DNA from: Alphaproteobacteria bacterium
GTDB taxonomy: Bacteria; Pseudomonadota; Alphaproteobacteria; Sphingomonadales; Emcibacteraceae
Reading direction: 5' to 3'
Assembly (NCBI GenBank): GCA_002401455.1
Contig: NVTE01000009.1
Coordinates: 1-64,000 of the forward strand
Length of the DNA stretch: 64,000 nucleotides
Positions 1-64,000 of the stretch are shown in pieces. The notes beneath the pieces are model-generated. The model was not told the DNA's origin. It made no database searches and was given only the letters and a program-made list of their open reading frames with translations. Position numbers and translations under genes: made by a program. Position 1 is the first letter of the stretch, and each line of letters starts with the position of its first letter.

Positions 1-98
1 ATTCCATGAACCTGGAAGCGGTCAATACTTACGAAGGCACCCATGACATCCATGCCCTGATCCTGGGCCGGATGCAAACCGGCATCAGTGCATTCTGA
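1..98 (+). CDS. gcdH: glutaryl-CoA dehydrogenase, C-terminal end (partial)
   Basis: This is the last 31 codons of a gene that enters from the left edge. The readable tail contains [20 protein letters not shown], which matches the C-terminus of glutaryl-CoA dehydrogenase, an acyl-CoA dehydrogenase family flavoenzyme that converts glutaryl-CoA to crotonyl-CoA in lysine and tryptophan breakdown. The YEGTHDIH segment is the conserved C-terminal motif that contacts FAD in this family. The stop codon overlaps the start of the following CoA-transferase (TGATG), so the two are translationally coupled, which fits an activate-then-oxidise pair for glutarate. Only the tail is visible, so family assignment is strong but substrate specificity is inferred. 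Confidence 0.85.
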
Positions 99-1240
99 TG
101 GCAGGTGGCGCGCTCTCCCATATCAAGGTCCTCGATCTTAGTCGAATCCTTGCCGGCCCTTGGTCGACCCAGTTACTGGGCGACCTCGGGGCTGAGGTGA
201 TCAAAGTGGAACGCCCAGGCGTCGGGGATGATACCCGCACCTGGGGCCCGCCCTTTGTTGTTAATGGCGATGGGACCCCGGGAGACGCGGGTTATTTCCT
301 CTGCGCCAACCGCAACAAGCAGAGCCTGCAGATTGATATCACTTCGGAAGAGGGCCAGGCGGAAATCCGCGCCCTGGTTAAAACCGCTGACATTGTGGTG
401 GAGAATTACAAAGTCGGCGGCCTGAAGAAATATGGTCTGGATTATGACAGCTTAAGTCTGATCAATCCGGGCCTGATTTATTGTTCGATCACCGGCTTTG
501 GCCAGACCGGCCCCTATGCAAACCGTCCGGGCTATGACTTCCTGATTCAGGCCATGGGCGGCATGATGAGCATCACCGGCGAAAAAGACGGGGTTGCCGG
601 TGCCGGACCCCAGAAGGTCGGGGTTGCGGTCGCCGATATCATGACCGGCATGTATGCCACCGTCGGGATCCTCGCCGCCCTCGCCCACCGGGACCGGACG
701 GGAGAGGGACAATATATTGACCTCGCCCTCCTCGACTGTCAGATGGCGATGCTGGCCAATCAGAATATGAATTATCTGGTCGGCGGTCAGTCACCGGAAC
801 GCATGGGCAATGCCCATCCCAATATTGTGCCGTACCAAGTGTTTGAGACCTCTGATGGTCACCTGATCCTGGCGATCGGCAATGACGGACAATTTCGCCG
901 CTTTGCCGAATTAAACGACCAGGACTGGGCTGATGATCCGCGCTTTGCCACCAATCCGGCCCGGGTGAAAAACCGGGATGAACTGGTGACGCAGATGGGC
1001 GCAGTGATGCAGGGCAAATCGACCGCCCAGTGGATCGACATCCTTGAGCAGCATACTGTGCCCTGTGGTCCGGTCAACACCATCGAGCAGGCCTTCCAGG
1101 ACCCGCAGGTGATCCACCGGGGCATGCAGCGGGAGATCATCCGTGAGGACGGTGTCATCATCCCGACGGTGAGCAATCCGCTGAAGTTTTCCAAGACTCC
1201 GGTGCGCTATGACCTGGCCCCGCCGCGCCTGAAAAAATAA
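98..1240 (+). CDS. CaiB/BaiF class III CoA-transferase (glutarate CoA-transferase-like)
   Basis: A 380-residue class III (family III) CoA-transferase, the usual length for CaiB/BaiF/Frc proteins. The N-terminus (VLDLSRILAGPW, then LGDLGAEVIKVE) is the typical CoA-binding Rossmann segment, and the Asp near residue 180 in VAVADIMTG is at the position of the catalytic aspartate that forms the acyl-CoA anhydride in this family. It overlaps by 1 bp the stop of an upstream glutaryl-CoA dehydrogenase gene. That pairing suggests it moves CoA onto glutarate (as in SUGCT-type succinyl-CoA:glutarate CoA-transferase), feeding the dehydrogenase. The substrate is inferred from context, not from residues. 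Confidence 0.88.
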   Translation: MAGGALSHIKVLDLSRILAGPWSTQLLGDLGAEVIKVERPGVGDDTRTWGPPFVVNGDGTPGDAGYFLCANRNKQSLQIDITSEEGQAEIRALVKTADIVVENYKVGGLKKYGLDYDSLSLINPGLIYCSITGFGQTGPYANRPGYDFLIQAMGGMMSITGEKDGVAGAGPQKVGVAVADIMTGMYATVGILAALAHRDRTGEGQYIDLALLDCQMAMLANQNMNYLVGGQSPERMGNAHPNIVPYQVFETSDGHLILAIGNDGQFRRFAELNDQDWADDPRFATNPARVKNRDELVTQMGAVMQGKSTAQWIDILEQHTVPCGPVNTIEQAFQDPQVIHRGMQREIIREDGVIIPTVSNPLKFSKTPVRYDLAPPRLKK

Positions 1241-1267
1241 CGGCCTAATGAGAGATGAGTATCAGAC

Positions 1268-1462
1268 ATGAGTAATGCAGCAGCGCCGGACCAGAAACAG
1301 GTGGTCTATATCGAAACACTGGCCCGGCAATTGGTCCGCCGTTTTGGCAGGGCCCACTCCCTGGAGATTTGCCGGAATAACCAGTGGGGCAAGGTTCTGG
1401 ACTTCATCGAACAGAACCACAACCAACTAAACCGCCCCAGCTCAAGAAAGACCGGCGTTTAG
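1268..1462 (+). CDS. small hypothetical protein (64 aa)
   Basis: A 64-residue open frame beginning 28 bp after the CoA-transferase stop, on the same strand. It is mostly helical and basic, with a central segment VYIETLARQLVRRFGRAHSL and a tail rich in Asn, Arg and Ser. I do not recognise the family and see no catalytic motif, signal peptide or membrane segment. Codon use resembles that of the upstream genes and spacing is compatible with co-transcription, which is why I keep it as a probable gene. It could also be a chance frame. Confidence 0.45.
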   Translation: MSNAAAPDQKQVVYIETLARQLVRRFGRAHSLEICRNNQWGKVLDFIEQNHNQLNRPSSRKTGV

Positions 1463-1645
1463 GCCTGAGGGGGGCTGGAAGTTTTAGGGGCATGTCGGCA
1501 GCGGCTGCGTGGGGTCAAAGGACGTTGCGTCAGTTATACAGGCCGGTGACGCCCTCCCCATGATTTTGAGTAGTTTAATAAATTATGTATTGCATCCCTA
1601 TACTTTCATACTAACATTTAAAAATACCACTTCCGACATGGTTTT

Positions 1646-2065
1646 TTAGAAAATTGAAAAATATACAATGCCGCCTTTATGTGAAATTAATAGTTCACGA
1701 TCTCCATCGCCATTTGATATTTCCTTCAAACAAATAGATTGGTTGCGAGGAATAAAGTGAAGAGCACCGTATAGTTTATGTCCATTTTCAAAAACTGAAC
1801 TATCTAAGAAAATATCTGATGAAATGAGTTTACATCCCTTAACTTTATCAAAACCATCGAACTCAAACACATAAGCTCTGCCGTTATACCCATTATGAAG
1901 ATTGTTAATCCTCTCCTCATAAACAGGTGCATCAAAAATGGCCTGTTCTCTTGGAACAAGTTCCATAATTCTATCTTCTATTGGTGTTTGCAATAAGATA
2001 TATGTTGAAAAAGAGGCCCAAACAAAAACCGTTAGAACTAATAAATACTTCATAGCTCTTTGCAT
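1646..2065 (-). CDS. hypothetical single-pass membrane/secreted protein
   Basis: 139 residues, clearly more AT-rich than its surroundings. Residues about 6-25 (YLLVLTVFVWASFSTYILLQ) form one hydrophobic helix that would serve as an uncleaved signal anchor, followed by a mixed alpha/beta domain with no motif I recognise, so the bulk probably lies in the periplasm. The start chosen has a good Shine-Dalgarno (GGGAGAAG) about 5 nt upstream on the minus strand. It lies alone between the CoA-transferase group and the ParD-like gene, with long spacers on both sides. The base composition and isolation suggest recent acquisition. Function unknown. Confidence 0.6.
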   Translation of the reverse strand: MQRAMKYLLVLTVFVWASFSTYILLQTPIEDRIMELVPREQAIFDAPVYEERINNLHNGYNGRAYVFEFDGFDKVKGCKLISSDIFLDSSVFENGHKLYGALHFIPRNQSICLKEISNGDGDRELLISHKGGIVYFSIF

Positions 2066-2232
2066 TTATCTTCTCCCTCTGCATAAAGTCAGATTATGAT
2101 CCCTCATTATTTAAAGCTACCGCAAGAGTCCGCTGTGGGTTCTAAATGCGGCCGCGCAATAAAATTAATCGATAGAATGGAATTAATCAAGGATCGCGTA
2201 AAAAGAGTGTTTTGTGGCTTATCAGGAAGGGG

Positions 2233-2249
2233 GTAGGAACTATTCCTAC
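2233..2249. promoter_or_regulatory. perfect 7-3-7 inverted repeat, likely autoregulatory operator of the ParD-like gene
   Basis: GTAGGAACTATTCCTAC is a perfect 7-bp palindrome around a 3-bp spacer, centred about 48 bp upstream of the ParD-like start. ParD-type antitoxins repress their own promoters through ribbon-helix-helix binding to such palindromes. The match to this role is inferred from symmetry and position. Confidence 0.55.
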
Positions 2250-2288
2250 TTTGTGGCATACTCATGGCTAACGAAAGGATTTTAAGTC

Positions 2289-2546
2289 ATGTCACAACCC
2301 AAAAAATCTTATGTCGTCGGTCATCATTATGAAAGCTTTATCTCGCGTCAAATCACCGGCGGACGGTTCAATAATGCCAGTGAAGTCGTTCGGGCAGGAT
2401 TACGAATGCTGGAAGATTATGAAACACGCCTAGGCGATATTCGTGCCCTGACCGATGCCGCTGATGACGATATAGCGGCAAAGAATTACACAGTTTATCC
2501 TAAAACTGGTGATCTGGCCGATGAGGTTATTAAGCGGGGAATTTGA
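2289..2546 (+). CDS. ParD-like type II antitoxin, without an intact toxin partner
   Basis: 85 residues with the layout of the ParD (CC2985-type) antitoxin family. A ribbon-helix-helix N-terminal half is seen in [19 protein letters not shown] followed by [18 protein letters not shown], the usual dimerisation and DNA-binding segment. An acidic, flexible C-terminal tail would wrap a ParE toxin. In this family the toxin gene normally overlaps the antitoxin stop. Here only a 14-codon frame starting at an overlapping TTG follows before a stop, so no full toxin exists. A perfect palindrome upstream suggests autoregulation is still in place. An orphan antitoxin may act as an anti-addiction module or may simply be decaying. 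Confidence 0.85.
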
Positions 2547-2587
2547 AGGCCGTTAATTTCTATTGTTCCCGGCCCTCACCCCCATAA
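2543..2587 (+). pseudogene. possible remnant of a ParE-like toxin gene start
   Basis: An overlapping TTG at the ParD-like stop opens a 14-codon frame, [14 protein letters not shown], which has the flavour of a ParE N-terminus (a short beta strand then an S/R-P segment). It then terminates 7 bp before the converging TonB receptor gene. The rest of the toxin is absent. This is a weak call from position and a very short sequence. Confidence 0.25.
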
Positions 2588-2593
2588 GACCCG

Positions 2594-4666
2594 CTAGAAT
2601 TTTATCGTGACACCAGCATAGACCGAGCGTGGCTTGCCGGGGAAATAACGCTCATCGGTGAAGATGGTATAATCGGCCCGCTCGGCATAGGTCGCATTGG
2701 TCAGGTTCATCACCCGCAGGAAAAAGCCATAATTATTTGACAGGGCGATCTCGGCCCGCAGGTTCAGATAATCATGACCGTCATATTTATGCAGGTTCTC
2801 CGGGTCGAGGTAATAGGACCCCATACGCACCCATTCAAGTTCGGCCTTGACCTTGTCGGTCGGCTGCCACATGACCTGTAGGCTGCCGAAGTGGCGGGGC
2901 GCGGTGTCAATGTCATTGCCGTTCAGGTTGACGCCGCGGCTGATATAATCAAAGGTATAGCGGTGACGGGCAAAGCTGATATTACCCCGGACACTCAGGC
3001 TCTCGCTCAAGGCGATCTTGACCATGACATCGGCGCCCAGATGGTCGGAGGTGCCGTTGTCGACATTAAAAAACGCGCTGTCCCGGAAGATATAATTGTC
3101 TTTCTTCATGGCATAGACCGCGACATTATAGCTCAGCCGGTCCTGCTGGCCCCGGAAGCCCAGCTCAATGCTTTTCAGGTTAACTTTGCCGAGATCGGCC
3201 GTCTGCTGTGCCCGTTGCAGGCGGTAAAGTTCCGTCGCCTGGGGTGCCCGGAACCCATGACCCAGATTAAGGTAGGCATCATGGTTGTCATGATATTTAT
3301 ACAGCAGGCCGAGCTTGGGCGAAATGCTGGTGAAATCATTCTTGCCGCTCTCCGGCCGACTGTAACGACAGCCGCCAAAGCCACAGGTGGTGCCGTCTTC
3401 CCGGGTGCGGCCCGAGACCATGTTATTGCTATAGTCATAGCTCATATATTCCAGCCGGGCACCGGCCAGCAGGTGCAGTTTCGCACTGATCGCCCAGTCG
3501 CCCTGAAGGAAGGCCGCCGCCATGACGCTGTCGACATCATAGTCATAGTGTTTGCCGGTCGGGATCGTCGCCTGCAGGAAGGCCGAACCCTGGGTCGGGC
3601 TGTCCTGGGTCTGTTTTAGGGAGCCACTGGTATATTCAAGGTCGGCCCCGACGATGATCTCAAGATCACTGCCCTCGTTAAAATAGACCCCATTTTGCAG
3701 GCCAAAGCTGGTCTGTTTATTTTCTTCCAGCGGTTGGCCGGGCAGGAAATGCATCAGGAATTCCATGTCCAGCAGCCGGAAATAAGGTGTCATCTGCCAG
3801 CGGACATTCTCACTGATACTCCGGGAAAAACGCGACCAATAGCGCAGGGACTTGGCCTTGCGAAAGGCTTCCGGGTTGGGGTTGCTTTTCGCCAGGTCCT
3901 CGTCTTTATAGGCATCGAGCCCGGTGATATAGCCGGCGGTTTCCTGATCCAGGTTGGTCAGGGTCAGATTCGAGGCCACGGTCCAGACCCCACCCGCATA
4001 GTCATGACGCAGGCTGATCTTCTGCTGATCATAGCCGGACTGGTCCCGGTAACCGCCGTCATGGGTGATCGTCGCCTGAAGCAACAGTCCCTGTTTTTTG
4101 CCGGTCACGCCTTTGGAGAAATTAAAGCGCAGGAAGTCATTGGCCCCGCCCTCAAAACTGAGACGACCCGCGTCGGTGGTCGCCGCCGGGGTGATGACAT
4201 TGACAATACCGTGCAGGGCGTTGGAGCCATAAAGCGCCGACCCCGGCCCCTTGGTGATCTCAACCCGGGTTGCCTGTTCGGTGAAGACTTCAAACAACTC
4301 GTTGACGTTACAGAACCCAGCCGACCGCAGCGCGATGCCGTCCTGAGCCATCAGGAAAGCCCCGCAAGCGCCCGCACCGGTGAAGATCGGCGAGCGAATA
4401 GAAGCCAGATATTCCTGACCGTCATTGCGGGCGAAATTAACCCCGGCAACCCGAACCGCCAGTTCACTGAAATGGCTCGCCTTGACTGTTTCCAGTTCCG
4501 CTTGTCCGATCAGGGCCAGATTACCGCTCTGTCCGGACAGGGGCTTGTCGCTCCTGCTGGTGGTGGACACCACTTCTTCCAGATCAGTCTCCGCTGCATA
4601 AGCCCCCGGTCCGGCAAGCGCTACTGTCACCAGCAGGCCTGCCGCATATACTTTGCTTCTGTTCAC
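2594..4666 (-). CDS. TonB-dependent outer-membrane receptor (690 aa) coupled to PQQ dehydrogenase
   Basis: A 690-residue TonB-dependent receptor with a cleavable signal peptide (MNRSKVYAAGLLVTVALAGPGAYA), a plug domain (about 35-160) ending in the typical RVEITKGPGSALYGSNALHG segment, and a 22-strand barrel with a C-terminal aromatic (final residues KF). The plug has two cysteines about 17 residues apart (GACGAF and AGFCNV), likely a disulfide. Its start is only 6 bp beyond the stop of the PQQ dehydrogenase gene, so the two are co-transcribed and probably translationally coupled. Its length is close to that of the E. coli PQQ receptor PqqU (YncD). Uptake of PQQ or of the dehydrogenase substrate are both reasonable guesses, and the sequence does not decide between them. 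Confidence 0.88.
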   Translation of the reverse strand: MNRSKVYAAGLLVTVALAGPGAYAAETDLEEVVSTTSRSDKPLSGQSGNLALIGQAELETVKASHFSELAVRVAGVNFARNDGQEYLASIRSPIFTGAGACGAFLMAQDGIALRSAGFCNVNELFEVFTEQATRVEITKGPGSALYGSNALHGIVNVITPAATTDAGRLSFEGGANDFLRFNFSKGVTGKKQGLLLQATITHDGGYRDQSGYDQQKISLRHDYAGGVWTVASNLTLTNLDQETAGYITGLDAYKDEDLAKSNPNPEAFRKAKSLRYWSRFSRSISENVRWQMTPYFRLLDMEFLMHFLPGQPLEENKQTSFGLQNGVYFNEGSDLEIIVGADLEYTSGSLKQTQDSPTQGSAFLQATIPTGKHYDYDVDSVMAAAFLQGDWAISAKLHLLAGARLEYMSYDYSNNMVSGRTREDGTTCGFGGCRYSRPESGKNDFTSISPKLGLLYKYHDNHDAYLNLGHGFRAPQATELYRLQRAQQTADLGKVNLKSIELGFRGQQDRLSYNVAVYAMKKDNYIFRDSAFFNVDNGTSDHLGADVMVKIALSESLSVRGNISFARHRYTFDYISRGVNLNGNDIDTAPRHFGSLQVMWQPTDKVKAELEWVRMGSYYLDPENLHKYDGHDYLNLRAEIALSNNYGFFLRVMNLTNATYAERADYTIFTDERYFPGKPRSVYAGVTIKF

Positions 4667-4672
4667 TGTATT

Positions 4673-6802
4673 TTAGTCCTCTTTGGTCCCTTGGGACGCT
4701 TTTAATCGTTGCGCCCGCGTTATGACATACTGACGAATATCTTCCAGCTGTTCCGTGCTCAGCTGGTCCTTGAAAGACACCATGCCGTTATCTTTCAGAA
4801 TACCGTCCTGGGTAATATCAAACCAGGTGTCATCGTGCAAGGCCAGCGTATAACGCAAGTCGGGCAGAACCCCGGCGCTGACGGCTTTATCGCCGTGACA
4901 GCTGCTGCAAAAACGATGGAACAGGGCATTACCATTGGCCGCCTGTTTGTCATCACCATTACCCACGGGCGGCTCTGGCAGATCAGGCTCGACATATTTC
5001 CAGTCGGGCAGCTTGTCAGTCCCGCCGAGCTTGAAGGTCAGAATCCGGCTGTTGTTGCTGACCCTGCCCGATTTCAACGCCGCTTCCCCGGCCAGCAGCG
5101 GGAACACGCCGCCCCACCCGGCCAGGATGGTGACATATTGCTCGCCGTCAACACTGAAGGTAATCGGCGAGGCCACGATACCGGTCTGGGCCGGGAACGA
5201 CCACAGCTTGTCGCCATTTTCTGAATTATAGGCAACAAAATAGCCGGCCGCATTGCCCTGGAACAGGACCTTGCCCTTGGTATTGAGCAGACCGCCATTC
5301 CACGGTCCGGGATGCTGGACGCGCCATAGTTCTTTCTGAGCCACCGGGTCCCAGGCCGAGATATGACCCTTGATCATGGACATGACCTGATCTCTGGCCG
5401 TCTTGTCATCAGGCATTGAGGCCGCGGCCATATCGATGCCCAGATTGATCCCCGGACGGATGGCCTTGAAATCTTTATCCGGGGCATAGAGGAAAGGCAC
5501 TTCCTGGGCCGGGATATAGACGATTTTGCTGTTGGGGTTATAGGACATCGGGTGCCAGTTATGGGCACCAAGTGGATTGGGGAACGCCAGCCACGGGCTA
5601 TCATAATAGCGGGCTCTGGGGTCTTCCACCGGACGACCTGTCTCCATGTCAATATGACTGGCCCAGTTAACGTCGACATAATTTTCCGCCGACAGCAGCT
5701 CACCGGTTTCCCGGTCGAGCACATAAAAGAAGCCATTCTTCGGCGCCTGCATCAGCACCTTGCGGGCTTTGCCGGCGATCTCCAGATCAGCAAGAATCAT
5801 ATGCTGGGTCGCGGTATAGTCCCACATTTCACCGGGCGTCGTCTGATAATGCCAGACATATTCGCCGGTGTCAGGCCGCAGGGCCAGAATCGAGGACAGA
5901 TAGAGATTGTCGCCGCCGCCCGGGCTGCGCAATTCCTGATTCCACGGGGAGCCATTGCCCACGCCAACATACAGCAGGTCCAGGTCCGCATCATAGGCCA
6001 TGGAGTCCCAGACGGTGCCGCCACCGCCCAATTTCCACCATTCGCCGTTCCAGGTTTTGGCCGCCGTCTCCAAGGCCGGAGTCTCAAAGCCATCCGCCGG
6101 ATTGCCCGGGACGGTGTAAAAGCGCCAGACCTGCTCTCCGGTAAGGGCATCATAAGCCCCGACATAACCGCGGACGCCAAACTCTGCGCCGCCGTTGCCG
6201 ATGATCACTTTGCCTTTAACGATGCGCGGGGCACCGGTGATGCTATAGGGGTATTTCTGGTCAATGGTCATGACGTCCCAGATTTTTTCACCCGTCTTGG
6301 CGTCCAGGGCAATCAGCCGGCCATCGAGGGTGCCGACATAAACCTTGCCCTGCCAGACGGCAACGCCCCGGTTGACCACATCGCAACAGGCGTTGACCGC
6401 CCATTCGCCGGGGACTTCCGGATTAAATTCCCACAACAGTTCTCCGGTGACCGCATTCAGGGCATAGACCCGACTCCAGGAGCCAGTGACATACATCACA
6501 CCGTCGATGACGATGGGGGTCGCTTCCAGGCCCCGGTGCGTGTCGAAATCATAATGCCAGTCCAGCCCCAGATCCTTGACGTTTTTGTCGGTGATCTGAT
6601 CGAGGGGACTATAACGCTGCTCATCATAAGTCCGGCCATGGGCGAGCCAGTTCTGAGGCTCCTGATCGGCGGCAAGAATCCGCTGATCGCTGGCGGTGGC
6701 GGCGCTGAGGTCAGCCACTTGGGCGTCCACTTGTGCATCCTGGCTACAGGCGGCAAGAAATGAGGCGGTGATGAGGGGAAGAATCAGTCTGTAAAGGTTC
6801 AT
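4673..6802 (-). CDS. PQQ-dependent quinohemoprotein alcohol dehydrogenase, predicted lipoprotein
   Basis: 709 residues: an eight-bladed PQQ propeller (about 40-600) plus a C-terminal cytochrome c domain. Visible family marks are the vicinal disulfide ACCDVVNRG, a Glu in GGAEFGVRG and Asn in VGNGSPWNQ as calcium/PQQ ligands, and the catalytic Asp in PGEMWDYT. Thr two residues after that Asp points to a calcium rather than lanthanide enzyme, since lanthanide types have a second Asp there. Heme binding is at FCSSCHGD (Cys about 632) with a likely axial Met in NGMVSF (about 674). The N-terminus MNLYRLILPLITASFLAACSQ has a lipobox (LAAC), so the enzyme is probably lipid-anchored in the periplasm rather than freely soluble. 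It oxidises alcohols and passes electrons to cytochromes; the substrate is unknown. No PQQ synthesis genes are in the window. Confidence 0.92.
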   Translation of the reverse strand: MNLYRLILPLITASFLAACSQDAQVDAQVADLSAATASDQRILAADQEPQNWLAHGRTYDEQRYSPLDQITDKNVKDLGLDWHYDFDTHRGLEATPIVIDGVMYVTGSWSRVYALNAVTGELLWEFNPEVPGEWAVNACCDVVNRGVAVWQGKVYVGTLDGRLIALDAKTGEKIWDVMTIDQKYPYSITGAPRIVKGKVIIGNGGAEFGVRGYVGAYDALTGEQVWRFYTVPGNPADGFETPALETAAKTWNGEWWKLGGGGTVWDSMAYDADLDLLYVGVGNGSPWNQELRSPGGGDNLYLSSILALRPDTGEYVWHYQTTPGEMWDYTATQHMILADLEIAGKARKVLMQAPKNGFFYVLDRETGELLSAENYVDVNWASHIDMETGRPVEDPRARYYDSPWLAFPNPLGAHNWHPMSYNPNSKIVYIPAQEVPFLYAPDKDFKAIRPGINLGIDMAAASMPDDKTARDQVMSMIKGHISAWDPVAQKELWRVQHPGPWNGGLLNTKGKVLFQGNAAGYFVAYNSENGDKLWSFPAQTGIVASPITFSVDGEQYVTILAGWGGVFPLLAGEAALKSGRVSNNSRILTFKLGGTDKLPDWKYVEPDLPEPPVGNGDDKQAANGNALFHRFCSSCHGDKAVSAGVLPDLRYTLALHDDTWFDITQDGILKDNGMVSFKDQLSTEQLEDIRQYVITRAQRLKASQGTKED

Positions 6803-6834
6803 GGGAATATCTTTACTGTTAGAATGAAGTTATC

Positions 6835-6877
6835 AAAAAAAGAACCTCCGGGTAGAGCGGGAACTCCCACCCGGAGG
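6835..6877 (-). terminator. rho-independent terminator between TonB receptor and PQQ dehydrogenase genes
   Basis: On the minus strand CCTCCGGGT and ACCCGGAGG form a 9-bp stem, followed by TTCTTTTTTT. It lies just past the stop of the 776-aa receptor gene, so that gene and the PQQ dehydrogenase/receptor pair are separate units or are linked only by read-through. Confidence 0.85.
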
Positions 6878-6890
6878 CATTGCGTCTGAG

Positions 6891-9221
6891 TTAGTAACTC
6901 ATACGCAACGTCAGGTACCATTCACGGGGACGGGCATATGTGCCTTCCGTGAAACCAACACCCGGCTGGTTAAAGCCAGAGATCAGGTATTTTTCGTCAG
7001 AGAGGTTACGACCACCCAGAATCAGTTCCCACTGCTCGCCCGGATGTGAATAGGTCACCGCCGCATTGAACAGGTGAAGCGCAGGCTGGGTCAGCTCTGG
7101 TGTATTCTCAGCATTGTTGTAGATCGTGCTGTTATAGTTCCAGTCACCGTGCACCATCAACGTGCCTTCATTGTCCAGATCGACAGTATATTCAACCCCA
7201 ACGGTGGAGGAGAATTCCGGCGTATTAGCAAATTTGCTGGCGAGACTGATGGTCGCGAAGGGATCGCTGATCTCAACATATTTGGCATCGGTATAAGCCA
7301 GACCAACGGTCAGGACCAGATTATCGGTCGCCATGGCCTGCAGCTCAAGTTCTGCGCCTTTGATTTCCGCTTTACCGGCATTGACAGTGATCGGCGTGAT
7401 GCCTTCCTGGTTAACCACCTGAAGATTGGAATAGTCGGTATAATAAGCCGCACCATTCAAGCGGACACGGCCATCGGCCAGGTCGGACTTGAAGCCCACT
7501 TCATAGGCCCATACTTTTTCAGGCTTGAACGGACGAGCCGCTGGTTGCGGATCAACTGTCCGGCCGGTGAAGCCGCCAGACTTGAAGCCTTTGGACACGG
7601 ACACATAGGTGAAGAGGTTATCATTCCAGCGATATTCAACCCCAATACGCGGGGAGGTATCGGTGATGTCCAGCTCTGCGGTATCATCCGGCACCAGCAT
7701 GGCACCAGAAACCGTTTCAATATGAACCGGACGATAATCCTTGTTTTCCTTAGTATAGCGAATACCGGCTGTGATGCTCAAGTCATCGGTGATGCTATAG
7801 GAGGCCTGACCAAAGGCGGCATAACTTACATTGTTAACGATGTTCAACTCGTCAAGACTCAGGAACGGCAGACCGCCCAGAGGGACAAACACGTTATCCC
7901 GGCCACTTTCTTCGAAGTAATACAGACCCGCGAGCCATTTCAACTTGCCGTCCATGGACAGACCGGTAAGCTGCAGTTCCTGAGTGAACTGGCTGTGCTC
8001 ATACAGGTTAGAGGTATGGTCGATGGTGACCGGTGAGTTATCCCCGTCCCGGCCAAACTCTGCGTCGAGCTTGCGATAGGCGGTGATCGACTTGAAGTCT
8101 ACGTTGTCATTGACGGCATAATCCAAAGTTAAAGCGATCCCGAACAGATCGAGGTTGGAGAAATTCGGACCTGTGCCATAAGTGGTAAAGGGGTCATCGG
8201 TCAGGAACCGGTCATCATAGGGTGTGCGATCATTGAGCGGGTTTGCATCCCCGTTCAGGTTAAAGGCCGGGCCACAGGCTTCAACCGGGATCGCCCCGGC
8301 GATACAGCCATTGTAAAGACCAGCAAGCTGGGTCGCTCCCGGATAGACATTGAGCAATTTTGACACGGCTGAATGGGCGCGCGAACGGGTCGCATCAACG
8401 ATCAAAGTTGCCTGCAACCGGTCCGTGGCATTCAGCTGGAAGATACCTTTAGCGGTGAAGGTGTTTTCATCACCCAGCTCCGTGTTCTGTCCAATGGCTT
8501 GATCTGGATAAGAAATATCCGGACCATGCTCACCGGTGAACGGGATACGTTTGGCATAACCGTCCCGGTTCTTGGTGGAGAAGCTCAAGGAAGACAGCAA
8601 TTTGTCTTCGATCAGGGGAATATCTGCGGTCATACGCAAGTCACGACGGTTATAGCTGCCGATAGTGGCGTCAGCCTTAAGGGCGAATTCCTCACCCGGC
8701 ATGGCGGACACGATATTGATCGCGCCACCGATGGTGTTCCGGCCAAACAGGGTACCCTGAGGACCTTTCAGCACTTCGATGCGCTGCAGGTTGAGCAAGT
8801 CAACGATGCCGCCAACAGAACGCGCCACATAGACACCGTCCACATAAAGGCCCACGCCCGGGTCAATGGTCAGCAGGAAGTCAGACTGGCCAATGCCACG
8901 AATGAAGGTCGTGATGGACGCGGAACTACCGGTCAGGGCCGAGGTGAAGTCCATGATCAGGCTCGGGGTGTAGTCGCCGATCTCGGAAATATTGCTCAGG
9001 CCTTTTTTCTGCAGGGAATCGGCGGTGAAGGCGGAAACCGCAATTGGCACATCCTGAAGGCTCTCGGAAACTTTCCGGGCGGTGATGACAATCTCTTCAA
9101 GACCGACTGATTTCTCTTCAGCAGCGAAAGTGCTTGAGGTCATGAGGCCGGTGGCCAGAAGGCTCGTCGACAAGACCATCATCGAGGTCGACTTTAAATT
9201 TAGGTTTAAAAACTTGTGCAT
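6891..9221 (-). CDS. TonB-dependent outer-membrane receptor (776 aa)
   Basis: A 776-residue receptor of the large sphingomonad/alphaproteobacterial type. It has a signal peptide ending near TFAAEE, a segment GLEEIVITARKVSESLQDVP at the start of the plug, the plug motif RIEVLKGPQGTLFGRNTIGG, and a long barrel ending in an aromatic (LRMSY). Such receptors import scarce compounds too large for porins, energised by TonB. It lies between an AraC-family regulator and the PQQ dehydrogenase gene, all on one strand, so uptake of the substrate that induces the cluster is the natural inference. A strong terminator follows the gene. The ligand cannot be read from the sequence. Confidence 0.9.
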   Translation of the reverse strand: MHKFLNLNLKSTSMMVLSTSLLATGLMTSSTFAAEEKSVGLEEIVITARKVSESLQDVPIAVSAFTADSLQKKGLSNISEIGDYTPSLIMDFTSALTGSSASITTFIRGIGQSDFLLTIDPGVGLYVDGVYVARSVGGIVDLLNLQRIEVLKGPQGTLFGRNTIGGAINIVSAMPGEEFALKADATIGSYNRRDLRMTADIPLIEDKLLSSLSFSTKNRDGYAKRIPFTGEHGPDISYPDQAIGQNTELGDENTFTAKGIFQLNATDRLQATLIVDATRSRAHSAVSKLLNVYPGATQLAGLYNGCIAGAIPVEACGPAFNLNGDANPLNDRTPYDDRFLTDDPFTTYGTGPNFSNLDLFGIALTLDYAVNDNVDFKSITAYRKLDAEFGRDGDNSPVTIDHTSNLYEHSQFTQELQLTGLSMDGKLKWLAGLYYFEESGRDNVFVPLGGLPFLSLDELNIVNNVSYAAFGQASYSITDDLSITAGIRYTKENKDYRPVHIETVSGAMLVPDDTAELDITDTSPRIGVEYRWNDNLFTYVSVSKGFKSGGFTGRTVDPQPAARPFKPEKVWAYEVGFKSDLADGRVRLNGAAYYTDYSNLQVVNQEGITPITVNAGKAEIKGAELELQAMATDNLVLTVGLAYTDAKYVEISDPFATISLASKFANTPEFSSTVGVEYTVDLDNEGTLMVHGDWNYNSTIYNNAENTPELTQPALHLFNAAVTYSHPGEQWELILGGRNLSDEKYLISGFNQPGVGFTEGTYARPREWYLTLRMSY

Positions 9222-9378
9222 TAAAAATACTCCCTATACATGCATTATGGCCGGCCTTTACCTAAGACCAGCCTATTTGTTAATCAGTCTCAAAATGGCA
9301 TAGATCAACCGCCGCTACTCCACTGAGAGCGCACAAAAAAGTTATCTGAAAGAGAAAAAATCTGAATTTCCAAGGATA

Positions 9379-10347
9379 TTAGTTAAGACTGACCTTGGCT
9401 TCATTACGGAAGGCGCGGGGTGAAGCCCCATATTTATCCTTAAATACCCGGGAAAAATGGGTCATACTATTAAAGCCCCAGGTAAAGGCTATATCGGTGA
9501 TCTTCTGATGAGAGACACTATGGTCTTGAAACTGCTGGGCACATTCCTCCAGCCGACGATTTAGCATATATTGGCCGACAGTTTCACGGTTCCTGGCAAA
9601 CTCGGCAAAAATTTGGTGCAGATAACGGGGCGTAATTTTAAAAATTTCGGCAATTTTTGTCGGAGATAAATCCGGATCACAGAGGTTATAATCAATGAAG
9701 CGCAGGATGTGCAGATACCGCTCCCGCCGGATGGAATTGGGCGAGATGACCGTATTTCTTGCCCCCTGAAATGAGGTGACCAGAAGATCAAGAATGCTGT
9801 TGGCCAGTTGCCGATTAATAGCATCGGTGGTCGGCGCGTTACCCTGGGTCCAGAAACCGCGCAGCATCTGCGACAACAGGCCGCTGATATCCCGCTGGCC
9901 GGAAAACTTATAGCCAACCATATCTTCCGGGTTGGCAATCCGTTCCAGAAGGGCGTCACAGGGTATCCGCATGACCCCCATGGCGATCGGATCATCAAAG
10001 TCAACACTATAGGGAGAACTGCTGTCGACCAGGGTAAAGTCCCCGGCATCGAGGCAAACCTCTTTCCCGCGCTGGGTCGTCAGGCTTTTATTGGCCAGCT
10101 GCAAATGAAGTAGAAACACTTTGTCTTTTGCCTTGGCGGCATGGTGTTTGGTATGGGTCACTTTCGAGCTTGTGGTCTGAACCCGGGCATAGGTTAAATC
10201 CCCCAGTGGCACTGAGACAAGTTCGGCATTAATATCATCATTGACAGCGAAATCCGTTACCAGATCCGTGAAGGCCTCACAAATGGCATCATTCCAATAT
10301 TCCCGCCGCAGTTTTGGCGCTAGTCCCTTTGTCGAAAATACGTCCAT
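9379..10347 (-). CDS. AraC family transcriptional regulator with AraC-binding-like N-domain
   Basis: 322 residues. The N-terminal about 200 residues resemble the AraC-binding-like domain found in regulators of hydrocarbon and alcohol catabolism (early segment LRREYWNDAICEAFTDLV). The C-terminal about 110 residues carry the double helix-turn-helix: LSPTKIAEIFKITPRYLHQIF for the first and ITDIAFTWGFNSMTHFSRVFKDKYGASPRAFR for the second, the latter being the AraC signature. It sits upstream of the TonB receptor and PQQ dehydrogenase genes on the same strand, with 157 bp between it and the first. It is the likely activator of that cluster in response to an unknown small molecule. Confidence 0.92.
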   Translation of the reverse strand: MDVFSTKGLAPKLRREYWNDAICEAFTDLVTDFAVNDDINAELVSVPLGDLTYARVQTTSSKVTHTKHHAAKAKDKVFLLHLQLANKSLTTQRGKEVCLDAGDFTLVDSSSPYSVDFDDPIAMGVMRIPCDALLERIANPEDMVGYKFSGQRDISGLLSQMLRGFWTQGNAPTTDAINRQLANSILDLLVTSFQGARNTVISPNSIRRERYLHILRFIDYNLCDPDLSPTKIAEIFKITPRYLHQIFAEFARNRETVGQYMLNRRLEECAQQFQDHSVSHQKITDIAFTWGFNSMTHFSRVFKDKYGASPRAFRNEAKVSLN

Positions 10348-10572
10348 TCCTCTGTCATTCCCATTGATACATGGCCAAATTATACATGACCAGGAATGGC
10401 ATCAGAGATACCATTCATGTGACTTATTTTATTTGCTTTCCCTTATCGCCTCCCCAAGTGACGTTTATGGATGTTATTATATCCAAATAATAAACACAAA
10501 ACTTATCTGAGAGGGAACAGGGTTTTTCTCATCAAGACGGGGGGGGGTAATTTCGATTGTCAAAAACCAACC

Positions 10573-11073
10573 CTAACGGTTTTCTTTCATCAGGCGGCCT
10601 TTTTCCCGGTTCCAGTCGCGCTCTTTTTCCGTCGCCCGCTTGTCATGGGATTTTTTTCCGCTGGCTAGGCCGATCTTGACCTTAACCCGGTTCTTGGCAT
10701 TGAAATAGATCGACAGCGGCACCAGGGTCTTGCCCTTGCGCTGAATGGCGGCGGCAATCTTGTTGACCTCACGCCGATGGAGCAATAATTTACGGGGACG
10801 ACGGGCTTCATGATTGAAGCGGTTGCCCATCGCATATTCCTTGATATAGGCATTGATCAGGAAGATCTCGCCCATCTTGGCCTCGGCAAAGGCATCGGTA
10901 ATATTGACCTCGCCGGCCCGCAGGGATTTCACTTCGGTGCCGGTCAGCACAATCCCGGCCTCAAAATCCTCCTCGATAAAATAATTATAACGGGCCTTGC
11001 GATTGAGCGCGATGGTCCGGCTGCCGCTCTTTGATTTATCCTCGGTTTTTGATTTTGATTTTGATTTTGCCAT
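10573..11073 (-). CDS. smpB: SsrA-binding protein SmpB
   Basis: 166 residues with the conserved SmpB core: [31 protein letters not shown] and the basic C-terminal tail ending in DRKR-type sequence ([18 protein letters not shown]). SmpB binds tmRNA and positions it in the A site of stalled ribosomes for trans-translation. The N-terminus has an extra Lys/Ser-rich stretch (about 20 residues), common in alphaproteobacteria. It starts 3 bp after the dapA stop, so the two form an operon, the usual neighbour arrangement in this class. tmRNA itself is not in this window. Confidence 0.97.
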
Positions 11074-11076
11074 GTC

Positions 11077-11955
11077 TTAGGTCAGCAATCCAGCTTTGAC
11101 CATGGCGGCCCGGATCAGGTCTTTGGTCTCCTCAGAAATCGCTACCATCGGCAGGCGCATCTCCGCCGAACAAATGCCCAACAGTTCCATGGCATATTTC
11201 ACTGGACCCGGATTTGGTTCAACAAACAAGGCATCATGAAGGTCGGTCAGCCGGTCCTGAATCTCGAGCGCAGCCTTGAAATCACCGGCCAGGCACAGAT
11301 TCTGAAAATCAGATACCAATTTTGGTGCCACGTTCGAGGCCACTGAAATACAGCCAACCCCGCCGTGGGCATTGAAGCCGAGCGCAGTCTGGTCTTCGCC
11401 GGACAATTGAATGAAGTCTTCGCCCATGGCCACCCGCTGTAGCGGCACCCGGGCCACATTACCCGTCGCATCCTTGACCCCGACAACATTTTTCAGCTCG
11501 CGAAAACAGCGGGCCATGGTGTCCACAGACATGTCAACCACTGACCGGCCGGGGATATTATAGATCACCAGCGGTAGATCGACCGCGTCATTCAGAGCTT
11601 TGAAATGCTGAAACAGGCCTTCCTGATTGGGCTTGTTGTAATAGGGCATGGCGATCAGGGCCGCATCGGCCCCCGCGTCCTTGGCATGTTGAAGCAGGCT
11701 GATGGCTTCACTGGTAGAGTTTGATCCGCAGCCAGCAATGACCGGTACCCGTCCCGCTGTCTCCTCGATGCAGATTTCCGTGACCCGGTTATGCTCCTCA
11801 TGATTAAGGGTCGGCGATTCTCCGGTCGTACCGCAGGGCACCAGGCCATGGGTCCCCTGTTCAATCTGCCAGTTCACCAGCGCCCGAAACGCCTTCTCAT
11901 CAACCTGTCCATTGGCGAACGGGGTAACAAGGGCAGTAATCGATCCTCTTAACAT
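11077..11955 (-). CDS. dapA: 4-hydroxy-tetrahydrodipicolinate synthase DapA
   Basis: 292 residues, the normal length of the DapA TIM barrel. It catalyses condensation of pyruvate with aspartate semialdehyde, the first committed step to lysine and diaminopimelate. Visible marks are the GTTGESPTL pyruvate-binding loop, the YNIPGR motif with the catalytic Tyr, and the Schiff-base Lys in [10 protein letters not shown]. The start has GGGGAACTCC on the plus strand just outside it, giving the minus-strand Shine-Dalgarno GGAG. It leads the dapA-smpB operon, with its promoter presumably in the AT-rich 116 bp between its start and the terminator of the EF-hand gene. Confidence 0.97.
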
Positions 11956-12071
11956 AGGGGAACTCCTTAAATATTTGAATTTTATGCAGGCAAAATAGTC
12001 TGCCTTTGAGCCGACTGCAAGCCATGAATTGACAAAGGAGACGCTTTATTTACTTAAGGTGCCTTTTGGGC

Positions 12072-12100
12072 AAAAAAAAGGCGGGAAAAACCTCCCGCCT
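12072..12100 (-). terminator. rho-independent terminator of the EF-hand gene
   Basis: On the minus strand GGCGGGA and TCCCGCC pair across a short loop and are followed directly by TTTTTTTT. It lies 33 bp past the EF-hand gene stop and upstream of dapA, isolating the two. Confidence 0.92.
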
Positions 12101-12132
12101 GATCTCTTTATATAGGAACTGAATAAAGGGCC

Positions 12133-12642
12133 TTAGTTCCGGTCGCCCATTTTATGCATTTTTTTCATTTTATGCATTTTTGTGGCCCGGTCCTCCTTAT
12201 TCAGAACCCCGTCATCATTATGGTCCATGCGGATGAAATTGCGGTCACCCTTGGCCTCGAATTCAGCCTTGGAAATCTTGCCATCGCCATTGGCATCCAT
12301 TTTATCGAAATGTTTCTGGACTTTTTTCTGCTTGGCCAACTCTTTGGCTTTTTGGTGCTGCTCCTTCATATTCTTTTGAAAGACAGCAAATTCCGCCGCG
12401 TCCAGACTGCCATCGCGATTTTTATCCGCGCCGGAGAAATTCTGGTCGTGGAAAGCCTTGAATTCAGCCTTATCGACAGTGCCGTCGGCATTGGCATCCA
12501 TCAGTTTCAGCATCATATGGTGCTTGCCTTTCATATCCATATCCATTTTGTGCTTCATATGCATGCCGCCTTCGGCAGTTGCCACCGCAGAAAACGACAC
12601 CGCCATTAGGGAAGCCAAAGCGATAAGTGGTAATTTTTTCAT
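12133..12642 (-). CDS. secreted EF-hand calcium-binding protein
   Basis: 169 residues from the chosen ATG; the ORF track extends it by 34 implausible residues. The ATG at 12642 is preceded by GGAG at proper distance and opens a clean signal peptide, MKKLPLIALASLMAVSFSAVATA. A His/Met/Lys-rich stretch (GGMHMKHKMDMDMKGKHHM) follows, then four EF-hand loops: DANADGTVDKAEF, DKNRDGSLDAAEF, DANGDGKISKAEF and DHNDDGVLNKEDR. The protein therefore should bind calcium in the periplasm; the His/Met-rich stretch could also hold transition metals. It is monocistronic with its own terminator. No partner can be inferred. Confidence 0.88.
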   Translation of the reverse strand: MKKLPLIALASLMAVSFSAVATAEGGMHMKHKMDMDMKGKHHMMLKLMDANADGTVDKAEFKAFHDQNFSGADKNRDGSLDAAEFAVFQKNMKEQHQKAKELAKQKKVQKHFDKMDANGDGKISKAEFEAKGDRNFIRMDHNDDGVLNKEDRATKMHKMKKMHKMGDRN

Positions 12643-12747
12643 TTCTATTCTCCAATAATATTTGGTTTTTTGATCAAAAACCCCTCTACCCGAAGAATAA
12701 TACGCCGGGACAGGGAAAACCCTACGGTATTTTTTCCTATTCAAGGA

Positions 12748-13950
12748 TTATTTCGGTGGAGAACTCTCGTTTTCCACCCGCCGGACTGATCTGACCATGA
12801 ATAGGACCAACAGACACAGACCCGCCATGAAATAATAGGTCTGGCCGCCAAATACATCATACAGGGGACCCGAAAGCAACATCACGAGCCCCAATGCCAT
12901 CCCCATAGGGACCGAACTATAGAGCGACTGGGCAGTGGTGAAATATTTATCCGGCACCCGGGTCGACAGATAATACATGGCGACCAGATGGGATGCGCCG
13001 TAGGTCAGGCCGTGAAAGGTCTGGACAATGACCAGCAACGGTAAGGAGGAGGTCTGGGCCAGCACTATCCAGCGCACAGCTCCAAAGGCGGCAATGATCG
13101 CCAGCAGATACATGGGCCGAACTCGGCTAACAAGCCGCCCCCCAAAGATAAACACCAGGACTTCGGCCACCACCCCGATGGCCCACAAGACCCCGATGGC
13201 CCCATTATCCAGTCCCTGGGTCGCCCAGTGAATACTGCCCATGACATAAACAAAGCCGTGGCTCATCTGAATCAGACTGAGCACCACAAGGAACATGATA
13301 AACGGTCGGCTGGTCAGCAAGAACTTCAGCGGAGAGAGACCCTCCGCCCCCTGCTCGGTGTGAAGAGGAGCAGGTTTCCGCTCCTCTCGGGGCAGAAAGA
13401 AGACGGCAAAAAAGGTGATCACCAGACTGCCCAAACAAAAATACAGAAAATTGTCGTAACCAAAATGATCCAGGTACTTGCCAAACAAAACCGAGACGAG
13501 GACAAACACGATCGAGCCCACAGATCGCACCCGGCCATATTGCAGGCCATATTTATCACAGGTCCGGACCGCATAGCTTTCCATCAGGGGAGACATGGCA
13601 CTGAGCGCAACTGAAAACAGCAAAGTCACCAGGACAAAATGGGAGAAACTGCTGATGAAGAAATAACCGACAAAGAAAAAGGACGCCAACGCCTGAAGCA
13701 CCATCATTGGCCGGCGCACGGTGCCCCATTTGTCACATAACTGGGCAATGAAGGGTGAGGATAATACCTTCAGAAGCGATGGAAACCCCAGCAGAAAACC
13801 AATTTCACCGGGCGACATTCCGACCTTGGCCAACCACAATGCCCAAAAGGGCAGGACGATGCCCACATAGAGAAAAAAGCCGCTATAGACCCCGGCCACC
13901 TTATAGGCCACCGGCTTTCTAAAACTGCTGATATTTTCTTTCTGGGTCAT
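12748..13950 (-). CDS. MFS transporter, PPP/HcaT-like (MFS_1_like)
   Basis: 400 residues, twelve predicted membrane helices. The N-terminus (VYSGFFLYVGIVLPFWALWL, then MSPGEIGFLLGFPSLLKVLSSPFIAQLCDKWG) matches the phenylpropionate permease (HcaT)/MFS_1_like group rather than drug exporters, including the loop-2 CDKWG segment. The substrate is unknown; members carry aromatic acids or other small organic anions or nucleosides. It lies downstream of the reductive-dehalogenase-like gene on the same strand with a 56-bp gap, so they may share a transcript, in which case it might bring in that enzyme's substrate. That link is only positional. Confidence 0.82.
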   Translation of the reverse strand: MTQKENISSFRKPVAYKVAGVYSGFFLYVGIVLPFWALWLAKVGMSPGEIGFLLGFPSLLKVLSSPFIAQLCDKWGTVRRPMMVLQALASFFFVGYFFISSFSHFVLVTLLFSVALSAMSPLMESYAVRTCDKYGLQYGRVRSVGSIVFVLVSVLFGKYLDHFGYDNFLYFCLGSLVITFFAVFFLPREERKPAPLHTEQGAEGLSPLKFLLTSRPFIMFLVVLSLIQMSHGFVYVMGSIHWATQGLDNGAIGVLWAIGVVAEVLVFIFGGRLVSRVRPMYLLAIIAAFGAVRWIVLAQTSSLPLLVIVQTFHGLTYGASHLVAMYYLSTRVPDKYFTTAQSLYSSVPMGMALGLVMLLSGPLYDVFGGQTYYFMAGLCLLVLFMVRSVRRVENESSPPK

Positions 13951-14006
13951 TTAAATACGGGCCTATTAACTATCTGAGGACAGAACTAGGCCCTTATTAT
14001 AAGCTC

Positions 14007-15236
14007 TTAGTCAACGCTTTTCTTCTGCCACCAGTCGGCCGACTTTACCCGGCGGCGGCGGTTATATTTGTCATCCAGCCACAGGGCCAGCTTCCGGAAC
14101 CGCCCCCCGGCCAGCTTTTGCCAGACCCGGTTATACCATTTGCTATAATCGCGATTATAGGGACAAACCCGTATACAAATGGAACAATCCGTATTCTGGT
14201 TGACCCAGAATTTAAAACATTTCTCCGCATCCGTTGACCATTTGACAACGCCTTTCAGGTTAGAGCGATTAAACATCAGATCGGACGGAGCCTCAAAGCT
14301 AATGGCCTTGGGGGGACAACCCTTGGCACAGCGATTGCAGATATCGCAAAACGCCTTAACCCCGAAGCTTTTCGGTTTGTCATGAACCAGCGGCATGTCG
14401 GTAAAAATTTTACCCAGCCGAAGTCGCGCGCCAAATTCCGGGGTAATCAGCAGGCTATGACGCCCGCCTTCGCCCAGCCCCGCCTGAACCGCCAGCGGCA
14501 CCGCCAGGGCACTGTCATTCATGGTGGCATAGGCCCGGTAACCCAGATTACGGATATATTGTGTGATCGTCAACAGGGTCACACAATCATTAGTATAGCC
14601 CATTCCCGTCGCCGATCCAGCCAGAGCTGACGGCACCGTTGCCGTCAGGTCCTTATCCATGGCCTCCCCCGTGACAATGACATTGGGCAGGTCGTTGGGA
14701 ATATCTAGCGGCTTACATTTTCCCTTGGTGTCATATATCCCGTCATACATCCAGCGCTCATCATAGGCACATATACCCACCAGATCGGCCCCGGCAAAGG
14801 CGGCAACCTTGCGAATATCATTGGTTGCTTGTTCGGAAGAATCAAATTCATAGGGCTCGTGCCAGCCATCATCATGGGATGTAAAATGATCGTGAAATCC
14901 TTCCTTCCGGCCATCCTTCTGTTCCCGCAGCACATTGCAGACATGCCAGGCCGCGTTCCGCAAGGCATAGTCACGCTGACTGAAACCATCTGATTTCCGG
15001 GCCTTGGCATTGGGCATGTAATAGCCCTGATAAAAATCCATCACCTTCTGGCTTGAGACATCATCATCCCACAGGGCCCGACAAAAAACATCATCCCGCT
15101 GGCTGAATTTCTCGAATGTTTCCAGAACCTCGATTCCAGTCAGATCATCAATATCACGACGATAATCAAAATAATTTTTTCGTTCCGACGCTTTTTCGGC
15201 TATAGAAGAGTCTGCTACTTTTGCACTCGCACTCAT
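14007..15236 (-). CDS. reductive dehalogenase-like (RdhA family) 4Fe-4S protein, cytoplasmic
   Basis: 409 residues from the ATG at 15236; the ORF track's GTG at 15278 adds 14 residues encoded by what looks like a regulatory region. The C-terminal third has two iron-sulfur motifs in the RdhA arrangement: CDICNRCAKGCP (about 297-308), then a distant Cys (AEKC, about 340) with CSICIRVCPYN (about 351). The middle carries DLVGICAYDERWMYDG, typical of the corrinoid-binding nitroreductase-like fold of RdhA and its relatives. There is no twin-arginine signal and no RdhB anchor gene, so it is not a classical respiratory enzyme and should be cytoplasmic. A divergent MarR regulator lies next to it. It may be a catabolic dehalogenase or a related B12 enzyme, queuosine reductase being excluded by motif layout and length. 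Confidence 0.75.
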   Translation of the reverse strand: MSASAKVADSSIAEKASERKNYFDYRRDIDDLTGIEVLETFEKFSQRDDVFCRALWDDDVSSQKVMDFYQGYYMPNAKARKSDGFSQRDYALRNAAWHVCNVLREQKDGRKEGFHDHFTSHDDGWHEPYEFDSSEQATNDIRKVAAFAGADLVGICAYDERWMYDGIYDTKGKCKPLDIPNDLPNVIVTGEAMDKDLTATVPSALAGSATGMGYTNDCVTLLTITQYIRNLGYRAYATMNDSALAVPLAVQAGLGEGGRHSLLITPEFGARLRLGKIFTDMPLVHDKPKSFGVKAFCDICNRCAKGCPPKAISFEAPSDLMFNRSNLKGVVKWSTDAEKCFKFWVNQNTDCSICIRVCPYNRDYSKWYNRVWQKLAGGRFRKLALWLDDKYNRRRRVKSADWWQKKSVD

Positions 15237-15295
15237 ATCAATCTTTCTGATATATAATAAGGAGGTAAGGGATGGCACATATCATAGCAGAATAC

Positions 15296-15336
15296 TGTTT
15301 GTTATCAAACATCTTTCTGCAACAATATGATATAAT
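15296..15336 (+). promoter_or_regulatory. MarR promoter with operator-like palindrome
   Basis: TGTTTGTTATCAAACA (15296-15311) is a perfect 6-4-6 inverted repeat. It is followed 19 bp later by TATAAT (15331-15336), a consensus -10. Both lie between the two divergent genes if the MarR protein starts at GTG 15368. Such placement fits a MarR repressor site covering both promoters. No good -35 is visible. Confidence 0.5.
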
Positions 15337-15367
15337 ACGATTTATTCATTTATACAGGGGATGTAGT

Positions 15368-15832
15368 GTGAAAAAAAAAGAGTTAAGTTATGGTATGCTG
15401 GATAGAATGGTCGGCCTGGAACTGCGTAAGGCCCAGATGCTGGCCCGCCAGACTTTTCTGGACCTGTTGAAGGGGCACATCCTGCCCGGGCATTTCACTA
15501 TCCTGGTCCTGATCGCCAATAACCCGGGACAAAGCCAAAGCCGTATTGCCGAAGCGGCAGGGTTTGACCGCTCCACGCTGGTACCGGTCCTGAAGCAATT
15601 TGAAAAAGACGGCTTGATCGAAAGGGTAGCGGCCCGCAATGACCGTCGGTCAAAAACCATGACCATCACGGCCAAAGGAAAGAAGCTCATTAAAAAATTT
15701 AATGACGACATCAAAAGGCTGGAAGATCGGCTGGTTGAGGGCCTGGGCCAGGAAAAACATGCCCAGCTTTCGGACCTCCTGATCCAGTTCCAGCACTTGC
15801 TTCAAAGCTGGACAAAAAAAGACGGCGATTAA
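15368..15832 (+). CDS. MarR family transcriptional regulator
   Basis: 154 residues from GTG 15368, the usual MarR length. The ORF track starts at ATG 15272, which has a strong AAGGAGG but would add an unlike 32-residue stretch and would put a palindrome and a TATAAT inside the gene; GGGGA lies 6 nt before the GTG. The winged helix is clear: QSRIAEAAGFDRSTLVPVLKQFEKDGLIERVAARNDRRSKTMTIT, with the D-R-R wing. The flanking helices form the dimer interface. It is divergent from the RdhA-like gene. MarR-type regulators are known beside reductive dehalogenase genes in organohalide-respiring bacteria, so it probably controls that neighbour in response to its substrate. The start site is uncertain. 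Confidence 0.87.
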   Translation: MKKKELSYGMLDRMVGLELRKAQMLARQTFLDLLKGHILPGHFTILVLIANNPGQSQSRIAEAAGFDRSTLVPVLKQFEKDGLIERVAARNDRRSKTMTITAKGKKLIKKFNDDIKRLEDRLVEGLGQEKHAQLSDLLIQFQHLLQSWTKKDGD

Positions 15833-15854
15833 GAGTCGATTTAAAGGCCAGAGA

Positions 15855-16436
15855 TTAAATAGAGGTCTGATAGAGAATATCTTCCAGGTCCCGGCACGGC
15901 ATCTTCAGAACCCTAATGGTCAGGGTGTAAGAAAATCCGGCCCGGCACATACTGGCCAATTCTTTTTCCATCAACTCTGCCCCATCATGACGGATACTGA
16001 AGGCCCCGAATCTTCTTTTGCGGGCATATTTCACCGCTGCCAGAAAATCCATATCCTCATATTGTTCCGCCAGAGCCTCCAACACCTCTGCCACCAGGTC
16101 GGCCGCCACCCCCTTGGCCTGTAATTTCTGGCCAACCTTCATTTTTGAATTGCCGCTGCGAATCAGGGATCGGGCCCGGGCCTCAGCATATTGCCGGTCA
16201 TTGACAAGATTTTGCTGCACCGCCTTGTGCACGATATCGTCAATCCAGTCCTTAGCCTGTGGCATGAGGGCTTGTGTGTCCGAGCCTTCCTCGTCCGATA
16301 ACCGTCGCCGGGCTTTACGGCCCAGAACCTCCCGCAGGTTTTTTTCCGTGGTTGCAAATCTTTGCAGGTAGTTATAGGTTGCTCTCACCAGATAATCCCG
16401 CGTCAAGACCGGCCTTTTTGATTTTCCTTCTCTCAT
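15855..16436 (-). CDS. recX: regulatory protein RecX
   Basis: 193 residues. RecX proteins bind RecA filaments and modulate their activity. The family pattern is seen in LVRATYNYLQRFATTEKNLREVL near the N-terminus, the middle WIDDIVHKAVQQNLVNDRQYAEARARSLIRSGNSKMKVGQKLQAKGV, and the C-terminal AVKYARKRRFGAF, the three tandem three-helix repeats of RecX. It is not adjacent to recA, which lies about 42 kb away in this window. It is divergent from the DMT transporter gene with only 22 bp between starts, so the two promoters must overlap or lie inside coding sequence. Confidence 0.88.
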   Translation of the reverse strand: MREGKSKRPVLTRDYLVRATYNYLQRFATTEKNLREVLGRKARRRLSDEEGSDTQALMPQAKDWIDDIVHKAVQQNLVNDRQYAEARARSLIRSGNSKMKVGQKLQAKGVAADLVAEVLEALAEQYEDMDFLAAVKYARKRRFGAFSIRHDGAELMEKELASMCRAGFSYTLTIRVLKMPCRDLEDILYQTSI

Positions 16437-16458
16437 AACAGTACAATATCAGACTCAC

Positions 16459-17376
16459 ATGACAGATAACAGAGCCCCCAGTCACTTTATTTACCTTGCC
16501 CTGCTCGCCCTCTTCTGGGGCAGTGCTTTCATGTTTGTAAAAATCTCTCTGGACAGCATATCACCGCTGACATTGTCCGCCAGCCGCATCGCTATCGGTG
16601 CTATTGTCTTAACCCTCATTACGCTGAAAATGGGTGAGAAACTTCCCCAGGACCGGGGCCAGTGGCTGCTCTGTGCCATTATCGGCATCATTGGCAACGT
16701 CATTCCCTTTTTTCTGCTCAACTGGAGCATACAATTTGTCGATAGCTCTCTGGCCGCCATATGCATGTCCCTGTCCCCGCTTTTTACCATAACGCTGGCC
16801 CATTATATGACCCACGATGAGAAATTCAGTGCCAATAAACTGATCGGCATCATTTTCGGCGTTCTCGGTGTGGCCAGCCTTTTTTATGGCACCATGGTCG
16901 AGGTCGCCACCTCCACGACACTTCTTCTGGCTTTATCCGGCCTGCTGGCAACGGCCTTTTTCTATGCCCTGGCCGGGGTGCTGGTAAAAAGGCTGAAAAA
17001 CAAGAATCCCCTGAGCACCTCCTCCGCCATGCTGATCTCCGCCGCCGTGATTACCATTCCCCTGGCCCTGATCTTTGAGACCCCCTGGACCCTCACCCCC
17101 ACAGCACCGGCGGTATATTCCGTTCTGATATTGGGTGTTTTTGCCACCGGAATCGCGGCCCTTATCCTGTTTCACCTGACCCATCTGGCGGGGGCGACTT
17201 TTGTCTCTTACGGCACCTACCTGATTCCCCTGGTGGGCATGACCGCCGGATATATCTGGCTGAATGAGCCCCTGACAACAACCTATCTTGTCTCGGTTTC
17301 ATTCATTTTCACTGGAATATTTCTGGCTGAGAAAAGAACAAAAAAGCCTAAGTTAAAACCAACAAACAAGAAATAA
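16459..17376 (+). CDS. EamA/DMT family transporter
   Basis: 305 residues with ten predicted membrane helices arranged as two EamA repeats (about 8-140 and 155-295). The N-terminal helix LALLALFWGSAFMFVKISLD and the repeat-ending LNEPLTTTYLVSVSFIFTGIF are typical of drug/metabolite transporters. These proteins usually export amino acids, metabolites or drugs; no substrate can be assigned. The C-terminus is a short Lys-rich cytoplasmic tail. The following 190 bp up to the acyl-AMP ligase gene are AT-rich non-coding sequence, so it is probably not part of the sphingolipid operon. Confidence 0.85.
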   Translation: MTDNRAPSHFIYLALLALFWGSAFMFVKISLDSISPLTLSASRIAIGAIVLTLITLKMGEKLPQDRGQWLLCAIIGIIGNVIPFFLLNWSIQFVDSSLAAICMSLSPLFTITLAHYMTHDEKFSANKLIGIIFGVLGVASLFYGTMVEVATSTTLLLALSGLLATAFFYALAGVLVKRLKNKNPLSTSSAMLISAAVITIPLALIFETPWTLTPTAPAVYSVLILGVFATGIAALILFHLTHLAGATFVSYGTYLIPLVGMTAGYIWLNEPLTTTYLVSVSFIFTGIFLAEKRTKKPKLKPTNKK

Positions 17377-17568
17377 GTTGGAAATTCACTCAACAACCTC
17401 TAAAATGCTCCAAAAGTTAACGGACGATTAAAAATAAAACTTGCGATACTGAGCGACAAAATGTATCGAAGCTGAAATAAATTGGACAGGGAGGCACGCA
17501 ACTATTGTTGGCGTCCTGTTGTACTGGTGGATGTTTCCACGGGAAAATACAAGTGATTTTGAACATAC

Positions 17569-19317
17569 ATGCGTGAACCAATTCCAACACATGACACGAC
17601 CCTTCCGCGCAGGCTTGCTGATTTTGGCACCCTGTTGGAAGCTATCGAATATGCAGCCAAAGGCATCCGGGGCCTGAATTTTTATTCCCCCCGCGGCGAA
17701 CTGGAAACCAGCATCAGCTTTAAGGAAATCGCGAAGAAGTCCCAGGAGATCGGTCGGCGCTTCATCCATTTCGGCATCAAAAAAGGCTCCCGCGTGGCCC
17801 TGATTGCCGAAACCAATGATGAATTTGTCTGTTATTTCATCGGCTGCCAATATGCCGGTCTGTTGCCGGTCCCCCTGCCCCTGCCAACCTCTTTCGGCGG
17901 CCGCGAAGGCTATACCGCCCAACTGAACCAGCAAATGAAAAGCTGTGGCGCCCGGGTCGCCATTTCCGCGTCCTATATGCTGCCGTTACTGGATGAGGCC
18001 ACATCGGGCCTGAAAAAAATGAAATTTGTCGGCACCTCCGACACCTTCGAAGCCCAGGCATCCCTGAAAGAGATCAAGAATGTCGCCCTGCCGGAAGCCC
18101 ATCCGGAAGACCTGGCCTATCTGCAATATTCATCAGGCAGCACCCGCTTTCCCCATGGCGTGGCCGTAACCCATAAATCCTTGCTGGCCAACTGCCACGG
18201 CATTGGCAACGAAGGCATGGACCTGACAGAAGATGACCGGGTTGTTTCCTGGCTGCCCTTCTATCATGATATGGGCCTGGTCGGCACCCTGCTGGCCCCC
18301 ATCGCCAATCAGGTGACCACCGACTATCTGGCGACCGAGGCCTTTGCCCGCCGTCCCCTGCAGTGGCTCAAGCTGATTTCAAAAAATAAGGGCACCCTGG
18401 CCTATAGCCCGACCTTTGGCTATGACATCTGCGCCCGTCGCGCCAGCCCGACCAAAATCGCCGACCTGGATTTATCCAGCTGGCGGGTGGCCGGTATTGG
18501 CGGCGACATGATCCGGTCCGATGTCCTGACCAATTTCCAGGACACCTTCAAGGACGTTGGTTTCCGACACACAACCTTTGTACCAAGCTATGGCCTGGCG
18601 GAATGCACCCTGGCGGTCAGCTTCGCCCGCAAGAATACCGGCTTTGAAATTGACCTGATCGATGAAAAAGTTCTGACTGGCGAAAAAAAATTCCTGAAAG
18701 AAGCCAAGGTCAATGGCAACGGGGTTAATTATCGCAATGTGGTCAATTGTGGCATCCCCATCGCTGAATATGAACTTGAAATTCGCGATGACAATAATAT
18801 CGACCTCGGCGAATATCAGATTGGCCGGGTTTGTGTGCGCGGAACCAGCGTCATGGTCGGCTATTTCGAGGACCCCGAGGCCACCGACAGCTGCCTGTCC
18901 GAAGACAGATGGCTCGATACCGGCGACATGGGTTATATGAAAGAAGGCGCGCTCTATATCATTGGCCGGGTCAAAGACCTGATCATTATCAATGGCAAAA
19001 ACCATTGGCCCCAGGATATTGAATGGGCTGTCGAACAGTTGGACGACCTGCGCAGCGGCGATACCGCGGCCGTATCCATTCCCGGTGAACGGGATGAGGA
19101 GATCCCGGCCATTCTGGTACAATGCCGCACCCGGGACGCCGCAGAACGCACCGCCATGGAAAATAAAATCAAGGACACCGTTCATAACATGATCGGCATT
19201 TCTCCGGTTGTTGCCTTAATTCCACCGCGCTCTCTGCCCCGCACCTCCTCCGGTAAATTAAGCCGAGTGAAAGCCAGAAAGCAATATCTGGCCGGCGACC
19301 TGGTTTTTAATTCCTGA
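17569..19317 (+). CDS. fatty acyl-AMP ligase / acyl-ACP synthetase of the sphingolipid locus
   Basis: 582 residues of the ANL superfamily, FAAL subgroup. The phosphate loop is YLQYSSGSTRFPHGV (about 184-198), followed by LPFYHDMGLVGTL, the adenylate motif SYGLAECTLAV, and WLDTGDMGYMKEGALYIIGRVKDLIIINGKNHWPQDIE at the hinge. The NHWPQDIE form is characteristic of FAALs that pass acyl-AMP to a carrier protein instead of CoA. It heads a run of epimerase, ACP and serine palmitoyltransferase genes, the same set as the acyl-ACP synthetase region of the Caulobacter sphingolipid locus. It most likely charges the ACP encoded 1.1 kb downstream with a fatty acid. No clear Shine-Dalgarno precedes the chosen start. 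Confidence 0.88.
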   Translation: MREPIPTHDTTLPRRLADFGTLLEAIEYAAKGIRGLNFYSPRGELETSISFKEIAKKSQEIGRRFIHFGIKKGSRVALIAETNDEFVCYFIGCQYAGLLPVPLPLPTSFGGREGYTAQLNQQMKSCGARVAISASYMLPLLDEATSGLKKMKFVGTSDTFEAQASLKEIKNVALPEAHPEDLAYLQYSSGSTRFPHGVAVTHKSLLANCHGIGNEGMDLTEDDRVVSWLPFYHDMGLVGTLLAPIANQVTTDYLATEAFARRPLQWLKLISKNKGTLAYSPTFGYDICARRASPTKIADLDLSSWRVAGIGGDMIRSDVLTNFQDTFKDVGFRHTTFVPSYGLAECTLAVSFARKNTGFEIDLIDEKVLTGEKKFLKEAKVNGNGVNYRNVVNCGIPIAEYELEIRDDNNIDLGEYQIGRVCVRGTSVMVGYFEDPEATDSCLSEDRWLDTGDMGYMKEGALYIIGRVKDLIIINGKNHWPQDIEWAVEQLDDLRSGDTAAVSIPGERDEEIPAILVQCRTRDAAERTAMENKIKDTVHNMIGISPVVALIPPRSLPRTSSGKLSRVKARKQYLAGDLVFNS

Positions 19318-19415
19318 ACAGTTAATCTAATTATTGACGGATCAACCATCCAGACGGTAACCTGCTCCCACAGAGGTGCCCTAAAGGAGTGCCAACAAGG
19401 GATGCTCAAAGTCAT

Positions 19416-20351
19416 ATGACAAAAATAGCCGCCGTTACCGGTGCCACCGGATTTGTCGGGACACATCTGGTGCGCGACCTGATCGCCCAGGGTTTTCAGG
19501 TCCGGGCTCTGACCCGCAGGCCCCAGCCCCCAACCGACAATATCACCTGGATCGAAGGCGACCTGGACAATCTGCCTGCCCTTGGAAAACTTATCAAGAC
19601 GGCGGATGTCCTGTTTCATGTGGCCGGTCTGGTCAAGGCCCGCCAACCCCAGGAATTCGACCGGGTCAACAGCCTGAGCGTCCAGACCCTACTCACCGTC
19701 ATCCATAAATCCACTGCCCAACCGCATTTTATCCTGCTGTCCTCCCTGGCCGCCCGGGAAAGACATCTGTCGAGCTATGCCCAGAGCAAACGCCGGGGCG
19801 AAGAAATCCTGATCGATCAGGCACAAGACCTGCCCTGGACCATCCTGCGGCCGCCGGGAATTTATGGCCCCCACGACATGGAGACCCTGAAAATATTCAA
19901 GGCGGTTACCTGTCGAATCACCCCGCTCCCCGGGGGCGCTAACAACCGGGCCTCCTGGATTTATGCCCCGGATCTCGCCCGTGCCATGATCGCCGTCGCC
20001 CAGAATCAGGCCTGTTTTGGACAAATTCTGGATGTGGACGATGGCACCCCAGAGGGCTACTCCAATCAGGACATGTATGAAACAGCCGCAAACATACTGG
20101 ATATCAGAGCTTTTCAAGTGGTTATTCCCAAATTTATCCTGAAATTTATCGCCCATATCAATGTCTTATTTTCGACATTATTCGGCTATACCCCCATGGT
20201 CACACCCGATAAAGTTAATGAATTATGTTACCCGGACTGGATATGTCGGGGACCACATGTTATGAGAATGACAAACTGGAAACCGGAAACAGACCTGAAA
20301 CAGGGGTTTGAAAAAACCTTGAAATGGTATAAAGACCATAATTTAGTATAG
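19416..20351 (+). CDS. NAD-dependent epimerase/dehydratase-like reductase (ceramide reductase candidate)
   Basis: 311 residues from ATG 19416, which places the Rossmann motif TGATGFVGTHL near residue 8 as usual; the ORF track's GTG at 19389 has AGGAG overlapping it and adds nine residues. Catalytic residues of extended SDR enzymes are visible as Ser in LLSSLAA and the YxxxK of SSYAQSKRRGEE. The family includes epimerases, dehydratases and ketoreductases. In the Caulobacter sphingolipid locus a protein of this type (CerR) reduces the keto group of the long-chain base or ceramide. The position between the acyl-ACP synthetase and ACP/SPT genes supports the same role here. Confidence 0.85.
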   Translation: MTKIAAVTGATGFVGTHLVRDLIAQGFQVRALTRRPQPPTDNITWIEGDLDNLPALGKLIKTADVLFHVAGLVKARQPQEFDRVNSLSVQTLLTVIHKSTAQPHFILLSSLAARERHLSSYAQSKRRGEEILIDQAQDLPWTILRPPGIYGPHDMETLKIFKAVTCRITPLPGGANNRASWIYAPDLARAMIAVAQNQACFGQILDVDDGTPEGYSNQDMYETAANILDIRAFQVVIPKFILKFIAHINVLFSTLFGYTPMVTPDKVNELCYPDWICRGPHVMRMTNWKPETDLKQGFEKTLKWYKDHNLV

Positions 20352-20428
20352 TGTACCGAGAGCGGTTTCAATTTTGCAGCACAGATGTTGCAAGTTTGGT
20401 TCTGGCCATAATGCGGATGGAAAAATGT

Positions 20429-20677
20429 ATGACCCAAAGCGTCGATGAAATTTTTGAGCAGATTTGCGCGCTCATCAAGCCCTTCAATAATAAGAATGTT
20501 CCCCTGAACAAAGACACCGTCTTCAGTGTCGATCTGGAGCTTGATTCCCTAACCGTCATGGATCTTCTGTCTGAAATTGAAGACGAGTTTGATATCACTG
20601 TCCCCCTCAATATGCTTCCTGACCTGGAAACAATTGGCCAATTCACCCAAGCCGTACAGAAATTGCTGAGCGAATAA
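20429..20677 (+). CDS. acyl carrier protein dedicated to sphingolipid synthesis
   Basis: 82 residues from ATG 20429; in-frame ATGs at 20411 and 20417 give slightly longer forms, and the ORF track begins too far upstream. It has the four-helix acidic ACP pattern with the phosphopantetheine serine in LELDSLTVMDLLSEIEDEFD. Its stop overlaps the ATG of the serine palmitoyltransferase gene by 1 bp (TAATG), the tightest possible coupling. In Caulobacter the equivalent ACP supplies acyl chains to serine palmitoyltransferase in place of CoA, and the upstream acyl-AMP ligase would load it. It is distinct from the housekeeping AcpP. Confidence 0.87.
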   Translation: MTQSVDEIFEQICALIKPFNNKNVPLNKDTVFSVDLELDSLTVMDLLSEIEDEFDITVPLNMLPDLETIGQFTQAVQKLLSE

Positions 20678-21906
20678 TGACCCTTGATCTTTTTGATAAA
20701 TTTGACCCGATCCTGAAGGATTACAACAGCCTGCCCGACGGGGCTGCCAATCCTTTCACCGTCAGCATGGAAAAAGTTCTGTCGCCGACGACCGCCATTA
20801 TCAATGGCCGGGAAACCATCCTTGCCGGCACCAATAATTATATGGGCATGACCTTTAATGCGGAATGTATCGCCGCCGCCCAAGAAGCCTTAAGCACCCA
20901 GGGCACTGGCACCACCGGTTCGCGAGTCCTCAATGGCACCTATAACAGCCATAAGCAACTGGAAACCACCCTGAAAGAATTCTACGGTACCGACCATGCC
21001 ATCGTTTTTTCCACCGGGTATCAGGCCAATCTCGGCGTTATCTCCACCCTGGCCGGGCCTAAAGACTATGTGGTCATTGATGCCGACAGTCATGCCAGCA
21101 TTTATGACGGCTGTGCCATGGGCAACGCCACCGTCGTCCGTTTCAAGCATAATAACCCGGAAAATCTTGATAAACGTCTGACCCGTATCCGCCGGGATGA
21201 CCCGGAAGCCGGCATTCTGGTGGTGCTCGAAGGCGTCTATAGCATGCTCGGTGATCAGGCTCCCCTGAAAGAACTGACCAGAATTTCCAAAGATCACAAG
21301 GCCTATGTCCTGGTGGACGAAGCCCATTCCATTGGTGTCTTCGGCGAAACCGGTCGCGGTGTCGCCCAGGAACAGGGCGTTGAGGATCAGGTCGACTTCA
21401 TCATCGGTACTTTCAGCAAGAGCGTCGGCACCATTGGCGGCTATTGTGTCTCCAACCATCCGAAATTCGAGGCCCTGCGCCTGGTCTGCCGACCCTATAT
21501 CTTCACCGCCTCTCTGCCGCCGTCTGTGGTCGCCTCGGCCACTAAGGCCCTGGAACTGATTGCCAGCACCAATCTGCGCAGCAAACTGCTGGATAATTCC
21601 AGGAAGCTCAACAAAGGGCTGAAATCAATCGGGTTTACCATGGGCACCACCGGGGAAAGCCCCATCGCCGCCATCATCGTCGACGACCAGAATACCGCCA
21701 TTGCTTTCTGGGGCGAAATGCTCAAGGAAGGCGTTTATGTCAATCTGGCCCTGCCGCCAGCAACGCCAAACCGCCTCAATCTGATGCGCTGCAGCCTGTC
21801 TGCCGCTCATACTTTTGAGCAGATTGACTTTATGCTGGAAAAATTCGAATTGGTCGGCAAAAAACTGGGCCTGATCCAGGAAGTCTCCGCCCGGGCCACA
21901 GCTTAA
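20677..21906 (+). CDS. spt: serine palmitoyltransferase (alpha-oxoamine synthase family)
   Basis: 409 residues, PLP-dependent alpha-oxoamine synthase. The PLP lysine is in GTFSKSVGTIGG (about Lys248), with the ring-stacking His in DADSHASIYDG (about 139) and the Asp/His of VDEAHSIGVFG (about 214/217). It condenses serine with an acyl thioester to 3-ketosphinganine. The family also includes KBL and BioF; the direct coupling to an ACP gene and the presence of acyl ligase, epimerase, kinase and GNAT ceramide-synthase-like genes make SPT much the best fit. It is a soluble cytoplasmic homodimer in bacteria. The gene converges on the ceramide-kinase-like gene with 7 bp between stops. Confidence 0.88.
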   Translation: MTLDLFDKFDPILKDYNSLPDGAANPFTVSMEKVLSPTTAIINGRETILAGTNNYMGMTFNAECIAAAQEALSTQGTGTTGSRVLNGTYNSHKQLETTLKEFYGTDHAIVFSTGYQANLGVISTLAGPKDYVVIDADSHASIYDGCAMGNATVVRFKHNNPENLDKRLTRIRRDDPEAGILVVLEGVYSMLGDQAPLKELTRISKDHKAYVLVDEAHSIGVFGETGRGVAQEQGVEDQVDFIIGTFSKSVGTIGGYCVSNHPKFEALRLVCRPYIFTASLPPSVVASATKALELIASTNLRSKLLDNSRKLNKGLKSIGFTMGTTGESPIAAIIVDDQNTAIAFWGEMLKEGVYVNLALPPATPNRLNLMRCSLSAAHTFEQIDFMLEKFELVGKKLGLIQEVSARATA

Positions 21907-21913
21907 CCTGGCC

Positions 21914-22912
21914 CTAGCTTAATCTGATGAATTTCAGGCGCTCTGTCACGGTCACGAACAGTTCACCGGCCTCATCGGCCTCATAATAACTGCCGTCGAG
22001 GACAAATGGAGTCTCCAGCACAATCCGCGCATGCTGAATCTCGGCAATGATATTGCCCGCGTGATCTATGCCGTCATAATTGCCCCGCAGCATAAGCTTG
22101 CCGGTTTCCAGAACCGCCTGGGGTGTATTTTCAACACTGATGAAATGCGCTTTATCCTGACGGTGCCCCAAGGTGTGCTCTGTGCCCCCCTTTGGTCCGA
22201 TAGAGATGCCCCAGAAGGCCTGATCAAGAGTGGTGATCAGGACCATGAAAAAATGCCCGACAACGGCGCCCCGCTGATTGCGGTTAATGCGGATGGCCTC
22301 GTCAAGGCTGAACTTTCCCAGGGCGCTGCGGTAGGCCTTCTGAATCAATGCGATGACATTCAGCCCGGTGCGCATGCGGTACAGAAAACCACGGGCGGAT
22401 ATTTTACCCTGGAATACTCTTTTTCGCTTGATGATATCGCCAGCGCAAAAGAAAAGCCCATACAGATACCCAATCCCTCTGACCCCCTCAAGCTTGATCA
22501 GGGGATATTCTGTCACCCGGGTCAGCAAATCGCCCTTTTGATGATGCGCCAAAAGGGTTTTCAGGGCGAGGTGGGGTTCGGTCTGGTTTGCACCAAGATT
22601 ACCGGCGACGATATTATTGTCGCCCGCTGGCAGGATGGCCAGGGGAATATCCATCTTCTTCAACATCTCTTTTTCAATGATATGTTCAAAGATGGCAGAG
22701 GTAAGGGCCCGGTCGCCGACGATTACAATCGCCTCGACCTCCGCCTGCTGAAACCGGGTCAGGGCTTCGGCAATATCCTTATGCTTTTCGACCTCATAAT
22801 GGAAGATGCCCGATCCGTTGGCGATGACGGCACGAATCCTGTCCATCTCCCCGGTCCCTTTAAATGAGGACGGACTGCTTAAAATAGCGATAATTCCCAA
22901 CTGCACTTCCAT
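21914..22912 (-). CDS. diacylglycerol/lipid kinase family protein, candidate ceramide kinase
   Basis: 332 residues with the fold pattern of the DAGK/sphingosine kinase family. The nucleotide-binding motif, normally GGDGT, reads VGDRALTSAIF (about 83), a divergent form. The second loop LPAGDNNIVAGNLG matches LPxGTxNxxA with Thr replaced. The late DGSYYEADE segment is at the place of the catalytic D-G-E. The gene lies inside the sphingolipid locus, and Caulobacter encodes a ceramide kinase of this family (CpgB) there, so phosphorylation of ceramide is the likely role. Another lipid or an inactive homologue remains possible given the altered motifs. It is divergent from the lptF-like gene across a 167-bp AT-rich spacer. 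Confidence 0.7.
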   Translation of the reverse strand: MEVQLGIIAILSSPSSFKGTGEMDRIRAVIANGSGIFHYEVEKHKDIAEALTRFQQAEVEAIVIVGDRALTSAIFEHIIEKEMLKKMDIPLAILPAGDNNIVAGNLGANQTEPHLALKTLLAHHQKGDLLTRVTEYPLIKLEGVRGIGYLYGLFFCAGDIIKRKRVFQGKISARGFLYRMRTGLNVIALIQKAYRSALGKFSLDEAIRINRNQRGAVVGHFFMVLITTLDQAFWGISIGPKGGTEHTLGHRQDKAHFISVENTPQAVLETGKLMLRGNYDGIDHAGNIIAEIQHARIVLETPFVLDGSYYEADEAGELFVTVTERLKFIRLS

Positions 22913-23079
22913 TGTTTTAGTATAAGTGTTTTATTATTTAATATTACTTATTATTTTTGGCCTCATAAAAACCATAAAATCCATTCATGAGGTAAAAAAA
23001 TATTTTCTTTTGACTATATTATTCTATACCAAAAGCTATTAGTTTGAAATTAGGCTAAATCAAGATTAAAAGCGACTTA

Positions 23080-24255
23080 ATGCTGAAAAAAATTGATATA
23101 TATATATTACGGCAAATAATTGTCCCCCTGTTCGTAACGCTCGGCATATCGGCGCTGCTGCTATTGCTTGAAAAAATGCTCAGTCTGTTTGATTTTGTTA
23201 TCAATCAGGGCGGACCGATTGATATTGTCTGGCGCATGCTGGGCAATCTGATGCCCCAGTATCTGACCCTGGTCCTGCCCCTGTCCATGTTTCTGGGGGT
23301 ATTGCTGGCGGTCCGCAAATTTGCACTCAACAGCGAACTGGACGCCATGCTGGCGGCGGGCATGAGCCTCAACCGGCTGATCGTATCGTGCATTTATATC
23401 GCCGTCATCCTGCTGATCGTCAATGTCATCGTGGTCGGCTTTGTCCAGCCCTATAGCCGTTATACCTATCAGGGTCTGGTCTTTGACATCCGAAGCGGGG
23501 CCCTGGGGGCCAGCATCAAGGCCGGAGAATTTACCTCGCTGGGCAATGGCCTGACCCTGCGGATCGAAGAATCCCGGGATTCAGGCCGGGAACTGATTGA
23601 TATTTTCGCCCAGAAAGAATCCGCCGACGGCCGCATTCAGTCCATCAGCGCCAAAAAAGGCAACTTTTTTATCTCGCCCGACAAACGCTATATGATCCTC
23701 AGGCTCTATGATGGAACTCTGATTGACCTGGACATCACCCAAAGCCGCCCCAGTATTGTTAATTTTGATTTGCATGACCTGCCACTGGCCGTACCCAATT
23801 TCGCCACCTTCCGGGAGCGGGGCGAAGAAGCCAAGGAAATGACCATCCTTGAACTGTGGCAGGCACGCAACAGTGATGACCCGGAGATCATTGCCATGAT
23901 CCATTCCCGCACCGCCCGTGCTCTCTCGATATTGATTGTTCCGTTTCTGGCGGTCCCGCTCGGGCTGGTGGCCAAACGGTCCGGCCGGGCACTTGGCATT
24001 ACGGTCGGGGTTGTCATTCTGCTGATTTACCACAAAATTCTGGAATTTGGCCTGGGATTTTCCGCCACCGGGGATGTTTCTCCCTGGCTGGTGATCTGGC
24101 TGCCGACGCTGTTGCTGATCCTACTCACCGCCCGATTATATTACATTGGGACCTACAAAGTCGGCGGCCTGCCGCTGAGAAGGATTGAAATTATCTACGA
24201 AGTAACAGTCGATGCCATAAGCCGCATGATCAACCGGTTACGGGCGGTAAATTAA
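23080..24255 (+). CDS. LptF-like YjgP/YjgQ permease, sphingolipid-locus paralogue
   Basis: 391 residues, LptF/LptG (YjgP/YjgQ) family. The first helix follows KKIDIYILRQIIVPLFVTLG, the usual family start, with six membrane helices flanking a periplasmic beta-jellyroll (about 130-265) and a return at SRTARALSILIVPFLAVPLGLV. LptF with LptG pulls lipopolysaccharide out of the inner membrane for the Lpt bridge. Housekeeping lptFG are usually near pepA, lptD or surA in this class, and here they lie between ceramide kinase-like and ceramide synthase-like genes. This suggests a second pair working on an anionic sphingolipid, which is inference. The gene ends 1 bp before the next start. Confidence 0.82.
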   Translation: MLKKIDIYILRQIIVPLFVTLGISALLLLLEKMLSLFDFVINQGGPIDIVWRMLGNLMPQYLTLVLPLSMFLGVLLAVRKFALNSELDAMLAAGMSLNRLIVSCIYIAVILLIVNVIVVGFVQPYSRYTYQGLVFDIRSGALGASIKAGEFTSLGNGLTLRIEESRDSGRELIDIFAQKESADGRIQSISAKKGNFFISPDKRYMILRLYDGTLIDLDITQSRPSIVNFDLHDLPLAVPNFATFRERGEEAKEMTILELWQARNSDDPEIIAMIHSRTARALSILIVPFLAVPLGLVAKRSGRALGITVGVVILLIYHKILEFGLGFSATGDVSPWLVIWLPTLLLILLTARLYYIGTYKVGGLPLRRIEIIYEVTVDAISRMINRLRAVN

Positions 24256-24256
24256 G

Positions 24257-25384
24257 ATGGAAAGATTTCTCAAATATTCCAGCCACCTGGGAGGGATCAT
24301 TAATCCGGGTAGTATGGACATCTATGTGGCCAAACTGTTTGCCAGCCGCTATATTTTTATTCTGTGTGGGCTGGTGGCGACGCTGCAAATGCTCGACTTA
24401 TTGTCAGAATCTGATAATATTCTGGCCGGAGAAGGCGCGGTTTACACAGACCTTTGGCGTTATGTTACCTTAAGAACCCCAACCTTACTCTCGCTGTTCT
24501 CGCCCTTTGTCGCCCTGCTATCTGCCATCATGTGCCTGGCCGGCCTCAATGTGCACAGCGAAATTATCATCATGAAAACCGCCGGCTGGTCGGCGTTCAG
24601 AATTATCACACCCATGATCATGGTATCCCTGTTGATCGGCGCCCTGCATTTTGTCTTCACCGAGACCGTGACCATCGGGGCCAAGGCGGAGCTTCGCAAC
24701 TGGAAAGAAAATAAATATGCCACTGACCTGCCCCCGGCACCGGATACAGTCTATGATACCTGGGTCAATGATGGCAATAACCTGATCAAGGCGGAAAGTG
24801 CCAGCCGCAACGGCAGCATCCTGCTACTGGACAAGGTCACCCAGTATATCCGGGATAAAGACCTGCGCATCACATCCCTAATCAAGGCTGATTTTGCCGT
24901 CTACCGCGATGGAAAGTGGACCATGTTTGAGGTCAGGGAATTTGACATCCGGACCCTGAAAGTGACCCCCATGGAAAATCTGGTCTGGGAAACGGGCATT
25001 CTGCCGGAACGGTTCATCGCCCTGGCCCTCAAGCCGGATCAGGTGAATTTGCAACGGCTCAGGACCGCCATTACTCAGCTCAAGAAAGAAGGCCACAATA
25101 CCGCAGGCTTTGAAACCATGCTCTATCAAAAATTTGTCTCACCCCTCAGCACCTTGCTGATGCCCCTTCTGGCGGGCTTGGCAGCTTTCGGACTGCATCG
25201 GGGCGGTGGACTGTTCGCCCGTATTGCCCTGACCGGAGCTATGGGTTTTGGCTATTTTGTTATCAACAACCTGTTTGTCGCCCTCGGTCAGTATGGCGCG
25301 GTGCCCCCGCTGGTTGGTGCCTGGTTGCCCTTTTTACTATTTTTCCTCACCGGCCTGTCTTTCATCCTGCTCACAGAAGAATAA
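24257..25384 (+). CDS. LptG-like YjgP/YjgQ permease, sphingolipid-locus paralogue
   Basis: 375 residues, partner of the preceding LptF-like protein: start ATG 1 bp after its stop. The family pattern is visible from SMDIYVAKLFASRYIFIL through FSPFVALLSAIMCLAGLNVHSEIIIMKTAGWSAFRI, the helix-loop that contacts the ABC ATPase and senses lipid, and a C-terminal helix bundle with LLMPLLAGLAAFGLH. The periplasmic domain (about 140-260) is of normal size. It would form a heterodimer with the upstream protein and use an LptB-type ATPase encoded elsewhere. The setting in a sphingolipid operon is the reason for proposing a ceramide-based substrate. Confidence 0.82.
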   Translation: MERFLKYSSHLGGIINPGSMDIYVAKLFASRYIFILCGLVATLQMLDLLSESDNILAGEGAVYTDLWRYVTLRTPTLLSLFSPFVALLSAIMCLAGLNVHSEIIIMKTAGWSAFRIITPMIMVSLLIGALHFVFTETVTIGAKAELRNWKENKYATDLPPAPDTVYDTWVNDGNNLIKAESASRNGSILLLDKVTQYIRDKDLRITSLIKADFAVYRDGKWTMFEVREFDIRTLKVTPMENLVWETGILPERFIALALKPDQVNLQRLRTAITQLKKEGHNTAGFETMLYQKFVSPLSTLLMPLLAGLAAFGLHRGGGLFARIALTGAMGFGYFVINNLFVALGQYGAVPPLVGAWLPFLLFFLTGLSFILLTEE

Positions 25385-25404
25385 CTCAGATTAAGAGACC
25401 TCAT

Positions 25405-26550
25405 ATGACGACACCAATCACCATCAAAGAAGTGACCAGCAAACAGGACCTGAAGCGGTTCGTCACATTGCCCTGGAGCCTCTATAAAGACGACCCCAAC
25501 TGGGTTGCCCCCCTGGTCATGGAACGGATGGAGGTCCTGGACCAGAAGAAGAACCCTTATTTTGAACATGCCCGGGCCAAACTGTGGCTCGCGCTCAAAG
25601 ACGGGGTGGTTGTCGGCCGGATCACGGCACAGATTGATGAGCTTGTGGAACAACGGCATCAGGAGAAAATTGGCCATTTCGGCTTTTTTGAATGCATCAA
25701 TGACCAGAAGGCCGCCGGGGCGCTGCTGGACACCGCCATGGCTTGGCTGAAAAGTGACGGCCGGACCAAGGTGATCGGCCCCTTCAGCCTGTCGATCAAT
25801 GAAGAAGCCGGCATGCTGGTCGACGGATTTGATACCCCGCCCAGCCTGATGATGAATCACGCCCTGCCCTATTACCAGGACCTGATGTCTGCCTACGGTA
25901 TGGAGAAAATCAAGGACCTCTGGGCCTATTACCTGAGATTTGACAAGGACGTATTGCCCCCGACCATCAATAAACTGATCAAGCGCAGCATGCGGGATGG
26001 CAAAGTCCGACTGCGTAAGATCAATATGAAAAATTATGAACAGGATATGAAAACCATCCTCGATATCTTTAACGATGCCTGGTCGGAAAACTGGATGGCC
26101 CTGCCCTTCACCGATGCCGAACTGGCCAAAACAATCAAGGATTTGAAACTTCTAATCAGGCCGAATTTCACCTATATTGCCGAATATGACGGCGTGCCCA
26201 TGGCCATGATGGTGACCCTGCCCAACCTCAATGAAATTATTGCGGATCTCGACGGAAAATTACTCCCCCTTGGCATCTTCAAGCTATTGTGGCGGCTGAA
26301 AGTGAACCCGACCTATAAAACCGTACGGGTGCCCCTGATGGGGGTCCGGAAAGAATTCCAGAATACCGTTGTCGGCGGGGCCATGGCCTTTGCCCTGATA
26401 GAGGAATGCCGCCAGCAGGCGGAAAAGGCCGGCTGCACCCACGCGGAGCTGTCCTGGGTCCTGGAAGACAACACCCGCCTGACAAAAATGCTCGAGACCA
26501 TCGGCTGCTGGCGCTACAAAAATTACCGCATGTACACAAAAGAACTGTGA
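25405..26550 (+). CDS. GNAT-family protein, candidate bacterial ceramide synthase
   Basis: 381 residues. The N-terminal half (VTSKQDLKRFVTLPWSLYKD, DPNWVAPLVMERMEVLDQKKNP, PYFEHARAKLWLALKDG) and C-terminal half (a GNAT-like acyl-CoA binding fold ending with ELSWVLEDNTRLTKMLETIG) match the long GNAT-type proteins that include the Caulobacter ceramide synthase bCerS. That enzyme N-acylates the long-chain base, giving ceramide or its keto form. The WVLEDNTRLTKMLE segment corresponds to the acyl-CoA contacting helix of GNAT enzymes. It lies 20 bp after the LptG-like gene and completes the enzyme set in the locus, which strengthens the call. It is not related to eukaryotic Lag1-type ceramide synthases. 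Confidence 0.8.
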   Translation: MTTPITIKEVTSKQDLKRFVTLPWSLYKDDPNWVAPLVMERMEVLDQKKNPYFEHARAKLWLALKDGVVVGRITAQIDELVEQRHQEKIGHFGFFECINDQKAAGALLDTAMAWLKSDGRTKVIGPFSLSINEEAGMLVDGFDTPPSLMMNHALPYYQDLMSAYGMEKIKDLWAYYLRFDKDVLPPTINKLIKRSMRDGKVRLRKINMKNYEQDMKTILDIFNDAWSENWMALPFTDAELAKTIKDLKLLIRPNFTYIAEYDGVPMAMMVTLPNLNEIIADLDGKLLPLGIFKLLWRLKVNPTYKTVRVPLMGVRKEFQNTVVGGAMAFALIEECRQQAEKAGCTHAELSWVLEDNTRLTKMLETIGCWRYKNYRMYTKEL

Positions 26551-26631
26551 ACAGACATATTCCTGCCCCATATGCCTGCCAATGTGGCCCTATTGAAACT
26601 ATAAAATACACCAATTACCGGACCAGAATAT

Positions 26632-27291
26632 ATGCCTGAAGATCAGATGACACCCCCAAAAAAAACATTGTTCCAGCGGATGAAAACCTATTTCATCACC
26701 GGCCTTGTCGTCGCCTCACCTGTGGGGATCACCATCTATCTGGCTCTGGCGTTCATTGACCTGATTGACCGCAACGTCAAACCCCTGATCCCCGATGCCT
26801 ATAACCCCGAAACCTATCTGCCCTTCCCCCTGCCGGGCCTGGGCCTGGTGTTTCTGTTTTTGATGCTGACAGTGCTCGGATTTTTTGCCGCCAATTTTCT
26901 CGGCAAATATCTGATCCGGGTCGGCGAGCGACTGCTCAACCGCATGCCGGTAATCCGTAGCGTTTATAACACCCTGAAGCAAATTTTCGAGACCGTAATT
27001 TCCGAAAATAAAGGCAGTTTTCAGGAAGTGGTGCTGATCGAATATCCGCGCAAGGACCTGTGGGCCATCGCCTTCATCTCCGGGGAAAATACCGGAGAAA
27101 TACAGGAAAAGCTGAGCCATGACGTGGTCAATGTCTTCCTGCCGACAACGCCAAATCCCACATCGGGCTTTCTGTTATTTGTGCCCCGGAAAGATATTAT
27201 CCGGCTCGACATGAGCCCCGATGAGGGGGCAAAATATGTCATCTCAGCCGGCTTGGTCGACCCCAGCAACCTGCCCCGAAAAGAAGACTGA
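26632..27291 (+). CDS. DUF502 family membrane protein
   Basis: 219 residues with two N-terminal membrane helices (about 22-45 GLVVASPVGITIYLALAFIDLI and 65-90 LGLVFLFLMLTVLGFFAANF) and a soluble domain containing RMPVIRSVYNTLKQIFETV and GFLLFVPRKDIIRLDMSPDEGAKYVISAG. These are the conserved segments of the DUF502 family. The function is not established. In many alphaproteobacteria it is encoded beside recG, as here, where it converges on recG with a 6-bp gap. It is 81 bp past the ceramide-synthase-like gene and could be co-transcribed with it, but the conserved neighbour is recG. Confidence 0.88.
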   Translation: MPEDQMTPPKKTLFQRMKTYFITGLVVASPVGITIYLALAFIDLIDRNVKPLIPDAYNPETYLPFPLPGLGLVFLFLMLTVLGFFAANFLGKYLIRVGERLLNRMPVIRSVYNTLKQIFETVISENKGSFQEVVLIEYPRKDLWAIAFISGENTGEIQEKLSHDVVNVFLPTTPNPTSGFLLFVPRKDIIRLDMSPDEGAKYVISAGLVDPSNLPRKED

Positions 27292-27297
27292 AGCTCC

Positions 27298-29391
27298 TCA
27301 GCCTGAAGTCAGGTATTTAACCCCTTCGTCCCGTTCAAACAGATACAGCAGAACCCGCAGCGCCCGGCCACGGTCACTGTTCAGGTCCGGGTCTTTTTCC
27401 AGGATCAGCCGGGCATCATCCCGGGCCATGGCGATCAGAGGACCATGCTCCTCAATACTGGCGACCCGGAAGTCAGGCATACCGCTTTGCCGGGTGCCGA
27501 GCAATTCTCCGGCCCCGCGCAGGCGCAGGTCCTCTTCGGCGATCAGGAAACCGTCATCGGTCTCCCGCATGATTTTCAGACGGGCTTTTGCCGCCTCACC
27601 CTTTAAGGCACCATAGAGTAGTAAACAGGTGGATTTTTCCATCCCCCGCCCGACCCGGCCGCGCAACTGGTGTAATTGGGACAGGCCAAATCTTTCCGCA
27701 TGCTCAATCACCATGATGCTGGCCTCGGGTACATCGACTCCGACCTCAACCACGGTGGTCGCTACCAGCACAGAAATCTCGCCCCGGACAAAATGGTCCA
27801 TGACCGCATCTTTTTCTTTCGCCTTCATCTTGCCGTGAACCAGCCCGACCCGGGGGCCGAAAATCTGTTCCAAATGGCGAAAGCGCTCTTCTGCTGCCGC
27901 CAAGTCCAGCACCTCGGACTCTTCGACCAGCGGGCAGATCCAGAAGGCCCGGGTGCCAGCGTCCACCGCCCGGCGAATGCCCTGAACCACATCATCAAGC
28001 CGGTTCAGGGGCACGACCCGGGTATCAATGGCTTTGCGTCCCGGTGGTTTTTCTGTCAGCTGCGAGACATCCATATCGCCGTACGCGGTCAGGGTCAGGG
28101 TCCGGGGAATCGGCGTCGCGGTCATGGCCAACACATCCATGGTCGTGCCCGGCCGCCCCTTGGCCGACAGGGCCATGCGCTGCTCAACCCCGAATCGGTG
28201 CTGCTCATCGATGACCGCAAACCCCAGGTCATGATAGTGGACATCTTTCTGGAACAGGGCATGGGTGCCGACCAGAATGTCAATCTTGCCCGCCTGCAGA
28301 TCGTCCAGCAGCAGGGCCCGGGCCTTGCCCTTGTCCCGGCCGGTCAGGATCGCGACCCGCACTTCCATGCCTGTCGTCATCTGGCACAGGCCGGCATAAT
28401 GCTGACGGGCTAATATTTCGGTCGGTGCGATCATCGCCGCCTGGACCCCGTTGCCGACCGCCACCAGCATAGCCAGCAGCGCGACCACGGTCTTGCCGCT
28501 GCCCACATCGCCCTGCAGCAGGCGCATCATGGCAAAAGGCTGGGCCAGGTCCTGTTCAATCTCCGCCCCACTGCGCACCTGGGCCCCGGTCAACTGATAG
28601 GGCAGGTTATCCAAAAGCTGTTGTTTCAGGGGACCCTTGGCGATCAGGGACCGGCCTTTTTTCTTTTGATTCTGCCGGCGCATGATCTCCAGCGCCAGCT
28701 GGTTGGCCAGAAATTCATCATAGGCCAGCCGGGTCCGGGCCAGGCTAGCCGCCAACAGGTCCGCCGGGCTTTCTGGCTGATGGGCATTTTTCATGGCCTC
28801 AATCCAGCTGGGCCAGCCTTCCCGTTTCAGCAAGGGCGCATCCTGCCATTCGGGCAGGTCGACCAAACGGTCAAGGGCACCCCGGACAATCTTGGCCATG
28901 ACCTTGCCACTGATGCCGGCGGTCAGCGGATAGACCGGCTCGACCCCGGGAATCTGGCCCCGCTGTTCCGGCAGCAGCATATAGTCCGGGTGGGTCATTT
29001 GAAGCTGGGAATTATAGACCTCGACCCGGCCACTGATCAGGCGCAGCTCGCCCTCGGGCAGTTGGCGCTGGATATAGTCGCCCTTGACATGAAAAAAGAT
29101 CAGCTGCAATTTGCCCGTATCATCATGGCACCAGACCCGGTAGGGCCGCTTGCTGCCCCGGGGTGGAATATCATGGTCATCGATGGTCACCTCAACCGTG
29201 ACGATCTGGTCATAGGTGATATCGGTCAGCGCCGGACTGGCACTGCGGTCGATGATATCCACCGGCAAATGCCAGAATAGGTCCAGCACCCGGCGGCCGA
29301 TGATTTTCTCCAGCAGGGTAGCAATCCGCCCGCCGACACCGGGCAGACTGATCGTATCGGCAAAAAAGGGATATAATATTTCTGGACGCAT
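27298..29391 (-). CDS. recG: ATP-dependent DNA helicase RecG
   Basis: 697 residues, full-length RecG, which remodels stalled replication forks and Holliday junctions. An N-terminal wedge/OB domain precedes the motor: Walker A GDVGSGKTVVALL, motif II VIDEQHRFG (the DEQH form specific to RecG), motif III MTATPIPRTL, and VHGKMKAKEKDAVM, with the later LRGRVGRG motif VI. The C-terminal TRG region is seen in LRLRGAGELLGTRQSGMPDFRVA. The gene is divergent from sdhE-mfd, a conserved alphaproteobacterial arrangement. The 84-bp spacer must hold both promoters. Confidence 0.97.
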   Translation of the reverse strand: MRPEILYPFFADTISLPGVGGRIATLLEKIIGRRVLDLFWHLPVDIIDRSASPALTDITYDQIVTVEVTIDDHDIPPRGSKRPYRVWCHDDTGKLQLIFFHVKGDYIQRQLPEGELRLISGRVEVYNSQLQMTHPDYMLLPEQRGQIPGVEPVYPLTAGISGKVMAKIVRGALDRLVDLPEWQDAPLLKREGWPSWIEAMKNAHQPESPADLLAASLARTRLAYDEFLANQLALEIMRRQNQKKKGRSLIAKGPLKQQLLDNLPYQLTGAQVRSGAEIEQDLAQPFAMMRLLQGDVGSGKTVVALLAMLVAVGNGVQAAMIAPTEILARQHYAGLCQMTTGMEVRVAILTGRDKGKARALLLDDLQAGKIDILVGTHALFQKDVHYHDLGFAVIDEQHRFGVEQRMALSAKGRPGTTMDVLAMTATPIPRTLTLTAYGDMDVSQLTEKPPGRKAIDTRVVPLNRLDDVVQGIRRAVDAGTRAFWICPLVEESEVLDLAAAEERFRHLEQIFGPRVGLVHGKMKAKEKDAVMDHFVRGEISVLVATTVVEVGVDVPEASIMVIEHAERFGLSQLHQLRGRVGRGMEKSTCLLLYGALKGEAAKARLKIMRETDDGFLIAEEDLRLRGAGELLGTRQSGMPDFRVASIEEHGPLIAMARDDARLILEKDPDLNSDRGRALRVLLYLFERDEGVKYLTSG

Positions 29392-29475
29392 GCGTTTATA
29401 TTTGATTCATGTTGCTATTTTTCCTATCACTACCCTAAACCTTTAACCCTGAACCCACAATAGATTGTAGCAGCT

Positions 29476-29793
29476 ATGCCCTCATTTGATGCCCCCGGCT
29501 TTATCGAACCCGCTATCGACGACAGCGAGTCCCTCGTGATTCGCCGCAAACGGCTGAAATTCAGAAGCCAGCACCGGGGCATCAAGGAAGCTGATATCCT
29601 GCTGGGCCATTTCGCCGACCGCCATGTGGACGGACTCAGTGTGCCGCAACTGGACCGCTATGAGAATCTGCTGCGCGAACCGGACCTGAAAATTGTCGCC
29701 TGGATCACCAAGGACGCCCCGGCTCCGGAACATTTACAGAATGATGTTATGGACATGCTACAAGCCCTCGATTACCTCAAGATTATCACGTGA
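29476..29793 (+). CDS. sdhE: FAD assembly factor SdhE
   Basis: 105 residues, the usual small five-helix protein. SdhE helps attach FAD covalently to the SdhA subunit of succinate dehydrogenase. The signature RGxxE is visible in RSQHRGIKEADILLG, the region that contacts SdhA, with a following helix ending in YENLLREPDLKIVAWI. Its stop overlaps the GTG of mfd (GTGA), so the two are translationally coupled. The gene is not near the sdh operon; this recG-sdhE-mfd location is common in the class. Confidence 0.92.
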   Translation: MPSFDAPGFIEPAIDDSESLVIRRKRLKFRSQHRGIKEADILLGHFADRHVDGLSVPQLDRYENLLREPDLKIVAWITKDAPAPEHLQNDVMDMLQALDYLKIIT

Positions 29794-32700
29794 ATAAAAC
29801 CGAGCAATTCATAAACGCCGAGGTGCCGCTGCAGGTGGCGTCCACGCCCGAGGGCATGGACGCGCTGTTCCTGGCCCAACTGCTGAATCCTGGCAAGTCT
29901 TCTGAAGGGCCAAATACCCTGCTGCATATTGCCCGTGATGATCACCGCATGAGCAACCTGGCCGACCTGGTGGCCTTCTTCTCGCCGGAGACTGAAATCC
30001 TCACCTTCCCGGCCTGGGACTGCCTGCCTTATGACCGGGTATCACCCAATCCCGACATCAGCGCCAGCCGTATGGCGACCCTGAGCCGTCTGGTCTGGGA
30101 CCCGGCACCAACGACAACCAAACGGCTGGTCCTGACCACCATCAATGCCGCCACCCAGATGATCCCGGAGCGCGACTCCCTCCGTAACCTGTCCTTCTCC
30201 GCCAAGGTCGGCGACCAGCTTGATGTGGAAAAGATGGCGGCATTTCTCAGCCGCAATGGTTACGCCCGGTCCAGCACCGTCATGGAGCATGGCGATTTTG
30301 CCATTCGCGGCGGCCTGATTGATATCTTCCCCGCCGGCCAGGAAACCCCGGTCCGCATCGACCTGTGGGGCGACACCATCGACGTGATCCGGCGCTTTGA
30401 CCCGATCAGCCAGCGCACCGCCGACAAGATCGACGACATCTCGCTGGTGCCCATGAGCGAGGTGATCCTGGACGAGGACAGCATCCGCCGCTTTCGCGGG
30501 GCCTATGTGCGGGAATTCGGCACGGTTCTCAACCAGGACCCGCTGTATGAGGCGGTCAAGGAAGGCCGCAAGCATCAGGGCATGGAACATTGGCTGCCCT
30601 ATTTTCATTATAAGCTCGAAACCCTGTTTGACTATCTGCCCGGCTGTCCGGTCAGCATGGACCATCTGACCACAGAGGCCTTCGCCGACCGCCTGACCGC
30701 CATCAAGGACTATTACCAGTCCCGGAAAGACGCCTACAGTCAATCGAGCAAGAGATCTGGCAAGGGCGCGGCCACCAACCTGTCGAGCTATAAACCGCTG
30801 CCGCCGGAAAAATTATACCTGACCGCCGACCAGTGGCAGACCTGGTGCGAAGCCCGGAAAATTCATCAGTTCACCAGCTTCCGCGCCCCCCCCGCCACCA
30901 ATCATATGGAGCTGGACGGCAAGGTCGGCCGGGATTTTGCCCCCGAACGCCATGACCCGAAACAGAATGTCTATGACGCCCTGCGCCAGCATTGTGTCAA
31001 GCTGCAGGGCCAGGGCAGACAGGTCCTGATCGCCTCCTATAGTGCCGGATCACAGAACCGGCTGGCCCTGGTGCTGAAAGAGCACGGCATGGCCAACCAT
31101 CTGGAGCTGGACAGTTGGGCCCAGGTTAAATCTGGGCGGCAAAACCTGGCACCGGGCACCATCGGCCTGATCGTCCTGCCGCTGGAACATGGCTTTGACA
31201 CCGGAGATCTGGTGATCATCGCCGAGCAGGATATCCTCGGCGATCGCCTGGTGCGCAAGGTCCGCAAATCCCGCAAGGCAGAAAATTTCATCAGCGAAGC
31301 CTCGGCCATCACCCCCGGCGACCTGGTGGTCCATCTGGACCACGGCATCGGCCGTTATGAGGGCCTGCTCACCATTGACGTGAGTGGCGCGGCCCATGAC
31401 TGTGTCCACCTGACCTATCACGGCGGCGACAAGCTTTATGTGCCGGTGGAAAATATCGAAATCCTCAGCCGCTATGGCTCCGAGGGCAGCGACGGCCAGC
31501 TGGACAAGCTGGGCGGTGTCGCCTGGCAGGGTCGTAAAGCCAAGCTGAAAATGCGCATCCGGGATATGGCCGACCAGTTAATCAAGGTTGCCGCCCAACG
31601 GGCCCTGCGCAAAGGGGCCGTCATTCTGCCACCCGAAGGCCTATATGATGAATTCTGCGCCCGCTTCCCCTATACGGAAACCGATGACCAGTTGCGCTCC
31701 ATCGCCGATGTGATCAAAGACCTGGGCAGTGGCAAGCCCATGGACCGGCTAATCTGTGGTGATGTGGGCTTTGGTAAAACCGAAATTGCCCTGCGCACGG
31801 CGTTTCTGGCGGTCATGGAGGGCTATCAGGTGGCGGTCATCGCCCCAACCACCCTGCTGGCCCGTCAGCATTTTAAGACCTTTACTGATCGCTTCCAAGG
31901 CCTGCCGGTGAAAATCGGCCATCTGTCCCGGCTGGTGCCGTCCAAAATCCAGAAGTTGACCAAGGACGAGATGGAAAGGGGCACCTGCGAGATCGTCATC
32001 GGCACCCATGCCCTGCTCAGCAAAACCATTCGTTTCAAGAACCTGGGCATGATCATCATTGATGAGGAACAGCATTTTGGCGTGGTCCATAAAGAACGCC
32101 TGAAAAAGATGAAACATGACGTTCATGTGCTGACCCTGACCGCGACCCCGATCCCGCGCACCCTGCAGCTGGCCATGAGTGGCATGCGCGGCCTGAGCCT
32201 GATTGCGACCCCGCCGGTGGACCGGTTGGCGATCCGGACCTTTGTCCTGCCCATGGACAGCCTGGTGATCCGCGAAGCCCTGATGCGGGAACATTACCGG
32301 GGCGGCCAAAGTTTTTACGTCTGTCCCCGGGTCGCCGACCTGAAGGAAATTGAAGATTTCCTGAAAGAACATGTACCCGAAGTCAAGGCTGTCACCGCCC
32401 ACGGCCAGATGCCCCCGACCCAGATCGAGGACATCATGAATGCTTTCTATGACGGCAAATATGATGTGCTGATTTCCACCACCATCGTCGAATCGGGTCT
32501 GGATATTCCGACCGCCAATACCATGGTCATTCACCGGGCGGATATGTTCGGTCTGGCCCAGCTCTATCAGTTGCGCGGCCGGGTTGGTCGCTCGAAAATC
32601 CGCGCCTATGCCTATCTGACCCTGGAACCGCGCCGCCTGCCGACGCCCCAGGCGGAAAAACGCCTGCAGGTCCTGCAGACCCTGGACACCCTGGGCGCGG

Positions 32701-33320
32701 GCTTCAGCCTGGCCAGTCATGACCTTGATATCCGCGGCGCCGGCAACCTGCTGGGCGAAGAACAGTCGGGCCATATCAAGGAAGTCGGCATGGAGCTCTA
32801 TCAGCAGATGCTGGAAGAAGCCGTGGCCCAGGCCCGGACCGGCATCACCGATGAAGAAATCGACGGCGTCTGGTCGCCCCAGATCAATGTGGGGGCCACG
32901 GTGCTGATACCTGAAAGCTATGTGCCCGACCTGAACCTGCGCATGTCGCTCTACCGACGGCTGGCCGACCTCAGCAACCGTCAGGAAATTGATGGCTTTG
33001 GTGCCGAACTGATTGACCGCTTTGGTGACCTGCCCGAGGAGGTGGAGCATCTGCTGAAAATCATCCTGATCAAGCATTTCTGCCGCCTGGCCGGGATTGA
33101 GAAAATCGAAACCGGCCCCAAGGGCGCCATTGTCACCTTCCGCAAATCAAAATTTGCCAATCCGGCCGGTCTGGTTGAGTTCATCAGCGCCCAGTCCACG
33201 GTCACCAAGCTGCGCTCTGATCACCGGCTGGTCTATGTCCGCAAATGGGCGAAGATTGAGAATCGGCTGCAGGGATCCCTGAACCTGGCCCATGCCTTAG
33301 CTAAGGCGGCGGAAATTTAG
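29790..33320 (+). CDS. mfd: transcription-repair coupling factor Mfd
   Basis: 1176 residues, starting at GTG overlapping the sdhE stop. Mfd removes RNA polymerase stalled at DNA lesions and recruits UvrA. The N-terminal UvrB-like region (to about 350) includes FPAWDCLPYDRVSPNPDISA. The RNA polymerase interaction domain (about 500-560) begins GDLVVHLDHGIGRYEG. The translocase has Walker A GDVGFGKTEIALR, motif II IIDEEQHFG (the DEEQ form), TATPIPRTLQLAM and LRGRVGRSKIRAYAYL. A TRCF C-terminal domain closes the protein. All parts are intact and the length is normal. Confidence 0.98.
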   Translation: MNKTEQFINAEVPLQVASTPEGMDALFLAQLLNPGKSSEGPNTLLHIARDDHRMSNLADLVAFFSPETEILTFPAWDCLPYDRVSPNPDISASRMATLSRLVWDPAPTTTKRLVLTTINAATQMIPERDSLRNLSFSAKVGDQLDVEKMAAFLSRNGYARSSTVMEHGDFAIRGGLIDIFPAGQETPVRIDLWGDTIDVIRRFDPISQRTADKIDDISLVPMSEVILDEDSIRRFRGAYVREFGTVLNQDPLYEAVKEGRKHQGMEHWLPYFHYKLETLFDYLPGCPVSMDHLTTEAFADRLTAIKDYYQSRKDAYSQSSKRSGKGAATNLSSYKPLPPEKLYLTADQWQTWCEARKIHQFTSFRAPPATNHMELDGKVGRDFAPERHDPKQNVYDALRQHCVKLQGQGRQVLIASYSAGSQNRLALVLKEHGMANHLELDSWAQVKSGRQNLAPGTIGLIVLPLEHGFDTGDLVIIAEQDILGDRLVRKVRKSRKAENFISEASAITPGDLVVHLDHGIGRYEGLLTIDVSGAAHDCVHLTYHGGDKLYVPVENIEILSRYGSEGSDGQLDKLGGVAWQGRKAKLKMRIRDMADQLIKVAAQRALRKGAVILPPEGLYDEFCARFPYTETDDQLRSIADVIKDLGSGKPMDRLICGDVGFGKTEIALRTAFLAVMEGYQVAVIAPTTLLARQHFKTFTDRFQGLPVKIGHLSRLVPSKIQKLTKDEMERGTCEIVIGTHALLSKTIRFKNLGMIIIDEEQHFGVVHKERLKKMKHDVHVLTLTATPIPRTLQLAMSGMRGLSLIATPPVDRLAIRTFVLPMDSLVIREALMREHYRGGQSFYVCPRVADLKEIEDFLKEHVPEVKAVTAHGQMPPTQIEDIMNAFYDGKYDVLISTTIVESGLDIPTANTMVIHRADMFGLAQLYQLRGRVGRSKIRAYAYLTLEPRRLPTPQAEKRLQVLQTLDTLGAGFSLASHDLDIRGAGNLLGEEQSGHIKEVGMELYQQMLEEAVAQARTGITDEEIDGVWSPQINVGATVLIPESYVPDLNLRMSLYRRLADLSNRQEIDGFGAELIDRFGDLPEEVEHLLKIILIKHFCRLAGIEKIETGPKGAIVTFRKSKFANPAGLVEFISAQSTVTKLRSDHRLVYVRKWAKIENRLQGSLNLAHALAKAAEI

Positions 33321-33428
33321 GGCCATGACATAGATACAATCTTTATCTTTTATTAAGCCATTATTAGACTTGCCCCCCTATAGTTCAGGGAATCAGGTCA
33401 GAGGACCGCATTCCAGGGAAAGAACATA

Positions 33429-33830
33429 ATGTTCAAGGCGCTGCAGACAAGTGTATCAGGCTTAATTGCTTCCAGCACCCGCTTAAACGTGGCGGCGAGC
33501 AATATCGTCAATGCCCGTGTCGCCTCCTCCCCCAAGGGCACCACCGGCCCCCGGCAGACCTTCAGGGCAGGTTACAGCCCCCAGCGGGTGGCCCAAACCA
33601 CCACAGCCGGCGGCGGCGTCCGGGCCACCGGGGCCCCGGTATCCCCGGCCAGCCTGTCCGTCTATGATCCGACCTCGCCTTTTGCCAATGAACAGGGCGC
33701 GGTTGATATGCCCAATGTCTCCCTGCCCGTTGAAATTTCAGAATTGAGAAGAGCCCGCCATGCCTATGAGGCCAATGCCAAGGTCATAAAAACTCTGGAT
33801 GATACCTTCAAAACTCTCCTGAAAATTTAG
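33429..33830 (+). CDS. FlgC-like flagellar rod-family protein (orphan)
   Basis: 133 residues, close to FlgC length. The N-terminal rod helix FKALQTSVSGLIASSTRLNVAASNIVNA is the flagellar basal-body rod motif. The C-terminal half, YDPTSPFANEQGAVDMPNVSLPVEISELRRARHAYEANAKVIKTLDDTFKTLLKI, follows the FlgC pattern (MPNV then a C-terminal coiled coil with YEANAKVI). The middle is Gly, Thr and Pro-rich and less like FlgC. It stands alone near mfd, away from the flagellar genes at the right end of the window, so it is likely a paralogue rather than the main FlgC. Its location in the rod is not established. Confidence 0.8.
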   Translation: MFKALQTSVSGLIASSTRLNVAASNIVNARVASSPKGTTGPRQTFRAGYSPQRVAQTTTAGGGVRATGAPVSPASLSVYDPTSPFANEQGAVDMPNVSLPVEISELRRARHAYEANAKVIKTLDDTFKTLLKI

Positions 33831-34002
33831 CAGATATTAATCTCTCCCCCCTATAATGACACGGTCTATCTGAGTACGGCTTATGACCGACCTATGTCTT
33901 TCTTCTAGTTGCCAATGATTTTATTATTTTATACACTTTCAGATCAGCGCCTTTGGGCGCCTTAAGGGCTCTTAAAGCCAATAATGACTAGGGATTAGAT
34001 CA

Positions 34003-34557
34003 ATTAAGTCGGAATTTACACATAAAAAAATCCTCATCGTTGATGATGATGTTTTTTTAGCAAAAATCACCCGGTCCATCCTTGAGATGTTTGAGGTCTC
34101 CTCCGTGCGCCTTGCCGCCAGCAATGCTGAGGCGATCCTCTTATTGGATAATCACAGATTTGATTGTATTTTTGTCGACAATATGATGAGCGAGAAAAAT
34201 GGCCTGGACCTGACCCGACATATTCGCGGGTCAGAAGAGCAGCCAAATCAAAAATCCGCTATTATTCTCTGCACCGCCTTCACCGGGCTGAAGTCGATTA
34301 TTCAAGCAAGGGACGCCGGGGTAACCGAGATTTTGGCCAAGCCGGTATCCCCGGACCAGATTATGGAAAAATTGGGCAATGCCCTCTTCAGTCAGCGCAA
34401 TTTTATTGATACCGATGTCTATGCCGGACCCGACCGCCGACGTCGCATGCGGGGGGCTTTTAGCACCAATGAGCGGCGCAAGGAAAACCCCGCCCCCAGC
34501 ACAGAGGAAGCCGACAAAAATGAGGATGGCGTCCCTCAGGATCAAAAGAGAGCTTAA
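34003..34557 (+). CDS. single-domain response regulator with apparent ATT start
   Basis: 184 residues if started at ATT 34003, where AGGGA lies 8 nt upstream. The ORF track starts at ATG 34087, but that cuts off the first strand and the acidic pair of the receiver. The upstream codons read HKKILIVDDDVFLAKITRSI and are open back to a TGA at 33985, with no ATG, GTG or TTG between. The receiver is complete: acidic DDD, phospho-acceptor Asp in CIFVDNMMSEKNG, Thr in ILCTAFTG and Lys in EILAKPVSP. After the receiver there is a basic PDRRRRMRG and acidic tail, with no DNA-binding domain. It abuts the next gene and probably works with it. An error in the base of the start codon is the alternative explanation. 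Confidence 0.78.
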   Translation: MKSEFTHKKILIVDDDVFLAKITRSILEMFEVSSVRLAASNAEAILLLDNHRFDCIFVDNMMSEKNGLDLTRHIRGSEEQPNQKSAIILCTAFTGLKSIIQARDAGVTEILAKPVSPDQIMEKLGNALFSQRNFIDTDVYAGPDRRRRMRGAFSTNERRKENPAPSTEEADKNEDGVPQDQKRA

Positions 34558-34959
34558 ATGGTGATGAATAATTATACCCCCCAACAGCAAAAGATGCTGC
34601 GCCAGGCTCAGGCCGTCATTGATGACGCGAGTGATACCTATGATGAAATATTAAAGGCCCATATTCGGGACTTGAAAGAATCACTGGCCGAAGGAAACCT
34701 GACTGAGTCCTGTCGGGTCTGCTACCGCATCCAGACCCAGGCCACCACATTTGGCTGGCCCCTGGCCTCCGAGATCGCCGGCTGGTTCAAAAGGCTGCTG
34801 AATAGCCAACAGGACAAGGGGCTGGATTCTGCCATCAACGGTTTATTCCTCGACAGTTTAGACATCCTCATCACAGAAGACCTGAAATCCGACTCCCAAG
34901 CTGCCATCAAACTCTGCCTTCACATCGAGTCTGAACTGAAAGCCACAGAAAGTCCTTAA
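34558..34959 (+). CDS. hypothetical helical protein coupled to a response regulator
   Basis: 133 residues starting directly after the response regulator stop (TAAATG). It is almost wholly helical, with segments QQQKMLRQAQAVIDDASDTYDEIL, HIRDLKESLAEGNLTESCRVCYRIQTQATTFGW and SDSQAAIKLCLHIESEL. The overall layout recalls a histidine-phosphotransfer four-helix bundle, but I see no conserved His in the second helix, so a phosphotransfer role is not supported. It may instead bind the receiver as an output or anti-factor. I do not recognise the family. It is most likely co-translated with the regulator. Confidence 0.65.
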   Translation: MVMNNYTPQQQKMLRQAQAVIDDASDTYDEILKAHIRDLKESLAEGNLTESCRVCYRIQTQATTFGWPLASEIAGWFKRLLNSQQDKGLDSAINGLFLDSLDILITEDLKSDSQAAIKLCLHIESELKATESP

Positions 34960-35205
34960 CATGAGCCAGAAAGGACCGGCTTTATTCGTAGTGCAACGCC
35001 TGAATATGGTCCGGCTCTTCATCATTTTACGTCTCCGATTCTATACTCGGACACCCCTTAACAGACTGCACAGTTTTTTAGAACCACCTTAAAGTTAATG
35101 AACCAGCCCCCCCCCTGGACAGGTGTTTGCTTGACTTTGTTATTGAGAACAATATCTTGGTCATATTAGCTGAGCAGATAGGATTGTATAATCCGCTTTG
35201 TTGTA

Positions 35206-35886
35206 ATGATGTCAGGGATATATAATATTGTGAGATTTGAATTTAACAATTCACCGTGGAAGATTGCCAATCCACAGCAAAAGAGATTTCTGGGAAAAGC
35301 CATTCCCCCGTTGCCCAATATGCCGAAGGAGGTTGCCCCTCCCGTTTTCTGGACTTGTACGCCGCCGTTTTACCAAAATGTAAATCTCATCTGCATCAGC
35401 CATAATCTGGGCGAGGATGAGAAAATAAATCTATATTATCTTCAGCATTATTCACCAGAAGATAAAGAAAATACCTTTCATTTCCTCAATGGGCTTTCAC
35501 ATCCTATTCACGTCCTTAATTCAAAAATATCTCTTATTCTTGCCCCCGAACATATTCTGGATTATCTCTGCTTTTTTTGCTTTTTTGTTCATGGTGAATC
35601 AGGCCCGTTTTATGTTTTGCGGAACAGAGAAGACCCCGCAATCCCGCAATCCATATGGGCGGGAGATTTTTTCGGTTGTGATTCCCTGAATGATTTATTC
35701 AGAGAACCCTGTGTCACGGTTGCCAATCCTGAAGGAAGCACCCGATATTCTACCTTAATATATTACAGCAACGTGCTATCCATAGCCGACTTTTCTATTC
35801 AGCCCGATGGTATGATTATGATGGAAGAAAGTGAAAGCCTCCTTTCTGACCTGCCGTTTACCCTAAATATTTCCCTAAAAATTTAA
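35206..35886 (+). CDS. stand-alone copy of an uncharacterised domain also fused to the adjacent VirD4-like ATPase
   Basis: 226 residues, AT-rich. By eye it aligns with the C-terminal about 200 residues of the next gene product: PPFYQ (about 53) with PPFYQ, LAPEHILDYLCFFCFF with LRPKHIADYLAFYCAN, GPFYVLRNREDP with GRLFLVDHPDE, and EPCVTVANPEGSTRYSTL with EPHVLEVRKNSEGITDYY. So the same fold is present once alone and once fused. It has no signal peptide, membrane segment or catalytic motif I can name. A TATAAT lies 13 bp upstream of the ATG and no Shine-Dalgarno is clear, so the start or leader may be unusual. It begins the accessory island and reads into the ATPase gene with a 13-bp gap. Confidence 0.75.
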   Translation: MMSGIYNIVRFEFNNSPWKIANPQQKRFLGKAIPPLPNMPKEVAPPVFWTCTPPFYQNVNLICISHNLGEDEKINLYYLQHYSPEDKENTFHFLNGLSHPIHVLNSKISLILAPEHILDYLCFFCFFVHGESGPFYVLRNREDPAIPQSIWAGDFFGCDSLNDLFREPCVTVANPEGSTRYSTLIYYSNVLSIADFSIQPDGMIMMEESESLLSDLPFTLNISLKI

Positions 35887-35899
35887 AAAGGAACGACCC

Positions 35900-38053
35900 G
35901 TGACACGAAAAGTATCAAGCAGTTTACCGGATCAGGGATTATTGGTTGGCTGGTCACTGGAAACGGTCGCCCGTCAGAAAATATTTGGCTTTCATTCGGA
36001 ACGGGATTATCAGAAACCAAGCCAGTTTCTGGAACCTATTCTTCAGGAGGAAGAAGGTCATCTGATAACCATCGCCCCCACGGGCACAGGAAAGGGCGTA
36101 AGCTCCATCATTCCTGCCTTGCTGCGCTACCCCGGCCCAATCGTTGTTATCGACCCAAAGGGTGAGAATTACGCGGTAACCGCCCGCAGGCGTCGGGAAA
36201 TGGGACAAAAAGTTGTGGTATTAGACCCGTTTGAAATAACCGATGCCTCCCGTCTGGACAGGGCAAGATTTAACCCGCTGGATTTTATTTCCCCAACGTC
36301 CGATAGCCTCATTGAAGATACGGAAATGCTCGCCGCCATACTGGCAGGGGAAGAATTGGCAACCGCCCGCGAGGTCTTCTGGCCACGAATGGGCTATCAG
36401 TTGATCGTTTTTATTATTCTTTATCAATTCAGAACACTTCCGCCGGAAAAATGGACCCTGCTGGAGACCCGACGAATCATTGGTCAAGGGCCGGAAGCCT
36501 TGGGCAAAATTGGTGAGGAGGTCATGAAAGGAAATGATGAAATATTAAAAAGTCAGGCTGGTCTGGTCTTAAATCCTGCTGACAGCACTGTTGGCGGTTA
36601 CTGGGCCCATGCCCAGTCTATGTTGAGCTTTCTCAAAGGCCGCCTGCTTGAGAAGAACCTGATTAAGTCAACCTTTTCACTGGATGACATTGTTGAAAAC
36701 AAACCAATCACGCTATATCTGGTGATCCCGCCTGAAAAACTCACATCACATAAGGCCTTGATGCGATTATGGTTGAGTACAATTGTCTCTGCCATCAGTT
36801 GCCGAACAATTCGTCCAAAAACACCAACGTTGATGATATTGGATGAGGCCGCCCAGCTTGGCCATATGCCTCAAATCGAAGACGCCATCACCCTGTTGAG
36901 AGGATACGGCGTGAAAGTGTGGAGTTTCTGGCAGGACCTGTCACAAATAAAAAAACTCTATCCCGTCAGTTGGGAAACCATCCTTAACAACTGTGCCGTA
37001 CAACAATTTTTTGGCCAGACGACGGAACTTGCGGCCCGGGCAGTCCATGATGTGAGCGGCTATGGCTCAGCGGGAGAAATCCGACGCCTTGACCGTAGCG
37101 AAATGGTATTAAGTATCGGCGGGGACAGTCCTGTCATTGTGCAAAAGCCAAATTATCTGGAGGATGAGCCCTTCAAAGGTTTATTTGACCAAAACCCTTT
37201 TTACCGTGATGCAGAAGACGTCAAACAGATCGGACGGTCTCAACGTATTTTCCGACGCCATGACCCGTTAGCCAAATTGAGGCGACAGGGACCACGAAAA
37301 GGCCGAACCGGAACCTCTTATCCCTCAATAACCAGAGAGGCGGATCTGGACCGCCGTCTGCATAGTCATCCGATTTCTGCTGAACGCTGGCAAGAGGTCC
37401 CCGAGGATGAGAAGGCATCCCTTTTGGAACAAGTGGAGCAACTCTATTGGATGCCTTATTTTTCCGATGGGGAGAATGTGACCCTGCGGTGCTGGCAGCC
37501 GCCCTTTTATCAGGACGCCTGGCATTTTGAACTTCGGCTCGAAATTGATGGCCAGACAAAATTTGGATATTTTCTGATACAGGAAGATAAAATATATCCC
37601 TTCACCGGCGGCGAGATGGAGATCATAGAATTAAACAATGAGCTAACCTTAGATTTAAGGCCGAAACATATTGCCGACTATCTGGCCTTTTACTGTGCAA
37701 ACTACATCAGTCCCTACGGGCGGTTATTTTTAGTGGACCATCCCGATGAACTGGTTTTAGTTGAGGATGTGGATAAAGCCTATTATCAGGCCATCTGTGA
37801 CGAGCTTAAGGAACCCCATGTCCTTGAGGTACGCAAAAATTCCGAGGGCATAACGGATTACTACCGGGTGAATGCGACGGTCCTGTGTGGGGATACCCTG
37901 TCCCGTATTACCTTTGGCGTTCATACGTCAGGATGTGTGGACATGGACGAAATAGAAGTCCTCTTTGCAGAAGTTCCAACCCTCAGCCAAAATTTTCTTA
38001 GAATCGCCGACCTGATCTGGCGGGAGAAAGCCGACACGAATAATACCGTTTAG
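35900..38053 (+). CDS. VirD4/TraG-like ATPase, soluble, with C-terminal uncharacterised domain
   Basis: 717 residues from GTG 35900, with AAAAGGAA upstream. The ATPase domain (about 45-440) has the coupling-protein Walker A IAPTGTGKGVSSIIPALL (about 58-75), VVIDPKGENYAVTARRRREMG, Walker B LMILDEAAQLGHMPQIEDAI (about 311) and VKVWSFWQDLSQIKKLYP, then VHDVSGYGS. This is the type IV secretion coupling-protein (VirD4/TraG/T4CP) family. It lacks the N-terminal membrane helices of true coupling proteins, so it is probably cytosolic. After a linker, residues about 515-700 repeat the domain encoded alone by the gene just upstream. No relaxase or type IV secretion genes are nearby. Its substrate (DNA or protein) and partners are unknown. 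Confidence 0.85.
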   Translation: MTRKVSSSLPDQGLLVGWSLETVARQKIFGFHSERDYQKPSQFLEPILQEEEGHLITIAPTGTGKGVSSIIPALLRYPGPIVVIDPKGENYAVTARRRREMGQKVVVLDPFEITDASRLDRARFNPLDFISPTSDSLIEDTEMLAAILAGEELATAREVFWPRMGYQLIVFIILYQFRTLPPEKWTLLETRRIIGQGPEALGKIGEEVMKGNDEILKSQAGLVLNPADSTVGGYWAHAQSMLSFLKGRLLEKNLIKSTFSLDDIVENKPITLYLVIPPEKLTSHKALMRLWLSTIVSAISCRTIRPKTPTLMILDEAAQLGHMPQIEDAITLLRGYGVKVWSFWQDLSQIKKLYPVSWETILNNCAVQQFFGQTTELAARAVHDVSGYGSAGEIRRLDRSEMVLSIGGDSPVIVQKPNYLEDEPFKGLFDQNPFYRDAEDVKQIGRSQRIFRRHDPLAKLRRQGPRKGRTGTSYPSITREADLDRRLHSHPISAERWQEVPEDEKASLLEQVEQLYWMPYFSDGENVTLRCWQPPFYQDAWHFELRLEIDGQTKFGYFLIQEDKIYPFTGGEMEIIELNNELTLDLRPKHIADYLAFYCANYISPYGRLFLVDHPDELVLVEDVDKAYYQAICDELKEPHVLEVRKNSEGITDYYRVNATVLCGDTLSRITFGVHTSGCVDMDEIEVLFAEVPTLSQNFLRIADLIWREKADTNNTV

Positions 38054-38075
38054 GGACCAGAATTTACTCCCTGCA

Positions 38076-41000
38076 TTACTTAAAAGATGTCAGATTTTTC
38101 CTGATTTGCGCGGCATCCAGAGGTTTGTCGATGGCATCCAAAAATGCGGCGTAGAGGTCTGTCACCACGGCAAGTTTTGGTCTAGAGGTATTTTTATCTT
38201 TATAGATGTTATCATAGCTCAGCACAATCAGACCCAGAGCCAAGTCCGGCTTCCCCATCCTGAAATGCAACCATCCTAGCCGGGCTTTCGAAATTTCCAG
38301 TGCAAAAACATAATCGCCTTTATTTTCCTCTGAAAATCGGTCAATTGCCGCTTGAATATGCGTTAAGGCCTGATCATAATTCCCTATTTCACAATGGGCG
38401 AAACCCAGTTTGCTGCGCAAATAAGCGACACTGATTATGGAAAGTTCACCCTTCTTTTCATAGGCCTGCATAGCTTTCTCACAGATGGCTATGGCGTCAT
38501 CAAATCGTTTTTGGAGATTCAAATTATGGACAAGACTATCAAGAAGAGTAAGGCTAGTTTCATGATCATATCCCAATTCCTCGCCATATAACGCGTAGGA
38601 TTCTCTGATATTCTCTTCTGATTCTTCTATAAGTCCCTGATTTTCCAAACAATTTGCCAAGTTCCACAATAGTTTAGCACGCCACTGAATTCCTAGGACC
38701 TCACGCGCCTTGCCACTCCCCAGAAGGTAATTCAATAACGGTATCGCATCTATCCAACGCTGTTGTTCCATGAGGTTGTCGGAGAGTCTAATAACAGCAA
38801 AAAGGGTGTTTTTATGACCAACCCCAACAGCCTCTGTTGACTGCTCTATGGACTTATGATGATATTTTTCTGCCTCCAGATATCTTTTTTGGTGATCAAG
38901 GTTGATCGCCAGTTCTCGCGTTGTCCAGATGACAAACTCTTCCTCAGGCTGTTCTTCCTGATCAAAAATCTGAAAAGACCGTCGACAATATTTCTCAGCA
39001 ACTTCATATTGTCCCAAATTCTGATGAATGGTTGCAAGACGGTTTAACTGACGAAGACAATTGCGGTGATTAAGGCCATTGGCCTTCTCGGCATGGTGTA
39101 AACTGTTTAAATAAAAGGACTCTGCGACTTTATACTTCTCCTGATGAAAAAGTGATTCTGCAAGAAAAAAGTCCAGATCAACCGCGTCACCTTCTGAGAT
39201 ATCGATGTCTATTTTCATCATTTTCCGGAAAAGGTTTTCACTGTCGGCGTGTTTACCTTGAGGAGTCAGGCTAAGGGCTAATCTAAATATGGCCCAATAG
39301 ATTCTGTCGGGCTGTTCGGCAAAAAAATCTTCACATGTGGCCAGAGCTTTTCTGAATAATATCTCTGCCTCACCATATCTTTCCTGCTCACAAAGAAATT
39401 CGCCATGATCGAATTGGGACATTATTGATCCCGTGCCGTTTTTAATTGATCTGCTGCCGTTTTTATTCTCCGCTTTGTCAACAACAGCTAAAAGGCGATT
39501 GTAATAATCTTCTGCTTCTTCCAGCCGTTCCACTTTCTGCAACAGCTTGGCAAATAGATAAAGATGATTTACAGTATTTTCATGGTCCGGACCGTATTTT
39601 TTTTCAAAGATAGCAAGGCTTTCCCGCAGAAGTTCTTCGCCCTCATCATACTTCCCAAGCTTGATAACATTGATTGCTAAATTTAATATAGATTGCGATG
39701 TTCCGGCATGCTCCCGACCAAAAACACCTTCACCAATGCGCAGGCTTTCGCGGAATCTAATTTCGGCACTTTTAATCTTTCCAAGCGCGACCAGGGTATG
39801 GGCCACAAGACTGTTCGCATCTGCCATTTTATCACTCTCAGGGCCATAAAGACGTTTGATTTTCTCTTCATAATCCTTACTGATCGCGAAAGATTCCTCA
39901 TATTTCCCAAGCGCAGAAACCGCTTGTGAGAGATAATTTTGAGCTTTGAGAAGTTTGGGATGGGTTTCTTCAACCACCCCCTGTAATATTTCCATACTTT
40001 GTCTGAACAGACTTTCTGCTTCTCCATATTTTTCTTGATCATACAAACAATCTGCAAGATCAATCAGCAAAACGCCCCCAGCGTAGGAGGTCAATTTATT
40101 TTGACTCTCAATGACTTTAAAACTACGTCTTAAATCATTTTCTGCCTCCAGATAATCACACATAGCATTTAAAGCGATACCACGCGCCTGCAGGGCCTTC
40201 GCCAACAGCATATCGTCCCCTAGTCCTTGGGCAAGCTCTACGGCTTGTTCGGCAAATTTTTTCATTAGTGAATAATCAGAGTCCATTCCTGCGGCTCTTA
40301 CATTTAAACAGAAACCTATAATACGGACCTTTTGAGACTCACTAACCTCTCTTTCCATCAGGTGACTTTCCAATGTCCCCAGGACGGTTTTCAACATGTA
40401 GAAATTATACTCCCCCTCGAAAAATTCCATCGCCCGCAAAATGGGCTGGAAATATTGACTATCATTGAGCGCGATCGCCTGTTGAATCGCCTGCTCCAAG
40501 GCAGAAATAGTTTCATCAGAGAGATGCATTTCTTCGGATGATCTGAATTGACCCAAAAAATACTCAACATAGAACTTATGGCTTTCGCGCTTCTCATCAT
40601 CGGAAATAAGGCTGCTAACAACATCACGAACCAAACCGTTCAAGGTATAAAAACCCGCCATATCCGCGATAGGAGAGAAAATAGACAGTTCTACAATATC
40701 GTTGAATTCCCCGTCCGGAATGCCAATTTTAAATCGCCCGATTACAGCTTCTGCAATCTTTTTATTGAAACGATCAAGGGGGGACAGGCGAATAAGCAGC
40801 CATTTCATGCGTTCATCATAATCCCGGATAAAACGGGTAACCAGTTCATGTGTGATGGCATTGCGGCCACTGCCCTCTACTTTGAAATCATCCGGAACCG
40901 GTGGTTGCTGCGTATTGTATTTTAAATGCAGATAATGGTCCGCATGAAGGTCCAATAAAAAAGGATGCGCCGTTGCGATGGTATCGCCCGCATCTTTTAT

Positions 41001-42044
41001 ACTGGCACTCTTTACGATCTCCGCCCGGATGTCTTGTTCTTCAATGGGGATTAGGCTCAAGAAATGATCGGCATCCTCCGCCGCCAACCCGTCCAAGGCA
41101 TGATGAGCATCCACCATATCTTCGGTCCAGTCGTCATCCAGTACGGCCCAATGGAGCTTCTCCCGCGAGAAAAACACAAACAGGGCGTTCTTGACCAACA
41201 TGACCAATTCTTTAATGGCGCTATCCACAGGATGTTTTCTTAATTTCAGATTTGTCGGCTGGTCTTTCCACAGAATCTCATATTCATCAATGAAGATAAC
41301 AATCTTCTGTTTCGCTTCCTGTAGCCCCTGAAAGCCACCGGCCACCCGTGCGTTTTGGTAACGCCTGAGGTCCTGCGCCAGAAAATAGGGCAATAACTCT
41401 TCCACCTCCGAGCCCGGGATGATGTCTACACTATTGGGCTTTTGCAACCTGGAAAGTTCAGCAAATAATTTTTGCGTAATTATCCGGTTGCCCTTTTTAA
41501 CGACCCATCGTCCGCCTTTGGCCAGTAATGCGCCGACACCGGGCAGTCCGGCAAAAAGTTCAACAACCAAATCTCCACCCGCTTCGGCCACATTGGCGAA
41601 AAAATCTTCCCCCCGTGCGAACAGTCTTTTGACCTTGTCCGGTTGGGCTTGCTCGGCAAAGGATTTTTCCCAAAAAACCGCAAAAGCAATGTCAAACATG
41701 GCAAAGCTGATGTCATGCCTTTTGGCAAAATTATTGCGTAACCGCAGCATAACTTCCCACGCGGCGGCCTGGGCATTACCCCGCAGGTCAACATGGGCGG
41801 AGATAACATCGGCAAAGAGGTCTTTATCTTCGGGTTTAATATGTTTCAGGGATAAATTTAAGGCTTTGCACAGGGCCGTTTTCCCCTGACCGCCAACACC
41901 GTGATAAACAAGAATCTTAACTTTATCTCCCTTTATCTCAGCCAGCCGTTCGCGAAATAATTTGCGCGGCCCTTCCCGGTCAGTAAAGAGGTCCTCTGCC
42001 GGTGGTTTTTTATCTCGTGTGAGATACTTGGAACGTGGCGGCAT
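38076..42044 (-). CDS. large STAND-type P-loop ATPase with TPR tail
   Basis: 1322 residues from ATG 42044, which has GAGGAG just upstream; the track's TTG start at 42107 adds 21 residues. The N-terminus has the STAND entry motif LFTDREGPRKLFRERL, then Walker A HGVGGQGKTALCK (about 48-60) and Walker B IVIFIDEYEILW (about 248-259), followed by winged-helix-like sequence and, from about residue 590, many TPR-type repeats (for example FAEQAVELAQGLGDDMLLAKALQARGIALNAM, ESLFRQSMEIL, and the repeated AE-YYxRLL/AE-xYxRS pattern) to the C-terminus. STAND proteins use such a tail to sense a ligand and the ATPase to oligomerise. Several bacterial antiviral and signalling systems have this build. No effector domain is recognisable here, so the effector may be the convergent genes or a fused short region. 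Its stop is 23 bp from the ATPase stop. Confidence 0.82.
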   Translation of the reverse strand: MPPRSKYLTRDKKPPAEDLFTDREGPRKLFRERLAEIKGDKVKILVYHGVGGQGKTALCKALNLSLKHIKPEDKDLFADVISAHVDLRGNAQAAAWEVMLRLRNNFAKRHDISFAMFDIAFAVFWEKSFAEQAQPDKVKRLFARGEDFFANVAEAGGDLVVELFAGLPGVGALLAKGGRWVVKKGNRIITQKLFAELSRLQKPNSVDIIPGSEVEELLPYFLAQDLRRYQNARVAGGFQGLQEAKQKIVIFIDEYEILWKDQPTNLKLRKHPVDSAIKELVMLVKNALFVFFSREKLHWAVLDDDWTEDMVDAHHALDGLAAEDADHFLSLIPIEEQDIRAEIVKSASIKDAGDTIATAHPFLLDLHADHYLHLKYNTQQPPVPDDFKVEGSGRNAITHELVTRFIRDYDERMKWLLIRLSPLDRFNKKIAEAVIGRFKIGIPDGEFNDIVELSIFSPIADMAGFYTLNGLVRDVVSSLISDDEKRESHKFYVEYFLGQFRSSEEMHLSDETISALEQAIQQAIALNDSQYFQPILRAMEFFEGEYNFYMLKTVLGTLESHLMEREVSESQKVRIIGFCLNVRAAGMDSDYSLMKKFAEQAVELAQGLGDDMLLAKALQARGIALNAMCDYLEAENDLRRSFKVIESQNKLTSYAGGVLLIDLADCLYDQEKYGEAESLFRQSMEILQGVVEETHPKLLKAQNYLSQAVSALGKYEESFAISKDYEEKIKRLYGPESDKMADANSLVAHTLVALGKIKSAEIRFRESLRIGEGVFGREHAGTSQSILNLAINVIKLGKYDEGEELLRESLAIFEKKYGPDHENTVNHLYLFAKLLQKVERLEEAEDYYNRLLAVVDKAENKNGSRSIKNGTGSIMSQFDHGEFLCEQERYGEAEILFRKALATCEDFFAEQPDRIYWAIFRLALSLTPQGKHADSENLFRKMMKIDIDISEGDAVDLDFFLAESLFHQEKYKVAESFYLNSLHHAEKANGLNHRNCLRQLNRLATIHQNLGQYEVAEKYCRRSFQIFDQEEQPEEEFVIWTTRELAINLDHQKRYLEAEKYHHKSIEQSTEAVGVGHKNTLFAVIRLSDNLMEQQRWIDAIPLLNYLLGSGKAREVLGIQWRAKLLWNLANCLENQGLIEESEENIRESYALYGEELGYDHETSLTLLDSLVHNLNLQKRFDDAIAICEKAMQAYEKKGELSIISVAYLRSKLGFAHCEIGNYDQALTHIQAAIDRFSEENKGDYVFALEISKARLGWLHFRMGKPDLALGLIVLSYDNIYKDKNTSRPKLAVVTDLYAAFLDAIDKPLDAAQIRKNLTSFK

Positions 42045-42117
42045 ACTCTCCTCTTTTTCCTGAATAATGTCTTCTAGAAACTTATTGCATGAAGCAAGGG
42101 GCTGCAAGTGTTAATAA

Positions 42118-42564
42118 AGCGCCATTGCTTTTGATATTGTCTATGCCGTTGATCCAGATGAACCATATATGGTTCGGGTGGCCAAGACAGCGATCAACTG
42201 GGGCTATACCAATTGGAAGGGTATGACCTTTGGGCTGATTTTCGCTGCCGCCTTTCTGGCATTTCTATTATTATTGCTAAAATGGGGACGGTCACGTAAT
42301 CCGATACTCAACAGTCTTAAGGGGCTGGTGACGGGTGTCCCGTTATGCGTTTGTGTCAACTGCACGATGCCGATTGCGTTTGATGTGATTGTGGTGGCCA
42401 CCCTGATTGCTATTGGGATGCCGGTTGGGTTGGCCATGACCCTGCTGTTTTCACTGGATATTTTCAATATTTATCCTGCCATGGTCATTGGGCAGTATAT
42501 CTCCCGCAAGCTTTCGCTTTTTTTGCTGGTAAGCGTGGGGAGTGGGGCGAGTGACCGGGATTGA
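42118..42564 (+). pseudogene. truncated multi-pass membrane protein (permease-like) remnant
   Basis: The ORF track shows 131 residues from ATG 42169, but the same frame is already open upstream (AIAFDIVYAVDPDEPY) back to a TAATAA at 42112-42117, right beside the start of the STAND gene, so the real N-terminus has been lost. At the other end the frame runs into tRNA-His and finishes as SGASDRD, sequence that comes from the tRNA. What remains has at least three membrane helices and a CVCVNC motif (GVPLCVCVNCTMPIAFDV). It looks like an internal fragment of a permease cut by island insertion. I cannot name the family. Confidence 0.6.
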
Positions 42565-42620
42565 ACCGGCGACTTCCAGAATCACAATCTGGCGCTCTAA
42601 CCAACTGAGCTACACCCGCC
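42543..42620 (-). tRNA. tRNA-His (GTG)
   Basis: On the minus strand the sequence begins GGCGGGTGTAGCTCAGTTGG and ends with GCGCC. The anticodon loop is in CAGATTGTGATTCTGG (anticodon GTG), the T-arm is GCCGGTTCAATCCCGGT, and the acceptor stem is GCGGGTG/CACTCGC with the extra G at -1 opposite C73, the identity element of tRNA-His. The CCA end is encoded (42543-42545). Its 3' end faces the accessory island, the usual side for integration. Confidence 0.96.
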
Positions 42621-42877
42621 ACAGGTTTGAGTGACGTTCTTTTACGTCCAGTTGGTCACAGGGTCAAGAGAAGATTTTACCTTTTTCACTAATCCCCCCC
42701 ACCGGCCCTTGCACACACCCCTGTCGACCCTGAAAATTCCCATGAAAGAATCCCCGCCCAGCTCATCTGCATAATTTTTAATCAGCCCCCGCCTATTTAT
42801 TAGGCATTTTTCATCTTTGTGCCCGCCAGAAACCCCTCTCGCCCTTGCATTTTATAAGTTTCCTCTCCGCCCCGGAA

Positions 42878-42895
42878 TTGGCACGAAAAATGCTT
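42878..42895 (+). promoter_or_regulatory. sigma-54 promoter of glnB-glnA
   Basis: TTGGCACGAAAAATGCTT carries the GG and GC doublets with exactly ten bases between them, as required for a -24/-12 element (TGGCAC-N5-TTGCA, with ATGCT here). It lies 60 bp before glnB, so transcription would start near 42905. NtrC-dependent sigma-54 control of glnBA under nitrogen limitation is established in proteobacteria. The 334 bp between the tRNA and glnB hold nothing else that I can identify. Confidence 0.75.
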
Positions 42896-42927
42896 ATAAA
42901 GATGATGTACCGCCACATGAAATTTAG

Positions 42928-43293
<366 letters not shown>

Positions 43294-43343
43294 CTGACCC
43301 CTAAACCTCTTTTTGTACCCATACCAATCAGGAAACCAGAAAT

Positions 43344-44753
43344 ATGTCAGATATTAATACCGTCCTTGAAATGATCAAAGATAAAGACATTGCCTTCATC
43401 GACCTCCGTTTTACGGACCCGAAAGGCAAATGGCACCATCTTACCATGGATTCCAGCGTCTTTGATGAGGACATGCTCGAAGAAGGCGTGATGTTCGACG
43501 GCTCCTCCATTGCCGGCTGGAAGGCGATCAATGACTCCGACATGATCTTGATGCCCGACCCGACCAACATCACCATGGACCCCTTCATGGACCAGCCAAC
43601 AATGGTGCTGTTCTGCTCAATCCTGGAACCAGCCACCGGTGAGGGCTATGTCCGTGACCCCCGCTCCACCGCCCAACGTGCCGAAGAATATCTGAAATAC
43701 ACCGGCATTGGCGACACCGCCTATTTCGGTCCTGAGCCTGAATTCTTCATGTTTGATGATGTCAAATTCAACGTGGATTATAACAGCGCCGGCTATACCC
43801 TCGACGATATCGAAGGCCCGTATAACTCAAACCGTCAGGAAGAGTTTGGCAACCAGGGTCACCGTCCCGGCGTTAAAGGCGGCTATTTTCCGGTTGCCCC
43901 GGTCGACACCTGTTCCAACATCCGCGGCGAAATGGTTACCATCATGAAAGAGCTTGGCCTGCCCATGGACAAACATCACCATGAAGTTGCCCCGTCCCAG
44001 CATGAGCTTGGTATGATGTTCGGCACCCTGGTCCAGACCGCTGACCGGGTTCAGATCAATAAATATGTCACGCATCAGGTGGCCCATGAGCATGGCAAGA
44101 CCGCAACCTTCATGCCTAAGCCCATCGCCGAAGACAATGGCTCCGGCATGCATGTCCATATGTCCATATGGAGTGACGGAAATCCGCTGTTCGCCGGCAG
44201 TTCTTATGCTGACCTGTCCGAAACCGCGCTCTATTACATTGGTGGCATTATCAAGCATGCCAAGGCCCTGAACGCCTTCACCAACCCATCCACCAACAGC
44301 TACAAGCGCCTGGTGCCCGGATTTGAAGCCCCGGTCCTGCTGGCCTATTCCGCCCGCAACCGTTCAGCATCCTGTCGGATTCCCTACAGCACAAGCCCGA
44401 AAGGTAAACGGATTGAAGTGCGGTTCCCTGATCCGACCGCCAACCCGTACCTCGCCTTCGCAGCCATGCTGATGGCTGGCTTGGACGGCATTGAGAATAA
44501 AATCCACCCGGGCGATGCCATGGATAAAGATCTGTACGCCCTGCCACCAGAAGAACTGAAAGAAGTTCCGACCGTCGCCGCCTCCCTCGAAGAAGCCCTG
44601 GCCGCCCTGGATGCGGACCGTGAGTTCCTGAAAAAAGGCGATGTCTTCTCCGATGACCAGATCGATTCCTATATCGTCCTGAAACAGGAAGATATTGACG
44701 TGGTTCGCGTGCTGCCTCATCCGGCAGAATTTAAACTTTACTATTCTGCCTAA
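43344..44753 (+). CDS. glnA: type I glutamine synthetase
   Basis: 469 residues, GSI-beta type. It ligates ammonia to glutamate with ATP in a dodecamer. The metal- and ATP-site signatures are visible as [51 protein letters not shown], and [10 protein letters not shown]. The adenylylation loop is [13 protein letters not shown] with Tyr at the Tyr397 position, so it should be switched by GlnE under PII control. It is the last gene of the operon and a strong terminator follows. Confidence 0.98.
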
Positions 44754-44777
44754 TCCATTTAATAAAACCACCTGATG

Positions 44778-44813
44778 AACCTCAGCCCCTTGATCAGGGG
44801 CTGAGGTTTTTTT
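44778..44813 (+). terminator. rho-independent terminator of glnBA
   Basis: CCTCAGCCCCT and AGGGGCTGAGG form an 11-bp stem with a 5-nt loop, followed by TTTTTTT. It lies 25 bp after the glnA stop. Confidence 0.95.
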
Positions 44814-44898
44814 ACCTTACGGTTGTATTTATGAATAAGTTAATTATTAACTGTTTCAATCCATACTTCCTTCAGGAATAACAAAAAGAAGCAATAGA

Positions 44899-45435
44899 GT
44901 GCCGCATTTCAAACAATTTCAGCGCAAAGCAAAAGAGGAGAATATCAATTCTCAGACCCTGCTTGCGACAGATTACCTGAACCACTTCAATGAAGTTCAT
45001 ATGCTCATGGACATGCTACCCTCCATGCCAGACTGTATGGAGGATATTCGGGAGTGGGCCCCCATAAGTTATCAGGACCATTTCAGGAATAGTGTATTTG
45101 CGGCTAAAGACCTGGCCATTGAGGCCTACGAGCATTCCCCCGCTGAATACCGTCTGCCCTTTGAGCAGACCGTCGCTAAAATGGATGACCTGGTTCTGCA
45201 CACCATCGCCCAGGCAGAGGAACAGGTCGCCCGGGATGATGAGAGTGCCCTGCAAAGACTAATCGAGAGCTACACCCCCCTGATGATCGCCCTGATCGAA
45301 AAATGTGGCGGCATCATCAACGGTGAGAAACATATGACTCACCAGGACAGTATAGACCAATATTTTGACGATGATGAAGACAAGCTGGACGGTGAGGATC
45401 TGGACCAAGATGCGATTGACGACCTTTTTGGCTAG
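44899..45435 (+). CDS. conserved hypothetical protein with acidic CheZ/FliM-like C-terminal motif
   Basis: 178 residues starting at GTG 44899 (AAGAAG upstream). The body is helical, with LLATDYLNHFNEVHMLMDMLPSMPDC, WAPISYQDHFRNSVFAAKDLAIEAYE and LPFEQTVAKMDDLVLHTIAQAEEQV; this pattern seems conserved in alphaproteobacteria but I know of no assigned function. The C-terminus is very acidic and ends DQDAIDDLFG. The short D-x-IDxLF pattern occurs at the ends of CheZ and in FliM/FliN, where it binds a partner, so a docking tail is possible. No signal peptide or membrane helix. The gene follows the glnA terminator and appears to be its own unit. Confidence 0.72.
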   Translation: MPHFKQFQRKAKEENINSQTLLATDYLNHFNEVHMLMDMLPSMPDCMEDIREWAPISYQDHFRNSVFAAKDLAIEAYEHSPAEYRLPFEQTVAKMDDLVLHTIAQAEEQVARDDESALQRLIESYTPLMIALIEKCGGIINGEKHMTHQDSIDQYFDDDEDKLDGEDLDQDAIDDLFG

Positions 45436-45450
45436 GGAACCAAAGCCCGG

Positions 45451-46089
45451 CTAAAACCCTTCACAACAGAAAGCAACCAGGCGATCACGGGTCGTTTCCC
45501 ACGGCTCTTTTTTACAGGCCTTGTGAGATAGCAGGCTGATCCGGTGGAGATGATTGATGGTATGATGCATCACTCCCATTATAAAATGAATCCGCCAGTA
45601 AACATCTTCTTCGCTCAGTTCGGGTTTTATATTCTGGAAATAGGGCACAAAGCGGGCGAAAACATCCACTTCCTGTCGCAACACATTGTCCATGTCACTG
45701 GCCTCTTCCAGGTAAGACCGCGCCAGAAAACGGATATAGACTGAAAACCCTTTGTCCTCGTCACACAGCCAGTAGATAGGCGGCGTCAGCATGGCACTGA
45801 TCAGGTCCCGAAGGGTGACATCCCTGCCCTGTGCCTGTGCGGCTTCATCGGCCTCATGCAACAACCGCAGCCGCTCATGATTCATCAACGTCGCCCGACG
45901 CACATACACCGCCTGGAACAGACCCTGTTTGGAGCCGAAATAATAATTCACCGCCGATAAATTAACCGCGGCTTTCGAGGTTACCGCGCGAACGGAAACA
46001 CTGGCAAAACTGCCATTGGCAAAGAGTTCTTCGGAAACATCAAGAATGCGATCCCTGGCATTCTGACCGGTGTTTTTTTTGGGTTTCAT
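45451..46089 (-). CDS. TetR/AcrR family regulator
   Basis: 212 residues. The N-terminal DNA-binding domain is clear: ARDRILDVSEELFANGSFASVSVRAVTSKAAVNLSAVNYYFGSKQGLFQAV (about 11-61). The rest is an alpha-helical ligand/dimer domain of a TetR_C type that includes YIRFLARSYLEEASD. An AAAC-N4-GTTT palindrome lies about 60 bp upstream and may be its operator. It sits between a conserved gene and pssA, on the same strand as pssA but separated by 108 bp. Target genes are unknown; control of the phospholipid genes would be a guess. Confidence 0.88.
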   Translation of the reverse strand: MKPKKNTGQNARDRILDVSEELFANGSFASVSVRAVTSKAAVNLSAVNYYFGSKQGLFQAVYVRRATLMNHERLRLLHEADEAAQAQGRDVTLRDLISAMLTPPIYWLCDEDKGFSVYIRFLARSYLEEASDMDNVLRQEVDVFARFVPYFQNIKPELSEEDVYWRIHFIMGVMHHTINHLHRISLLSHKACKKEPWETTRDRLVAFCCEGF

Positions 46090-46147
46090 GACTGATCTGC
46101 TTTTTAAGGAATTTTCTGTTTATGGCAACAGATTTACAACCTGTTTA

Positions 46148-46159
46148 AAACATACGTTT
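46148..46159. promoter_or_regulatory. candidate TetR operator
   Basis: AAACATACGTTT has perfect 4-bp arms (AAAC and GTTT) around a 4-bp spacer, about 60 bp upstream of the TetR-family start. Position and symmetry fit autoregulation, but the site is short. Confidence 0.35.
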
Positions 46160-46197
46160 AGAATAGGGAAAGTGCAAGTTGTATTTAAGGTCAGGGC

Positions 46198-47007
46198 CTA
46201 GTTTTTGTCGCCCTTATCCGGACCAGACCCGGCTTGGGGCGAGGACGGTGTCGAGGCAGCCTGTTTCCCAAACCGTCGCCGGTGACGGATCACAGCCATA
46301 GGAATCGTCAGAACATACAGCAATCCGACCACCGACATTGTCGCCCAGATCTGGGTGACCAGCAGGGTGGCCAATATGGCAATACCCAGCAGGTAAAACA
46401 GTACATATCGCCGTTGAATGCTTAACTTCTTGAAAGTAAAAGTTGGCAGGCTGCTGACCGTCAGGGCCGCGATAACCCCGAGATAGATGCTACAGAAGAT
46501 CGGGTTTCTCAGGAATTCAAGGTCTGTCAGAAAATACAGGATCATCGGCCACAGCGCCAGGGCCGCCGAGGCCGGTGCCGGAATGCCGGAGAAATAATCC
46601 CGCTTTTCTTCCTCGTCGACCTCTTCATCCTCACTCATGGTATTAAACCGGGCCAGGCGCAGGGCCATGGCGATAGTGAAGACAAGGGCCAGCAACCAGC
46701 CGATGCCCTTCACGTCCCTGAGCGCCCAGGTATACATGATCACCGCCGGAGCCACGCCGAAACTGACAATATCCGACAGGGAATCAAGTTCGGCCCCGAA
46801 TTTGGACGTGCCCTTCAGCATCCGGGCCACCCGGCCATCCAGCCCATCCAGCACACCGGCAATCAGGATCGCCAACACAGCGCCCTCCCACCGGCCCAGA
46901 ATGGCAAACCTCAGGCCGGACATGCCCGCACAGATAGCCAGCACCGTGATCGCATTGGGCACCAGGCTGCGGATGGGGAAGATATGTCGGTCTTTCGAAT
47001 GGGGCAT
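46198..47007 (-). CDS. pssA: CDP-diacylglycerol--serine O-phosphatidyltransferase
   Basis: 269 residues, CDP-alcohol phosphotransferase family, with eight or so membrane helices. It makes phosphatidylserine from CDP-diacylglycerol and serine. The family motif DGxxARxxxxxxxxGxxxDxxxD is complete in DGLDGRVARMLKGTSKFGAELDSLSD (about 50-75). An acidic loop SEDEEVDEEEKRD and a basic N- and C-terminal tail face the cytoplasm. It follows psd by 22 bp on the same strand, so the two steps from CDP-DAG to phosphatidylethanolamine form one operon. Confidence 0.95.
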   Translation of the reverse strand: MPHSKDRHIFPIRSLVPNAITVLAICAGMSGLRFAILGRWEGAVLAILIAGVLDGLDGRVARMLKGTSKFGAELDSLSDIVSFGVAPAVIMYTWALRDVKGIGWLLALVFTIAMALRLARFNTMSEDEEVDEEEKRDYFSGIPAPASAALALWPMILYFLTDLEFLRNPIFCSIYLGVIAALTVSSLPTFTFKKLSIQRRYVLFYLLGIAILATLLVTQIWATMSVVGLLYVLTIPMAVIRHRRRFGKQAASTPSSPQAGSGPDKGDKN

Positions 47008-47029
47008 AGAATGAATTCCGGATTATAGC

Positions 47030-47749
47030 CTAACGAATGTCGCCTTCGCGGTTCCGTTCTTTGGTTTTTTCATTGGCAATGACGGTTTCGCCGGCAACCG
47101 CCCGCTGGCCGACACAGACCATGGAATGAACCCCTTCGGGCAGGTAAACATCCACCCGGCTGCCAAAACGGATCAGACCAAAGCGTTCGCCGGCCTTATA
47201 GTCCCGGCCATCTTCCGCCCAGCATAAGATGCGCCGGGCAATCAGCCCGGCAATCTGGACAAAGGCATATTCCCGACCTGAGGCAGTTTTCAGCAATAGC
47301 GCATGGCGCTCATTATCAACACTGGCTTTTTCCAGAGAGGCATTGAGGAACTTGCCTGGCGTATAGGCCTGTTTTACAATTGTGCCATCAATAGGCACCC
47401 GGTTCACATGGACATCAAAAACATTCATGAAAATGCTGACCCGGGTGCGGGTCTCGTCGCCAAGTCCCAACTCTTGCGGCGGCACGGCATCACACACCGA
47501 CTGGATGACCCCATCTGCCGGGCTGACCACCAGGCCGTCCTTGATGGGGGTTACCCGTTCGGGGTCCCGGAAGAAATAGGCGCACCAGATCGTTAATATC
47601 AGTCCGACGACACCCAGAAGATCCATCCCCAATAAATAAAACAAGACAGTGACGGCACCAAATCCCAGAATGAATTTATGCCCTTCCCGGTGAAAATAGG
47701 CTAATAATGGCGGTAATTTATCCATAATTTTATCCGTTGTGTTTGTCAT
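47030..47749 (-). CDS. psd: phosphatidylserine decarboxylase proenzyme
   Basis: 239 residues, the short alphaproteobacterial/archaeal-type Psd. It converts phosphatidylserine to phosphatidylethanolamine. The self-processing site is the GS pair of [13 protein letters not shown] (about 195-200), where Ser becomes the pyruvoyl group. [11 protein letters not shown] and [14 protein letters not shown] are the other conserved segments, including the catalytic Asp and His. Two N-terminal hydrophobic stretches anchor it in the membrane. It precedes pssA in a two-gene operon. Confidence 0.95.
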
Positions 47750-47780
47750 ATGTTAGTTGTAATGCAGTCTGCGACCATCA

Positions 47781-49673
47781 TCAAACTATTTTATCGAGCT
47801 CTGGATTAAACACTTCAAGCTCCGCCAGTTTCTCGATCGCAGCGGTGGCTTCTTTTTGTTTCTGCCACATGCTGTAATAGGCCCCTTTACGACTGATCAA
47901 CTCGTCATGTCGGCCGCGCTCAATAATCTCCCCCGCGTCCAGGACAATGATCTCATTGGCCTTGACGATGGTTGACAGTCGGTGGGCGATGACAATGGTT
48001 GTCCGCTGCAGTGATATTTCCTCAAGGGCCTGCTGAATGCCCTGCTCCGTATGAGTATCCAGAGCTGATGTTGCCTCGTCCAGCAGGAGAATAGCCGGAT
48101 TTTTCAGGATCGTCCGAGCAATGGCCACCCGTTGTTTTTCCCCGCCGGATAATTTAAGACCCCGCTCGCCGACTTCGCTGTCATATTGATCGGGCAGGTC
48201 CCGGACAAAGCGATCGATCTGGGCATGCTGAGCCGCGGCCGTCACCTCTTCATCGGTGGCATCGGGGCGGCCATAGCGGATATTATAGCGGATTGTGTCA
48301 TTAAACAGCACCGTATCCTGGGGCACAACACCAATCTGCCGTCGCAGGCTTCGTTGGGTAATTTGGCTGATATCCTGGCCATCAATAAGAATTCGCCCTG
48401 CTGTCACATCATAGAATCGGAATAAAATACGCGAGATGGTTGACTTCCCGGCGCCACTAGCCCCGACAATCGCCGTTGTTGTCCCGGCAGCGACTTTGAA
48501 GGAAATATTTTTCAGGATCGGTCGGTTTTCCGCATAATGGAAAGAGACATTATCAAATTCCACTTCGCCGCCATTGATCATAAGCTCCCCGGCATCCGGC
48601 TGATCGGTGACATCTGAGTCCTTGCGGATCATGGAGAACATTTTTTCCATATCCACCAGGGACTGCTTGATCTCACGATAGACAAACCCCAGGAAATTAA
48701 GCGGCATATAAATCTGAATCAGCAGGGAATTGACCAGAACAAACTCCCCAATAGTGAAGCGGCCATCAACCACCCCCTGCCCCGCCATCACCAACACGAT
48801 CACCAGGCCAGCGGAGATAATCAGGCTTTGCCCAACATTCAGCAGGGCCAGCGAGGTTTGGCTGCGCACAGAGGCCTTTTCATATTTCGCTAGGGCCACG
48901 TCATACCGTCTCGCTTCATGGCGTTCATTGGTGAAATATTTTACCGTCTCAAAATTTAGCAGACTGTCAATGGCCTTGGTGTTGGCTTCGGTGTCCTGCT
49001 TGTTCATTTCCCGGCGAAATTTCAGCCGCCAGTCGGTCACCTTAATGGTGAAGACAATATAGCCGCCCAGGCAGATGAAGGTCACCAAGGCATAATAAAA
49101 GCCGAACCTTGACCAGAAAACAAAAGTGATCAGTAGAATCTCAAGCAAGGTCGGCAGGATGTTGAACAACATAAACCGCAGCAGGAAATCTATGCCCCGC
49201 GTGCCACGTTCAATCACCCGACTCAGTCCCCCGGTTTTTCGTTCCATGTGAAATTTAAGGGACAGGTTGTGAAGGTGGCGAAACGTGCTGAGCGCAACAT
49301 TTCTCAGCGCATTCTGCCCGACTTTGGCAAAAACCGCGTCCCGTATTTCACCGAAAAACAAGCTGAGTACCCGCGCCAGGCCGTAGCCCAAAATCACCGC
49401 CAAGGGCGTCACCAGAACAACTGTCTTCACATCGGGCTGAAACCCAGGTGTCAGAGCATCAACCGCGTCCTTGAACAGAAAGGGCACGTAGATGCCGATC
49501 AATTTTGCGGTGACCAGAAAAAACATCGCCAAAACGACCCGCATTCTGAGATCCCACCGCCCCTTCATCCAGACGAAAGGCAGCAACGTCTTTATGGTCT
49601 GCCAATGATTTTCCTGGTCCTGTTCGGCGTTTTCATCATCAGATGCAGAATATGAAGGCTTGTGATGAGCCAC
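47781..49673 (-). CDS. Atm1-type ABC exporter (heavy-metal/glutathione-linked)
   Basis: 630 residues: a six-helix membrane domain followed by an ATPase. The N-terminal sequence WQTIKTLLPFVWMKGRWDLRMRVVLAM and the helix pair DALTPG resemble the ATM1/HMT1 family, which exports glutathione-linked sulfur or metal compounds. The ATPase has Walker A GASGAGKSTISRIL, signature LSGGEKQRVAIARTIL and Walker B LLLDEATSALDTHTE. A homodimer in the inner membrane is expected. It is followed by psd-pssA on the same strand after 31 bp, so they could be co-transcribed, though no functional link is known. Confidence 0.92.
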   Translation of the reverse strand: MAHHKPSYSASDDENAEQDQENHWQTIKTLLPFVWMKGRWDLRMRVVLAMFFLVTAKLIGIYVPFLFKDAVDALTPGFQPDVKTVVLVTPLAVILGYGLARVLSLFFGEIRDAVFAKVGQNALRNVALSTFRHLHNLSLKFHMERKTGGLSRVIERGTRGIDFLLRFMLFNILPTLLEILLITFVFWSRFGFYYALVTFICLGGYIVFTIKVTDWRLKFRREMNKQDTEANTKAIDSLLNFETVKYFTNERHEARRYDVALAKYEKASVRSQTSLALLNVGQSLIISAGLVIVLVMAGQGVVDGRFTIGEFVLVNSLLIQIYMPLNFLGFVYREIKQSLVDMEKMFSMIRKDSDVTDQPDAGELMINGGEVEFDNVSFHYAENRPILKNISFKVAAGTTTAIVGASGAGKSTISRILFRFYDVTAGRILIDGQDISQITQRSLRRQIGVVPQDTVLFNDTIRYNIRYGRPDATDEEVTAAAQHAQIDRFVRDLPDQYDSEVGERGLKLSGGEKQRVAIARTILKNPAILLLDEATSALDTHTEQGIQQALEEISLQRTTIVIAHRLSTIVKANEIIVLDAGEIIERGRHDELISRKGAYYSMWQKQKEATAAIEKLAELEVFNPELDKIV

Positions 49674-49796
49674 AATTGTTCCCTTTTGAAATCTGTTGCT
49701 TAGGTTAAGTATACTGATATGGGAAACATTTACAGTATTTTAAGGCTCTGGTCCTAATATTCCAATACTAATAATCTTTCCATCAAGGAATCAATT

Positions 49797-50246
49797 GTGC
49801 CGACCAGCAACCCCTTAGAAAACACCCCACCCCCGACTATTTTTAATCTGGGCCAGTTACTCGACGATGTAGCGCTGCAAATCACCGGCGATTCCATCGA
49901 TATCCCCTCCCGTTTTTCTTTTGTCTGGCATAATATTAATTTTGCCGGACAGGTGCTGCTCATAAACGACTCCCAGAACCAGTTTTCCATTAACCTGGTC
50001 GCTAACCTTGGCCATATCCCCTTCAGTGCTGAAGACAGAGCCCACAGGAAAAAACTACTGGAATCCTTTACCCCATTGTTTATGAAGGGAGATTTCAGGC
50101 TGGCAGTCAATAGCCAGATACAGATGGTTATGCTGACCAATTTTACCGGGCCCGTGAATGCCAAACGTATTATGGAGGTTATCACCTGTACCCTACTGGA
50201 CCTGCAAACCGACCTTAAATCAGTACAGGCATCAATTTCCGGCTAA
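49797..50246 (+). CDS. hypothetical protein (149 aa)
   Basis: 149 residues from a GTG; the first residues are Pro/Thr-rich and there is no signal peptide or membrane helix. The core (FSFVWHNINFAGQVLLIND, QNQFSINLVANLGHIPFSAEDRAHRKKLL, MVMLTNFTGPVNAKRIMEVITCTLLDL) suggests a small alpha/beta domain with a C-terminal helix. I do not recognise the family. It lies between the divergent Atm1-type exporter and the convergent LysM protein, with its own upstream spacer of 123 bp, so it is probably monocistronic. Confidence 0.65.
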   Translation: MPTSNPLENTPPPTIFNLGQLLDDVALQITGDSIDIPSRFSFVWHNINFAGQVLLINDSQNQFSINLVANLGHIPFSAEDRAHRKKLLESFTPLFMKGDFRLAVNSQIQMVMLTNFTGPVNAKRIMEVITCTLLDLQTDLKSVQASISG

Positions 50247-50271
50247 ATTTAAGGCAATACTTTGGCGAAGG

Positions 50272-51360
50272 TCAGTCGACTATCGGGGCTGATGGCAACA
50301 GGAATTTTTGGCCGGGATAGATAAGGTCAGGGTCCTTGATCAAACTTTTATTAGCCCCAAAGATCAAAGTATAATGAAAGCCTGAGCCATAGAGTCGGCG
50401 CGCGATATGCCACAGGCTGTTGCCGGGACGTACGATGACCTCGCCCTTGGCTTTGCTGTTGTCAATATCGGTTCCCCGGATGAAAGGCTGTTCGATGCGC
50501 ACTTCCACATCATCGCCGTCCAAAATCTGGTCAATGCGAATGATATGTTCTTTAAAGTCCAGTTCCCTGACAAAGGAATGGTGCCAGTCCCCCTCATCGG
50601 ACGCCGCGACCTCGGCCAGATAACCATTATCCAGATAAATCCTCACCCGGGCATTTTTAGCCGCAACGCCGGAAATAATGACATTGGAATTTTCATCATA
50701 ATCTAAACTGTCCAGTGAAAGCCCCTTGGCCAGTTCGGAAAAATTCACCAGACGGGGTTTTTGCAGAACCCGTGTCGGGCCGCCTCCAGTCCGGGGGCTA
50801 AGGATAACAATAACCCCGTTGGTTTCATCCTCGATAAAACGATCTTCATCCCGGCTTGGCACAGCAACGATCACCACGTCACTGGAAAAGACCTCGAACT
50901 GACCGGGCATTGTCGATTTCAGGCTGAGCTCTGTCGGGCCACCTGGCAACGGATCATCAAACAGGAGCACCCATTCCCCATTGCGGTCTGCCACCGCCGA
51001 TCCAATGACCTTGTCACGGGCGTAAATATAAATATCACTGTTCGGCTCGGCACGGCCCGCAATCACCCCGGTACCATTGCGACTGATGCGCACAATATCA
51101 AAGCTTGGCAATATGGACGTTATCTGGGCCACGGCCTCTGTCTGCGCTGGCGCATCCGTTGGCACAGGGATCTGGACCTGAAGAATATCAGGCAAATTAT
51201 CAGAAGAAAACAGGTCTTTGGCCCCGTCTTCAGCGAAGAAAACAATCCACAGAACGGCACTAAGGGCAACAATTGCCAGCACGATAATGCTGACTTTCAA
51301 GGCCCTGTTCGGTCCGTTTTTTTCCCTTTTCCGGGAGAAGTTTGAAGGCTGCTCTGTCAA
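50272..51360 (-). CDS. LysM-domain envelope protein with signal anchor
   Basis: 362 residues. A basic cytoplasmic N-terminus is followed by one membrane helix (about 22-45, LKVSIIVLAIVALSAVLWIVFFA). The periplasmic part has beta-rich Ig-like segments (VAGRAEPNSDIYIYARDKVIGSAVADRNGEWVLLFD and the related NARVRIYLDNGYLAEVAASDEGDWHHSF). It closes with a LysM domain, VRPGNSLWHIARRLYG...IYPGQKFLLP. This build is typical of alphaproteobacterial LysM proteins that bind peptidoglycan. No enzymatic domain is present. It may tie the envelope to a partner through the Ig-like repeats. Confidence 0.88.
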   Translation of the reverse strand: MTEQPSNFSRKREKNGPNRALKVSIIVLAIVALSAVLWIVFFAEDGAKDLFSSDNLPDILQVQIPVPTDAPAQTEAVAQITSILPSFDIVRISRNGTGVIAGRAEPNSDIYIYARDKVIGSAVADRNGEWVLLFDDPLPGGPTELSLKSTMPGQFEVFSSDVVIVAVPSRDEDRFIEDETNGVIVILSPRTGGGPTRVLQKPRLVNFSELAKGLSLDSLDYDENSNVIISGVAAKNARVRIYLDNGYLAEVAASDEGDWHHSFVRELDFKEHIIRIDQILDGDDVEVRIEQPFIRGTDIDNSKAKGEVIVRPGNSLWHIARRLYGSGFHYTLIFGANKSLIKDPDLIYPGQKFLLPSAPIVD

Positions 51361-51588
51361 TTACTTACCAAATCCATTTACAAAAATGCCCAGCTTATAT
51401 ACTGCATCGCTTAAGGATTGTCAGTATCATTTTGTTCCTAAGCAGGCATTATAATATATTCATTAACACAGTTGCTTTACAGTAGCGCCATAGATAAGGT
51501 GAAAAATTGTCAAAACTATGACGCTGGGAACAGACAATTCCGACCAGCCCTCTCAGGCTCAGAGGGTTCAGGAAGTGAAAGGTTAAGT

Positions 51589-52173
51589 ATGGCCCATATC
51601 AAGTCTCTTTGTGTCTATTGCGGCTCCCGGCCGGGCCGCAACAGTCATTTCAAAAATATTGCCCGAAAATTCGGCGAGATCCTGGCTCAGGAAAAAATCC
51701 GCCTGGTTTATGGCGGCGGTAATGTGGGACTTATGGGAATTCTCGCCACGACTGTTATGAAATCAGGGGGCCAGGTCACCGGCATCATTCCCCAACACCT
51801 TAACGAAGAGGAAGTGGGGTGGAAAGAGGCCACCGATTTTTTTGTCGTCGATAACATGCATGAACGAAAGCGCATGATGTTTGATCATTCTGATGCCTTC
51901 GTCGCCCTGCCCGGCAGTATCGGTACCCTGGACGAAACCATAGAGGTGATCACCTGGAAACAGCTAGGGTTGCACAACAAACCGATCATCCTGGTCAATA
52001 TGGATGGTTATTGGCAGCCCTTCCTGGCCCTGATTGATAACTTCATCCAGGAAGAATTCACCAGCCCCGAAACCCGAGACCTGTTTCAAGTGGTAAAAAC
52101 AGTTGAAGATGTAGTCCCCCTGCTCAAAACTTTGCCAGAAATTGACCCGATCACAAAAAACACCTTAATTTAA
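51589..52173 (+). CDS. LOG family protein (TIGR00730), cytokinin riboside phosphoribohydrolase-like
   Basis: 194 residues from ATG 51589; the track begins 39 residues too early. The Rossmann fold opens with SLCVYCGSRPGRN and the core contains LVYGGGNVGLMGI and MHERKRMMFDHSDAFVALPGS. The catalytic motif of LOG enzymes, PGGxGTxxE, reads PGSIGTLDE, with one Gly changed to Ser but the Glu kept. Relatives cleave nucleoside monophosphates to free base and ribose 5-phosphate. It precedes icd by 125 bp without an obvious terminator. Confidence 0.87.
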   Translation: MAHIKSLCVYCGSRPGRNSHFKNIARKFGEILAQEKIRLVYGGGNVGLMGILATTVMKSGGQVTGIIPQHLNEEEVGWKEATDFFVVDNMHERKRMMFDHSDAFVALPGSIGTLDETIEVITWKQLGLHNKPIILVNMDGYWQPFLALIDNFIQEEFTSPETRDLFQVVKTVEDVVPLLKTLPEIDPITKNTLI

Positions 52174-52298
52174 GCAGATTCTTTCGTTTCAGCCCTTCAC
52201 ATCCGCTATAAGCAATGATAGTTTGCGCTCGAGCAATGGTTTAAAAACCTCACCCGAAATGGCATTTATTTCCGTGCCGCTATATTTAAAGGTTCCTT

Positions 52299-53513
52299 AT
52301 GGCTAAAATCAAAGTAGAAAATCCTGTCGTCGAACTCGATGGCGATGAAATGACCCGTATCATCTGGGCTTGGATCAAAGAAAAACTGATTCACCCGTAC
52401 CTGGACATTGATCTGAAATATTACGATCTCAGCGTTGAAAAACGGGACGAGACCGATGACCAAATCACCATTGATGCGGCCAATGCCATCATTAAATATG
52501 GCGTCGGCGTCAAATGTGCGACCATCACACCGGACGAAGATCGGGTTAAGGAATTTAACCTCAAGCAAATGTGGCGGTCCCCTAACGGCACGATCCGTAA
52601 CATCCTTGGCGGCACTGTTTTCCGCGAGCCGATCATCTGTTCCAATGTACCGCGCTTGGTCCCGGGCTGGACTCACCCGATCGTTATCGGACGTCATGCC
52701 TTTGGTGACCAATATCGCGCCACAGACTTCCTGGTCCCCGGTGCCGGTAAACTGACCATTAAATTTGAGCCAGAAGACGGCGGCGAGCCCATCGAACGTG
52801 AAGTCTTCAACTTCCCTGGCCCCGGTGTTGCCATGTCCATGTATAACCTGGACGCCAGCATCCGTGATTTTGCCCGGGCCTGCATGAACTACGGTCTGAC
52901 CCGCGGCTGGCCTGTATACCTGAGCACCAAGAACACTATCCTGAAAGCCTATGACGGCCGCTTCAAGGATCTTTTTGAGGAAATTTTCCAGGCTGAATTT
53001 GCGGCAAAATTCGCTGATGCCGGCATCACCTATGAGCATCGCCTGATTGATGACATGGTTGCCTGTGCCATGAAATGGAACGGCGAATTCGTCTGGGCCT
53101 GTAAAAACTATGATGGCGATGTTCAGTCCGACACCGTTGCCCAGGGCTTTGGTTCCCTCGGCCTGATGAAATCCATCCTGATGACTCCCGATGGCTCCGT
53201 CGTCGAATCAGAGGCTGCTCACGGCACCGTAACCCGCCATTACCGCATGCATCAGCAGGGCAAAGAAACCTCCACGAACCCGATCGCATCGATCTTTGCC
53301 TGGACCGGCGGCCTCAGCCACCGTGCCAAGCTCGACGGCAACGAGGCTCTGAAAGCATTCTCAGCCACTCTTGAAAGAGTATGTGTTGAAACCGTTGAAC
53401 AAGGCTATATGACCAAAGATCTGGCGCTGCTGGTTGGTCCGGAACAGGCGTGGCTCACCTCCCGTCAGTTCTTTGACAAGATCGACGAGAACCTGCAAAA
53501 AGCTATGGCATAA
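52299..53513 (+). CDS. icd: NADP-dependent isocitrate dehydrogenase (type II)
   Basis: 404 residues of the eukaryote-like type II family: [46 protein letters not shown], and the coenzyme segment [20 protein letters not shown]. It oxidises isocitrate to 2-oxoglutarate in the TCA cycle. Substrate Ser/Arg residues (SPNGTIRN) and the catalytic Lys/Asp regions are intact, so it is a full-length enzyme. A strong terminator lies 20 bp after the stop. In this class icd, alaS and recA often lie close together, as here. Confidence 0.96.
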
Positions 53514-53536
53514 CTTAACGTATTGCCACAAACAAT

Positions 53537-53574
53537 TTATCCCGCGCCTGGAGCTCCCGGCGCGGGATTTTTTT
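53537..53574 (+). terminator. rho-independent terminator of icd
   Basis: ATCCCGCGCC pairs with GGCGCGGGAT (10 bp, 10-nt loop), followed by TTTTTTT. It ends 61 bp past icd. Confidence 0.94.
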
Positions 53575-53815
53575 ATGGGGAATTTTTTATTTTGACCTCA
53601 AGCGCCGGCACTTTCCTTGATTCTCCGCTTTAGTAAACTAAAGCTAGGGCAACTTAGGCTATCCTCGTATTAACTCGGGCGGCCACTTGGCCTTGCCTCA
53701 GACCAATCTGGTCTTCGGTTACGAAGCCCTTTCCGGACAAGGTGATAATAAGGGGGGAGCGCGTGAGCGCGGGGGGAACTTAAGTAGTGAGAGGAACGAA
53801 CGATAGTTCCCTCCT
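53575..53815. other. 241-bp non-coding region with several hairpins
   Basis: The stretch between the icd terminator and the K+ channel stop holds no gene. It contains GCTTTAGT-AA-ACTAAAGC (53627-53644, perfect), AGACCA-ATC-TGGTCT (53700-53714), CTTCG-GTTA-CGAAG (53713-53726), GCGC-GTGA-GCGC and a GGAAC...GTTCC arm near 53800. The composition is not that of the flanking genes. I see no match to 6S, SRP, RNase P or tmRNA. Confidence 0.4.
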
Positions 53816-55015
53816 CTAAAAAAGGTCCGCTTCAGCCTGGCCGAAATCTACGTGGGAGCTGCTGCCGTAGGCCTCTTTAATCCGGTGCTTTAAGGTCGGA
53901 TTTTCATTGAGCAGGTGATGGAACTCCCGGGAATCCAGAATGAAAAAGTGACATCGGGATTGAGTTACATAGGTCGACTTGTAGGTTTCCTTTTCCATCA
54001 GCGATTTAGCTCCGAAAAATCCACCGGCCTCAAGGGTTGTTTGATGGCTCTCATTCTTGCGGTTGACCTGGCCCGAGACAATAAGATACATTCTGTCAGC
54101 CAGTTGCCCCTTGACCGCCATCAGGCTGCCTTTTTCCACCACACTGGAGCGCAGATATTTAGCTATCGTCCTGATTAGGTTGGCATCAAGCCCCTTGAAC
54201 AAAGGCACATTGGCCACCAGCCCCCAACGAATAACAAAGTCCCGCTGGTGAATTTCATTGGCAAAACCTGACGCGATGATCCCGATCGGCAGGGCATACA
54301 TGCAGACGCCGAAAATCATCACCACGCCACCAAAAAGGCGCCCGGCCCAGGAGATCGGCACAATATCACCGTAGCCAATGGTGGTCAGGGTGGCTAGCGC
54401 CCACCATAACGCATCCGGGATGGTGCCAAAGGCCTCCGGCTGAACATGACGTTCCAGATAATACATGATGGTGGCGGCAAAGGACGACAGGCCGAGCATG
54501 ATCACCAGGGTTGCCAGCAGGGCCCGCCGTTCGGAATAGAGCACACTGCCCAGAGAAGCCAGTGCTGGCGAATAGCGCATCAGTTTGAACAGGCGCAGCA
54601 GACGGAAAATTCTCAGCAACCGTAAATCAATGCCGAAAGCAAACAGCAGCGACGGGGCAATGGCCAGGAAATCAATCACCATCAGAGGCGAGGTGACAAA
54701 CCGCAGTCGGAAACGTGCCTTATTGCCATCATTGGGATCTGACCTATATTCCACCGACACCCAGACCCGTAATATATATTCGATGCAGAATATCAGCAGG
54801 GAAAATATTTCAAAGGCGATGAATTCCCTGTGATATTGCCGGGTAATTTCGGGCACCGTATCCAGGGAAACCGCCGCCACATTCAACAGAATCAGGCCGA
54901 CCATGAAGCCATCAAAAAAACCGGCAACCCGGTTGCCACTCAGGCCCATTTCAATCACTTCAAACAGTTGCCTGCGTAGCGTCTTCCCCCTTTGGCTATT
55001 CTGGCCCTCTTCCAC
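53816..55015 (-). CDS. voltage-gated-type K+ channel with degenerate cyclic-nucleotide domain
   Basis: 399 residues from GTG 55015, where AGGGGAG lies 6-8 nt upstream; the track's earlier start lies inside alaS. There are six predicted membrane helices, an S4-like helix with regularly spaced Arg (RLLRIFRLLRLFKLMR), and the filter TLTTIGYGDIVP. Residues about 285-385 form a cyclic-nucleotide-binding fold (LFKGLDANLIRTIAKYLRSSVVEKGSLM). The phosphate-binding cassette normally reads FGE...R(T/S)A, but here it is FFGAKSLMEKETYKSTY, lacking the Glu and the Arg. The channel may therefore not respond to cyclic nucleotides. It starts 16 bp after the alaS stop and is probably co-transcribed with it. 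Confidence 0.9.
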   Translation of the reverse strand: MEEGQNSQRGKTLRRQLFEVIEMGLSGNRVAGFFDGFMVGLILLNVAAVSLDTVPEITRQYHREFIAFEIFSLLIFCIEYILRVWVSVEYRSDPNDGNKARFRLRFVTSPLMVIDFLAIAPSLLFAFGIDLRLLRIFRLLRLFKLMRYSPALASLGSVLYSERRALLATLVIMLGLSSFAATIMYYLERHVQPEAFGTIPDALWWALATLTTIGYGDIVPISWAGRLFGGVVMIFGVCMYALPIGIIASGFANEIHQRDFVIRWGLVANVPLFKGLDANLIRTIAKYLRSSVVEKGSLMAVKGQLADRMYLIVSGQVNRKNESHQTTLEAGGFFGAKSLMEKETYKSTYVTQSRCHFFILDSREFHHLLNENPTLKHRIKEAYGSSSHVDFGQAEADLF

Positions 55016-55031
55016 GTTGCTCTCCCCTAAA

Positions 55032-57671
55032 TTATAATTTCTCCAGCACCTCTTCAATGGCCCGGATTGCCTGATCCGCCCTGGCCCCGTCCGGGCCCCC
55101 GGCCTGGGCCATATCGGGACGACCGCCACCGCCCTTACCACCAACAGCCATGGCTCCGGCCCGCACCAGATCAACCGCATTGATCTGGCCCTTGAGGTCG
55201 TCGGTCACCGCCGTCAACACACCAGCCTTACCGTCATTGACCGCAATCAAGGCGATAACCCCAGAGCCAATCTGGGTCTTGGCCTCATCCGCGATGCCAC
55301 GCAAGTCCTTAGCCTGAACCCCCTCGAGCACCCGACCAATAAATTTGATCGTGCCGATAGTTTTAATCTCAGAACCGCCTTTGGCATCGCCGCCACCCAT
55401 GGCAATTTTCTTACGCAGGTCGGCAATTTCTTTTTCTGCGGCCTTGCGGTCATCCAGCAAGGAGGACAGACGTCCCGCCAATTGCGCCGCTGTGCTTTTG
55501 ACCCGCGACACGGCCTCGGCCAGATACTCTTCCTGCTGGTTGATATAGTCGCCAGCGGCTTCGCCGGTGATGGCTTCGAGCCGCCGTACACCGGAGGCAA
55601 CCGCGCTTTCGCCGATCAGCCGAAAAGTGCCAATGTCACCGGTACGAGCCACATGGGTGCCGCCGCACAGCTCGACAGAATATTTGTCGTCGCCCATGGA
55701 TACCACCCGTACTTCGTCGCCGTATTTTTCACCGAACAGGGCCATGGCCCCCGACTCAACCGCCTCTTCCGGGGTCATCAACTGGGTCGTGACCGCACTA
55801 TTCTGACGGATAATCCGGTTAACGGTCTTTTCAATCTCTGCCTTATCAGCGGCGGTCAGCGCCTTGGCGTGGCTAAAGTCAAACCGCAACCGGACGGCCG
55901 ATACCATGGAGCCCTTCTGGGTCACATGATCGCCAAGATGTTTGCGCAGCACCGCATGGAGGATATGGGTCACCGAATGATTGGCCCGGATCCGGTCCCG
56001 GCGCTCGCCATGGACGGTCATATCGACAATGTCATCCACCGTAAAAGTTCCGGCGGTAATTTTGGCCATATGCACATGCAGCTTACCCAGCTTCTTGGCC
56101 GTATCCGTGACAACAGCATCGCCACCGCCTTGAAGGAACAGGGACCCAATATCACCCATCTGGCCACCAGATTCGCCGTAAAAAGGCGTCTGGTTGGTCA
56201 AGATCGCCACCTCATCGCCGACGCCGGCCGCCCTAACCTGGGCCCCGTCCCTGACAATCGCGAGGATTTTACCTTCGGCCTGGGTTGTGCCGTAACCAAG
56301 GAATTCTGTGGCCCCAAACTCTTCACTGACCTCGAACCAGATGTCTTCTGTCGCCGCACTGCCGGAACCTTTCCAGGCGCCCCGGGCATCGGCTTTCTGC
56401 TTATCCATGGCCGCACGGAACCCGGCCTCATCCACGGTCAAGCCCTGGGTCCGTAATACATCCTGTGTCAGATCCAGCGGGAAGCCGTACGTATCATACA
56501 GCTTGAACGCCACATCCCCGGCCAGCACGCCGCCACCCGTTAATTTTCCGACGGCTTCATCCAACAGCCGTAACCCCCGCTCCAGCGTCTTCTTGAACCG
56601 CAGTTCTTCCAGCTTCAGGGTTTCCGTGATCAACGCTTCCGCCCGTTTCAGTTCGGGAAAGGCCTGGGCCATTTCCTGCAACAAAGCCGGCACCAGTTTA
56701 TACATCAGCGGCTCGTGACAGCCCAGAATATGGGCATGGCGCATGCCCCGGCGCATGATCCGGCGCAGGACATAACCGCGGCCTTCATTGGACGGCAGAA
56801 CACCGTCTGCAATCAGGAAACAGGCCGAGCGCAGATGATCGGCAATCACCCGGTGGGAGACATTCTTCGGCCCGTCAGATGCGACACCACTGAATTTGGC
56901 AGAGGCCTCAATCAACTGGCGGAACAGGTCAATTTCATAGTTATCATGGGTACCCTGAATCACGGCGACAAGGCGCTCCAGCCCCATGCCGGTATCAATA
57001 CAGGGCATCGGCAGGTCGTTACGGGTGCCATCGGCCATCTGGTCATATTGCATGAACACCAGATTCCAGATTTCCACATAACGGTCACCATCTTCATCCG
57101 GGCTGCCGGGCGGGCCTCCGGCAATATGGGCCCCATGGTCATAAAAAATCTCGGAACAGGGACCGCAAGGTCCAGTATCACCCATGGACCAGAAATTATC
57201 GGCGGTGGCAATGCGGATGATCCGCTCCTCGGGCAGGCCAGAAATTGCCCGCCACAGATCAAAAGCCTCATCATCCTCATGATAAACCGTGACCAGAAGC
57301 CGGGCCGGGTCCAGGCCATATTCCCGGGTCAACAGGGTCCAGGCATGACGGATCGCCTGTTCCTTAAAATAATCCCCAAAGGAGAAATTTCCCAGCATTT
57401 CAAAGAAAGTATGATGGCGGGCGGTGTAACCCACATTGTCCAGGTCATTATGCTTGCCGCCGGCCCTGACACATTTCTGACTGGAGACCGCCTTAACATA
57501 GGACCGGGTTTCGGCACCGGTGAACACATTCTTGAACGGCACCATCCCGGCATTGGTAAACATCAGGGTCGGATCATTTTGCGGCACCAGCGGTCCACTG
57601 GCCACGACCTCATGCCCCTGTGCGGCAAAATAATCCAAAAAGATTTTCCGGATTTCATTGGTGCCCTTCAT
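55032..57671 (-). CDS. alaS: alanyl-tRNA synthetase
   Basis: 879 residues, full length. It charges tRNA-Ala. The aminoacylation core opens with [18 protein letters not shown] and [19 protein letters not shown]. The editing domain carries the zinc ligands in [19 protein letters not shown] and [15 protein letters not shown]. The C-terminal C-Ala domain is helical with a Gly-rich [20 protein letters not shown]. It is followed by the K+ channel gene and preceded by recA and its terminator. Nothing unusual is seen. Confidence 0.98.
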
Positions 57672-57758
57672 CTCAACATACCTTTTCTATTATACACATA
57701 ATCTTTAGAGTTTTAGCGAGTGCACCTGTTCCTGTCCAGTTCTGGTTAGCCTTATGAC

Positions 57759-57786
57759 AAAAAAAGGACGCCACAACGGGCGTCCT
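57759..57786 (-). terminator. rho-independent terminator of recA
   Basis: On the minus strand GGACGCC pairs with GGCGTCC across a short loop and is followed by TTTTTTT. It lies about 50 bp beyond the recA stop and before alaS, so alaS needs its own promoter. Confidence 0.9.
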
Positions 57787-57834
57787 GATAATTTAGGCAG
57801 AGGTCATTTAAGAAAAAGTGGTTCGGTTCAGCCC

Positions 57835-58911
57835 TCAGCTGTCATCCTCATCACTGGGGCGGCTCATGCCGTCTTTCAGCATCGCCTTCTCCAAGAGTCC
57901 ATTGTTTTCCCGGATCTGCAGTTCCAGTTTATCGGCCAACTCAGGATTTTCCCGCAGGAAGCGTTTTGAATTCTCCCGGCCCTGGCCAATGCGTTGACTG
58001 TCATAGGAATACCAGGAGCCTGATTTTTCCACGATGCCGGCTTTGACGCCGAGATCAATCAATTCCCCGTTCTTGGAAATGCCCTGGCCATACATGATGT
58101 CGAACTCAACCTGCTTGAAGGGCGGCGCGACCTTGTTCTTGACAATTTTCACCCGGGTCAGGTTACCGACGATTTCTTCTTTTTCCTTGATGGCCCCAAT
58201 GCGGCGAATATCAATCCGAACAGAAGCATAGAATTTCAGGGCATTACCGCCGGTGGTGACTTCCGGGCTGCCATACATCACGCCGATTTTATGGCGAATC
58301 TGGTTGATGAAAACCACCATACATTTTGATTTGGCGATGGAACTGGTCAGCTTGCGCAGGGCCTGTGACATCAGCCGGGCCTGAAGCCCCACATGGGTGT
58401 CGCCCATTTCGCCTTCCAGTTCGGCCCGTGGCACCAGAGCCGCCACACTGTCAATCACCAGAATCTCAACCGCGCCGGAGCGCACCAGGGTATCGGCAAT
58501 TTCAAGGGCCTGCTCACCGGTATCGGGCTGGGAAATCAGCAATTCATCAATATCCACGCCCAGCGCCTTCGCATAGATCGGGTCCAGCGCATGTTCCGCA
58601 TCGACAAAGGCCGCGACACCGCCGGCTTTCTGGATTTCTGCCACCGCATGCAGCGCCAGCGTGGTTTTACCGGAACTTTCCGGACCATAAATTTCGATCA
58701 CCCGCCCCCTGGGCAGGCCGCCAATGCCCAAGGCAATATCCAGCCCCAGAGAGCCGGAGGAAACCGCCTCGACCTCAAGCGCGGTACCCTTGCCAAGCTT
58801 CATGATTGATCCCTTGCCAAAAGCGCGTTCAATCTGACTTAATGCAGCATCAAGTGCCTTCTGTTTATCCATATTACCGCGTCCTACGATTTTTAATTCT
58901 GCCGATGCCAT
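57835..58911 (-). CDS. recA: recombinase RecA
   Basis: 358 residues from ATG 58911, which has AGAGGAG 6 nt upstream; the track's extra 28 residues are the leader. Walker A is [12 protein letters not shown], followed by [38 protein letters not shown], and the L2 region [26 protein letters not shown]. RecA forms filaments on single-stranded DNA for recombination and drives LexA self-cleavage. The C-terminus is acidic (DEDDS). A LexA-like box lies between the likely -35 and -10 upstream, so it is SOS regulated. Confidence 0.98.
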
Positions 58912-58961
58912 TATCTGCTCCTCTATATCCCATAGCCAGTTGAAGGTTTCAATCACAGACA

Positions 58962-58989
58962 AATGTACACACTTTGTTCTTTTTGGCAA
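58962..58989 (-). promoter_or_regulatory. recA promoter with embedded LexA-like box
   Basis: On the minus strand TTGCCA (-35) and TACATT (-10) are separated by 16 bp. Between and overlapping them lies GAAC-N7-GTAC (plus strand GTAC-N7-GTTC, 58965-58979), one mismatch from the alphaproteobacterial SOS box GTTC-N7-GTTC. The match is from known consensus; binding is inferred. Confidence 0.6.
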
Positions 58990-59105
58990 GAACATTTTTA
59001 ACCCATTGAAATATAAAGATTATAGTTTTAACATTATCTCTTTGTTCTCATAAATTAATTTTAAATCTCTGAAAAAAACACCCCCACAACCCTGATTCAG
59101 GTGAA

Positions 59106-61577
59106 TCATGCACTCTCCAGAACCTCTTTGACCTGCTCGGCCAACTGCTTCAGACTGAAAGGTTTAGGCAGGAAATAAAAATCATCTTCACCCGGCGTTT
59201 TTTCAAAGGCATCCTCCGCATAGCCTGAGATAAAGATCACCTTCAGTTTATCATTGGTTTCCCGGATTTTGCGGACCAGCGTCGGGCCATCCATGATCGG
59301 CATCACCACGTCGCTGATCAATAGATCCAGCTCATCCTCAATCTTTTTGAACAGCTCAAAGGCGGTGTCGCCACTGTTGGCCTCATAGACATTATAGCCC
59401 TTGTTTTTCAGGGCCCGGGACGCGAACATCCGAACCGCGTCCTCATCCTCTACCAGCAGGATCGTGCCCTTTCCGGTCAGGTCTCGTGTGGGTTTTTCCG
59501 GAACTTCCGGCTCGGCTTCCACCACGTCTTTCTCGACTTCTTTATGGACGGGCAGATAAATGCTGAAGGTTGTCCCCTTGCCTACCTCACTGTTTGGGAA
59601 CACAAAGCCGCCGGTTTGCTTGACGATACCATAGACCGTCGACAGGCCAAGGCCCGTCCCCTTACCGACTTCCTTGGTACTGAAAAACGGTTCAAAAATC
59701 TTGCCCAAATGTTCCTTGGAAATCCCACACCCGGTATCCTCCACTTCCAGCAGCAAATATTCATTGGGCGGCATGACCTGATAGCGTTTGCTGAGAACCC
59801 TGGACTCCTGCAGGGAAATATTACGGGTTCGTATGGAAATTTTACCGTGATTATCCATAGCATCCCGGGCATTGACACAGAGGTTGATAATCACCTGTTC
59901 CATCTGCCCCTGGTCGACCTTGACATGGCCCAGGTCCCGCCCATGGGTCATGTCAAGTTCGATACTATCACCAATCAAGCGTCCCAGAAGATTGGAGAGT
60001 TCCGCCAGCACATCGGTGATCATCAATACCTTTGGCCGCAAGGTCTGCTGCCGGGAGAAGGCCAGAAGCTGGCGCACCAGGTTTGCCGCCCGGTTAGCAT
60101 TCTGTTTGACCTGAATGATATCAGAAAAAGACTGGTCCCCCGGACCATGGCGCACCAACAGCAGGTCGCTGAATCCGATGATCGCGGTCAGCAGGTTATT
60201 AAAGTCATGAGCGACCCCGCCGGCCAGTTGCCCCACTGCCTGCATCTTCTGTGACTGGGCAAATTGTAATTCCAGGTTTTTCTGTTCTGTGGTGTCGATC
60301 AGGTAGAGAATGGCAACCTTGTCATGATCATCAAATTTATTGAGGCGGGTAATATAGATCTGACTATGCTTTTCCCCCTTTCCCTTGAAGCCAAGGTCGG
60401 CAATGGAGCTGGCCCGACCGGTCTTCAATGTCGTCCTGATCTGGTCATAAAAGTCCTGATATTCCTCCGGATCAATGATATGCTTCAGGCTACGGGTGTT
60501 TTTAATCTCCAACTCCTGAACATATTCCCGGAAAATATGATTTCTCTCCAGCACCTCGCCCTGCTCGGAAACGATGGCGATGCCAATGGGGGATTCCCGG
60601 AAGAAACGGTCAAAATTGATATTTCCCGTATCGGCGTCATTGGCGGCGGCCACCGACTGACAGGAAAAGACCTGACATATTCTAACCCCGCCATTGGCCG
60701 ATACCGACTCAAGCACCCCACTATTCTTCTGGTCCCCCAAGATGGCTTCTATGGGCAGGAATTCCAGCAACACCTCTTCACCGGATAACGTTCGCACCTG
60801 AATTTGGCCGTTTAATTGCTTAGGCGCGGTGGCACAGAAATCAGACAAAGGCAGCGGAAGATGTACATCCTTGGCGGACTGTCCGGTCATCCAGTGCAAC
60901 AGCATGTCATTAGCGTAAATGATCTGCCCTTCCTCCGACACGGCGATCAGGCCACAATCACCACAATCCAGAAAGCTGCCCAATTGCTCCAGGTTAAATC
61001 CCTGATCCTGCTGCCCCAAATTTTCCACCGGCATTTCAGATGTGGATCCACTGAAGGTCCAGCTGATAAAGTTCTCCTGACCCGCTTTCCGGTTGAGGGT
61101 CACATCGGCATATTTTTTCCCTTTGCTCCCGGTAATAATCCCTATAATAAGGGAGTGCCGACTGTCTTCATCCAAGGTCAATAAATTTCTCTTCAGGAGC
61201 CTGGCCTTGTCGCCGGCCATCAGCCCCAGAGGAGACAGGATTTCCCTGTTCAGGGTCTCTTTCAGGAACAGACGATACGGTTTATTGCAATAAACCAGTT
61301 CACCCTCAAGTGAGGTAATGGCCTGCGGTTGCTCAATCCTGGTGACGGTGAGTGTCTCTGCCAATGCCGGAGATGTTTTATGGCCAATGTAAAGATAGCG
61401 GCCGATGATCCCCACTGTGAGTACCAAACTGCCAGCGGCCAGAAAATAGCCCGTCGTCACCACGCCCAAAGCCAGGCCCAACAGAAGGCCCGCCAAAGAC
61501 AAAAGTCCGCCAATACCGGCAATGGTTATCAATAAAGCGTAATCAACTGGTCTAGGGTGTAAATTCATATTTTCCAT
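59106..61577 (-). CDS. cckA: hybrid histidine kinase CckA
   Basis: 823 residues: two N-terminal membrane helices (about 14-70), PAS-like regions (about 90-420), a kinase core with the phosphorylated His in [21 protein letters not shown], an ATPase domain with the N-box [27 protein letters not shown] and [16 protein letters not shown], and a C-terminal receiver with [25 protein letters not shown] (Asp acceptor) and FLPKPFS. This order and sequence are those of CckA, which feeds phosphate through ChpT to CtrA and controls cell cycle and motility. It follows flhB on the same strand, the arrangement usual in the class. Confidence 0.94.
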
Positions 61578-61696
61578 TGCTCACTGACTTAAAATCACTT
61601 CAACCTCTAACGTGCCATATTATTCAGGTGAATTCATTTGTTTTTTTCTCTTATCAAGATCTTAGCCGAATTCCAGGTTATGCTCGGCAATAGGGC

Positions 61697-62791
61697 CTAC
61701 AATTCCGTTGCGGTATAATTGGCTGCTTCGCCCTTCTTGAGGCGCAAGATATAGCCAACCACCTCGGCCACGGCTTTATAATGATCTTCTTGAATTTCCT
61801 CGTCCACTTCAACGGTGGCAAACAGGGCCCGGGCCAGGGGTGGATTTTCAAGAATAGGAATATTATTCTCTTTGGCCACCTCGCGAATTCTCAGGGCAAT
61901 ATGGTCCGCCCCCTTGGCCACAACCATGGGCACATCCATTTTCGCATGTTCATATTTCAGGGCGACCGCATAATGGGTCGGGTTAGTTACCACAACATCC
62001 GCCTCCGGAACCGCCGCCATCATCCGGCCTCTGGCGCGCTCCTGCCGAATTTGGCGCAAGCGGGCTTTAATATGCGGATCGCCGTCTGTTTGTTTCATTT
62101 CATCCTTTATTTCCTGCTTGGTCATGCGCATTTTTTTCACATGCTGAAACTTCTGAAACAGAAAATCAAGACCGGCAATAACGGCCATGACCGCCACCAC
62201 GCCACCTAAAATGCGCAATACCATCACATATATGACATCCGCCACATCACCGGGATCCCTTGTCATCATCTGCTCTAACCGGTCACGTTCGGGCCAAACC
62301 AGCAACAACACCACACAACCGACAATGATAATTTTGATGATGGACTTTGTAATCTCAACAAAATTCTGCATCGAAAACAATCTTTTCAAACCCGCGAGCG
62401 GGGAAATCTTACTCAACTTTGGGATAATTTTTTCCACGGTGAGGATGGGGGGATGCTGAATAACCGCGCCCAGAAACGCGCCCACCATCAAAATAATCGC
62501 CGGAAGAGTCAAATAGCTAAAAACGCCGCCAAAGGTTTCTGCGGCAAATGCCCGCAAATTATTACCATCCATGGAGATTTTGTACGAAGAACCCAGAATC
62601 TTACCCAGAATATCCCGGATGCCCGCCATACTGGATTTTGCCGAAATCATAATAATCACTGTCGCCGAAAACAGGATAAACCAATGTTTAACCTCCTGAC
62701 TCTTGGCCACCTCACCCTTGTCGTGGGCCTCCTGCAATTTTTTGTCGGTGGGTTCTTCTGTTTTCTGGGATTCGTCCTGATCGTCTGCCAT
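61697..62791 (-). CDS. flhB: flagellar export switch protein FlhB
   Basis: 364 residues. Four membrane helices precede the cytoplasmic domain, whose autocleavage site VVTNPTHYAVALKYE (NPTH) switches export from rod/hook to filament proteins. The N-terminus is acidic (DDQDESQKTEEPTDKK), the usual form. It follows fliR by 6 bp and is followed by cckA after about 120 bp. The set fliE-fliQ-fliR-flhB here forms one operon of the flagellar type III export gate. Confidence 0.97.
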   Translation of the reverse strand: MADDQDESQKTEEPTDKKLQEAHDKGEVAKSQEVKHWFILFSATVIIMISAKSSMAGIRDILGKILGSSYKISMDGNNLRAFAAETFGGVFSYLTLPAIILMVGAFLGAVIQHPPILTVEKIIPKLSKISPLAGLKRLFSMQNFVEITKSIIKIIIVGCVVLLLVWPERDRLEQMMTRDPGDVADVIYVMVLRILGGVVAVMAVIAGLDFLFQKFQHVKKMRMTKQEIKDEMKQTDGDPHIKARLRQIRQERARGRMMAAVPEADVVVTNPTHYAVALKYEHAKMDVPMVVAKGADHIALRIREVAKENNIPILENPPLARALFATVEVDEEIQEDHYKAVAEVVGYILRLKKGEAANYTATEL

Positions 62792-62797
62792 TGGATG

Positions 62798-63559
62798 CTA
62801 TCCCGTATACAAGAAAGCACCCAGGGCACTTTCCATATGTTGCAGGAACCAGTTCATGGCCGCCGCCAGAACAATCCCAAGGATCATAAAACCCGCCGCG
62901 ATGTTCAGTGGCATGGCAATGAAAAACACCTGAAGCTGGGGCATCAGACGTGCCAGAATACCCAGGCCAATATTAAAGATCAGACCATAAACAATGAAGG
63001 GCGACGCAATCTGCACGCCAAGCATAAAAGAGTTAGCCACCGTATTGACCACAATTTCAGCAAAATCATTCATCTTGAGATCGCCCCCGACAGGAAACAG
63101 GATATAGCTGTCATACATGGCTGCAATCATCATGTGGTGCATATTGGTAATAAAAATCAACACCACCGCCATCAGGGTCAGGAAGGTTGACATCAATGCA
63201 CTTTGCGCCCCCTGTGCCGGATCAAAAGCCTGGGCCATGGCCAGACCGGTCTGCATGGCGATGATCGTGCCCCCCACATGCAGTGCGGTCATCAAAAGCT
63301 TGATCGCCGAGCCAATCAGCACCCCGATCAGGACCTCAAAAAGAATCATCATAAACAGCATCAGGGGTGAGGCCGGCATGGCCGGTAACAGGGTACGGAC
63401 CGATATATAGATCAACAAAGACACCGACAGGGCCATGATCAGACGCACACGCTGAGGGATAGCGGTTTCACCAAGGGCGGGAAGCAGCATGACCATAGCT
63501 CCCAACCGTGAAAAAACCAGAAGAAACCCAAAAATCTCCTTTGGTATAAGGTCAGCCAA
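62798..63559 (-). CDS. fliR: flagellar export gate protein FliR
   Basis: 253 residues, six or so membrane helices, one part of the FliP-FliQ-FliR export pore. The N-terminal FLLVFSRLGAMVMLLPALGETAIPQRVRL is typical, with the conserved P-x-R loop. Its start overlaps the fliQ stop by 8 bp, showing translational coupling, and flhB follows after 6 bp. Confidence 0.96.
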   Translation of the reverse strand: MADLIPKEIFGFLLVFSRLGAMVMLLPALGETAIPQRVRLIMALSVSLLIYISVRTLLPAMPASPLMLFMMILFEVLIGVLIGSAIKLLMTALHVGGTIIAMQTGLAMAQAFDPAQGAQSALMSTFLTLMAVVLIFITNMHHMMIAAMYDSYILFPVGGDLKMNDFAEIVVNTVANSFMLGVQIASPFIVYGLIFNIGLGILARLMPQLQVFFIAMPLNIAAGFMILGIVLAAAMNWFLQHMESALGAFLYTG

Positions 63560-63818
63560 GATTCATAATCCGTTCCGCAATAAGCTCCATAAAGTCCGCC
63601 AGAGTCTGCCCCATAAAGGGTAAAAATATAAACAAAGAGACAAAGATGGCAATGATTTTGGGGACAAACGTCAGGGTCATTTCCTGTATCTGTGTCAGGG
63701 CCTGAAAGAGCGCGATGGTAAGTCCGACCAACAACGCCACCATCATGACAGGGCCGGACACCTTAATGAGGACCCAAATGGCTTCCTGTGCAATGTCTAA
63801 TACGTCCGCCCCGTTCAT
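63552..63818 (-). CDS. fliQ: flagellar export gate protein FliQ
   Basis: 88 residues with two membrane helices (about 18-42 and 55-77) and the conserved connector ALTQIQEMTLTFVPKI. It forms part of the spiral export gate with FliP and FliR. The gene lies between fliE and fliR; fliP is not visible in the window. Confidence 0.96.
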   Translation of the reverse strand: MNGADVLDIAQEAIWVLIKVSGPVMMVALLVGLTIALFQALTQIQEMTLTFVPKIIAIFVSLFIFLPFMGQTLADFMELIAERIMNLG

Positions 63819-63923
63819 GGTTTATCTTTCTTACTTACTTTTTTTGGCTTATTTTTTTAGCTTAGATTTAGATGGCGGGATAGTCGCGGAAAAGCGGCAG
63901 AAGTACAGAAAAATCCCCCCAGC

Positions 63924-64000
63924 CTAAATAGGCATTTTAATGATGTCCTGATAGGCGGCAATCACTTTATCACGTACAGCGACAACCGTTTCCAGTACCA
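63924..64000 (-). CDS. fliE: flagellar hook-basal body protein FliE, C-terminal end (partial)
   Basis: The last 24 codons are readable as VLETVVAVRDKVIAAYQDIIKMPI and stop at TAG 63924. This matches the FliE C-terminus, where the VVAVRDK...YQDIIKMPI pattern is invariant. FliE joins the MS ring to the rod. The rest of the gene lies beyond the right edge. A 105-bp AT-rich gap separates it from fliQ. Confidence 0.9.
   Translation of the reverse strand, partial: VLETVVAVRDKVIAAYQDIIKMPI

Follow-up and report, generated by a model that had tools for sequence, protein, structure and literature searches.

What does a reductive-dehalogenase-like protein do in the cytoplasm of a marine alphaproteobacterium, on which compounds does it act, and what role does the regulator gene facing it play? 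These questions are raised by two divergent genes, rdhA and marR, in a stretch of 64,000 nucleotides of DNA (the window). A first-pass annotation of the letters alone had pointed to the iron-sulfur motifs of RdhA, to the missing twin-arginine (Tat) signal and RdhB anchor and to a MarR-type regulator with a promoter palindrome. Each of these features was recovered by the profile, structure and comparative analyses described below, and their positions are given in Table 1.

Table 1. Positions of the rdhA-marR locus, its functional elements and its flanking genes in the window.
Feature	Position	Strand	Basis
MFS transporter, 3-phenylpropionate-transporter-like, cassette flank	12748..13950	-	PRK11128 247.9 vs cut-off 259
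rdhA, Tat-less reductive dehalogenase catalytic subunit, 409 aa	14007..15236	-	TIGR02486, PDB search, fold, tree
Fe-S motif 2 codons, CSICIRVCP, residues 351-359	14160..14186	-	cysteines invariant in 59 family members
C340 codon, eighth cluster cysteine of RdhA	14217-14219	-	
Fe-S motif 1 codons, CDICNRCAKGCP, residues 297-308	14313..14348	-	cysteines invariant in 59 family members
Arg273 codon, aligned with PceA Arg305; Lys in NpRdhA group	14418..14420	-	
Asn240 codon, aligned with PceA Asn272; His/Asp in NpRdhA group	14517..14519	-	
Tyr214 codon, aligned with PceA proton donor Tyr246	14595..14597	-	alignment to 4uqu; invariant
Predicted rdhA promoter, -35 TTGATA 15308-15303, extended -10 TATGAT 15286-15281	15281..15308	-	consensus scan only, 10/12 matches
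Candidate MarR operator, 16-bp palindrome TGTTTGTTATCAAACA, family consensus TGTTTGATATCAAACA	15296..15311	.	conservation in MarR-bearing loci
marR, divergent MarR-family regulator, 154 aa from GTG	15368..15832	+	PF01047; start conserved with relatives
recX-like gene, other cassette flank	15855..16436	-	reading of the protein sequence alone

Family assignment of the rdhA product

The rdhA frame remains open to an upstream GTG (14007-15278, minus strand). This longer form was weighed, but the relatives favour the shorter one, with ATG 15236 as the likely start. The product scored 178.5 bits with the NCBIfam RDH model TIGR02486, above the cut-off of 160.35, and 60.1 bits with the QueG model TIGR00276, far below the cut-off of 200, so that the profile comparison proposed in the first-pass annotation came out on the side of RdhA. 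Among Pfam domains, PF13486 and two 4Fe-4S domains were detected, all above cut-off. The two iron-sulfur motifs and C340 are spaced as in RdhA, in agreement with the layout originally noticed. Tyr214, Asn240, Arg259, Arg273 and the eight cysteines of the two [4Fe-4S] clusters are invariant across the 59 relatives compared; the catalytic residues and those of the B12 site, the latter left to be checked in the first-pass annotation, are present in the window RdhA.

In a sequence search of the PDB, PceA of Desulfitobacterium and Sulfurospirillum gave the best matches (1e-49), followed by NpRdhA (1e-29) and QueG (1e-7). The same order was obtained by a fold search with an AlphaFold model, built with 30 family sequences as input (pLDDT 83, pTM 0.85): PceA was at the top (E 3.5e-25, TM 0.76 to 8q4h), NpRdhA second (TM 0.69) and QueG poor (TM ~0.35). 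By sequence and model, the window protein is thus an RdhA-type enzyme and not QueG, and its sequence indicates that it very probably removes halogen from aromatic compounds.

The absence of export and anchoring features, claimed from the first reading, held as well. The protein contains neither a twin-arginine motif nor a hydrophobic N-terminal segment (among 19-residue segments that begin within the first 60 positions, the highest hydropathy is about 0). Nor does a small gene for an RdhB-like membrane protein lie beside rdhA in the window. The 409 residues constitute the RdhA core only, with no fused reductase domain, and no ferredoxin or reductase gene adjoins rdhA.

Relatives and comparison with known dehalogenases

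The closest relatives of the window RdhA are found in Emcibacter MAGs (83-88% identity), followed by Halieaceae (67-69%), a sister genus of the same family (~61%), Chloroflexi MAGs, both sponge-derived and others (~50%), and Rhodospirillaceae, Burkholderiales and other Proteobacteria (46-49%). In the maximum-likelihood tree, Tat-less, unfused RdhAs of about 400 residues form a well-supported single clade, separate from NpRdhA types and from Tat-type RdhAs, the joins to the outgroups being less certain because of long branches. Within this clade the subclade of the window RdhA shares 46-51% identity with the other subclades and has residues of its own, among them H98, R104, Y129, E191 and Y236. 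No close relative was detected in plasmid and phage collections, and 392 genomes of the order of one Halieaceae relative yielded no additional family member. The genome of the window itself encodes a second RdhA-like protein (L032, G000:C1:55768-56295, ~322 aa), with an RDH score of 99.6 bits, below cut-off, and a QueG match that is not strong.

Many RdhA homologues expressed to date have been inactive on the substrates tried, and one of the eight new homologues described in PMC13101508 was active. The Tat-less Ros_A3X954 from the marine Roseobacter sp. MED193 was purified and converts 2,6-dibromophenol to 2-bromophenol, an activity that is lost in oxygen; its motifs are CDICTKCADACP at 283-294 and CAICMRVCP at 337-345 (PMC13101508). 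Pararhodobacter aggregans A0A2T7UTL8, 72% identical to it, deiodinates triiodophenol, as cited in PMC13101508. In one relative in our collection, L068, the motifs CDICTKCADACP and CAICMRVCP stand at 283 and 337, exactly the positions of Ros_A3X954. In another, L067, the first motif is likewise at 283, and the second begins one position sooner. From these matches of motif and position we infer that Ros_A3X954 almost certainly belongs to the sister subclade of the window RdhA, which would therefore hold a proven debrominase.

The window RdhA shares with Ros_A3X954 and A0A2T7UTL8 the length class (~400 aa), the lack of Tat signal and fused domains, PF13486, the two Fe-S motifs with their 54-residue spacing and, with Ros_A3X954 placed by motif and position, the clade. 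It differs in that it is only about 48-49% identical to L067 and L068, belongs to another subclade and lies under putative MarR control, with amino acid transport genes as neighbours in its relatives. With PceA (Sulfurospirillum multivorans and Desulfitobacterium; 4UQU, 8Q4H) it has in common the Tyr/Asn/Arg active site, the two [4Fe-4S] clusters and the fold, whereas the Tat signal and the membrane partner of PceA, an enzyme of organohalide respiration, are both missing here. The catabolic enzymes NpRdhA and BhbA resemble it in their cytoplasmic, non-respiratory logic; NpRdhA types, however, have Lys for Arg273 and His or Asp for Asn240; most of them are longer fusion proteins, and they branch as a clade of their own, while the window RdhA is unfused and retains Arg273. 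T7RdhA of Acidimicrobiaceae TMED77 is a PceA-like protein for which binding of a corrinoid and of two [4Fe-4S] clusters has been reported (PMC10008544). Its nine reported pocket residues, compared by published positions, map at constant offsets onto F51, F68, Y69, Y72, R93, W97, Y214, F341 and W344 of the window RdhA, but T7RdhA is actinobacterial, and the PFOA proposed as its substrate rests on docking (PMC10008544).

The divergent marR gene and a conserved palindrome

The product of the gene opposite rdhA scored 51.1 bits with PF01047 (cut-off 24.6), which upholds its first assignment to the MarR family. A longer form from ATG 15272, which has a good ribosome site (15260) in front of it, would add an N-terminal extension that is missing in the relatives, and the shorter form is favoured. 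The palindrome noticed at the outset occurs as a single exact copy in the window. It is kept as the family consensus or a close variant in the aligned intergenic regions of the Emcibacter relatives, and within 2 mismatches in all nine MarR-bearing loci, which represent two bacterial classes (the window, L002, L003, L005, L012 and L059, and L004/L097, L124 and L125 of Halieaceae). In relatives without marR the site shows at least 4 mismatches, and one congener (G014) has kept rdhA while both marR and the operator are missing. The association of a conserved 16-bp palindrome with the presence of MarR across two bacterial classes is a new observation, and conservation of the 16-bp form in every MarR-bearing relative indicates that it is more than a chance arrangement. 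Between the two classes the identity of the MarR proteins is only 34-40%, yet they share a DRS-x-x-VP stretch where the recognition helix is expected.

The predicted -35 box of rdhA falls inside the palindrome. Given this overlap, MarR would be expected to repress rdhA, and the sequence makes control through the palindromic operator probable; MarR may in addition repress its own gene. MarR-regulated rdh operons are known from Dehalococcoides, with a MarR protein encoded beside rdhA, and belong to the respiratory type with Tat signal and RdhB. The MarR neighbour is alike in both systems, but the operator and the cassette of the window differ.

An optional two-gene cassette

About half of the genomes in the window's genus carry rdhA. 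The MFS gene next to it is present in all seven high-quality congener genomes, including those without rdhA, and in four congeners (G006, G013, G016 and G017) recX adjoins the MFS gene directly, with neither rdhA nor marR in between. This junction identifies rdhA and marR as an optional two-gene cassette located between recX and the MFS gene. An operon of rdhA and the MFS gene specific for dehalogenation was considered and rejected, since the MFS gene is retained, joined to recX, where rdhA is missing; the transporter is thus not evidence on the substrate.

Further along the window (17569-21906, plus strand) lies a sphingolipid-type cluster, made up of genes for a serine palmitoyltransferase (621.5 vs cut-off 500), a fatty acyl-AMP ligase (796 vs 600), an acyl-carrier-like protein and an epimerase-like protein. 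Its synteny with rdhA is conserved within the genus. The ligase at 17569 groups loosely with ligases found beside rdhA in other lineages, but was set aside as evidence because it is part of this serine palmitoyltransferase cluster.

Proposed function and regulation

We consider it quite likely that the locus as a whole encodes a MarR-repressed, cytoplasmic, non-respiratory dehalogenase of halogenated aromatics. The enzyme would contain a cobamide and two [4Fe-4S] clusters, would receive electrons from a housekeeping ferredoxin or flavodoxin, the donor assumed here, and would replace a halogen on an aromatic compound by hydrogen, with Tyr214 as proton donor. Cobamide is probably available, as cobalamin riboswitches occur in 29 of the 33 family genomes and also in the genome of the window. 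MarR bound to the palindrome between the two genes would block access to the rdhA -35 box and, probably, to the marR promoter as well, until the substrate or a related phenolic binds MarR and releases it. The dehalogenated product would enter ordinary metabolism, so that the role would be detoxification or salvage and not respiration. The first-pass suggestion that algal halogenated compounds serve the bacterium as a source of carbon is, by comparison, speculative.

Brominated and iodinated aromatics are produced in large amounts by marine organisms. The presence of a cytoplasmic dehalogenase with its own putative repressor and operator in common marine lineages of aerobic type suggests that halogen removal there need not rely on anaerobic respirers. 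The window RdhA also adds a new member to a group of enzymes in which debromination of bromophenol has recently been demonstrated for one marine relative.

Natural substrate

Aromatics of the halophenol type are the default reading of the substrate. A narrower form of the same explanation is tentative: in the window's subclade the enzyme would naturally act on halotyrosine, halotryptophan or a closely related derivative, imported by amino acid permeases and fed back into amino acid catabolism once dehalogenated. The relatives tie the enzyme to aromatic amino acid transport and not to phenol catabolism genes. Of 23 genomes with rdhA, 10 have a Trp/Tyr permease gene (PF03222) in single copy, and in five it lies no more than about 5 kb from rdhA. 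In G875 and G838 it follows rdhA on the same strand, 24 and 27 nt downstream; in G419 it is the divergent neighbour; and the distance is about 3 kb in G974 and about 4 kb in the congener G014. By a rough hand reckoning, the probability of such proximity by chance is about 0.25% per genome; the pattern was noticed before it was tested, however, and the cases of G875 and G838 perhaps represent one event. The permease of G974 scores above the cut-off for tryptophan permeases (539 vs 515), and the gene beside it, adjacent to marR, encodes a PLP enzyme similar to kynureninase. A kynureninase-like gene adjoins marR in L124 of Halieaceae, but the kynureninase similarity is far under the cut-off.

A sodium:amino-acid symporter was found next to or near rdhA in genus g5 and in other Halieaceae, although SNF symporters occur in multiple copies per genome, so that their proximity counts for little. 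Additional neighbours are a D-amino acid dehydrogenase in g5 and a homogentisate dioxygenase in Halieaceae. The latter hinted at tyrosine breakdown via homogentisate, a route that was rejected for the window's family, where the dioxygenase gene (hmgA) is essentially absent. The window's own locus contains no amino acid transporter, and no PF03222 permease was detected in its genome, which is 69% complete. Our literature search found no report of an RdhA acting on halogenated amino acids.

The conserved operator and the links to amino acid transporters offer a ready route to the inducer and the substrate. The subclade might represent MarR-switched dehalogenases of halogenated aromatic amino acids (bromo-, chloro- or iodotyrosine, bromotryptophan) in marine Alpha- and Gammaproteobacteria, a B12-dependent counterpart of the flavin-dependent iodotyrosine deiodinase; this extension appears somewhat less likely still than the substrate proposal itself.

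A reading outside dehalogenation altogether, in which the window protein is a corrinoid reductase of QueG-like type or one acting in other epoxide or C-X reduction, is improbable. It would draw on the common superfamily and on the distant similarity to QueG (60 bits), but the QueG score is far under its cut-off, the fold is much closer to PceA (TM about 0.7), the catalytic residues of PceA are conserved and the sister subclade almost certainly includes the proven debrominase. Organohalide respiration with the window RdhA as terminal reductase is highly improbable: the best structural relatives are indeed the respiratory PceA enzymes, but Tat signal, hydrophobic N-terminus, membrane anchor and adjacent rdhB are all missing, the gene occurs in an optional two-gene cassette, and the host lineage, Emcibacter, is generally known as aerobic in type.

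Other rdhA loci

Several related loci showed arrangements of their own. In Halieaceae (L004/L097, L124 and L113), rdhA overlaps at its end with the gene of a conserved protein, about 305-316 aa long, that looks secreted and matches no family. A single Rhodospirillaceae MAG (G423, the genome of L020) gave 17 RdhA-like matches, among them proteins of Tat length, others similar to NpRdhA and short ones. In the sister subclade, rdhA of L026, L064/L082 and L130 is accompanied by genes for an acyl-CoA ligase and for two short Fe-S proteins resembling QueG, which suggests dehalogenation of CoA esters in these cases. In Chloroflexi MAGs (L013-L019), several of them apparently sponge-derived, the Tat-less rdhA is located directly behind an ABC transporter of the spermidine/putrescine type, which may point to a brominated amine as substrate.
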